Assembly (NCBI GenBank): GCA_009380025.1
Contig: WHSP01000030.1
Coordinates: 1-36,355, forward strand
Reading direction: 5' to 3'
DNA: 36,355 nucleotides
Origin: Gemmatimonas sp.
GTDB lineage: Bacteria > Gemmatimonadota > Gemmatimonadetes > Longimicrobiales > Longimicrobiaceae
The notes under the pieces are model-generated. The model made no database searches. It was not told the DNA's origin and was given only the letters and a program-made list of their open reading frames with translations. A program made the position numbers and the translations under genes. Of this stretch, positions 1 through 36,355 are shown piece after piece (positions within the stretch are counted from its first letter, which is position 1; each line of letters begins with the position of its first letter).

Positions 1-1656
1 CAGACCCGTCCCCCCCTCCTCGCGCGACCTCGCGGGATCGGCCCGGTAGAAGCGCTCGAAGATCCTGGACAAGTGCGCAGCCGGGATGCCGCTGCCGGTG
101 TCCTCGACCTCGAGCACGGTACGGCTTCGTGCGGCGGCCCTTGATCCGTCTACACTGCCCCGTCGAGGTTCAGACGAGCCCGGCCTCGTACGCAATGTCA
201 CCCGCCCTCTCTGCGGGGTGTATCGAACCGCGTTGCTGATCAGGTTGGAGAGCACCTGACGGATCGCCTCCGCGTCTACCCAGACCCGTTCGTGGACCTC
301 GGCCAGGTCGATCACCAGCTCCACATCCTTCTGCTCCGCGACCTGGGACCGCCAGACTTCCTGGGCCATCCTGTCGATCGGAACCCACGAGGGTTCGATA
401 TCCAACCCGCCGCTCTCGATGCGCGACAGATCCAACAGATCGTCGACGATCCGCTGGAGCCTTTCCGCGTTCAATCGGACGATTTCGGCGAAGCGGCCAC
501 GCAGCTCGAGGGGGAGATCGGGGTCGAGAAGCGTCTCGCTGTAGCCCCGAATCGCGGTCAGCGGTGTCTTCAGCTCGTGGGAGACGTTCGCGACGAAATC
601 GCGCCGCACGCCTTCCAGGCGACGCAGTTCCGACACGTCGAGGAAGACGAGGACGGCCCCGCCATCGGGAAGAGGGTGCGCCGTCGCGATGAGGGACGTG
701 CCCCCGATCACCAGCTCGCGCGGTGGCACCGTTTCTCCCTCCAACGCAATGTTCACGATGCGGAGGAACTCGGGACGGCGGGAAACCATCTCGGGCGAGA
801 GCAGCCCGGCCTGCGGCATCAGCGCGAAAATTCGCTGCGCTGCCGGATTCGCCCGTCGCAGCGTGCCGTTCGGAGCGACCGCCAGAACGCCCTCCGACAT
901 CGAATCGATCAAGGCATGCATTTCCGCCCGTTCCCCCTCCAGCTGGGCGATCCGCTTCTGCAGCTCGTCGGCGAGGGAGTTGAGAGCGAGGCCGAGCTCA
1001 CGAAGCTCCGTCGGCCGAAGGACGGTGATGCGACGGGACAGGTCGCCGGAGGCGAGGGTTCGAGCCGCGTCCCCGATTCGCCGCAGCGGACCCGTGACCG
1101 CAATGCTGAACCCGAGTGAGAAGAGCGCCGCCAGCAGCACCGCCACGATGCCGACGCCGAAGATCCCTCGCTGAACCTGGGATAGCGCCTGGTTGATCTC
1201 GGAGAGGGGAACGGCGAGCCGGATCACGTCGCCTCGCTCCGCCATACTTGCGATGTACAGGTGATCCGCTCGAAGAGCGTTGCTGTAGCGGATCGCGCGT
1301 CCTTCACCTCTCTCGATCGCCTCGCGAATCTCCGGGCGCACCCGATAGTCATCGGCTCGGGGAGCTTCGCCGTCCGATACGCCCGACTCGCCGACCACCC
1401 GCCCCTCCCTCGCCACAATCGTGACTCGTCGACCGCTGAGCGCGGCGATCTGGCCGGCAATGGCATCGGCCGATGTCTCGGGCGAACCGTCGTACAGGGC
1501 CCGGCCGAGGACGAGCTCGCGCCGTAGATCGGCCTCGATGGTGGCGAGAAGCTGGCGCCTGAGCAACGAGTCCGCTCCGACACTCATCGCGACCGTCAGG
1601 AGGGCGATGAGGAGCAGGTAGGAGAGGAAGAGGTGCTGGTCCGCGCGGAGACCCAC
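1..1656 (-). CDS. phoR: Sensor histidine kinase, PhoR-type (3' end cut off by window)
   Basis: Membrane sensor kinase that would phosphorylate the adjacent PhoB-like regulator. Translating the minus strand from GTG at 1656 gives 552 residues before the window ends. Visible in order: TM helix about residues 8-25, an extracytoplasmic stretch, TM2 about 163-187, a HAMP-like linker, a PAS-like region (about 245-350), the DHp H-box VSHELKTP with phospho-acceptor H360, an N-box (NLISNAVRYTP), a G1 box (DTGSGIP) and the start of the G2 box (GGTGL) at the very edge. Only the C-terminal end of the ATPase domain is missing. The GTG start lies 8 bases past the regulator stop, consistent with a two-gene operon; the first ATG (1587) would remove most of TM1. 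PhoR assignment rests on architecture plus the polyphosphate genes nearby; the true signal is not shown by the sequence. Confidence 0.88.
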   Translation of the reverse strand, partial: MGLRADQHLFLSYLLLIALLTVAMSVGADSLLRRQLLATIEADLRRELVLGRALYDGSPETSADAIAGQIAALSGRRVTIVAREGRVVGESGVSDGEAPRADDYRVRPEIREAIERGEGRAIRYSNALRADHLYIASMAERGDVIRLAVPLSEINQALSQVQRGIFGVGIVAVLLAALFSLGFSIAVTGPLRRIGDAARTLASGDLSRRITVLRPTELRELGLALNSLADELQKRIAQLEGERAEMHALIDSMSEGVLAVAPNGTLRRANPAAQRIFALMPQAGLLSPEMVSRRPEFLRIVNIALEGETVPPRELVIGGTSLIATAHPLPDGGAVLVFLDVSELRRLEGVRRDFVANVSHELKTPLTAIRGYSETLLDPDLPLELRGRFAEIVRLNAERLQRIVDDLLDLSRIESGGLDIEPSWVPIDRMAQEVWRSQVAEQKDVELVIDLAEVHERVWVDAEAIRQVLSNLISNAVRYTPQRGRVTLRTRPGSSEPRRGSVDGSRAAARSRTVLEVEDTGSGIPAAHLSRIFERFYRADPARSREEGGTGL

Positions 1657-1663
1657 GATCCGT

Positions 1664-2374
1664 TTAGCTATTGAGCGGCGGCTCGGTGCGAATTCGATAG
1701 CCGAATCCGCGGACGGTCTCGATCCAATCGGCGGCTTCGCCCGACTTCGTCCGAAGCCGCTGTACGTGCATGTCCACCGTTCGGGTAGCGATCTTCGCGG
1801 TCACCTCCCAAACCGCTTCGAGGAGCTGCCGGCGGGTCTGGACACGCCCCCGCCGCTCCATCAACACCTGGAGGAGTCGGAACTCGGTGGGGGTCAGGTC
1901 GAGCTCCCGACCGTTTACCTCCGCCCGCTTGCCCTCGACGTCCAGGACGAAAGGACCAATCCTCAAGACCTTGCCGCCGCTCCGCGTTGGGGGCGGCTGC
2001 TGCACCCGACGCAACACCGCAGCTACCCGGAGCACCACCTCTTGCGGCGAGAACGGCTTGGAAACGTAGTCATCGGCACCCAGCCGCAACCCCTCCAGCC
2101 GATCGACCTCTTCCTTCTTCGCCGTCAACAGAATCACGGGTACGTCCTTCCACGCTTCCTGTCGCCGAATCTCGCGCAACACCTCCAGACCTGAAAGCCC
2201 TGGCAACATCAGGTCGAGCACCACCAGGTCCGGCACCTCCGCCTCCATCGCGCTCAGCGCTTCCTGACCGTTGGACGCGGTGCGGACCCGGTACGCCTCG
2301 CGGGCGAGATGATAGGCGACGAGCGCCGAGATGTCCGGCTCGTCATCGACGACCAGTATGTGCGCGCTCGACAT
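1664..2374 (-). CDS. phoB: Response regulator, OmpR/PhoB family
   Basis: DNA-binding response regulator of 236 residues, partner of the kinase immediately downstream. The receiver domain (residues 5-120) has the acidic pair D10/D11, phospho-acceptor D54 in VVLDLMLPG, and K106 in SKPF; a winged-helix DNA-binding domain fills about 140-230 and ends with the family's RGFGYRI hairpin. The frame stays open upstream to 2476, but the ATG at 2374 begins directly before the receiver fold (HILVVDDEPD), so the longer start is rejected. It is probably the first gene of a phoB-phoR operon. PhoB rather than another OmpR-type regulator is inferred from the kinase architecture and from ppx and ppk1 about 1-3 kb away; no clear PHO box was found in the window. 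Confidence 0.88.
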   Translation of the reverse strand: MSSAHILVVDDEPDISALVAYHLAREAYRVRTASNGQEALSAMEAEVPDLVVLDLMLPGLSGLEVLREIRRQEAWKDVPVILLTAKKEEVDRLEGLRLGADDYVSKPFSPQEVVLRVAAVLRRVQQPPPTRSGGKVLRIGPFVLDVEGKRAEVNGRELDLTPTEFRLLQVLMERRGRVQTRRQLLEAVWEVTAKIATRTVDMHVQRLRTKSGEAADWIETVRGFGYRIRTEPPLNS

Positions 2375-2692
2375 GATATCTCGACGGCTCCTTCGCTCCG
2401 ATTCGTCCCTTCGATCGGCGCCGCGCTGTCCGGGTCGATGCCAATCCAAGGCCAACGGCAGCGAAAAATCTATCACACCGCACGCAACCGGACACCACTT
2501 CTCCGGGCGTACGGCGGATAAGGAGGCTGTATATGATACCGTAAGTCATTGCAGGAGCACTTCTTGCAATATTTCGCCCCGCACTTGTGGGTACCCCGGA
2601 AGATGATCCACTTCGACGATGGAAGCCATCGGCGACCCACGAGGCGAGGGGGCGCGGAAGTTCGGAACGAATCGGATCACCACGGAGAAACA
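2375..2692. other. Divergent intergenic region between phoB and the BON-domain gene
   Basis: A 318-base spacer between two genes transcribed away from each other, so it should contain both promoters. The only clearly AT-rich patch lies around 2530-2550 (GTATATGATACC and neighbours), but no confident -35/-10 pair with proper spacing or PHO-box repeat is visible. Open frames running through it have no recognisable protein character. Confidence 0.5.
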
Positions 2693-3142
2693 ATGAGAAA
2701 TCAGGCGAACCTCATGCTGGGCGTCCTGTTCGGGGCAGGGCTCATGTACCTTCTCGATCCCGACCGCGGACGTCGGCGCCGGGCGTTGGTCCGGGACCAG
2801 GCAGTTCACGGCGGCCATGAGGTCGAGGACATCGGGGACGGGGTTGCGTCGAAAGCGCGTCACCTGCGCAACCGAGCTCGAGGCGCGATGTTGGAGGTGA
2901 AGAACCGGCTCGCGAGGGAGCTGGAGACCAACGATTCGGTGCTCGAGGCGCGGGTGCGCTCCCACCTCGGCCGATTGGTCTCGGATCCGACGTCAGTGGA
3001 GGTCAGCGCCGAGCACGGACGGGTCACCCTCCGAGGCGCCGCTCCAGATCAGGAGATGCGAGGGCTCATCGAGGGGGTCCAGGAGGTGCCGGGTGTCCAC
3101 GATGTGATCAGTCGTCTTCGCCGCCAGCGAAGCAAGGGCTGA
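2693..3142 (+). CDS. BON-domain protein with N-terminal membrane/YtxH-like segment
   Basis: Predicted 149-residue envelope protein. Residues about 5-22 (LMLGVLFGAGLMYLLDPDRG) form a short hydrophobic segment followed by an Arg-rich patch, the layout of YtxH-like membrane-anchored proteins. Residues about 80-145 look like a BON domain, with the pattern of a helix, VEVSAEHGRVTLRG strand pair, and the closing VPGVHDVISRLR. BON domains are thought to bind membranes or ligands and occur in osmotic and envelope-stress proteins; the exact role here is unknown. The ATG at 2693 is preceded by a GGAG at 2684-2687; the frame is open further upstream but with no domain-like sequence. It lies 141 bases upstream of ppx on the same strand. 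Confidence 0.75.
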   Translation: MRNQANLMLGVLFGAGLMYLLDPDRGRRRRALVRDQAVHGGHEVEDIGDGVASKARHLRNRARGAMLEVKNRLARELETNDSVLEARVRSHLGRLVSDPTSVEVSAEHGRVTLRGAAPDQEMRGLIEGVQEVPGVHDVISRLRRQRSKG

Positions 3143-3283
3143 GGATTCGAGGACTCGACCTCGGCGCCTGGGCGTAACGTTACCACTTCGTTACTCTTTC
3201 GGTGCGCCCGGTCCGATCGGCAGGATTCGCGACCGCCGCTCGCACCGTACATTGATGCCGCAACCAACAGGGACCGGGAGGCC

Positions 3284-4840
3284 GTGATCGCTACACTCGA
3301 GCAGCACATCGGTGACGCGGAGAAGACGACTTTCCCGCTGCGAGCCGCAGCGCTCGATCTGGGGTCCAATGCGATTCGATATCACATCGTCGAGTTCAGC
3401 AACGTCGATCACTACGTGGAGCTCGACAGCCAGCGCTTCCCGATCCGACTCGGTCACGACGTCTTTACCGGCGGGAAGTTGAGCGAACGAACGCTCGAGG
3501 CAGCGGTCGCGGCTGCCGTTCACTTCCGGAATCGGCTCGACGCTCTGGGAGTCGGGCACTATCGGGCGGTGGCCACGAGCGCCGTTCGAGAGAGCCGGAA
3601 CGGCGGCGAGCTCGTAGACCGGATCCGAAGGGAGAGCGGGGTGCGCCTCGAGACGATCACGGGGAGCGAGGAGGCTCGCCTGGTCTGGCTCGCGGCGAAA
3701 CACCGCCTGCGCTTCGACCGAAGGCCGTGGGTCCTTGCGGACCTGGGCGGCGGGAGCATCGAGGTCTCGATCGTGAGCGAGCAGGGGATCCACTGGAGCG
3801 AGTCCCACCCGATGGGTACGGTTCGCCTCCTGGAGGACTTCGGGGGTACCCTCGAAAACGGCGAGGATCTGCGCGATCTGCTGGAACACTATACCTCGCG
3901 GTTGTCGCTTCCAGGGGGAGCGGAAGAGGAGCTGGAGGGGATCGTGATCACGGGGGGCAATGCCGAAGCGCTCGCCGACCTGGTCGAGAACCGCCGGACC
4001 GTCGACGGTGTGACAGAGATTTCTCGCAAAGCGCTTCAGGAGGTGCTCTCGCGTCTCGCGAGCATGAGCTTCCGGGAACGCGTGGAACGGCTGGGGCTGC
4101 GGGAGGATCGGGCAGACGTGATCGTGCCTGCCGCGGTGATCTTCGACCGGGTCGCCGGGATGGCCGAAATTGAGCGCATCCGCGTGCCGCGGGTCGGGGT
4201 GAAGGAGGGAGTGCTGTACGATCTGGTGGGAGATGTAGCAGAGCACCGGGCGCACGAGACCGAGCTCGACCGCGTGACGTTGACGGGATCGATCGCGCTC
4301 GGACGCCGCCATCAGTTCGACGAGAACCATGCGCGACACGTGGCGGATCTCGCCCTCTCGCTCTTCGACCAGCTCGAATCGCTGCACGGCCTCGGGGAAA
4401 CGAGTAAGCGGCGCCTCGGCGCGGCTGCCCTTCTTCACGACATCGGGCAGTTCGTGTCCTACCGGCGGCACCACAAGCATTCGTGGTACCTCGTTACCCA
4501 TTCGGACCTGCCAGGGTTGACTCCGGACGATATCCGTCTGGTGGCGTTGGTGACCCGCTATCATCGACGCTCGGTCCCGAAGCCGTACCACGAAGGGTAC
4601 TCGGAGCTGAAGGAGAGAGAGAAGACCGAGGTCGAGAAGCTGTCGGCGATCCTCCGCGTCGCCGACGCCCTGGATCACGAGCACCGTAGACGGGTGCGAC
4701 GGGTCTCCGCCAAGGTGAAGCAGGACAAGGTGACGCTGACCCTCGATGCGATTGGGCCGACTCCACTCGAGGCGTGGTCGCTGAAAAAGAAAGGGGGCCT
4801 CTTCGAAAGCACTTTCGATGTGAAGCTCCAGCTCGCCTGA
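3284..4840 (+). CDS. ppx: Exopolyphosphatase (Ppx/GppA family) with HD domain
   Basis: Hydrolyses terminal phosphate from polyphosphate (or pppGpp), opposing Ppk1 encoded downstream. The 518-residue protein has the actin-like fold of the family: first phosphate loop ALDLGSNAIRYHIVEF near residue 23, the ITGSEEARLVW segment carrying the catalytic Glu around 130, and second loop LGGGSIEVS around 155. The C-terminal third is HD-type: LLHDIGQFV, YLVTHSDL, and VTRYHRR. The length matches two-domain Ppx enzymes (about 510) rather than short GppA forms. The start is GTG at 3284 with GGGAG at 3276-3280. Ppx versus GppA specificity cannot be settled from sequence alone, but adjacency to ppk1 favours Ppx. 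Confidence 0.93.
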   Translation: MIATLEQHIGDAEKTTFPLRAAALDLGSNAIRYHIVEFSNVDHYVELDSQRFPIRLGHDVFTGGKLSERTLEAAVAAAVHFRNRLDALGVGHYRAVATSAVRESRNGGELVDRIRRESGVRLETITGSEEARLVWLAAKHRLRFDRRPWVLADLGGGSIEVSIVSEQGIHWSESHPMGTVRLLEDFGGTLENGEDLRDLLEHYTSRLSLPGGAEEELEGIVITGGNAEALADLVENRRTVDGVTEISRKALQEVLSRLASMSFRERVERLGLREDRADVIVPAAVIFDRVAGMAEIERIRVPRVGVKEGVLYDLVGDVAEHRAHETELDRVTLTGSIALGRRHQFDENHARHVADLALSLFDQLESLHGLGETSKRRLGAAALLHDIGQFVSYRRHHKHSWYLVTHSDLPGLTPDDIRLVALVTRYHRRSVPKPYHEGYSELKEREKTEVEKLSAILRVADALDHEHRRRVRRVSAKVKQDKVTLTLDAIGPTPLEAWSLKKKGGLFESTFDVKLQLA

Positions 4841-4852
4841 GGTAAGCGGATC

Positions 4853-5008
4853 GTGTTTCTCTCCGATATCCACGGGAACCTCCCTGCCCTCCAAGCGGCG
4901 CCCAGCGTGGTGGATTATCGTGGCGCAGACCGGATCTCAAGGATTCGTCGTGGCGGCCGACGGGGGCTCGCGGAGGGATCGACACGAACGATCTACACAG
5001 GTGAATAG
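4853..5008 (+). pseudogene. Metallophosphoesterase N-terminal remnant
   Basis: A 51-codon frame begins GTG at 4853 after GAGGTAAG and opens with VFLSDIHGNLPALQAA, the metal-binding N-terminus (DxH motif, D5/H7) of calcineurin-like phosphoesterases. It continues to a second family-like segment (RGADRI), where the intact family would proceed to the GDxxG motif, but the similarity then dissolves into Arg/Gly-rich sequence and stops at 5006. Intact relatives exceed 150-200 residues, so the catalytic GD and GNH(D/E) motifs are absent. I read it as a truncated gene trapped between ppx and ppk1; an expressed mini-protein is less likely. Confidence 0.65.
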
Positions 5009-5020
5009 CGCCAGCGATCG

Positions 5021-7240
5021 ATGACGGTACACGAAGGGCCTTCCGAAGCACCCCCAGCGACCACTCCGAAGCGGTCACGCAAGCGTTCGCCGATCGTGCC
5101 AATCGACGAGGCACGTGCGGTCGCCCCTCGGCCCGTACCCAAAAAGGCGCCGCTCGATCACCCCGCCCTCTACTTCAACCACGAGCTCGGCTGGCTCGAC
5201 TTCGACTGGCGCGTTCTCCACCAGGCGCTGGACGAGCGGCTTCCGCTGCTCGAGCGCGTGCGTTTCCTGTCCATCACCTACAGCAACCTCGACGAGTTCT
5301 ATCAGAAGCGTGTCGGTGGGCTCAAGCGACAGCAGGCAGCGGGGGTCACGCGCCTATCGTACGATGGCCGCACACCCGGCGAGCAGCTCCGTCTCGTGAC
5401 GCAGGCCGCTCTCGAGATACAGGCCGTGATGAGTCGTACCTGGAACGAGAAACTTCGACCTGTCCTCCGGAAGCGTGCAGGTATCCTCATCTCCGACTAT
5501 GGCGATCTGACCGCCGAGCAGCGGGAGTCTGTGGATCGGCACTTCTTCGATCAGATCTATCCGGTCCTCACGCCTTTGGCCGTCGACCCGGGCCATCCCT
5601 TCCCCTTCATCTCGAATCTGAGCCTCTCGTTGGCGGTGGGAATGCGTCACCCCGATCGTGAAGCGCTCTATTTCGCACGGCTGAAAGTTCCACCTTTCCA
5701 GAAGCGGTGGTTGCGGGTCGAGCCATCCGAGATCGAGCACCACTACGTCCCGATAGAGCAAGTGATCGCCCGGAATATCAGCGGCCTGTTCCGTGGGATG
5801 GAGATCGTCAGCGTGCACCCCTTTCGCGTCACCCGAAACGCAGACCTGGATCGGTTCGAGGAAGAGGCGGAGGACCTCGTGGCGATGATCTCTGACGAGC
5901 TGCGCGAACGGAGGTCCGCACCGGTCGTGAGGCTGGAGATCGACCAAAGGACGCCGAAGCAGATTCGGCAGCTCCTTCTTCGTGAACTCGAGCTCGATCC
6001 ATCCGACGTCGTCGATGTTCGCGGACCGCTCAACCTGGGCGACCTCGCGGAGATCGCCGAACTGAACCTGCCCGGCTTCACTTACGCTCCTTGGACTCCG
6101 ACCGTCCCGCCCCGGCTCGCTCACGAAGGGGAGACAGAGGAGGATCAGGACATCTTCTCTATCATCCGCCGCGGAGACATCCTCGTCCACCATCCGTACG
6201 AGTCGTTCAACGCCAGCGTTCAGCGTCTCCTCGACGAAGCGGCCGATGATCCGCACGTCCTGGCGATCAAACAGACCCTGTATCGGACGTCGCCCAATTC
6301 GCCCATCGTTCGGGCTCTGCTGCGCGCAGCGGAGAAGGGGAAGCAAGTCGCCGTGCTGGTGGAAGTGAAAGCGCGGTTCGATGAGGCGAGCAACATCGAA
6401 TGGGCGCAGATCCTGGAGAATGCCGGCGTGCACGTCACCTACGGTCTCGTCGGGCTGAAGACACATGCCAAAGTGTTGCTGATCATACGGCAGGAGGGAG
6501 GGAGTCCTCAGGCGTATTGCCACATCGGAACCGGGAACTACCACGCAGGCACCGCGCAGGTCTACAGCGACATCGGCCTGCTGACCGCGGACTCCGAGAT
6601 CGGACGGGAGGCCATCCAGCTCTTCAACTCGATCACGGGGCATGCACCGGATCAGAGCTACGAGCGGCTGATCGTTGCACCTCGCAACATGCGGCGGATC
6701 TACTACGAACTGATCCGCCGAGAGATCGTACACCAGGAGAAGAACGGGAACGGTCGGATCGTCGCCAAGATGAATGCGCTCGATGACGCGGGAATCATCC
6801 AGGAGCTCTATCGCGCGTCACAGGCGGGGGTGCGGATCGATCTGATCGTTCGGGGACACAGCCGCCTGAGGCCTGGGCTCCCGGGGTACAGCGACAACAT
6901 CCGGATCGTCAGCATCATTGGTCGTTTCCTGGAGCACGACCGGGTCTACTGGTTCGGGAATGGCGGTGAGTCAGAGGTATTCGTCGGCAGCGCCGACTGG
7001 CGGCAGCGGAACCTGAGCGAGCGAGTCGAGGTCGTTGTGCCGGTGCTCGATGAGATCATCCGACAGAGGCTGATCACCTTTCTCGAGCATGCCCTCGCGG
7101 ACAACCGCCTGGCGTTCGACCTGAACTCCGAGGGCCAGTACGTGCAGCGAAGGCCCGCCTCGGGCGAACCCCAGCGTGACTTCCACGAGGTGCTGATGAC
7201 CGAGGCGCTCGAGCGCAGGGGGAGTGCCGGCGCCACGTGA
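5021..7240 (+). CDS. ppk1: Polyphosphate kinase 1
   Basis: Makes inorganic polyphosphate from ATP through a phospho-histidine. The 739-residue protein has all PPK1 parts: N-domain starting at LYFNHELGWLDFDWRVL (about residue 49), head domain, then the two phospholipase D-like C domains. The autophosphorylated histidine equivalent to E. coli H435 is H482 in GLKTHAKV, and the second conserved histidine (H592 equivalent) is H613 in RGHSRLRPG. The first 45 residues are a Lys/Arg/Pro/Ala-rich extension without family similarity, so the ATG at 5021, which has a weak ribosome site, is not certain. It follows ppx on the same strand and its stop overlaps the next start (GTGA), so polyphosphate making and breaking are encoded together. 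Confidence 0.96.
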   Translation: MTVHEGPSEAPPATTPKRSRKRSPIVPIDEARAVAPRPVPKKAPLDHPALYFNHELGWLDFDWRVLHQALDERLPLLERVRFLSITYSNLDEFYQKRVGGLKRQQAAGVTRLSYDGRTPGEQLRLVTQAALEIQAVMSRTWNEKLRPVLRKRAGILISDYGDLTAEQRESVDRHFFDQIYPVLTPLAVDPGHPFPFISNLSLSLAVGMRHPDREALYFARLKVPPFQKRWLRVEPSEIEHHYVPIEQVIARNISGLFRGMEIVSVHPFRVTRNADLDRFEEEAEDLVAMISDELRERRSAPVVRLEIDQRTPKQIRQLLLRELELDPSDVVDVRGPLNLGDLAEIAELNLPGFTYAPWTPTVPPRLAHEGETEEDQDIFSIIRRGDILVHHPYESFNASVQRLLDEAADDPHVLAIKQTLYRTSPNSPIVRALLRAAEKGKQVAVLVEVKARFDEASNIEWAQILENAGVHVTYGLVGLKTHAKVLLIIRQEGGSPQAYCHIGTGNYHAGTAQVYSDIGLLTADSEIGREAIQLFNSITGHAPDQSYERLIVAPRNMRRIYYELIRREIVHQEKNGNGRIVAKMNALDDAGIIQELYRASQAGVRIDLIVRGHSRLRPGLPGYSDNIRIVSIIGRFLEHDRVYWFGNGGESEVFVGSADWRQRNLSERVEVVVPVLDEIIRQRLITFLEHALADNRLAFDLNSEGQYVQRRPASGEPQRDFHEVLMTEALERRGSAGAT

Positions 7241-8427
7241 GCTCCCGAGAGGCCGAAGGCCCAGCACCGAAGCTGGTGCTCATCGGCGGCGGTCACGCTC
7301 ACCTGCACGTCCTTCTATCCCTCGCGACGGAGCGATGGCCCCCACTGGACGTGACCCTCCTCGCTCCGGAGCCGACACAACTCTACACCGGGATGGTCCC
7401 GGGCTATCTCTACGGGCGGTACAGGCTCGAAGAGCTCGCGATCGATCTCGAGGCTCTGTGCGGGGCGGCAGGAGCTGTTTTTCGACAGGAACGGGCGAAC
7501 GTCGTGGATGGCGACGCCCGGCTGGTCGAGACCGCGGAAGGCCCGATTCCCTTTGAAGTCGCGTCGCTGGATGTCGGATCCGTTCCCCGTGGAGCGGACT
7601 TGCCGGGCGTGCGCGACCATGCCGCGTCGTTGCGGCCGCTGGCAGCGGTGGTCGATCTACGAGACCGGCTGGATCGGCTCGCCGGGACGCATGAAGGGCG
7701 GAGCGTGCGAGTCGTCGTGGTGGGCGGGGGTGCCGGCGGGATCGAGGTCTGCCTAGCGGTCAACCGCCGGCTCGAGCAGCGCGGTGCCCGCGGTGAGCTC
7801 GTCATCGTGGACGGCTCCGACGCGATCCTACCGGGGTTCCCAGCCCGGGCTCGCCAGAAAGCCGGACGGGCCGTCACCGGCGTTGGAGGACGATGGCGCC
7901 TCGGCAGCGACGTGCTCGAAGTCGAGCCACGGGTTGTTCAGCTCGCGTCGGGCGAGCAGATCGCGTGCGACCTCCCCATCTGGGTCACCGGAGCCGCACC
8001 GCATTGCCTTCTGAGCAAATCCTCGCTCCCTCTCAGCCCGGACGGGTTCTTCGAGGTGGACCAAACCCTCCGCTCCTCTGACGGTTCGCCTGTCTGGGGA
8101 GCGGGTGACTGTGTCGATCTCCAGGCCCGACGGCTGCCGAAGGCCGGTGTCTTCGCGGTCCGTCAGGGGCCGGTACTGGCGTATAACCTCAGAGCGGCGC
8201 TGAGCGGCCATCAGCCCCGGCCCTATCACCCGCAGACGAACTTCCTCTCGCTCCTCGACACCGCCGACGGAAGGGCAATCCTCCGACGAGGGTCCCTGGT
8301 CCTCCACAACCGGCTCGCCATGAGGATCAAGGAGCGGATCGATCGGCGGTTCGTCCGGCGGCTTCAGAGGATCGGTAGCTCGGCGGAAGGACTTCGCCAC
8401 CCAACCCCGCCACGAGATGACCCTTGA
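7237..8427 (+). CDS. NADH-dehydrogenase-like FAD oxidoreductase (SelD N-terminal-type family, stand-alone)
   Basis: Predicted flavoprotein of 396 residues in the pyridine nucleotide-disulfide oxidoreductase group. The FAD-binding loop LVLIGGGHAHLHVL lies at about 13-26, TGMVPGYLYGRY follows near 52, and the NAD(P)H-binding loop VVVGGGAGGIE near 163-173; the closing FAD motif WGAGDCVDL is near 288. The GGGHAH variant and the TGMVPGY segment are typical of the family that is often fused to selenide water dikinase (SelD). Here there is no SelD domain. The start GTG overlaps the ppk1 stop by four bases, so the two are translationally coupled. Why a flavoprotein should be coupled to Ppk1 is unknown; a type II NADH dehydrogenase-like role is an inference. 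Confidence 0.82.
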   Translation: MSSREAEGPAPKLVLIGGGHAHLHVLLSLATERWPPLDVTLLAPEPTQLYTGMVPGYLYGRYRLEELAIDLEALCGAAGAVFRQERANVVDGDARLVETAEGPIPFEVASLDVGSVPRGADLPGVRDHAASLRPLAAVVDLRDRLDRLAGTHEGRSVRVVVVGGGAGGIEVCLAVNRRLEQRGARGELVIVDGSDAILPGFPARARQKAGRAVTGVGGRWRLGSDVLEVEPRVVQLASGEQIACDLPIWVTGAAPHCLLSKSSLPLSPDGFFEVDQTLRSSDGSPVWGAGDCVDLQARRLPKAGVFAVRQGPVLAYNLRAALSGHQPRPYHPQTNFLSLLDTADGRAILRRGSLVLHNRLAMRIKERIDRRFVRRLQRIGSSAEGLRHPTPPRDDP

Positions 8428-8591
8428 GGGGGACACCCCGTCGGCGGGCAACGGCGACCGTCACCTTCTCCATCCTTACGGGCAAGGCCAACACCGGGCC
8501 CCACTTCGACGTGCCACATCCCGCCGTTCATCGTCGGAGTCGCGCTGGTGACTCGAGAATACGCCGTCGCAATTCCGTTGGGGGAACCCAG

Positions 8592-9590
8592 TCAGGGGGT
8601 GACGACGACGGTTACGTTCTGGTAGTTGAAGTGAGACCCGTCGCTCGCCACCGCTCGGAGCACGTACTCGCCGGGCTCGCTGAACGTGGCGTGGGTGACC
8701 CAGCGGTCCTCGGGGGGGAGCTCGGGCAGTACGTAGGGAGGAGACCACGGGGAGTTCCCCCAGACCCTCGTATCCATCCAGGCTTTGAGCTGCTCCGGGT
8801 CGAAGGAGACATCCTCGGCGGGGCCGCGGTAGACCGTCCACGAGAATCTCATCCCCGGAGCCCCGCTGGCCACCACCGAACCGACGCCGCCGGCGCTGTA
8901 CAGCTCGTCCAACGATTCGGGAATCCGGTCGCGATCCTCCCTTGGCGGATAGTTGTCAGGGTCGCGCGAAAAGGCGATGAGCGGGACCGGCTCGCCGACG
9001 CGGACAGTTCGGTGGAGGTCGCCGTCCACGTCGATGACGGGTGGCAAGTTCGTACGGAGGCGGTCGTCGAGGCTGCCAAAGGCGCCGCCGACCTCGGTCG
9101 ACATCACTTGCGGATCCATCCGGTAGTCGCCCCGCAATGAGGCGAATGCGCGGTGGGTGTGCCCGTTGGTGGTGAGAGTCCAGACCAGTTCCGTATCGCC
9201 GAAGTCAGCGGGAACGGTGATCGTGAAGAGGAAGGGATTGCGGCGCGGATAGATGTGTGTCGGTTGTCCCTGATCCGCGTCGGCCGGATCGTACGCTTCG
9301 ATTTCGAGGTCGTCGAGTCCGCCGGGCTCGGAGAACGCCAAATAGTTGTTCGGTCCGACCGGCACGTCGAGCTCTTCCTCCCAATTCGAGTTCATGTATC
9401 CGAACCAGAGGGTGTAGCTGCCGTCATCGTTCGGCCACCACCCTTCGAATGCGGGATGGACGCTCTGCCCCCGCAGGTACATGAGGCGCGTCTGCGCATC
9501 GAGAGGCCAGGCAAGGAATGAGATCGCCACCATCGCCAGAGCGAATAGTCGGCCAGTCGGAGAGACAACTCCGGGAACCAGCGCCTTCAT
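8592..9590 (-). CDS. Secreted protein of unknown function, partner of copper monooxygenase-like protein
   Basis: A 332-residue predicted exported protein; I do not recognise a named family. ATG at 9590 gives a signal peptide with hydrophobic core around residues 17-31 (LFALAMVAISFLAWPLDA) and likely cleavage before QTRLMYLRG. The mature part is rich in aromatic residues and acidic loops, and its last 80 residues end in a beta-sandwich-like EPGEYVLRAVASDG strand pattern, as in Ig-like or cadherin-like repeats. It has no heme motif. Its ATG overlaps the stop of the upstream monooxygenase-like gene (ATGA), implying coupled translation and a joint function, perhaps as a docking or substrate-presenting subunit. 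The frame is open upstream, but those 25 residues are Arg-rich and unlike a leader. Confidence 0.72.
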   Translation of the reverse strand: MKALVPGVVSPTGRLFALAMVAISFLAWPLDAQTRLMYLRGQSVHPAFEGWWPNDDGSYTLWFGYMNSNWEEELDVPVGPNNYLAFSEPGGLDDLEIEAYDPADADQGQPTHIYPRRNPFLFTITVPADFGDTELVWTLTTNGHTHRAFASLRGDYRMDPQVMSTEVGGAFGSLDDRLRTNLPPVIDVDGDLHRTVRVGEPVPLIAFSRDPDNYPPREDRDRIPESLDELYSAGGVGSVVASGAPGMRFSWTVYRGPAEDVSFDPEQLKAWMDTRVWGNSPWSPPYVLPELPPEDRWVTHATFSEPGEYVLRAVASDGSHFNYQNVTVVVTP

Positions 9591-11089
9591 CGGCCGCCTC
9601 CCTGCTCTTCTTCTTCGGCGATCGTGCTCGTCATGTCCGTGACGGGTGCCCAGCAGAGGAAGCATCCCACGTCGTAGTCGTTTCTGCTCTTCATCTTCGC
9701 GCGGCGCTCCGCCATCTCGGCCTGGAACTGCTCCTCGGTCAGTTCGACCGAATATCCCAGATCGATGAACATGTTGGAGACCGAGCGACGGCCGCCGCCC
9801 GCCCAGTTCCGATTGTCGGCCAGGTTCTCGTTCGCGTCGGTCGTGTCGAGGAAGCCGACGATGTGCAGGATCGTGCCCTTCGGCAGCAGCGGTGCCGCGT
9901 CATCCTCGTAGACGTACTGCTTTACCCAATTGTGGTCGTAGCCGACACAATTGAGCGTAAAGTGGTTGCCCCCCCAGATCGCCTCGATGCACATCCGCGT
10001 GCCCGGGGCGTGAAGATGCGGCTCGAACGCGACGATCTTCGTGTGTTGCTGCAGGACCGTAAAGGAGTGGAACTCCTGGTTCGACCGACCCGGTGGCACG
10101 TCGATGTCGGTACCGTTCCCGAGGAGAAAGCGTGCACGTCGGTACTCCGGCTCGTAGTCCTTCGGATGGAAAACGAAACCGAATTCGAGGTGGCCTGTCG
10201 TCTCACGTCCGTTCGCGTGCAGGTGAGCGGCGCGAAGGTGAAGTGCCGAGTTGGCGGACAGCAGCCGTCCCGCCTTCTCGGGGAACATGTCTGCGTTACG
10301 TCCGACTTCATGAATCGGGAAGCTGGCGCTCGTCTCGGGGTCCAGGGCGGTGTCGTCCTCGTTTAGCTCCCCGACCGAGTACGTCATGTGATGGAAAATG
10401 TAGCGCCCACCAACTGTGCTGGCGCTTCCGTCGACCGGTATGTCGTTGACCTCTCGCACCTCGACGGCCTTCACGTAACGGTCCTCGGTGAGGCCGGTCG
10501 GTACGAGGCCGAGATCACCCCACCAGTCAGCAGCGACTTCGGGCATGGTGAACTCCGCGCTGCGGACGACGAGGTCCGGCTCACCGATTGTCCATCGACC
10601 GGTCTTGTCGAACGCGATTGGTGGAGGCATGTCGGCAGGATCCCCGCGCGGAGCCCCATTGTCGGCCCACGCCTGGATCATCGCCAGCTCCTCGTCGCTC
10701 AAGGTGGGATCGTACTTGAACTCCTGGATCCCAATATCCTTCTCGAGGAAGAAGGGGGGCATCGCACCCATCCGGTCACGAATCGCAGTCCTGTTCTTGA
10801 TCACCTGTGCCCACGGCCGCACCTCGTCGTAGGTGGTCAGCGACATGGGCGCCCCGCCGCTGGGATTGTGACAGTTCTGACAGCTTCGTTGAAGGATCGG
10901 CGCGATATCCTTCGCAAAGGTGACCGCACTCGGGTCGACCCCGAAATCGGCCGCGTCATAGAGGTGGAGGTCGGGGTGCGGATCAGACCCCGCAATCGAC
11001 TGCGCCGACAGTGGCGGGGCGAGGAACGCTCCCAGGAGAAATAGAAGTGCGAGGCGAAGGAGCATGCGGCACGGTTGGATCGTATTCAT
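9587..11089 (-). CDS. Secreted copper type II (ascorbate-dependent) monooxygenase-like protein with cytochrome c motif
   Basis: A 500-residue exported protein: signal peptide about residues 1-30 ending LSAQ, a cytochrome c-type heme site C70-QN-C73-H74 with candidate distal Met M110 (MGAMPP), then a peptidylglycine-hydroxylase (PHM)-like copper region. The expected ligands can be placed: H233/H234 (FHHMT) and H289 or H291 (AHLHANG) for the first copper, H358/H360 (PHLHAPG) and M440 (SNMFIDLG) for the second. PHM-type enzymes hydroxylate C-H bonds using electrons from ascorbate; the attached heme domain could be the electron entry here, which is my inference. The substrate is unknown. It is first of a coupled pair with the gene at 8592-9590 and has a candidate promoter at 11312-11340. 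Confidence 0.8.
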   Translation of the reverse strand: MNTIQPCRMLLRLALLFLLGAFLAPPLSAQSIAGSDPHPDLHLYDAADFGVDPSAVTFAKDIAPILQRSCQNCHNPSGGAPMSLTTYDEVRPWAQVIKNRTAIRDRMGAMPPFFLEKDIGIQEFKYDPTLSDEELAMIQAWADNGAPRGDPADMPPPIAFDKTGRWTIGEPDLVVRSAEFTMPEVAADWWGDLGLVPTGLTEDRYVKAVEVREVNDIPVDGSASTVGGRYIFHHMTYSVGELNEDDTALDPETSASFPIHEVGRNADMFPEKAGRLLSANSALHLRAAHLHANGRETTGHLEFGFVFHPKDYEPEYRRARFLLGNGTDIDVPPGRSNQEFHSFTVLQQHTKIVAFEPHLHAPGTRMCIEAIWGGNHFTLNCVGYDHNWVKQYVYEDDAAPLLPKGTILHIVGFLDTTDANENLADNRNWAGGGRRSVSNMFIDLGYSVELTEEQFQAEMAERRAKMKSRNDYDVGCFLCWAPVTDMTSTIAEEEEQGGGR

Positions 11090-11311
11090 CGTGATCAGAC
11101 CCTCCGGGGGGAGATGCAGTCGACGAGGAACCGGAACCTACCTGACGCCGATTCGGAGCGGGGGCACCGAAGCGGTTGAATTGCCCTGAAGAACCAGCGA
11201 TTCTGCTCCGTGCGAGTTGCCGGCCGGGTCGACGTGGACGTCACTGACCAGCCGGGTCCACGGGCCTTCCGACGACGCGAATCGCACACCAAACTTCGCT
11301 TGTTCGGTACA

Positions 11312-11340
11312 AGTATGGTTCGGTACGCCACCACGAACAA
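11312..11340 (-). promoter_or_regulatory. Candidate sigma70-type promoter of the copper monooxygenase pair
   Basis: On the minus strand TTGTTC (11335-11340) and CATACT (11312-11317) are separated by 17 bases. The -10 box is bracketed by two perfect direct repeats of GTTCGGTAC (plus-strand positions 11302-11310 and 11318-11326), 16 bases apart, which look like a regulator site. The gene start is about 215 bases downstream, leaving a long leader. Confidence 0.4.
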
Positions 11341-11379
11341 GGATTCGTGACGCCCGGGGGGCGGAGGACCGCGTGGGGC

Positions 11380-11640
11380 CGAGGACCGCGATTGGGGAGT
11401 CGTACTTCCTGTCGAGGGAGGAGGATCAGGCTCGGGACGCGTCTGCAGGCTTAGAAAGGCGGGGGACGATCTGGATGAGCGATACCGGGTTCGTCCGTGT
11501 CCACCGCTCGCGAGCGGTTCGTCACGGGCTTCATTGCAGGCTCGCCGGCTGGTATGAAGTCGTTCCCGACGGGCCCGAGGATCCACTGTGACCCTCCCGA
11601 CCCGGGCGGCGAGAAACCGTCGCTGCTCGATCCGTTCATC
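11380..11640 (+). pseudogene. Possible decayed LytTR DNA-binding domain
   Basis: Within the 630-base spacer between two minus-strand genes, a plus-strand frame reads GESYFLSRE, then GLERR and, strikingly, TGFVRVHRSRAV followed by WYEVVPDG. FVRVHRS is the hallmark of LytTR DNA-binding domains (as in AlgR/LytR response regulators), and the preceding segments sit in roughly the right order. The frame stops at 11589; a +1 shift just before that gives GSTVTLPTRAARNRR, resembling the family's closing strand and helix. The spacing between HRS and the YEVV strand is several residues short and no receiver domain is upstream. I read this as a remnant; chance resemblance cannot be excluded. Otherwise the spacer holds only the promoter candidate listed separately. 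Confidence 0.35.
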
Positions 11641-11717
11641 GCGCAGTTGCCCGTACCATGACGCGGGAAGGCAAGTGAGCGGCTGGTTCCTGGCTAGCCG
11701 CTCCACCGCTTCCGCTA

Positions 11718-12710
11718 CTACGAGTCGTCGTCTGCTGGCTCTTCTAGGGACAGCTCGGTGACGAGAATATCCACCGTCGTCTCGGATCCTTCCGTCACCA
11801 TCAGGTTGACCGGAAGATCCGAATCGGTCTCGAAGGTGAGATCGTCGACGCCCGCATCGATTCGGACCTGATAGTCGCCGGGCAAGAGAGGGGCGAACGT
11901 GGCCTCGAAGACCCCGTCATCGTCGGAGTCCGTCGGCGAGACGGTCGTGGGATCGCCGCCCGTGGTGGGCGCGAGCGTGATCTCGAAGGAGTCGAGGCGC
12001 ACGGTGTCGTCCTCGATGAGAGGGAACTCCACTGTGCTGTCCGCGGCGAGCGCAACGTGCACCGTCGCAGCGCTGACGAGGCGCGTCGCCTTCAGCGTCG
12101 GATGCATCACCCACTTGCCGGATTTCCCGGCCTGGTGGCCGAAGGTCTCCGAGACATTGAAGTCGACGAGGATCGTCTCATCGCCTTCGACGACCAACTC
12201 ACCTTCGTCATCGTCATCGCCCCCGCTCACCGGCCCCAGAAGGACCTTGAAACCCGTCTCCGAGCAGCTCGGGCAGACCAATTCTCCGTCGGCTTCGACG
12301 CCAGCAGGAAGACCCTCGTAGTCCGGGGATGTCGCGTAGAGCACCGTGCCGCCGTCCTCTGCTTCCACCTCGATATAGGCGCCACTGATGACGAAGCGAA
12401 GCTGTCCGTAGACACCCTCCGGAATCTCGTAGTCGTCGACCACCTCGACGACGTCGTTGGCGAGGGTGAGCAGATCGGTCGTGATCGGATCATCCTGCCG
12501 CAGAAAGGTGCGACCACCGTCCTCGCCTTCGCCCTGGAGGTAGATATCGGTGATCGTCACGACCGCCGTTTCGAAGTCACCCGGAGCGTCGGTCAGCAAG
12601 ATAGAGAGCCGTGCATGGCCGTCCCTTGGACCGGTGCTTTGGTCGCAGGCAACCAGCGCCAGCGGCGCCACCACAAGGGGAAGGATCTTCAGCAATCGTT
12701 TCATGAACAT
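11718..12710 (-). CDS. DUF4382-domain lipoprotein
   Basis: A 330-residue predicted lipoprotein. The leader MFMKRLLKIL... ends in a lipobox LVAC with lipidated C22 (C20 if the second Met is the start), so it should be membrane-anchored in the cell envelope. Residues about 31-160 carry the DUF4382 pattern (ARLSILLTDAPGDFETAVVTITDI, later TTDLLTL and GVYGQLRFVI). The C-terminal half has a carboxypeptidase-regulatory-like beta pattern (GVFEATFAPLLPGDYQVRID). The protein is very acidic, with a DDDDEGE stretch, suggesting cation binding or a flexible surface loop. Function of DUF4382 proteins is unknown. It stands alone, with 187 bases separating it from the next minus-strand gene upstream. Confidence 0.82.
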   Translation of the reverse strand: MFMKRLLKILPLVVAPLALVACDQSTGPRDGHARLSILLTDAPGDFETAVVTITDIYLQGEGEDGGRTFLRQDDPITTDLLTLANDVVEVVDDYEIPEGVYGQLRFVISGAYIEVEAEDGGTVLYATSPDYEGLPAGVEADGELVCPSCSETGFKVLLGPVSGGDDDDEGELVVEGDETILVDFNVSETFGHQAGKSGKWVMHPTLKATRLVSAATVHVALAADSTVEFPLIEDDTVRLDSFEITLAPTTGGDPTTVSPTDSDDDGVFEATFAPLLPGDYQVRIDAGVDDLTFETDSDLPVNLMVTEGSETTVDILVTELSLEEPADDDS

Positions 12711-12897
12711 GATTCTTTGGTACGGTTTCCTTGGTCCAGTCGGGGCCGTCCGGTGATCGCTGTAGGACGACGAGCCGGTAGGTACTCAGGTCACATGGGG
12801 AAACGTCGTCGATCTCCAGCCTTTCGGGCCCCCAGCTCCCCTACCTGATCGCCTCGAAGAGGTGAGGAGCCGCAGGGAGCTGGAGAGGCTGACCGGC

Positions 12898-13563
12898 TCA
12901 ACCGGGTCCGCCGCCACCACCCGAGTTACCAGGGTTGTTCGGCCTTCCCCGGCCAGGACGCTCACCGGGTGCCGGCACGCCGGCTGGGGGTCCACCTTGC
13001 GCACCACCGAGACCCGGAGGCCCACCCGGCGGCCCAGCGCCTTCCGGCGGCCCTCGGCGTTCGCGTGCGGCCGCGGCTTGAGCGGGGAGATTCCTCAGCG
13101 CATCGGGCCCCTCTCCCATCGCCTGACGAACCCTGTTTAGCGCATCCCCGACCGGCAAACCGGCCTCGCTATGCAGGAAGGTGAGCACGGCGATCGCCAC
13201 CGGCCGGTCCTCCGTTCGCGCGTTCTGGATCACGGCCCGGAGGGTCCCGCCGTCGATGCCGGCTTCGACGGCATCGGCGCCAGCGGAGAGGTCGGCTGCA
13301 TTGAGCCCGTTCGCGGATTCCATGGCTTGACGGGCCTCGGCAAGAGCGGTCGCCCGACGCTCGACGACGAGGGCGATGCGATCCAGCGGGACGCCCTTCG
13401 CACGGCCCTCGGCGACGCGAACGTCGATGAGCTCTGTCGGGATTCCAGCCGAGGCTGCGCGTTGCCGCGCCGCCTCGATGCGAGCCGACGCATCCTGGGC
13501 GAAAAGCCCGGCAGGTCCGAGGACCAATCCCAGGAAAGCCGCAACGACGGGTGTTCTATTCAT
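12898..13563 (-). CDS. Secreted helical protein with Pro/Gly-rich tail, unknown function
   Basis: A 221-residue predicted exported protein; no named family recognised. ATG at 13563 gives a signal peptide (MNRTPVVAAFLGLVLGPAGLFAQ) cleaved near residue 23. Residues about 25-165 are Ala-rich, helical and regularly amphipathic (RIEAARQRAASAG, VVERRATALAEARQAME). From about 167 to the end the protein becomes a low-complexity tail of Pro, Gly and Arg (GPPGGPPGLGG, ending in GGGGGPG). The open frame extends 34 codons upstream without a leader-like sequence. It follows the ECF sigma gene at 120 bases on the same strand and may be under its control, which is inference from position only. Confidence 0.7.
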   Translation of the reverse strand: MNRTPVVAAFLGLVLGPAGLFAQDASARIEAARQRAASAGIPTELIDVRVAEGRAKGVPLDRIALVVERRATALAEARQAMESANGLNAADLSAGADAVEAGIDGGTLRAVIQNARTEDRPVAIAVLTFLHSEAGLPVGDALNRVRQAMGEGPDALRNLPAQAAAARERRGPPEGAGPPGGPPGLGGAQGGPPAGVPAPGERPGRGRPNNPGNSGGGGGPG

Positions 13564-13683
13564 CCGACGAGACTTTCTGTAAGAGAGTGCGGCACTGCAC
13601 GTTCCCGGACTTCGACGATCCGCACGTCGCCGATAAAAAGACGATTCTCCGGCCCGATCCGTCACAATACGTTCCCTCTTCGG

Positions 13684-14256
13684 TCACAATTCTTCGCCTC
13701 GGCGGACGGCCAGAAGGGTCTGAAGCGCTTCGCGCGCCCGCTTCACGCGCATCTTCAAGGCGCTGGTCGAAGCCCCGAGCTGCTCCGTCATCTCTTCGTA
13801 CGAGAGCTCCTCGACGTGCTTCAACAGGAACGCCTCCTTCTGCGAGTCGGGAAGTTGATCGAGGGCGCGGAAGACCGCCTCACGGAGCTCCCGCTGTTCG
13901 AGCGAGAGCTCGGGATCTCCATTGGCGACGCCAAGCACCCCTTCGTCTTCGATTCCGACCGCCTGGCGGCGTCGATCCTTCAGGTAGTCGAGACAGCTGT
14001 TGCGGAGGATTCGAAAGCTCCAAGCGCCGAACCGAGCCGGGTCGTTGCAGCTCTGGAGCCGCGTGAACGCACGGATCAGGCATTCCTGGGTCAGGTCTGC
14101 GGCCGCGTCCGGGCTACCGACCATCCCGAGCGCGTGCCGATACAGCGCCGCCTGATGACGGCGAACCAGCTCGGCGTACTCCTCCCTTTCGCCAGCGAGA
14201 ACCCGCGCGACGATCTGAGCGTCCGGGACGTCCTTCGACGGGTACTCGGGAGGCAT
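13684..14256 (-). CDS. ECF-type RNA polymerase sigma-70 factor
   Basis: Alternative sigma factor of 190 residues directing RNA polymerase to its own promoter set. Region sigma2 is clear (about 18-88: YAELVRRHQAALYRHALGMV, DLTQECLIRAF, WSFRILRNSCLDYLKDRRR) and sigma4 (about 130-182: LDQLPDSQKEAFLLKHVEELSYEEM with a helix-turn-helix, ALKMRVKRAREAL). Its ATG overlaps the stop of the upstream beta-rich CBM48 gene by one base (TGATG), so it is the third gene of a tightly coupled operon whose first gene looks like its anti-sigma factor. Placing the sigma last, after the anti-sigma, is unusual: the sigma is commonly first. Target promoters could not be identified. Confidence 0.92.
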   Translation of the reverse strand: MPPEYPSKDVPDAQIVARVLAGEREEYAELVRRHQAALYRHALGMVGSPDAAADLTQECLIRAFTRLQSCNDPARFGAWSFRILRNSCLDYLKDRRRQAVGIEDEGVLGVANGDPELSLEQRELREAVFRALDQLPDSQKEAFLLKHVEELSYEEMTEQLGASTSALKMRVKRAREALQTLLAVRRGEEL

Positions 14257-15365
14257 CAGCGGACAACGAGAACGCCGTTGACGCCGCCAAAGCCGTCGTC
14301 CACCCGGTTCCGAACTGACTCGGGCAGAAACCAGCTACCGTCGACGCGCAGAAAGGAGTAATGATAAACGCCAGGCGAGAGGCGGAAGCTGGCCTCCCAG
14401 ACTCCGTCACGAAGCTGCATCGGAACGGGCTCCCACTGCGTGAAGTCTCCCGCCACGGAAGGCGCGCCAGCGACTTCATTCGCCGGTAGGCTCATGACCA
14501 CACTGCCCGATGGCGCTTGAAAAACGTCGGGCGGGGGTAACGCCGCATCGAGCGACGCGCGCCGGCCCAGTGATCGACTGACCCCGACGGTCCAGGCCTT
14601 TCGCGAGCCGTTCCAGTAGAGGGGATCCTCCGGGACCCGTTCATAGGCGACGCGGAGACTGAGGCGAGCCGGAAGGGACACTCGTCCGCCGAGCCCCCAT
14701 CCACCATCGTCCAGCGTGCCGGCCACCCATCGACCTCCACGGGCCCAGGCAGAGATCGGACCACGGGCGAATTGGATCGAGACGCCCGCATAGGGATAGG
14801 TCCCCTCCGAGGCAAGCACGAGACGACCTTCCGCACCGAGGGAGGCTCCGTGACCGATTGCCAAGGCAGCATCGATCCCGCTTTCCTGAACGGTCCGGCT
14901 CGTTCTTTCGTCGTCGAAAAACGCCGTGTGGTGCATCACGCCGGTGCGTAGCTCGACCCTGGCATTCGCACGCCCGAACGAAACGAAGGGCAGGCCGACC
15001 AGTGTCGCCCCACCCCCTGTCGTTTCCAGCTCGGAGACACGGTATCCGAACCCGAGCGCCATCGCGGCCACGCCTAGCTCCGCCCGTCCAAGCAACCGGG
15101 ACCATCGCCCGCCGGCTCCCGCGGAAGCCCACGGCACACCGGCCGAGTCGAGCGGCACCCCGGCTGAAAAGGAGAGCCAGGTCGGGGCATCCCGACGAAG
15201 CCCGACGATGGCGTTCGCGCTTCCCACTTCACCCGCGACCGCTTCATATTCGGAACTGCCCGCCGACACATCCACCACCCACTCCTGCCCCGCGACAGCT
15301 ACAACGGCCAACTGGCAGATCGATAGCGCGAAGATTGTGACCCGCAGGACCCTCATCGGCCTCAC
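14256..15365 (-). CDS. Secreted beta-rich protein with C-terminal CBM48/glycogen-binding-like domain
   Basis: A 369-residue predicted envelope protein. Signal peptide (LRVTIFALSICQLAVVAVAG) ends near residue 26. Residues about 30-280 alternate in the manner of outer-membrane beta strands (for example VGLPFVSFGRANARVELRTG, LSLRVAYERVP), suggesting a small barrel. Residues about 290-369 are a CBM48/AMPK-type glycogen-binding fold: AGDFTQWEPVPM, GVWEASFRLSPGVYHYSF, and DDGFGGVNGVLVV. The same domain closes the upstream anti-sigma-like protein, so the two are likely paralogous modules. The GTG start overlaps the upstream stop (GTGA); an ATG three codons later is an alternative. Outer-membrane location is inferred. 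Confidence 0.75.
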   Translation of the reverse strand: MRPMRVLRVTIFALSICQLAVVAVAGQEWVVDVSAGSSEYEAVAGEVGSANAIVGLRRDAPTWLSFSAGVPLDSAGVPWASAGAGGRWSRLLGRAELGVAAMALGFGYRVSELETTGGGATLVGLPFVSFGRANARVELRTGVMHHTAFFDDERTSRTVQESGIDAALAIGHGASLGAEGRLVLASEGTYPYAGVSIQFARGPISAWARGGRWVAGTLDDGGWGLGGRVSLPARLSLRVAYERVPEDPLYWNGSRKAWTVGVSRSLGRRASLDAALPPPDVFQAPSGSVVMSLPANEVAGAPSVAGDFTQWEPVPMQLRDGVWEASFRLSPGVYHYSFLRVDGSWFLPESVRNRVDDGFGGVNGVLVVR

Positions 15366-16018
15366 GCGCTCTCGTTCGGCGCTGGGAGGAAGAGTCGACT
15401 GTTGCTACCTCCGAAGCTGTCCGCGATTTGCGGCGCATGCGGGTCCGTCATCATTCGCGTCCCGTCGATCACGAACGCGTAATCGTAGACCCCGGGCTCG
15501 AGCGAGATCATGGCCGACCAGACTCCCGGGGATACTTCGGTCAGCTCGTACTCTGGCTGCCAGGAGGTGAACGAACCGGCGAGTGCGACGCGGGTGGCGC
15601 CCGGTACCTCGACTCGGAACTGGACATACATCCGCGACCCCGCTGGAGACACAGCAGCGACCGGCGGGAGCGTCGGAATCGGCTCGGACGGTCGCAGGAG
15701 CATCAGGCCGGTTACGGCGATCGCAACCCCGGCGAGTAGGTATGCGGGCCGCACCGCGATCGTGACCGGGGAGATCAACACGCGCGCGATTCGCCCGAGC
15801 CGGCTCTCAGTACGGGTCGCTGGAGTCCCGTCCGGGGCCGGTAGCGCTTCCATCACGCGGGACGTGAGGTCGGGGACCGGGACGGTGTCGAGCGCCGACT
15901 TTGTGTCGGCCAGAGCGGCTTCCAATGCCTGGAGCTGCCGAAGCTCCTCCTCCCTCAGCGCTTCACGGGGAAGCTGGCCGTCCAGGCAGGCATGGATGCG
16001 GTCGTCGTGTATGGTCAA
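15362..16018 (-). CDS. Anti-sigma-like transmembrane protein with extracytoplasmic CBM48-type domain
   Basis: A 218-residue single-pass membrane protein. The N-terminal 60 residues (HDDRIHACLDGQLPREAL, then helical EEELRQLQALEAAL) resemble anti-sigma cytoplasmic domains, but no complete zinc H-x3-C-x2-C motif is present. A TM helix spans about 91-109. The outside part (130-212) is a CBM48/AMPK-type module: ALAGSFTSWQPEYEL, GVWSAMISLEPGVYDYAFVIDG, ADSFGGSNSRLFL. It is the first gene of the operon with the CBM48 beta-rich protein and the ECF sigma factor, so it probably holds the sigma factor at the membrane until an outside signal arrives. The start is TTG at 16018, chosen because no ATG/GTG precedes the conserved part; it could lie a little upstream. 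Confidence 0.75.
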   Translation of the reverse strand: MTIHDDRIHACLDGQLPREALREEELRQLQALEAALADTKSALDTVPVPDLTSRVMEALPAPDGTPATRTESRLGRIARVLISPVTIAVRPAYLLAGVAIAVTGLMLLRPSEPIPTLPPVAAVSPAGSRMYVQFRVEVPGATRVALAGSFTSWQPEYELTEVSPGVWSAMISLEPGVYDYAFVIDGTRMMTDPHAPQIADSFGGSNSRLFLPAPNESA

Positions 16019-16138
16019 AACGTACGGGGGCTCGTTCGGCTGGAGCGTTGGTACGCGTTTGGGGCCAAAAAGTTACCGAATTCTGGATCCGGGGCGTAAT
16101 CCGCCTTTGACAGATTGACGATCGAAACGGGTGTTGCG

Positions 16139-16699
16139 TCACATCTCCGTCGTGGCTGGTACTGGCCACAGCGCTCGCATACTGACGAGGCCGATCCCGA
16201 TCGCAACCGCGATCGCGCCGAGCGATCCACCCAGTCCCGGCTTCGTCGTCATCAGGAAGACCACCGCCAACAACAACGCCGCGCGGAGCTGGAACGAGAC
16301 CGGCAATATCGGGTTCGCGAGCAGGTTCCGTACATCCGTGGGAAGCCAGCCGATCCGCAGCTCCGCGAAGCGCCGACCGATGATCTCCATCCGGCGGCCC
16401 GTGACTCCACCGCCCAGAATCGCCATCGCTACCAGGGCGACCATCGATACCATCACCCACGGCAGGTACGCCCGCAACGTCACCGTCATGTACACACCCG
16501 TCACCAACAACATCAACGTCGACGTCGGCCCGACACGCTCCAGCCCTTTGAGCGTGCTCACCCAGGGCTCCAACTCCTCCACATCCACCGCGCGGCGCAT
16601 CCGCCGCAAGCTCGTCCATTCCAAACTCAACGCAACGAAAAAGCCGGCCGCGCCCAACACGTGCAGAAAGAGCGAGAGATTGTAGAGATTCGCAGTCAT
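16139..16699 (-). CDS. DUF2269-like integral membrane protein
   Basis: A 186-residue membrane protein with about four to five hydrophobic helices (LSLFLHVLGAAGFFVALSL at 8-26; TLMLLVTGVYMTVTL; VMVSMVALVAMAILGG; LLLAVVFLMTTKPG; IAVAIGIGLVSM). This layout, with an early His in the first helix, fits the DUF2269 group of predicted membrane proteins of unknown role. ATG at 16699 was chosen: upstream codons in the same open frame run across the operator and antisense to the TetR gene. It is divergent from the TetR regulator and its predicted promoter is covered by two TetR-like operators, so it is the likely repressed target. Confidence 0.8.
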   Translation of the reverse strand: MTANLYNLSLFLHVLGAAGFFVALSLEWTSLRRMRRAVDVEELEPWVSTLKGLERVGPTSTLMLLVTGVYMTVTLRAYLPWVMVSMVALVAMAILGGGVTGRRMEIIGRRFAELRIGWLPTDVRNLLANPILPVSFQLRAALLLAVVFLMTTKPGLGGSLGAIAVAIGIGLVSMRALWPVPATTEM

Positions 16700-16746
16700 G
16701 GTTTGCCCCCTCCTCTGGCCAGTCGCAGGGTACTCGAGTAGAATGA

Positions 16747-16779
16747 GTGAACGCTCACCGCAATTAAGTGAACGCTCAC
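16747..16779. promoter_or_regulatory. Twin palindromic TetR-type operators
   Basis: The sequence GTGAACGCTCAC occurs twice, at 16747-16758 and 16768-16779, centres 21 bases (two helix turns) apart. With flanks each becomes part of the palindrome TGAGTGA-ACGC-TCACTCA (left half complete in copy 1, right half complete in copy 2). This is a typical TetR-family binding site. It sits between the divergent DUF2269 and TetR genes, just upstream of the TetR start. Confidence 0.75.
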
Positions 16780-16789
16780 TCAGAGTCAA
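16761..16789 (-). promoter_or_regulatory. Predicted promoter of the DUF2269 gene
   Basis: On the minus strand TTGACT (16784-16789) and TAATTG (16761-16766) are 17 bases apart. The second operator copy lies between the two boxes and the first lies at the expected transcription start, a classic arrangement for repression. The -10 box is a weak match. Confidence 0.4.
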
Positions 16790-16814
16790 GCCGCCCGTCA
16801 CCCGGATCGCCGAG

Positions 16815-17423
16815 ATGGACGAGACCACCGATACCCGAACCCGCATCCTACAAGCGGCGCGAGACGTGATGCTCGAGCAGGGGATGAGGCGTGCGACGAC
16901 GCGGGAAATCGCCCGTGCCGCGGGCGTTTCGGAGGGCACGTTGTACAACCACTTCCCAAGCAAGGAGGCTCTGTTCCTGGCGTCGCTGAAGTCCCATCCG
17001 ACGGAGTTCGTGCAGATGCTGATCGACCTGCCATCGCGGGCGGGTGAGGGGAAGGTGGCCGACCGGCTCGCGGAGTTGGCCCGCACGGCGCTGGTCCACT
17101 ATCGCCACACCATCCCCATCGGATCGTCGATCCTGGCCGACCGCGACCTGATGGAGCGGCATCAGGCATTGCTGCGAGAGCAGGGAGCAGGTCCGTACCG
17201 CGCGAACGAGATGCTCGCCGCGTATCTGCGCAGTGAGCAGGAAGCGGGTCGGGTTCGCCCGGATGTCGATCCGGACACGATCTCCTACATGATTCTCGGG
17301 GCGTGTCTTCAATACGTATTCTGGACGTACTCGACCGGCGAAGATTCCTTTGCGCCGGCGCCCGAGGTTTTCACCCGCGAGTTGGTCGCCGCGGCGTGCT
17401 CGATGCTGGAACCGAGAGGCTGA
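16815..17423 (+). CDS. TetR/AcrR family transcriptional regulator
   Basis: A 202-residue repressor. The N-terminal helix-turn-helix is textbook: TRTRILQAARDVMLEQG, then TTREIARAAGVSEGTLYNHFPSKEALF to about residue 54; the rest is an all-helical ligand-binding domain (TetR_C-like, with a Trp/Tyr-rich closing helix around LQYVFWTYSTGEDSF). ATG at 16815 places the protein right before the HTH and leaves the twin operators upstream; starts at 16698 or 16743 would put the operators inside the gene. It likely represses itself and the divergent membrane protein. The inducer is unknown. Confidence 0.92.
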   Translation: MDETTDTRTRILQAARDVMLEQGMRRATTREIARAAGVSEGTLYNHFPSKEALFLASLKSHPTEFVQMLIDLPSRAGEGKVADRLAELARTALVHYRHTIPIGSSILADRDLMERHQALLREQGAGPYRANEMLAAYLRSEQEAGRVRPDVDPDTISYMILGACLQYVFWTYSTGEDSFAPAPEVFTRELVAAACSMLEPRG

Positions 17424-17521
17424 GAGTCACCAACCTCCGCTAGCCGTCCTCCACCCCACCCATTACCGATATCGGCGCGCCCCTCTCCCATGCGGCCATT
17501 GTCGCCCGCGGGGAGTCCCGT

Positions 17522-17950
17522 CTACTCGGCAGCGGTCTGAGCCCGCAGCCGCTCCTCCTGGGCGCGGATCTCACCGGTCGGATCGACCTCGGCGAAGTCC
17601 TCCATCTCGAAGACCGGACGGATCTCGACATCCGCCTCGGTACCCGGCATCGGGTCCGGCATCCGCTTCACCCATTCGACCGCTTCCTCCAACGACTTCA
17701 CCTGCCACAGCCAGAATCCTGCAACGAGCTCCTTCGCTTCGGCGAACGGCCCGTCGATCACCGTCCGCCGGGTGCCGGAGAAGCGAACCCGTCTGCTCTG
17801 CGAGCTCGGCTTGAGCCCCTCGCCCGCGAGCATGACGCCCGCCTTCACCAGCTCCTCGTTGAAGTTCCCCATGTCCCTCAGCAGCTTCTCGTCTGGCATG
17901 ACGCCCGCTTCGGAGTTCTCGTCGGCCTTGATCAGTACCATGACTCGCAT
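17522..17950 (-). CDS. YciI-like (DGPF-domain) protein
   Basis: A 142-residue protein of the YCII-related/DGPF family. It starts MRVMVLIKADENSEAG, has the SGTRRTVIDGPFAEAKELVAGFWLW signature with the name-giving DGPF near residues 67-70, and ends in a helix-strand pair (LEEAVEWVKRMPDP, ADVEIRPVFEMEDF). These ferredoxin-like dimers are often coded next to ECF sigma factors and small catabolic enzymes; the activity is not established. It converges with the TetR gene, 98 bases away, and is preceded by 420 bases of spacer. Confidence 0.88.
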   Translation of the reverse strand: MRVMVLIKADENSEAGVMPDEKLLRDMGNFNEELVKAGVMLAGEGLKPSSQSRRVRFSGTRRTVIDGPFAEAKELVAGFWLWQVKSLEEAVEWVKRMPDPMPGTEADVEIRPVFEMEDFAEVDPTGEIRAQEERLRAQTAAE

Positions 17951-18193
17951 CGTTCTCTCCTTCGGTGAGGTGTTCTGGAGCGGGGCCCAGGCGCTGGACG
18001 CGACCCGGTTTGAACTCGCGCTCTACCCAGGCATCGAACGAGCCCCCTGCGAATCGACATTTTGATCGTCAAGGATGCAAGCCCGGTCGAAATTACCAAA
18101 TCGGGGGGACGGATCATTCAACCGGATGGCTACCCGCGTCGTCCCCGGCGTCGCTCTTCTGGCCATTTCGTTCCCTGCACCAGGTGACGCCGG

Positions 18194-18382
18194 CTAGCAA
18201 GTTGGCATCCGGCAATTCGGATATCAACGGCGTAGTTTCCAAGTCGGAAACGAGGGATTTTTCGCAAGGTCAAGGAGCACAAGGGTTGGCGCGGAGGCGT
18301 ACTGAAGTACGCCGCACAAGCAAACCTGCGGCGCGACGCCGAGATTCGGAAAAGAACCGTTTCCGGATGGAAACTACCATAG
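18194..18382 (+). repeat. Dispersed structured repeat, copy A (partly degraded)
   Basis: About 189 bases, roughly 90% identical by eye to copy B at 25502-25692. It begins CTAGCAAGTT and ends AACTACCATAG, near-inverted termini. The central GGCGTACT-GA-AGTACGCC hairpin, the CGGCG-CGA-CGCCG hairpin and the terminal GTTTCC...GGAAAC hairpin are preserved. The first arm (GCACAA/TTGGCGC) and the outer stem (TTTTTCGCAA facing TTCGGAAAA) have lost pairing relative to copy B. Its right terminus overlaps the cox fusion gene: the last codons CTA TGG and stop TAG (18374-18382) come from the repeat. The rest of the 17951-18373 spacer shows nothing else convincing. Confidence 0.85.
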
Positions 18383-20983
18383 TCGGGGCGTCGCGTAGAC
18401 CGTGGCGGCGATGAGCAGCCAGCTTGCGACCGCGAAATAACCAATCAGCTCGCCGTTCAAGGTAATCCCGTGGCCCCGAGGGTCGTCGGGTCTTCGGAGT
18501 GACCAAAGGAACGAGAGCACGAGGATGATCAGCAGCAACCCCAGGACGAGCCACTGGAAAGCGAGCAGGGCGGCGAAGATCGAGCCGTAGGCGCTCTCCA
18601 CTGCGCGAAGGCCGGTCTCGTTCCACGCCTGGATGGTGAAGTAGAGGAAGAAGGAGGTCAGCGGAAGGGCCAGGCCGATGGCGATCCGGCGAAGGCCGGC
18701 CCGGGAGCGACGCGTCGCGTGCCCCGTGGCGTAGATGACGAGCCCCAGCACAAGGCTGGCAATCGTCGCGAATAGCGCAGACTGGAGCTCGGGAACGATC
18801 GGGGTTCCCGCGCTGGGTCCCTTGCCGAGATAGAAGTAGCTTGCGATGAGAGTTAACAGCGCAACGGCGAGCACGATGATGAAGATGATGGTCCCCCACC
18901 ATCCGTTCGACATCGGCCCGGCCATGGCGAGGGGGAGCTTGTCGTCGGCGGAGTCGGTTCCGATCTCTTCGATCGCCACGTCCTCGTCCGGCCGGGGCCG
19001 GAACCAGGCATAGGCGGCTCCGGTGGTCACGGCTCCGCCCGCCCCGAGGAACCACAGGTTGTCGACCAGGACGCCCGTGAACATCAGAATGAAGCCCAGC
19101 GACATGGTGAATGGAGCCATCGTTGGGTGTGGCATCTTCACGATGGCGAGCGGCTTGGCGTCGATGACCGACACGACGAGCGCGCCACGCCAGCGGGTCG
19201 GCTTCGAGCGTAGCGGCTCGAGCAGCCGCGCCTCCTCCCGGGTCTGCGGGCCGAAGGAATCCTGCTCCCAGAGCGGATATCTGCTGCGGATAAAGGGGAT
19301 GAACTTGAACTGGGCGTCTGGCGTCGGTGAATCCTCCCACCAATCGAGCGTGTCGGCGTCCCACGGATTGGGCCCGGCGCACTCACCCGCCTTCATGCTC
19401 CAGATCAGGTTGACGACGATCATGACCGCCCCGACGCCGAATCCGAGCGCGCCAACGGTGGACATCAGGTTCAAGGCGTCCCATCCGAGACCGGCCTGAT
19501 AGGTGAAGACCCGCCTCGGCATTCCCAGCAGCCCCGAGATGTGCATGGGGAAGAACGCCACGTTGAAGAAGATGAACATCACCCAGAAGTTCCACCGTCC
19601 GAGGCGCTCGGACATCATCCGGCCCGTGATCTTCGGCATCCAGAAGTAGAGAGCCGCGTAGAAGGGGAAAACGACTCCGCCGATCAGGACGTAGTGGAGG
19701 TGCGCTACGACGAAGTAGGAGTCGTGCGCCTGGAAATCGAAGGGGACCGCGCCGAGCATTACCCCCGTGACCCCTCCGATGACGAATATCGCAAGGAAAC
19801 CGATGATGAAGAGAAGCGGCGTCTTCACGACCGGTCGACCGGTCCATAGAGTCGAGATCCAGACGAAGAACTGCACGCCGGTGGGGATGGCGATGAACAT
19901 GCTCGCAGCGGCGAAGAAACCCATGGCCGTGGGTGAAAGGTCAGTGGCGAACATGTGATGGACCCAGAGCCCGAAGCTGATGAATCCCGTCGCTAGCATC
20001 GCGGCGACGACGAGTGTGTAGCTCGTGAGTGGGCGCCTCGCGAAGACAGGAACGATCTGGGAGACCACCCCGATCGCCGGCACGAACATGATGTAGACTT
20101 CCGGGTGACCGAAGATCCAGAAGATGTGCTGCCAGAGGAGTGGCTCGCCGCCTAACTCGGGGACGAAGAAGCTCGTGATGCCCTTTCGGTCGAACTCGAG
20201 CATCGCCGTACCGACGATCAGCGGAGTGAACGCAAAGAGGATCATGAACGCCGTAATCAACATCGACCAGGCGAAGATTGGCATCCGATGCAGCGCCATC
20301 CCGGGCGCGCGCATGCGGAGGATGGAGACGATGAGCTCCGCCGCCGCACCCATCGCCGCGATCTCGGCGACCGAAAGACCGATGTCCCAGAAGTCCATCC
20401 CGAGGCCGGGCATGAAGTTCCGGTTCGTCATCGGCACATAGGCGAACCAGCCGCCAGCGGGTGCCACACCGAAGAGGAAGCTCGAGAAGATGAAGAGCCC
20501 ACCCCAGGTGTAGGTCCAGAAGGCGAGGGCGGTGAGGCGAGGGTAGGGCAGGTCGCGGGTGCCGAGGAGAAGGGGCATGAAGTAGTTCGCGACCGCTTCG
20601 ATGAAGGGGATGACGAACAGGAACATCATCGTCGTCCCGTGCATCGTGAAGAGCTGATTGTACGTCTCGGCGTCGACGAAATCGTTACCGGGAACGACAA
20701 GCTGCCATCGCATCAGCAGCGCCAGGAAGCCCCCTACCAGGAAGAAAGAGAAGCTAACGAAGATGTAGCGGTGGGCGATCGGGATGTTGTTGATCTCCTC
20801 GACCCAGAAGCGCAGTCCCGGTAGTGTGCCCCAGCGGACGTCGAAGGCCTTTGAAGTGAGCTCGTCGACCTCGAAGTAATCCTCGACGTGTCCTTCGAGT
20901 TCTTCTGTTCGGTGCGGGAGGGGATCGCTCGTCGGGCTCGGGGATGGCGAGGCGTGGCGGTCGTGGTGCTTGCGCTCGCTCAT
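18374..20983 (-). CDS. ctaD-ctaE fusion: Cytochrome c oxidase subunits I and III, fused
   Basis: Catalytic core of an aa3-type heme-copper oxidase, 869 residues. Subunit I ligands are all present: heme a H115 (TMHGTTM) and H430, CuB H293 with cross-linked Y297 (FGHPEVY) and H342/H343 (WVHHMF), heme a3 H428 (VVAHLHY); the D-channel loop GTRDLPYPR is at 141-149, and HPEVY marks an A-type enzyme. After residue about 610 a COX III-like part follows, with PMSNGWWGTIIFII at 690 and five further helices to the end. ATG at 20983 starts 7 bases after the coxB stop; the open frame beyond it is antisense noise. The last two codons and stop derive from an inserted repeat (copy A), so the original C-terminus may have been altered. 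Confidence 0.95.
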   Translation of the reverse strand: MSERKHHDRHASPSPSPTSDPLPHRTEELEGHVEDYFEVDELTSKAFDVRWGTLPGLRFWVEEINNIPIAHRYIFVSFSFFLVGGFLALLMRWQLVVPGNDFVDAETYNQLFTMHGTTMMFLFVIPFIEAVANYFMPLLLGTRDLPYPRLTALAFWTYTWGGLFIFSSFLFGVAPAGGWFAYVPMTNRNFMPGLGMDFWDIGLSVAEIAAMGAAAELIVSILRMRAPGMALHRMPIFAWSMLITAFMILFAFTPLIVGTAMLEFDRKGITSFFVPELGGEPLLWQHIFWIFGHPEVYIMFVPAIGVVSQIVPVFARRPLTSYTLVVAAMLATGFISFGLWVHHMFATDLSPTAMGFFAAASMFIAIPTGVQFFVWISTLWTGRPVVKTPLLFIIGFLAIFVIGGVTGVMLGAVPFDFQAHDSYFVVAHLHYVLIGGVVFPFYAALYFWMPKITGRMMSERLGRWNFWVMFIFFNVAFFPMHISGLLGMPRRVFTYQAGLGWDALNLMSTVGALGFGVGAVMIVVNLIWSMKAGECAGPNPWDADTLDWWEDSPTPDAQFKFIPFIRSRYPLWEQDSFGPQTREEARLLEPLRSKPTRWRGALVVSVIDAKPLAIVKMPHPTMAPFTMSLGFILMFTGVLVDNLWFLGAGGAVTTGAAYAWFRPRPDEDVAIEEIGTDSADDKLPLAMAGPMSNGWWGTIIFIIVLAVALLTLIASYFYLGKGPSAGTPIVPELQSALFATIASLVLGLVIYATGHATRRSRAGLRRIAIGLALPLTSFFLYFTIQAWNETGLRAVESAYGSIFAALLAFQWLVLGLLLIILVLSFLWSLRRPDDPRGHGITLNGELIGYFAVASWLLIAATVYATPRLW

Positions 20984-20990
20984 TGCCCGA

Positions 20991-22157
20991 TCATTCGAGG
21001 GTTTCCAGGTACCGCAGGAGGGCCTGGAACTCGACATTGTCCAGCGGCACCGCGGGCATCTTCGCTGCGGGTTTGATCCGCTGTGGATTCGCGAGCCAGC
21101 CTCCCAGGTGACCTCGAGTGTTCGGAAGGGTTGCCGCTGCGAGGGTGCTTCGCGACGCAAGATGCGTCAGGTCAGGGCCGGTGTTGCCCACGGCGGGGGT
21201 ACCACGGATCGCGTGACACGCCCGACAGGCCGTGCCCAGGAAGACCTCCTCCCCCAGAGCAGCCAATGAATCGAGCGGTGGCGCCTGCGGGAGCGTCTGC
21301 CTTCTCGACCAGTCGAGGAACTCCTGGGCCGGCTCGACCACGACACGCATCGCCATCAAGGCGTGCGAACCGGCACAATACTCCGCACACTGCCCGCGAT
21401 AGGTGCCGGGCGCGTCCGCCTGGAGTCGGAGCTCGGTCGTCCGGCCGGGGATCATGTCGACTTTTCCGGCGAGCTGCGGCACCCAGAAGCTGTGAATGAC
21501 GTCGGTTGCCTCGAGCCTCAACGCGATCCACTCGCCTGCCGGAAGGTGGATCTCGTTCGCCGTTTCGAAGAGGACTCGACCGGTATGGTCGAGGTACCGG
21601 ACCTCCCACCACCACTGCCATCCCACCACTTCGATCGTCAGGGCTGGCTCTTCTTCTTGCGCGGCTAGAGCGCCGAGCGTTTGGAGAGTGAGCACGAAGA
21701 GACCTAGCAGGATTACTGCGGGGATGGCGACACCGCCTGCGATCACCCAGTGAACCGGACGACGATCGCCTCGTGCAGTCGGGAGGACCACTTCCAGTGG
21801 CTCGCCGTCGCTGAGCGTCGGCTCGACGGTGCTTCGGGGCGCGGATTCTTGCACTCCCGCGGAGTGTGCCCGCCTGGCCTGGGCGGCTTCGGGGCTCCGG
21901 CGCAGTGGCGGTTCGATCCCGAGAGGCCTGTGGGCGCGTGCCACTGCCCACAGAGAGAGCGCGATCACGAGGATCGAGACGACCGTACCGATCGCGAACA
22001 TCACCCACCAGAGGGTGGCGATCGATCGTGCGGTGGGTCCGGCCGGAACGAGCGTCGACTGAACGCCGTCACAGCCGAACAGGACCGTCATTGTGACGAT
22101 GGTCTGCGCGAGACGGGCGAGGCTGGTCGGACGACGGGGCTCTGCTCGTCGGGTCAT
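20991..22157 (-). CDS. ctaC: Cytochrome c oxidase subunit II with fused cytochrome c domain
   Basis: Electron-entry subunit of the oxidase, 388 residues. It has a lipoprotein-like leader (VLFGC, C29), TM helices near 45-72 and 137-162, and a CuA domain: WQWWWEVRY near 181, H222 in DVIHSFWVP, and C257/C261/H265/M268 in QCAEYCAGSHALM. The last 90 residues are a c-type cytochrome with heme site C311-RA-C314-H315 and candidate Met ligand in KPAAKMPAVP. This makes it a caa3-like subunit II. The linker between the two TMs (about 75-130) is unusually long and Pro/Arg-rich. ATG at 22157 has GGAGAG upstream; the 20 extra codons back to a GTG at 22217 are unlikely. It is first in the operon with the I+III fusion. 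Confidence 0.92.
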   Translation of the reverse strand: MTRRAEPRRPTSLARLAQTIVTMTVLFGCDGVQSTLVPAGPTARSIATLWWVMFAIGTVVSILVIALSLWAVARAHRPLGIEPPLRRSPEAAQARRAHSAGVQESAPRSTVEPTLSDGEPLEVVLPTARGDRRPVHWVIAGGVAIPAVILLGLFVLTLQTLGALAAQEEEPALTIEVVGWQWWWEVRYLDHTGRVLFETANEIHLPAGEWIALRLEATDVIHSFWVPQLAGKVDMIPGRTTELRLQADAPGTYRGQCAEYCAGSHALMAMRVVVEPAQEFLDWSRRQTLPQAPPLDSLAALGEEVFLGTACRACHAIRGTPAVGNTGPDLTHLASRSTLAAATLPNTRGHLGGWLANPQRIKPAAKMPAVPLDNVEFQALLRYLETLE

Positions 22158-22257
22158 CCGGTCTCTCCGCTGTACCGAAGAGTCACCGCTGCGAACGGAT
22201 GGATCCCGCGTGACCACGGCCTGCGGTGTTGTCGGCCCATCGGTCCCGCCGGAGGGC

Positions 22258-22373
22258 GAAGGCCTCCGAGAAATCGCAGCTCTGCGTTACGCTTCTCGCC
22301 GCTCGCTGCGGCGTACGAAAGCCTCACTCGCGGCTCGTCGCGCCTTGATCTGCACGATTTCTCTTCGGCCTTC
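22258..22373. repeat. Palindromic multi-hairpin element C
   Basis: A 116-base element in the divergent promoter space between coxB and the cytochrome c gene. Arms GAAGGCC (22258-22264) and GAGAAATCG (22268-22276) pair with CGATTTCTC (22355-22363) and GGCCTTC (22367-22373), with a symmetric 3-base mismatch between. Inside are hairpins CGCAG-CT-CTGCG (22275-22286), CGCCGC-TCGCT-GCGGCG and CGCG-GCTCGT-CGCG. Read on the minus strand it shares ATCAAGG.GCG and GTACGCCGCA blocks with copies A and B, so it may be a distant member of that family. Confidence 0.65.
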
Positions 22374-22527
22374 GTTGAAGCCTGTTTGTCTATGGCCTCT
22401 GGCGGCGCCGAGGTTGCAAGAAGGAGACCCGGGACGGGTCGCGCGGACGGCATTTTGGGCGCGCATCGCCGGCCTCAGTGCGCCCCCCCATGGGTGGAAA
22501 GCTGCGGCTACTCGTCGATCAGGGAGG

Positions 22528-23463
22528 ATGAACGTGCTGAAACGCGGTCGGTGGTACATCGTGGGGACGCTGGTCGTCGGCCTGTTCCTGGTGGCGAGCA
22601 GTGCCCTCATCTTCCTTTACTCCGGCTTCTATTCGATCGCCGCGAATGAGCCCCACATCAGGCCGTTCCAGTGGGCGGCGCAGACGATGTCGCGGCGATC
22701 GATCCAGCGGCACGCAGCAAACGTTGAAGCGCGCTCGCTCCGGGACCCTGACCTGATCCGACGTGGCCTCGTCATCTACCAGCAGGAGTGTCGCACCTGC
22801 CACGGCGCGCCGGGCGTCGAGTCACCGCTCATCGGCCGCGGCATGAACCCGACTCCGACCCGCCTCGCCGTCCACGCTTCCGATTGGTCCGACCGGGAGC
22901 TCTACTGGATCATCAGGAATGGCATCAAGATGGCCGGCATGCCTGCCTTCATCCACGGCCTCTCCGACGACGACATCTGGGCCGCCACGGCGTTCGCCCG
23001 TCGCCTGCCGGACCTGACCGAAGAGGAGTACGCTCGCATGCTCCTCGCCGCAGAGGGACAGATCGACCCTGCGACTGTGACCTGGATCGATGACGGCGCC
23101 GGAGGTTGGAACCGTCTCGCCCTGGATGGAAGGGCCTCGAGAGGGAAGGAGTTGATCGACAGGTACGGCTGCGGAACCTGCCACACCGTACCGGGCGTGC
23201 CAGATGCGGTAGGAAAGGCCGGGGCGCCGCTGACGAGTTGGGCTGAACGCCACTATATCGCTGGGACGCTGCTCAACACTCCTGAAAACCTGGTGGCGTG
23301 GATCTCGGATCCGCAAAGGGTCGAGCCCGGAACCGCGATGCCGAACCTCGGGGTGCCGCAGCAGGAGGCGCTCGACATCGCGGCGTATCTGTTCACCCTC
23401 GGCTCAATACCTCGTGCGCTGGCACGGATCACGGGAGTCACCGAGGACGCCGCCGACCGATAG
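22528..23463 (+). CDS. Membrane-anchored diheme cytochrome c
   Basis: A 311-residue electron-transfer protein anchored by one N-terminal helix (WYIVGTLVVGLFLVASSALIF, about 8-30), with two periplasmic cytochrome c domains. Heme sites are C88-RT-C91-H92 (domain 1, with candidate Met ligand in GIKMAGMPAF) and C215-GT-C218-H219 (domain 2, with Met in PGTAMPNLG). ATG at 22528 follows a strong AGGGAGG; 145 upstream codons of the same frame overlap repeat element C and are rejected. It is divergent from the coxBAC genes, so it likely delivers electrons to this oxidase, although a shuttle to another complex is equally allowed by the sequence. Confidence 0.88.
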   Translation: MNVLKRGRWYIVGTLVVGLFLVASSALIFLYSGFYSIAANEPHIRPFQWAAQTMSRRSIQRHAANVEARSLRDPDLIRRGLVIYQQECRTCHGAPGVESPLIGRGMNPTPTRLAVHASDWSDRELYWIIRNGIKMAGMPAFIHGLSDDDIWAATAFARRLPDLTEEEYARMLLAAEGQIDPATVTWIDDGAGGWNRLALDGRASRGKELIDRYGCGTCHTVPGVPDAVGKAGAPLTSWAERHYIAGTLLNTPENLVAWISDPQRVEPGTAMPNLGVPQQEALDIAAYLFTLGSIPRALARITGVTEDAADR

Positions 23464-23557
23464 GGGCGGTCGAGCCGTTCAGGGATGCACCCTCGGTTCC
23501 CCGGCTCACCATACGATGGCTGAACCATGGTGATGTATTCGAGTCGTCCCGCCAGGT

Positions 23558-23633
23558 GTCATTCCCGCGAAGGCGGGAATCCAGAAGGCTCGAAGCCGAC
23601 GGGGTGACTGGATCCCCCCGTTCGCGGGAAGAC
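23558..23633. repeat. CATTCCCGC-type palindromic repeat, copy 1
   Basis: Starts GTCATTCCCGCGAAGGCGGG and ends with the facing CTGGATCCCCCC...CGCGGGAAGACGAC, a large imperfect inverted repeat. It lies between convergent genes (stops at 23463 and 23682) and could act as a two-way terminator. The same motif is at 25309 and 30687. Similar sequences are scattered in many bacterial genomes. Confidence 0.85.
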
Positions 23634-23681
23634 GACGTGTCGGCTCGGCGGAAACGTCGCCGCAATTGTGACACGAGGTAG

Positions 23682-24107
23682 CTAGCACCTGTCGCCGTCA
23701 ACGCAGGCAAAGACCCGAACGGTAGAGAGCCGCGGCAGGTCCGAAGTTCCGGGACTGGCGTGAAGGCGCCACGTCACTCGCTGACCCTCGGTGATCAGGA
23801 TCGGCTCCGAGACATGCTGATTTCCCCTTCCCAGGTCGACCGAAGGCTTCGCGACCAATCGAATGGTCGCGCTCCGGCCCAAGGGTAGATGAAGGGCTTG
23901 CTCCGAAACGGGGTCGACGCGGCCCAGAAACGTCTCCGCGCCGGCATCGAGTGCGTACACGCGAATCGAGTTGGGCGTTGCGTTATCCACGTCGATCTCG
24001 GTCGCCCCCATCCATCTCTCGGGCCCTGCGGTGGCCGGGCCGTTCTGCGCGCATGCCGCGACTCCCGCAAGCAGTAAGGCCAGCGCGGGAATGCATCTGT
24101 ACTTCAT
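23682..24107 (-). CDS. Small predicted lipoprotein, unknown function
   Basis: A 141-residue protein with a lipoprotein leader (CIPALALLLAGVAAC, lipidated C19) and no recognised family. The mature part (about 40-141) alternates as a beta sandwich: ATEIDVDNATPNSIRVYALD, FLGRVDPVSEQALHLPLG, ATIRLVAKPSV, RVTWRLHASPG. Two cysteines near the end (FACVDGDRC) may form a disulfide. ATG at 24107 has GGAGAGG just upstream. The layout resembles small envelope proteins found near outer-membrane or secreted enzymes. Upstream, bases 24108-24479 hold no gene or clear promoter that I can support. Confidence 0.7.
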   Translation of the reverse strand: MKYRCIPALALLLAGVAACAQNGPATAGPERWMGATEIDVDNATPNSIRVYALDAGAETFLGRVDPVSEQALHLPLGRSATIRLVAKPSVDLGRGNQHVSEPILITEGQRVTWRLHASPGTSDLPRLSTVRVFACVDGDRC

Positions 24108-24479
24108 GGTCCCTCTCCTTACCAGAAGAGGCATCGAGAGACCGCGACAGATGCCGTGCTGCTGCGTTTTTTGGAAGTGTAGTACTGCAGGAATCCCACG
24201 ATCCGACGAGGGGGAGTCCCTCGAAGAACTCATATTCTGCGTTACTGCACCCGTTCGCCCTGAAAGGCGAATGCGGTCCTCTCCAGCCTCGGAAATGATC
24301 TCCTGGACACCGGTCGGATTTTGCACGTTCGGTGCCGAACCCGGATCGGCCTCCGAACAGGGTCCGCGGCGGGCCGGAGCAGATCTTTATTCCCGAGGGC
24401 TTCCGTCAGGGAGAGGGCCGACATCGTCGGCTTCCGGCGTATGTGCGGTGTTGGCAGGGAAGATGGAGAAGGGGGACGC

Positions 24480-24515
24480 CGGAGCCGGAACCTCCAGGGG
24501 AGAATTCCGGCTCCG
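24480..24515 (-). terminator. Hairpin terminator after the LPMO-like gene
   Basis: An 11-bp perfect stem, CGGAGCCGGAA (24480-24490) and TTCCGGCTCCG (24505-24515), with a 14-base loop, begins 11 bases beyond the stop at 24526. On the minus strand it is followed by GGCGTCCCCCTTCTCC, a pyrimidine-rich but U-poor tail, so termination is likely but not canonical. Confidence 0.5.
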
Positions 24516-24525
24516 TCAGGGAGGG

Positions 24526-25197
24526 TCAGGTATCGCGATCTCCCGCCTTGCCCCGGCGCCGCACGGAGCCGATAACGAGCGCGGCCGCTACAAGAGAAAG
24601 GGCGGACGGCGGTAGCGAAGAATCACGTCGGTCCGAGTCGGAACGGGAGGCAACCGGCTCACCACGAAGGGCGATATCGGCGCAGCTGTAATAGATGTCG
24701 TCGTTGCCGCCGTCCGCCGTTCGCCCACCGAAGCCGTTTTCCTGCTTGTCGTACATCACCTGAATGAGCTGCAGGGTGCACGTCTCGCATTCGGTCTCCG
24801 GGAAGGTGATCTCCACGGTCTGCTCGGCATCTTCGGCATCCTCGATCCCGTCGAGAACGACGTGCGTGTTCTCCTCGTCGATGTCGTCGATCGCCTCCGG
24901 ATCGGGGAACGATTCGCCATCGGCGTTGAACGAAACCCTGTAGTGGCTCGGGTGGTTTACCGTCTCACGCAGCCGCAACTCGATGGTCTCGCCCGGGCGG
25001 AAGACGTTGATGATCTCGCTCCGTCCCTCCACCCCGCACGGACCGATCTTCTGAGGCGAGGTCCGGGCGCACTCCGAACCGACCCGGGAGGTTGGGTAGT
25101 CCATACAGACGTGCGCTTCGGCTTGCTCCGGCCCGCCGGCGATCGCCATCAGTCCCGCGACCAGGGACAGCGCAAACAAATGCAGCAACTGCTTCAT
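24526..25197 (-). CDS. Secreted LPMO-like protein (SCE4755-type) with C-terminal anchor
   Basis: A 223-residue exported protein. The signal peptide ends PEQAEA, so processing would expose H29 (HVCMDYPTSR) as N-terminal residue, the defining feature of the copper histidine brace of lytic polysaccharide monooxygenases. A second brace histidine is available at H82 or H85 (NHPSHYRVSFN). Paired cysteines (31, 42, 54, 137, 140, 172) suggest disulfides. This pattern matches LPMO-like proteins of the SCE4755 type, whose substrate is not established. The C-terminus (PPSALSLVAAALVIGSVRRRGK) is a short TM helix plus basic tail, like a sorting or anchor signal. ATG at 25197 is preferred to 25248 because the leader begins there. 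Activity is inferred, not shown. Confidence 0.72.
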   Translation of the reverse strand: MKQLLHLFALSLVAGLMAIAGGPEQAEAHVCMDYPTSRVGSECARTSPQKIGPCGVEGRSEIINVFRPGETIELRLRETVNHPSHYRVSFNADGESFPDPEAIDDIDEENTHVVLDGIEDAEDAEQTVEITFPETECETCTLQLIQVMYDKQENGFGGRTADGGNDDIYYSCADIALRGEPVASRSDSDRRDSSLPPSALSLVAAALVIGSVRRRGKAGDRDT

Positions 25198-25308
25198 GGA
25201 ACCTCCACGGCTCGGGGGGCTAATTTCGGGAAGGGCGAGAAGCCCCATCCCTGTGGCTTAGTATCTCTGGTCACAGGTACGCCGACGTATTCCGAGTCCC
25301 CAAGAGTG

Positions 25309-25405
25309 GTCATCCCCGCGAAGCATGCACCCGCGGCAGTAAGCGGGGGGCCCCAGGGGCTCAGTCGGCTGCGGTGCTCTGGATTCCCGCCTGCGCGGGA
25401 ATGAC
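25309..25405. repeat. CATTCCCGC-type palindromic repeat, copy 2
   Basis: Starts GTCATCCCCGCG and ends TGGATTCCCGCC..GCGGGAATGAC, with a 60-base divergent GC-rich middle. It lies in the 665-base spacer 25198-25862 between divergent genes; this spacer otherwise holds structured repeat B and the adhP-like gene promoter listed separately. Confidence 0.82.
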
Positions 25406-25501
25406 GAATGGAAATGGAAGAGGACCAGATACGTCGTCCTATTTCCGGCACAGAGCCGCCGGCTCAGGGCAAAGCCACGGTCGACGGCCAACGTTCAACC
25501 G

Positions 25502-25692
25502 CTAGGATAGTTGGCATCCGGAAAGTCGGATACCAACGGCGTGGTTTCCAGGCCGGAAACGAGAGATTTTTCGCAAGGTCAAGGAGCGCAAGGATTTGCG
25601 CGGAGGCGTACTGAAGTACGCCGCACAAGCAAACCTGCGGCGCGACGCCGAGATTGCGAAAAAGAACCGTTTCCGGACGGAAACTAGTATAG
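25502..25692 (+). repeat. Dispersed structured repeat, copy B (intact)
   Basis: A 191-base element with terminal inverted repeats CTAGGATAGTT (25502-25512) and AACTAGTATAG (25682-25692, complement CTATACTAGTT). It can fold into a multi-branched structure: TTGGCATCCG/CGGATACCAA (25511-25536, one mismatch), GTTTCC/GGAAAC (25544-25560), an outer 10-bp stem TTTTTCGCAA (25567-25576) with TTGCGAAAAA (25654-25663) enclosing three perfect hairpins GCGCAA/TTGCGC (25586-25601), GGCGTACT/AGTACGCC (25605-25622) and CGGCG/CGCCG (25638-25650), and a final GTTTCC/GGAAAC (25669-25684). It has no coding capacity for a transposase, so it would be non-autonomous (MITE-like) or a structured RNA. Confidence 0.88.
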
Positions 25693-25730
25693 GCGCATCA
25701 GGCATGATCAGGGAAGAGCCGCGTCGGCAG

Positions 25731-25759
25731 TTGTACGGGGGCGCAGTGACAGGTACAAT
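25731..25759 (+). promoter_or_regulatory. Sigma70-type promoter of the alcohol dehydrogenase gene
   Basis: TTGTAC (25731-25736) and TACAAT (25754-25759) with a 17-base spacer. Transcription would start near 25766 and give a leader of about 97 bases containing a short hairpin CGGGGC/GCCCCG (25774-25793). It begins 38 bases after repeat copy B. Confidence 0.55.
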
Positions 25760-25862
25760 GGGTGAACACCGTTCGGGGCCTTAGGGAGCCCCGGCCGCCC
25801 ACCGATCCAGATCGAGCAGTTCACCTCGAATCATCGACTCCTCGCTGCCCACACCGCCCAAG

Positions 25863-26951
25863 ATGCAGAGCGCCCAGCTGACAGAGTTCGGAAAACCCCT
25901 CGTTCTGAACGAGATCCGCGGACCGGAGCCGCAGGGAAGGGAAGTGCTGCTCGAAACTGTCGCATGCGGCGTATGTCATTCAGACCTGCACATGGCCGAC
26001 GGGTACTACGATCTCGGTGGCGGAAGGCGAACGTACCTGAAGGCCGCCGGGATGAGCCTTCCGCGAACGCTCGGACACGAGGTCGTCGGGCGAGTGCTGG
26101 CTGTCGGGCCGACCGCCGAGGGAGCCGAGGCGGGTGAGGTTCGCCTGGTCTACCCGTGGATCGGATGCGGCGAATGCAAGGAGTGCGGCCGGGGCGCCTC
26201 CCACCTCTGCGGCCGGTCGCGTGCTATCGGCGTCTTCACCGACGGGGGCTACAGCGATCACGTGTTGGTTCCCGATCCGCGCTTCCTTCTCGAGATCGGT
26301 GACCTCCGGCCGGAGATCGCCTGCTCCTATGCCTGTGCTGGGTTGACCGCTTTCAGCGCGCTGCGGAAAATCACGCCCCTCGATCCCGACGACGGCCTCC
26401 TGATCATCGGCGCGGGCGGCCTCGGGCTGATGGCCCTCCAGCTGGTCCGAGAGCTCACCGACACCCGCGTGATCGTCGTCGATTCCGACGCCCGGAAGCT
26501 GGAGGCGGCAGCGCGTTTCGGCAACTGGTCCTTGATTGACGCCAGCAACCGCTCCGCATTCGCCCAGATCCGCACGCTCACGAGAAGGGCCGGTGTCGCT
26601 GCGGTCGTGGACTTCGTCGGCTCGGGCGAGACGGCCCGTCTCGGCTATGGATCGCTCGCCAGGAACGGTACGCTCGTCGTCGTCGGGCTCTATGGCGGCC
26701 AGCTCGTCGTCCCAACGCCGGCGCTACCCCTGAAGAACGTGACGATCCGAGGCTCCTACACAGGCAGCCTCTCCGAGCTCCGGTACCTCGTCTCCATCGT
26801 AAGGGCTGGCCAGCTCCGCCCTCTCCCGGCCAAGACTTTCCCCCTCGATTCGGCGCAAGAAGTCCTCGACCGGCTCCGTTCCGGTGACATCGTCGGCCGC
26901 GCTGTCCTCCGCCCGACCTCGACCCCCGCCACGCCGCCCGCAAAACAATGA
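25863..26951 (+). CDS. Zinc-dependent alcohol dehydrogenase (MDR family)
   Basis: NAD-dependent oxidoreductase of 362 residues, oxidising an alcohol to aldehyde or ketone. Catalytic zinc ligands are C38 (GVCHSDLH), H72/E73 (GHEVVGRV) and a later Cys region; the structural zinc is C102-C105-C108-C116 (GCGECKECGRGASHLC). The Rossmann loop IIGAGGLGLM is at 181-190, followed by an acidic residue at the end of strand 2 (VVDSDARK), pointing to NAD rather than NADP. It differs from common adhP by an insert (GGGRRTYLKAAGMSLPRT) before the zinc motif. It precedes fadN on the same strand by 189 bases, so it may feed an alcohol-derived acyl chain into beta-oxidation; the substrate is unknown. Confidence 0.9.
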   Translation: MQSAQLTEFGKPLVLNEIRGPEPQGREVLLETVACGVCHSDLHMADGYYDLGGGRRTYLKAAGMSLPRTLGHEVVGRVLAVGPTAEGAEAGEVRLVYPWIGCGECKECGRGASHLCGRSRAIGVFTDGGYSDHVLVPDPRFLLEIGDLRPEIACSYACAGLTAFSALRKITPLDPDDGLLIIGAGGLGLMALQLVRELTDTRVIVVDSDARKLEAAARFGNWSLIDASNRSAFAQIRTLTRRAGVAAVVDFVGSGETARLGYGSLARNGTLVVVGLYGGQLVVPTPALPLKNVTIRGSYTGSLSELRYLVSIVRAGQLRPLPAKTFPLDSAQEVLDRLRSGDIVGRAVLRPTSTPATPPAKQ

Positions 26952-27040
26952 CGACACAACCACCTAGCGGTTTGCTCAGGGCTCTGGACGGGAATCACAC
27001 CTGGCTCGAGGAAGGGGTGATGCAGGCACCGTCCCCGAGT

Positions 27041-27126
27041 GTGAATAGAGAATAGTGAAGGGTGAATGCGTCCTCTCCGCGCTTCACCCTTTACCATTTA
27101 CTATTTACCATTCTCACTATTCACCA
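27041..27126. repeat. AT-rich imperfect hairpin of degenerate short repeats
   Basis: The left arm (27041-27067) reads GTGAATAGAGAATAGTGAAG then GGTGAAT; the right arm (27083-27126) consists of variants of TTYACYATT such as TTTACCATT, TTACTATT and CTCACTATT. The arms are largely complementary, with a GC-rich loop. It is much more AT-rich than its surroundings and sits 15 bases upstream of the fadN start. Confidence 0.6.
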
Positions 27127-27140
27127 TTCATCATTGGGTC

Positions 27141-29444
27141 ATGCGATTTCGAAAGATCGGAGTGGTCGGCGCCGGTACCATGGGGAGCGGCATCGCAGCG
27201 CTCTCGGCGTCCGCAGGAGTGCCCGTGGTCCTTCTCGATGTGCCCGGCGAGGATGAGCCAAACAGGTCGGCGAGGCAGGGTCTCGAGCGTACGATGAAGG
27301 CGAAGCCAGCCGCGTTCATGGACCCTGCTCGAGTTGCGTTCGTCGAGCTCGGCAACATCAGGGACGACCTCGCCAGGCTGGCCGAGTGCGATTGGGTGGT
27401 CGAAGCGATCATCGAACGCCCGGAACCAAAGCGGGAGTTGTATCGACGTCTCGAAGAAGTCCTCCCGGCCGACACGATCGTCACGACGAACACGTCTGGC
27501 ATCCCGATCGGAGTCCTCCTGGAGGGCCGCCCCCAGTCCTTTCGACGCCGATTCCTCGGAACCCACTTCTTCAATCCTCCCCGCTATCTCCACCTCCTGG
27601 AACTGATCCCCACCTCAGGGACCGACCCGGGGGTCGTGGAGGCGATCAGTGAGCTCGGGGATCGCGTGCTCGGCAAAGGCGTCGTCGTCGCGAAAGACGT
27701 CCCCGGGTTCATCGCCAACCGCCTTGGGGTGTTCGCCAGCGTTCAGACGATGCGGCTGATGGAGGAGCACGGGCTGACGATCGACGAGGTCGACCTGCTC
27801 AACGGTTCGCTGGTCGGTCGTCCCAAATCGGCAACCTTCCGAACGGCGGACCTTTCGGGACTGGACGTCCTCCGCGACGTCCGTTTCAGCCTCTCGGCCG
27901 CCACCGGTGAGGATTTCGCGATGCCCACCTGGGTCGACGAGCTCGTCGAGCGAGGGGATCTCGGGACGAAGAGCGGCGCCGGGTTCTACAGGAAGGAGGG
28001 GAAGCAGATCCTGACGTTGGATTGGAGGACGGGCGGATACCATCCGCAGGAATCGCCTGAGATCCCGGGTGTGGCCGCGCTACGAGGCCGTCCCTTGGCC
28101 GAACGAGTGAGGAGTGTCTTGGAGTTGCCAGGCAAGTATGGCGAGTTCACGCGAGCGGTCTACGCACGGACTTGGCACTACACGCTCGATAAGGCACCGG
28201 AGCTCGCGTACGATCTCCCCTCCGTCGACCGAGCCCTGGAATGGGGCTACGGCTTCGAGCTGGGTCCATTCAAGCAGATGGACGCCGTCGGACTGGACCT
28301 CGTACGCCGCAACCTCGCCGACCAGGGTCTCGAGACGCCCGACCTCCTGCGGAGCGCCGGTGCGGGCTTCTATCGGACCAACGGTGTGACCAGGTACCTG
28401 ACGTTTGGCGGCGAGGAAGCGACTCTTTCAGTCGCGCCGGGTAAACTCTCCCTCGGTTCCATCCGGCGCGGGGGCGGCGTCATCGACGAGAGCGACGAGG
28501 CGGCGATCCTCGATCTGGGTGACGGCGTGGTGATCTTCGAGTTCCGCTCGAAGATGGGGACATTGGGGGCTGGCGTCATGAAGCTGTTGGCCCGTTCGAT
28601 GGATCTCGTCGAGCGCGAGAACCGGCCCGGCCTGGTCGTCGGCCACGAGGACCCCCGCGCCTTCAGCGCTGGAGCGAACCTGGTGTCGATGCTCGAGTCG
28701 GCACGAGGTCAGCGGTGGGACGAGGTCGGAGACGTCCTCCGACAGTTCCAGCAGACCATCCTCCGAATTCGACGCGCCCCTTTCCCCGTCGTTGCGGCGC
28801 CCTTCGGCCTGACGCTAGGCGGTGGCGCCGAGATCGCTCTCTACTCCGATCGGGTGCAGGCCCACGCCGAGCTGTCCATGGGCCTGGCCGAAACCGGGGT
28901 GGGCCTGCTCCCCGCCGGCGGGGGCACCACCGAGCTCGTGTTCCGTTTCACCGAGAATCTGGCGCCGTACGACGGGGCCGATCCATTCGAAGCGGTCCGC
29001 CGCGCGTTCGGGCTCATCGCGATGGCGCAGACCAGTGGTAGTGCTCTCGAAGCCCGGAACATGGGGCTGCTCCGGGCCTCCGATCGGATTACGATGAACC
29101 GTGATCGCCTGATCGCGGATGCCAAGGCTCGAGTCTTGGACCTCGCTCCCGGCTACACGCCGCCCTTGCCCCGTTCCCTCGAAGCGCTCGGCAAGAAGGC
29201 CCTCGGCAACTTGCACTACGGGATCCGGGCGATGCGCGAGGCCGGCCAGATCACGGACCACGAAGTCACCATTGGGGACGAAGTCGCCTACGTGCTTTGC
29301 GGTGGCGACGGCTCGCCGCGGCAGGTCTCCGAACAGGACCTCCTCGACCTCGAGCGGGAGGCGTTCTTGTCCCTGCTGGGAACCGAAAAGACGCAAGAGC
29401 GAATCGCCCACACGCTCGAAACGGGGAAGCCTTTGCGGAACTGA
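27141..29444 (+). CDS. fadN: 3-Hydroxyacyl-CoA dehydrogenase/enoyl-CoA hydratase fusion (FadN-type)
   Basis: Bifunctional beta-oxidation enzyme of 767 residues. The 3-hydroxyacyl-CoA dehydrogenase comes first: NAD loop VGAGTMGSG (10-17), catalytic H142 ([10 protein letters not shown]), and GFIANRLG. The enoyl-CoA hydratase follows in the last third with GGGAE (E564) and the second acid E584 ([14 protein letters not shown]). This order, dehydrogenase before hydratase, is that of B. subtilis FadN (YusL) and the reverse of E. coli FadB. ATG at 27141 was chosen because the frame upstream is the AT-rich repeat. It is followed 43 bases later by thiolase fadA. No acyl-CoA dehydrogenase (fadE) is in this window, so the pathway's first step must be encoded elsewhere. 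Confidence 0.94.
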
Positions 29445-29487
29445 CGGGGTAGGAGTCATCAGTGCGGGCATCAGCAAGGAGATCGTC

Positions 29488-30654
29488 ATGCAGGAAGCCG
29501 TAGTGGTGAGCGCCGTCCGGAGTCCGGTAGGGCGGGGGAAGCAGGATGGATCGCTCGCAGGAGTCCACCCGATCGACCTATCGGCAACCGTGATCCGTGG
29601 CGCGGTCGACGCCGCCGGAGTCGATGCCTCGGATGTGGAGGATGTGCTCTGGGGGTGCGCGACGCCTGAGGGACCCCAGGGATCCAACATTGCGCGCCTG
29701 GCGCTGCTTCGGGCAGGCCTTCCGGTGGAAGTCTCGGGGACGACCATCAATCGTTTCTGCTCGTCCGGTCTGCAGACGATTGCGATGGGCGCTCAAGCGA
29801 TCATGACGGGGATGGCTGACGTGGTCGTCGCGGGTGGCGTCGAGATGATGAGCCAGGTTCCCATGGGTGGCTATCACAAGGAACTTCACCCCGATCTCGG
29901 CGATGCCTACATCGCCATGGGCTTCACCGCAGAGAGGGTGGCGGAGCGGTGGGGGATCGCCCGAGAGGATCAGGACGAGTGGGCACTCCGAAGCCATCGC
30001 CTGGCGGCGCAGGCCTGGAACGACGGCCGATTCGACGGGCAAGTCGTGCCGATTCCCCTCGAGCTGGATCGGTGGGACGGCACCACGCGAACCACAGAGC
30101 AAGACCTCTTCCGCCAGGACGAGCTGATTCGTCCCAACACATCGCTCGAGAAGCTCGCGAAGCTGAGGCCGGCCTTCAAGGTGGGCGGTACGGTCACGGC
30201 CGGCAATGCCTCGCCTTATTCCGACGGCGCCGCCGCGGTCGTGATGATGAGCCCGGAAAGAGCGGACGAATTCGGCATCCAGCCGATCGCCCGCTTCGTT
30301 ACCTTCGCGACCGCCGGCGTCGAACCGGACATCATGGGCGTGGGGCCGATCAGGGCGGTGCCGAAGGCGCTCGAACGAGCCGGCATGAGTCTCGACGACA
30401 TCGACCTGATCGAGTTCAACGAAGCGTTCGCCGCGCAGGTACTGGCGGTCGTGCGCGACCTCGACCTGCCGGAGGAGAAGACCAACGTCAACGGCGGGGC
30501 CATCGCGCTCGGCCATCCTCTGGGCGCCACCGGAGCGAAGCTCTCGACCCAGCTCATCCACGAGCTGCGCCGCCGCGGCGGCGGAACCGGCCTGGTGACG
30601 ATGTGTGTAGGCGGCGGGATGGGTGCAGCAGGAGTCTTCGAGGTATACGCGTAG
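29488..30654 (+). CDS. fadA: Acetyl-CoA acyltransferase (thiolase)
   Basis: Splits 3-ketoacyl-CoA with CoA to release acetyl-CoA, the last beta-oxidation step. 388 residues, normal family length. Active-site residues are C91 (NRFCSSGLQ), H343 (LGHPLGATG) and C373 ([10 protein letters not shown]). The ATG at 29488 has AAGGAG (29475-29480) in front; longer frames upstream overlap fadN antiparallel reading and are rejected. It forms an operon with fadN. Acetyl-CoA C-acetyltransferase (condensing) activity cannot be excluded by sequence, but the neighbour favours degradation. Confidence 0.94.
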
Positions 30655-30686
30655 GCGAAAGACGACCAGTCGAGAGAGCCCTATTC

Positions 30687-30756
30687 GTCATTCCCGCGGG
30701 AATCCAGGAATCGGCAGGCGACGGAGCAACTGGATCCCCGCCTTCGCGGGGCTGAC
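30687..30756. repeat. CATTCCCGC-type palindromic repeat, copy 3
   Basis: Begins GTCATTCCCGCGGGAATCCAG, where the central part of the left palindrome is deleted relative to copy 1, and ends CTGGATCCCCGCCTTCGCGG then GGCTGAC. It lies between convergent fadA and livF and may serve as a bidirectional terminator. Confidence 0.83.
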
Positions 30757-30783
30757 ATTCCGCAGGGTTCCGGGCAAGACCGA

Positions 30784-31491
30784 TCAGATGCCGAGGTAAG
30801 CCCGCCGAACGTCGGAGTTATCCAGCAGCTCGTCTCGGGAGCCGGCGAGCGCTACCTGACCGGTTTCGAACACATAGCCGCGCGTCGCAATGCGGAGCGC
30901 GGCGTTGGCATTCTGCTCCGCAAGGAGTACCGAGGTCCCCCGTCGGTTCAGCTCGGCTACCGCGTCGAAGACTTCTTCGACGACGAGAGGGGCGAGGCCG
31001 AGAGAGGGTTCGTCGAGGAGGAGCAGCTTCGGTCGGGCCATCAGCGCTCGGCCGATCACCACCATCTGTTGCTGTCCGCCGCTGAGAGACCGGGCCGCGT
31101 CCCCTGCCTTCTCCCGCAGCACCGGGAAGAGCGAGAAGACCTCCTCCATCGACCGCTCGACCCCGGCCCGATCGCGCCGATGGGGGTATGCTCCCAGTGC
31201 GAGGTTCTTCCGCACGGACAGCTCGGGAAAGAGGTGCTTGCCTTCCGGACCGAGCGCGATACCCGCTCGCACGACCTCATACGCGGGGCATCCCGCGAGC
31301 TCACTTCCATCGAACCGGATCGATCCCGTCAACGGACGCAACAGCCCCGCTATTGTTCGGAGAAGCGTCGATTTTCCGGCGCCATTCGCTCCCAGAAGGA
31401 CGACGATCTCACCCTTCTCCAGGTGCAGGCCGACCTCGCGCAGCGCCACGACCCGGCCATACCGGACCGTCAGCGAGTCCACGTCAAGCAT
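30784..31491 (-). CDS. livF: Branched-chain amino acid-type ABC transporter ATP-binding protein (LivF)
   Basis: Cytoplasmic ATPase of 235 residues driving the importer encoded upstream. Walker [10 protein letters not shown] is at 34-42, the ABC signature LSGGQ at 136-140, Walker B LLLLDEP at 156-162, and the switch His is replaced by the LivF-typical AEQN ([14 protein letters not shown]). LivF proteins end, as here, with DVRRAYLGI. Its ATG overlaps the livG stop by 8 bases. It is the last gene of the livKHMGF order. Confidence 0.92.
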
Positions 31492-32248
31492 CCCTGCGGC
31501 CTCCCAGGTACGCCTCGATCACGGCGGGATCGGAGCAGATCTGGTCGGGCGGGCCTTCCGCGATTTTCTGTCCGTGATTCAACACGATAATCGTGTCGGC
31601 CAGGGCCATCACCATTCGCATTTTGTGCTCGACGAGGCACACGGTAGTGCCTGACGACACGATGTATCGGATGAGCTCGGCAAGTGCTGCGGTCTCATTC
31701 GCGTTGACACCTGCAGCGGGCTCATCGAGCAGCAGGAGCTTGGGCTGCGAGACCAGCGCGAGGGCGATGGCCACCCGCTTCTGCGCCTCCTGTGGCAGGG
31801 ACCCGACAGGAAGCGGCGCCAGCTCGGGGATACCCACGAACTCGAGCACCCGCATCGCTCGGTCCCGACACTCCGCCTCCTCCCGTCGGGCGCGCGGCGT
31901 TCGAAGGATAGCGTCCCAGAGGTTCGTACGTGTGTGCATGCGATAGCCGATGAGCACATTTTCGAGAGCGCTCGCGGTTGGAAACAGCCGGGTGGTCTGG
32001 AATGTCCGGCTGATCCCACGTCTCGCGATCCGGTGCGAAGGAAGCCCGGTGATGTCGTCGCCCTCGAAGAAGATCCGTCCCGAAGTGGGCTTGTGGAAGC
32101 CGTTGAGGAGGTTGAAGAGCGTCGACTTACCGGCTCCATTCGGACCGATGATGGCCGTGACGGCACCGGCCCCGATAACGAGATCGACGGCGTCGACGGC
32201 CTTCAGGCCGCCAAAGTCAATTCCCAGCTTCTGCGTGCGGAGGAGCAT
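31484..32248 (-). CDS. livG: Branched-chain amino acid-type ABC transporter ATP-binding protein (LivG)
   Basis: Second ATPase of the same importer, 254 residues. Walker [10 protein letters not shown] is at 35-43 and Walker [13 protein letters not shown] at 171-182. The signature region is unusual: instead of LSGGQ or LPYGQQ it reads [16 protein letters not shown] (150-165), so the normally invariant Gly-Gln is changed. The LivG-specific tail [12 protein letters not shown] is present. ATG at 32248 starts directly before the fold and overlaps livM by 32 bases; a longer start would extend further into livM. Confidence 0.9.
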
Positions 32249-33260
32249 GGGAGGGGCGTGCGCGATTCTTTGGGGATGGACTCGACGGCGCGGCCGATGG
32301 CCCGGGCTTCGTCTTGCGATCACTCAGCCGCTGGCCGATGCGGTTCACGAGACCGGCGATCCCCGTCGGTGCGAAGATGATCGAAAGGACGAGCAGCGGT
32401 CCCAGGATGAGCAGCTGGTACTCCTCGAACGCGAGCAACCCCTGGGTCGCCGCCATCAGGAGGAGAGTTCCCACGAGCGGACCGGCCAGGGACGCCGCAC
32501 CCCCGATCATCAGGTAGAGCAGCATGTTGAACATCATGACGAGGCCGCTCACGCTGGGCCCCAGATAGCCGAGGAATGGGGCGTAGAGAGCACCGGCGAA
32601 GCCGGCCAGCGAAGTTGAGATCGTGAAAGAGAGCCGCTTGGTCCTCCCGACGTTGATCCCGATCGCCTCCGCCAGATGTTCGTCATTGCGGATCGCGAGG
32701 AGTGTGCGCCCGACGAGCGATCGGGAAAGGTTCCGAACCGCGAGAATCGTCAGGGCAAGACAGAAGAGATAGAGGTAATACTGGGCCTCGAGTGACTCGA
32801 ACGTTAGCGGCCCGATCCGGGTCGGCGGAGGAACGCCAATCAGTCCGTCCGTTCCGCCTGTGACCCCCTCCCACAGGTCGAGGATGCCCGTGATCACCAC
32901 CCCCACACCCAGGGTGAAGATGGCGAAGTAGTCTCCCCTGGTCCTCAGGGCGACCATTCCGACGAGGAAGCCGAGGAACGCCGTGACCGCCACGGCGGTG
33001 GGGAGGGCAAGCCAGAAGGAGAGGTCGAAGCGGACGGCCAGGATTCCTGCTGTGTATGCCCCGATCCCGAAGAATCCAGCGTGGGCGAGGGAGAGCTGCC
33101 CCGTCTCGCCGACCAGCACATTCAGCCCATAGACCGCGATCGCCGTGATGAAGGCGGTGATCACGATCGAAAGGAAGTACAAGTTGTCCGTGAGGAAGGG
33201 AAAGGCGAGGGCAGCCAACAGGGCGGCAAGCCAGAGGATACGGGTGGTCGGTACCCGCAT
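32217..33260 (-). CDS. livM: Branched-chain amino acid-type ABC transporter permease (LivM)
   Basis: Inner-membrane permease of 347 residues with about nine hydrophobic helices. The LivM signature is clear: GLNVLVGETGQLSLAHAGFF near 45-64 and LRTRGDYFAIFTLGVGVV near 105, then AIRNDEHLAEAIGINVGRTK in the loop contacting the ATPases. The last 35 residues are a Pro/Ser/Ala-rich tail ([20 protein letters not shown]) not typical of LivM and translated through the livG start. Stop at 32217 overlaps livG; start is two bases after livH. Confidence 0.92.
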   Translation of the reverse strand: MRVPTTRILWLAALLAALAFPFLTDNLYFLSIVITAFITAIAVYGLNVLVGETGQLSLAHAGFFGIGAYTAGILAVRFDLSFWLALPTAVAVTAFLGFLVGMVALRTRGDYFAIFTLGVGVVITGILDLWEGVTGGTDGLIGVPPPTRIGPLTFESLEAQYYLYLFCLALTILAVRNLSRSLVGRTLLAIRNDEHLAEAIGINVGRTKRLSFTISTSLAGFAGALYAPFLGYLGPSVSGLVMMFNMLLYLMIGGAASLAGPLVGTLLLMAATQGLLAFEEYQLLILGPLLVLSIIFAPTGIAGLVNRIGQRLSDRKTKPGPSAAPSSPSPKNRARPSHAPPHAEAGN

Positions 33261-33262
33261 GA

Positions 33263-34123
33263 TCAGACTCCCCGGGTGAAGAGACCGGTCGGGCGGAAGG
33301 CCAGGACGACGACCAGTACCGCGAAGGCGATCAGCTGCGAAAAGGACGAGGAGATGTACGTGCCGCCGAGCACCTCGACGAGGGCAAGCAGGTATCCGCC
33401 TACGACGGCTCCCGGAATGCTGCCCATCCCCCCGAGGATGATGATGACGAAGGCCTTCAAGTTGACCGCCTCACCCATCGTTGGGGAGATCAGGTTCAGA
33501 GGCGCGACCAGAGCGGCGGCAAAGGCGGCGAGCGCGGCTGAGATCGCGAATGTGAGCATCGCAATCTTTCGCGTATCGATCCCCACGAGCAACGCGCCCG
33601 CTCGGTCCTGAGCCATCGCCTCGATCGCCGCGCCCGTGGTCGTCCTCTTGAGGAAGAGAGATAGGCCGATCATCACGGCGACGGCCGCCACGATCACGAG
33701 CAGTCGTTGCGTAGCCACGGGGAGGCCGAACAGCACAACCGTCCCCGAGAACGGCGACGGAAGGCGCCGAAACTCGGCTCCCCACGCGAGTTGCGCTCCC
33801 GCTTCGAGAAAGAGCAGGACGCCGAGCGCGGCGATCATCGAGTGCAGGCGGGGTGCGTGACGCAGTGGGTTGAACACGACCCGCTCGAGAGCCACGCCGA
33901 TCCCGGCCAGAACGATGACCGCGACGGCAATCGCCCCGATGTAGCCCATCCCGTAGACCACTGCCGCCACGAACGTGATGTACGCCCCGACCATGTACAA
34001 CGCGCCGTGGGCGAAGTTGGGAATCTTGAGCACACCGTAGACGAGTGTCAGCCCGAGGGCGACGAGGCCGTAGATGCTGCCCAGCGCGATCCCGTTCACC
34101 AGCTGCTGAAAGAAGAGAGTCAT
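33263..34123 (-). CDS. livH: Branched-chain amino acid-type ABC transporter permease (LivH)
   Basis: Second inner-membrane permease, 286 residues, about eight helices. It begins FFQQLVNGIALGSIYGLVAL, the LivH hallmark, with LTLVYGVLKIPNFAHGALYM near 30, the EAMAQDRAGALLVGIDTRK cytoplasmic loop around 195, and ILGGMGSIPGAVVGGYLLAL near 245-265. It lies 9 bases after livK and 2 bases before livM, so the operon is compact. Confidence 0.93.
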   Translation of the reverse strand: MTLFFQQLVNGIALGSIYGLVALGLTLVYGVLKIPNFAHGALYMVGAYITFVAAVVYGMGYIGAIAVAVIVLAGIGVALERVVFNPLRHAPRLHSMIAALGVLLFLEAGAQLAWGAEFRRLPSPFSGTVVLFGLPVATQRLLVIVAAVAVMIGLSLFLKRTTTGAAIEAMAQDRAGALLVGIDTRKIAMLTFAISAALAAFAAALVAPLNLISPTMGEAVNLKAFVIIILGGMGSIPGAVVGGYLLALVEVLGGTYISSSFSQLIAFAVLVVVLAFRPTGLFTRGV

Positions 34124-34132
34124 GCGAGTGGG

Positions 34133-35341
34133 CTACTCGACCGGGGCGCCGCGCCCGCTCCTCCGAGGAATCGGAATCGCGGTGTACTCGCCATTCTGGA
34201 TGAAGGCGGTCACTACGTCGCCCGTCAGATGACCCTCCTTCGTCACTGTGTCGTACTCGTACGGCTTCCGATCTTCACTCAGCTGCCGGGCGGCCTCGGT
34301 GAGTTGGCCACGAATTGCCTGGGGGTCGGCCACCGTGCCTGCTAGCTCCATCGCCTGCGCCACGATGTGCATGCCGAAGTAGTTCAGTGCGACCTCCGAC
34401 GTCGGCAGCCGCTCCCGCCCGAACTTCTCGTGGAACCGCTCCACGAAGCCCACGGTGCCCACGCTGGTGTACGCCTCGAGCGGATACACCCCGACCGACC
34501 CTTCTAGCTCTGTGCGTGGGATGATCTGCTCCATCTCCTCGAACTTCGCCTGGTCCATGACGATGAACCCACCCTCGTAGCCTTGCTGCCGCAAGGCATG
34601 GACGATCAGCGCCGTCGGTTGCGACGGTCCCCCCACGAGGATAACGTCTGGCGCGTCTGCGAGTGTCTGGGTTACCGGGCCGGCAAAGTCTGTGGTGGTG
34701 TTGTAGTCGACGCTGTGATCACCCAGGACCTCTCCCCCCTGACGGCGCCACTCTTCCGTGACCCCCTCGGCCCACGCTCTGCCATACGAGGTGTTGGTGG
34801 GGAGGACGCCTAGCCGGTTCCCGTAGGCTTCCATCGTCGCGCCTACGAACGGCTCGAAATAGCCGTCGTATCGCGGCGGGATCATCAGGGTCAGGGGATT
34901 CGCGGCTTCCAGGATCCGCGGGTCGCTGCTGTAGGCGCTCAGAAGGAACTCAGGCGGGCGCACGCTCATCGGCTGAACTGCCAGGATGCCGCCGACGTGC
35001 GGAACGAAGATCACCGGCGTCCGCGATTGTTGGAGCAGCCGCCGAACGTTGGTGGCGCTCTCGTTCGGCAGATACCGATCGTCCAGCGTCACCAACTCGA
35101 ACCGCACGGCCTGTTCGTTCACTTCGATGTCGCCCGCCTGATTCAGCTCATCGATCGCCATCGTCAAGCCGTTCACGACGTTCTGGCCGTAGAACGCAGC
35201 GCCGCCGCTGAGCGGTCCGCTGAAGCCGATGTTCACGACCTCGGTACCATCCGCATCGGTACCTTCGGAGGCCTCGTCAGAGCATGCTCCGACGGTGACG
35301 ACGATGAGACCTAGCGCGAGCAGACGATGGCTGGAGATCAT
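34133..35341 (-). CDS. livK: Branched-chain amino acid-type ABC transporter substrate-binding lipoprotein (LivK)
   Basis: Periplasmic binding protein of 402 residues that gives the importer its specificity. Lipoprotein leader MISSHRLLALGLIVVTVGAC (C20) is followed by an acidic linker (SEGTDADGTE) and a type I periplasmic-binding fold: VVNIGFSGPLSGGAAFYG, NVVNGLTMAIDELN, later LPTNTSYGRAWAEGV and DVILVGGPSQPTAL. ATG at 35341 was chosen; the frame is open far upstream but without domain sequence. Ligands of this family include leucine-type amino acids, amides, urea and aromatic acids. The adjacent beta-oxidation genes hint at an organic acid or amino-acid-derived substrate but do not prove it. 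Confidence 0.92.
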   Translation of the reverse strand: MISSHRLLALGLIVVTVGACSDEASEGTDADGTEVVNIGFSGPLSGGAAFYGQNVVNGLTMAIDELNQAGDIEVNEQAVRFELVTLDDRYLPNESATNVRRLLQQSRTPVIFVPHVGGILAVQPMSVRPPEFLLSAYSSDPRILEAANPLTLMIPPRYDGYFEPFVGATMEAYGNRLGVLPTNTSYGRAWAEGVTEEWRRQGGEVLGDHSVDYNTTTDFAGPVTQTLADAPDVILVGGPSQPTALIVHALRQQGYEGGFIVMDQAKFEEMEQIIPRTELEGSVGVYPLEAYTSVGTVGFVERFHEKFGRERLPTSEVALNYFGMHIVAQAMELAGTVADPQAIRGQLTEAARQLSEDRKPYEYDTVTKEGHLTGDVVTAFIQNGEYTAIPIPRRSGRGAPVE

Positions 35342-35483
35342 CGTGGGTTCCCGCGAGGTAAGAGTTCGACACGGCGGATCGCCGTTTGGGGGAGACGAAC
35401 GGGGGATGATGCGATGCGCTCGCGGCATAGCGGCGCCGGCTCGAGCGGGACGGAAGCCGTTGCGCGCACGGAGTATGGCGGTC

Positions 35484-35496
35484 CGAACAATGTTCG
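35484..35496. promoter_or_regulatory. Palindromic operator candidate at the livK transcription start
   Basis: CGAACA-A-TGTTCG, a perfect 13-base palindrome. It covers the expected start of transcription from the livK promoter candidate at 35504-35532, so a bound protein would block it. It resembles the Gram-positive LexA box but has a 3-base rather than 4-base centre, so the regulator is unknown. Confidence 0.45.
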
Positions 35497-35503
35497 ACCA
35501 TCC

Positions 35504-35532
35504 AGTATCGCGCTCGCTTCCGTCACACGCAA
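35504..35532 (-). promoter_or_regulatory. Candidate sigma70-type promoter of the liv operon
   Basis: On the minus strand TTGCGT (35527-35532) and GATACT (35504-35509) with a 17-base spacer, about 160 bases before the livK start. Nothing else gene-like was found in the divergent 35342-35860 spacer except the tandem duplication at 35715-35756 and the palindrome. Confidence 0.4.
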
Positions 35533-35714
35533 GGAAGCACCTCGGTTCGGCTATTGAAATGTCGCGGCATCGCCGAGTCAACTGCACATGGGTCTGCCTA
35601 CTACTGCCCAGCCGGCCATCCGCCTGGGTACCGGAATCCCGAGCCATTCGTTGGGCGTGGCGTCCTGGTCGTGTGGTGCGGGAATCTTCCCACCCTCCGC
35701 TGACGGCGCCCGTG

Positions 35715-35756
35715 GCCGCCCGCTCCACGGCGTAAGCCGCCCGCTCCACGGCGTAA
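35715..35756 (+). repeat. Perfect 21-base tandem duplication
   Basis: Two head-to-tail copies of GCCGCCCGCTCCACGGCGTAA at 35715-35735 and 35736-35756, about 105 bases upstream of the ECF sigma gene. The 21-base period equals two helical turns, which fits protein binding sites, but recent slippage is the simplest origin. Confidence 0.9.
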
Positions 35757-35860
35757 AATGCGCTCGAGCACACTTCGGGTTATTTTGGGGAAGGTCTGCA
35801 CAGTGTCGACCGATGCGGCGGAGGAGGAGCGCTGTGCCGCACACGTCGAGGGGTCCCGCT

Positions 35861-36355
35861 ATGGCTCATCAGGGAGAAATCACCCGGATACTCGCCGAAC
35901 AGGGCAAGATCGGGCGCGAAGCGCTCGATCAACTGCTGCCGCTCGTCTATCAGGAATTGCGGCGCGTCGCCCACCGTCGCTTGCGACAGGAGCGCGGCGA
36001 TCACACGCTCGCCACTACCGACCTCGTCCATGAAGCCTACCTCAAGCTCGTCGGCCTCGAGCGAATCAAGTGGGAGAACCGGGCACAGTTCTTCGCGCTG
36101 TCTGCCCGGGCGATGCGGCGGATCCTGGTCGACTATGCCGTACGCCGAAAAGCGCAGAAGCGCGGTGGGGGGGGACCCAAGCTGGCATTGAGCGAGGTGA
36201 GCCTGCCGGTCGAACAGAGCGCCGACCAGCTGCTGGCGCTCGACGCCGCGCTCGAGCGCCTGGCCGCGCGCAATCAGCGGCACTGCCGGATCGTGGAGTG
36301 CCGCTACTTCGCGGGGATGAACATCGAGGAAACGGCCGAGGCGCTGGGCGTCTCG
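35861..36355 (+). CDS. ECF sigma factor, TIGR02999-like (3' end cut off by window)
   Basis: Sigma-70 family factor; 165 residues are visible before the window ends. It matches the Sigma70_ECF/TIGR02999 pattern: EITRILAEQGKIGREALDQL at the start, LPLVYQELRRVAHRRLRQER, TTDLVHEAYLKLV (sigma2), FFALSARAMRRILVDYARRR-like segment (here VDYAVRRKAQKRGGG), LDAALERLAARNQRHCRIVECRYFAGM and the helix NIEETAEALGVS of sigma4. About 15-25 residues should be missing. GAGGGG lies 8 bases before ATG 35861. In Gemmatimonadota and Acidobacteriota such factors commonly precede a serine/threonine protein kinase gene, which would lie beyond the window. Confidence 0.92.
   Translation, partial: MAHQGEITRILAEQGKIGREALDQLLPLVYQELRRVAHRRLRQERGDHTLATTDLVHEAYLKLVGLERIKWENRAQFFALSARAMRRILVDYAVRRKAQKRGGGGPKLALSEVSLPVEQSADQLLALDAALERLAARNQRHCRIVECRYFAGMNIEETAEALGVS

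Follow-up and report, generated by a model that had tools for sequence, protein, structure and literature searches.

The repeats A and B of the window belong, with a probability of about 0.9, to an ISNCY-type MITE family, mobilised by a trans-acting ISNCY DDE transposase into TAnnTA targets and carrying an inherited rod-like hairpin as a passenger. The window is the whole stretch analysed, 36,355 nucleotides of Gemmatimonas sp. (contig WHSP01000030.1, positions 1 to 36,355, forward strand). A sequence-only reading had described a structured repeat without a transposase gene at 25502-25692, and had proposed either a MITE mobilised in trans or a structured RNA.

Limits and parts of the element

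The described repeat was found at that position, and the limits of the element were set by comparing its copies. Copy B proper is 175 bp (25510-25684), encodes no transposase, lies between divergent genes and has on its two sides the 7-bp target duplication TAGGATA/TAGTATA, which differs at one position. The CTAKNNTAG ends, which had been read as the termini, are mostly this target duplication and lie outside the element, whose own left and right terminal inverted repeats match at 12 of 16 positions. Copy A, noted before as near-identical and about 7 kb off, is 7.3 kb distant with ~91-92% identity to B. Features of both copies are given in Table 1.

Table 1. Positions in the window of the features of copies A and B
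Feature	Position	Strand	Evidence
Left target-site duplication, copy B, TAGGATA	25503..25509	.	6/7 match to right TAGTATA; permutation test, 16 copies
Left terminal inverted repeat GTTGGCATCCGGAAAG, copy B	25510..25525	+	13/16 to G013 and G094 ISNCY repeats, 14/16 to G058, 12/16 to right end
Left-end hairpin GTTGGCATCCGGAAAGTCGGATACCAAC, copy B	25510..25537	+	Sequence; hairpin pattern matched by most copies with <=2 mismatches
Internal GTTTCC-AGGCC-GGAAAC hairpin, second palindrome of terminal-repeat type	25544..25560	+	
Rod-like structured core module, copy B	25564..25662	+	Covariance model R1 57.1 bits, E 9e-13; sequence-only model 33.1 bits
Right terminal inverted repeat (GTTTCCGTCCGGAAAC read inward), copy B	25669..25684	-	15/16 to G013 ISNCY left end and to relic end on own contig C26
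Right target-site duplication, copy B, TAGTATA	25685..25691	.	Permutation test, 16 copies
Copy A, 174 bp, same element as B, more diverged	18201..18374	+	
Rod core, copy A	18255..18352	+	R1 43.3 bits
TAG stop of cytochrome oxidase ORF 18374..21160(-), formed at the copy A/target-duplication junction	18374..18376	-	

Copy B is the copy nearest to the consensus (3/175 differences, against 9/174 for copy A), which agrees in part with the earlier description of B as perfect and A as decayed. The perfect 10-bp outer stem of B does not belong to that part: it results from a change private to B, G to A, at column 152 of the alignment, where all other full-length copies have G.

Copy number and size classes

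A whole-genome search of the draft assembly (478 contigs) returned 28 matches, of which L026 and L027 were left out as members of another repeat, giving 26 places for the family including copies A and B; the further copies that the sequence-only reading had proposed to look for are thus present. Copies with both ends range from ~50 to 176 bp and copies diverge from the consensus by 1.7-5.7%. Seven long copies with both ends measure 170-176 bp, an eighth long copy has no first hairpin, seven short copies (50-51 bp) consist only of the left hairpin and a single GTTTCC..GGAAAC palindrome, and the remainder are truncated or rearranged. Short copies are of two kinds, which differ in whether the left or the right version of the palindrome is retained. 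Both kinds would result from deletions in a long copy between its two palindromes, from the internal hairpin (25544..25560 in B) to the right end, and this is the simplest explanation of the short forms.

A search of 60 related genomes, among them the sole other genome of the genus that was covered, returned no full-length copy and one weak match to the core. Copies were likewise absent from the plasmids and phages searched, and the hairpin pattern from the viral contigs searched. One place at a contig start (L010, G000:C277:1-130) is a chimera, its left part from a second MITE family described below and its right part from the family of copies A and B; this could reflect recombination or an assembly artefact.

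Target-site duplications and ISNCY ends

Sixteen copies with both ends are flanked by direct target duplications of 6-8 bp (p = 5e-5 in a permutation that reassigns flanks between copies and so allows for target preference), whereas inverted flank matches in the same 16 copies show no excess over chance (p = 0.68). Most copies have imperfect duplications, and in a few these are 7-8 bp long, against 6 bp in the insertion sequences described next; no empty insertion site was seen. Target-site duplications had been named as a check, and the direct duplications found indicate transposition of the element as DNA, by a DDE-type transposase. The family thereby combines dispersed, multiple short copies, terminal inverted repeats and target duplications with the lack of a transposase gene, as expected of MITEs.

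A search of 99 genomes with the terminal repeat gave seven copies in one other genome of the same family (G013), where the repeats are the ends of an insertion sequence encoding a 441-aa DDE transposase. This protein contains Pfam DDE_Tnp_1 and DUF772 and scores 443 bits with NCBIfam NF033593 (ISNCY; cut-off 325). Seven left and six right ends of this insertion sequence were recovered; breaks of the assembly within it left most of them on separate contigs. Flank pairs gave five exact 6-bp duplications: TAAATA, TAGTTA, TATCTA, TAGCTC and GAGCTA. ISNCY elements of two further genomes (G094 and G010) have TAGTGA and TAGCTA duplications. The MITE matches the G013 terminal repeat at 15/16 positions on its right end and 13/16 on its left; its targets agree with the ISNCY TAnnTA pattern, with duplications of 6-8 bp against 6 bp for the insertion sequences. 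The GTTTCC..GGAAAC hairpins of the MITE are palindromic terminal repeats, which the G013 insertion sequence also has.

The genome of the window encodes an intact ISNCY transposase of its own on contig C105 (466 bits against the cut-off of 325; 58% identical to the G013 protein), in an element with TAGATA on both flanks. The terminal repeat of this element (GTGTCTGTCTCAAAAC) matches the right end of the MITE at 11/16 and the left end at 7-8/16 positions, so the actual mobiliser does not appear to be represented in this draft assembly. A relic end at a TAG stop on another contig, C26, agrees with the G013 terminal repeat at every position (16/16). Judged from sequence, the mobiliser's family thus appears clear and its exact identity does not, the best-matching ends lying in another genus; an intact element with GTTTCC[AG]TCCGGAAAC ends may have been lost from the draft assembly. 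Mobilisation of a MITE in trans, one of the two original suggestions, is probably correct: it is well supported by the terminal repeats, by the target duplications and by the matching ends and targets of a related ISNCY insertion sequence. Inspected by eye from its sequence, the intact ISNCY insertion sequence on C105 (L156, G000:C105) lies within an apparent type I restriction-modification locus.

In the proposed mechanism, an ISNCY-family DDE transposase acting in trans would recognise the 16-bp, near-palindromic GTKYCCRTCCGGAAAC-like terminal repeats. The element would move as double-stranded DNA and insert into TAnnTA-type targets, often TAGnCTA, generating 6-8 bp direct duplications, and the TAG in the target would place many insertions on stop codons, where the same codon would still close the reading frame. 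The family has two size classes, ~175 bp with the rod-hairpin module as passenger and ~50 bp without it. The rod would have been captured from structured repeats of a wider, dispersed family, and shows no sign of selective retention after insertion in this genome. A palindromic repeat family thus gains a concrete candidate parent type and mechanism, consisting of ISNCY ends, target and transposase.

Comparison with known systems

ISNCY insertion sequences (NF033593) share with the MITE the terminal repeat, the TAnnTA target and a duplication of ~6 bp, but are ~1.65 kb long; the MITE is ~50 or 175 bp, lacks a transposase, has one divergent end and in some copies 7-8 bp duplications. MITEAba12 (PMC6382973), an IS-derived MITE, is likewise gene-free, has target duplications and shares only its terminal repeats with the autonomous insertion sequence. 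The present element has the tested features of such an IS-derived MITE with ISNCY as parent family, and differs in that parent family, in its palindromic ends and in a structured module common with an unrelated MITE family. QMITE-type MITEs (PMC10969869) are similar in that their transcripts would fold stably, whereas the fold of the middle of the present element is shared and covarying across the order, outside the ISNCY-type MITE. No description of ISNCY-derived MITEs was found in a literature search.

Alternative explanations

The family resembles REP, REPIN and BIME sequences in being repeated and mostly intergenic with paired hairpins, and could be read as a REPIN/BIME or an IS200/IS605 derivative; a Y1 HUH transposase would then move the hairpin repeat in the form of single-stranded DNA. 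GTGG or GTAG bases before a hairpin are a feature of REP sequences, and they precede the GTTTCC hairpin here, with hairpins at both ends. The clear target duplications, which HUH transposition does not make, refute this derivation; in addition, a search of the genome for the Y1_Tnp domain (PF01797) found none, and ends and targets match ISNCY, leaving the reading with a very low probability. The notion of transcription terminators or 3′-end processing elements, placed after genes by selection, is drawn from the strong hairpins and from position. A gene finder based on codon usage, with 12 long ORFs of the window as its training set, predicts a converging gene whose stop codon is no more than 12 bp from a boundary of the element for eight of the 26 copies. 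The stop is TAG in every one of the eight, compared with 8/43 among other nearby stops (Fisher p = 2e-5), four copies lie in each orientation, and one copy of the parent-type G013 insertion sequence and the C26 relic also occupy TAA/TAG stops. Target choice during transposition explains the uniform TAG, and several copies, B among them, lie between divergent genes; the stop-codon habit is therefore attributed to target choice rather than to terminator function, which we regard as very unlikely.

Amplification in this genome of a gene family for a structured RNA, with the structure as its function, would account for the strong folding. The hairpins of copy B fold far better than shuffled sequence (z -7.35 as DNA, -5.74 as RNA), and the core belongs to a wider family in which 21 of 26 pairs covary. 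Against this, none of 59 pairs shows a compensatory change among the six full long MITE copies, in which the changes resemble neutral decay; short copies without the core still have target duplications; and copies lie in both orientations relative to genes. Searches with Rfam gave no family above the gathering threshold in the window, nor at the core of eight core loci. The lack of compensatory changes in the MITE copies indicates that the structure was inherited and is decaying now, and an RNA gene family is unlikely, though slightly less so than terminators. The structured RNA of the sequence-only reading accordingly fails for the whole element and survives in part for its middle, a module within a strongly covarying wider family, and the covariation check divides in the same way. 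The hairpins do not preferentially fold in cloverleaf order: the middle, when folded as RNA, forms one long rod, and in the wider rod family just 43-44% of cells pair for cloverleaf hairpins 1 and 3, which makes the rod the supported fold. For the element as a whole, an ISNCY-type MITE with the rod as passenger remains the preferred reading.

The rod core and its wider family

At its centre, the long form has a divergent version of a rod-like hairpin of ~100 nt, homologous to a second repeat of the same genome. The latter is a MITE family of ~149 bp with ends AAGGCYGTTGA, unrelated to the ISNCY-type ends, and 4-bp CTAG-like duplications (p = 0.009), present in at least 21 matching places (for example L125, L131, L134, L139, L143, L147 and L153); related genomes carry it at 72-82% identity. 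In a MAFFT alignment of 16 sequences from relatives, 14 of 26 pairs of the rod fold are compensated, and a covariance model built from this alignment scores 57 bits for B and 43 bits for A, against ~33 bits for each from sequence alone. Rod matches of ~100 nt occur in 19/117 genomes of the order, and the rod was also found in three viral contigs. Among 42 distinct rod sequences, 93.7% of cells pair, 21/26 pairs are compensated and doubly changed cells number 195 (shuffles, 52; slid controls, no more than 56); this alignment was fitted to the structure, and the 16-sequence alignment (14/26) is the less biased evidence.

Covariation does not distinguish RNA from single-stranded DNA, and the compensatory changes could also arise from repair or template switching between the arms of a palindrome, so selection on an RNA is not proven. 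We tentatively propose, at somewhat less than even odds, that the middle represents an undescribed family of ~100-nt rods with conserved purine-rich internal loops and a selected structure, distributed patchily in the order, in three viral contigs and in at least two MITE vehicles. The unusual part of the system is this covarying hairpin module without an Rfam match, common to two MITE families with unrelated ends. If the proposal is true, mobile elements serve as interchangeable vehicles for one structured module, and the question is raised whether a functional RNA or DNA structure spreads by transposons or the fold aids the transposons themselves.

A third rod core of the window (22273-22362, minus strand, 67 bits) has the surroundings of the second MITE family and lies upstream of the cytochrome c genes. 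Two rod cores in another genome (L186 and L205, G023:C109) lie within a dense cluster of tRNA genes. In other families of the order (L191-L210), outer stems, which lie outside the covariance model and whose arms were picked by eye, vary by copy and are mostly self-complementary, with a conserved TC-AAAT / ATTT-CA junction.
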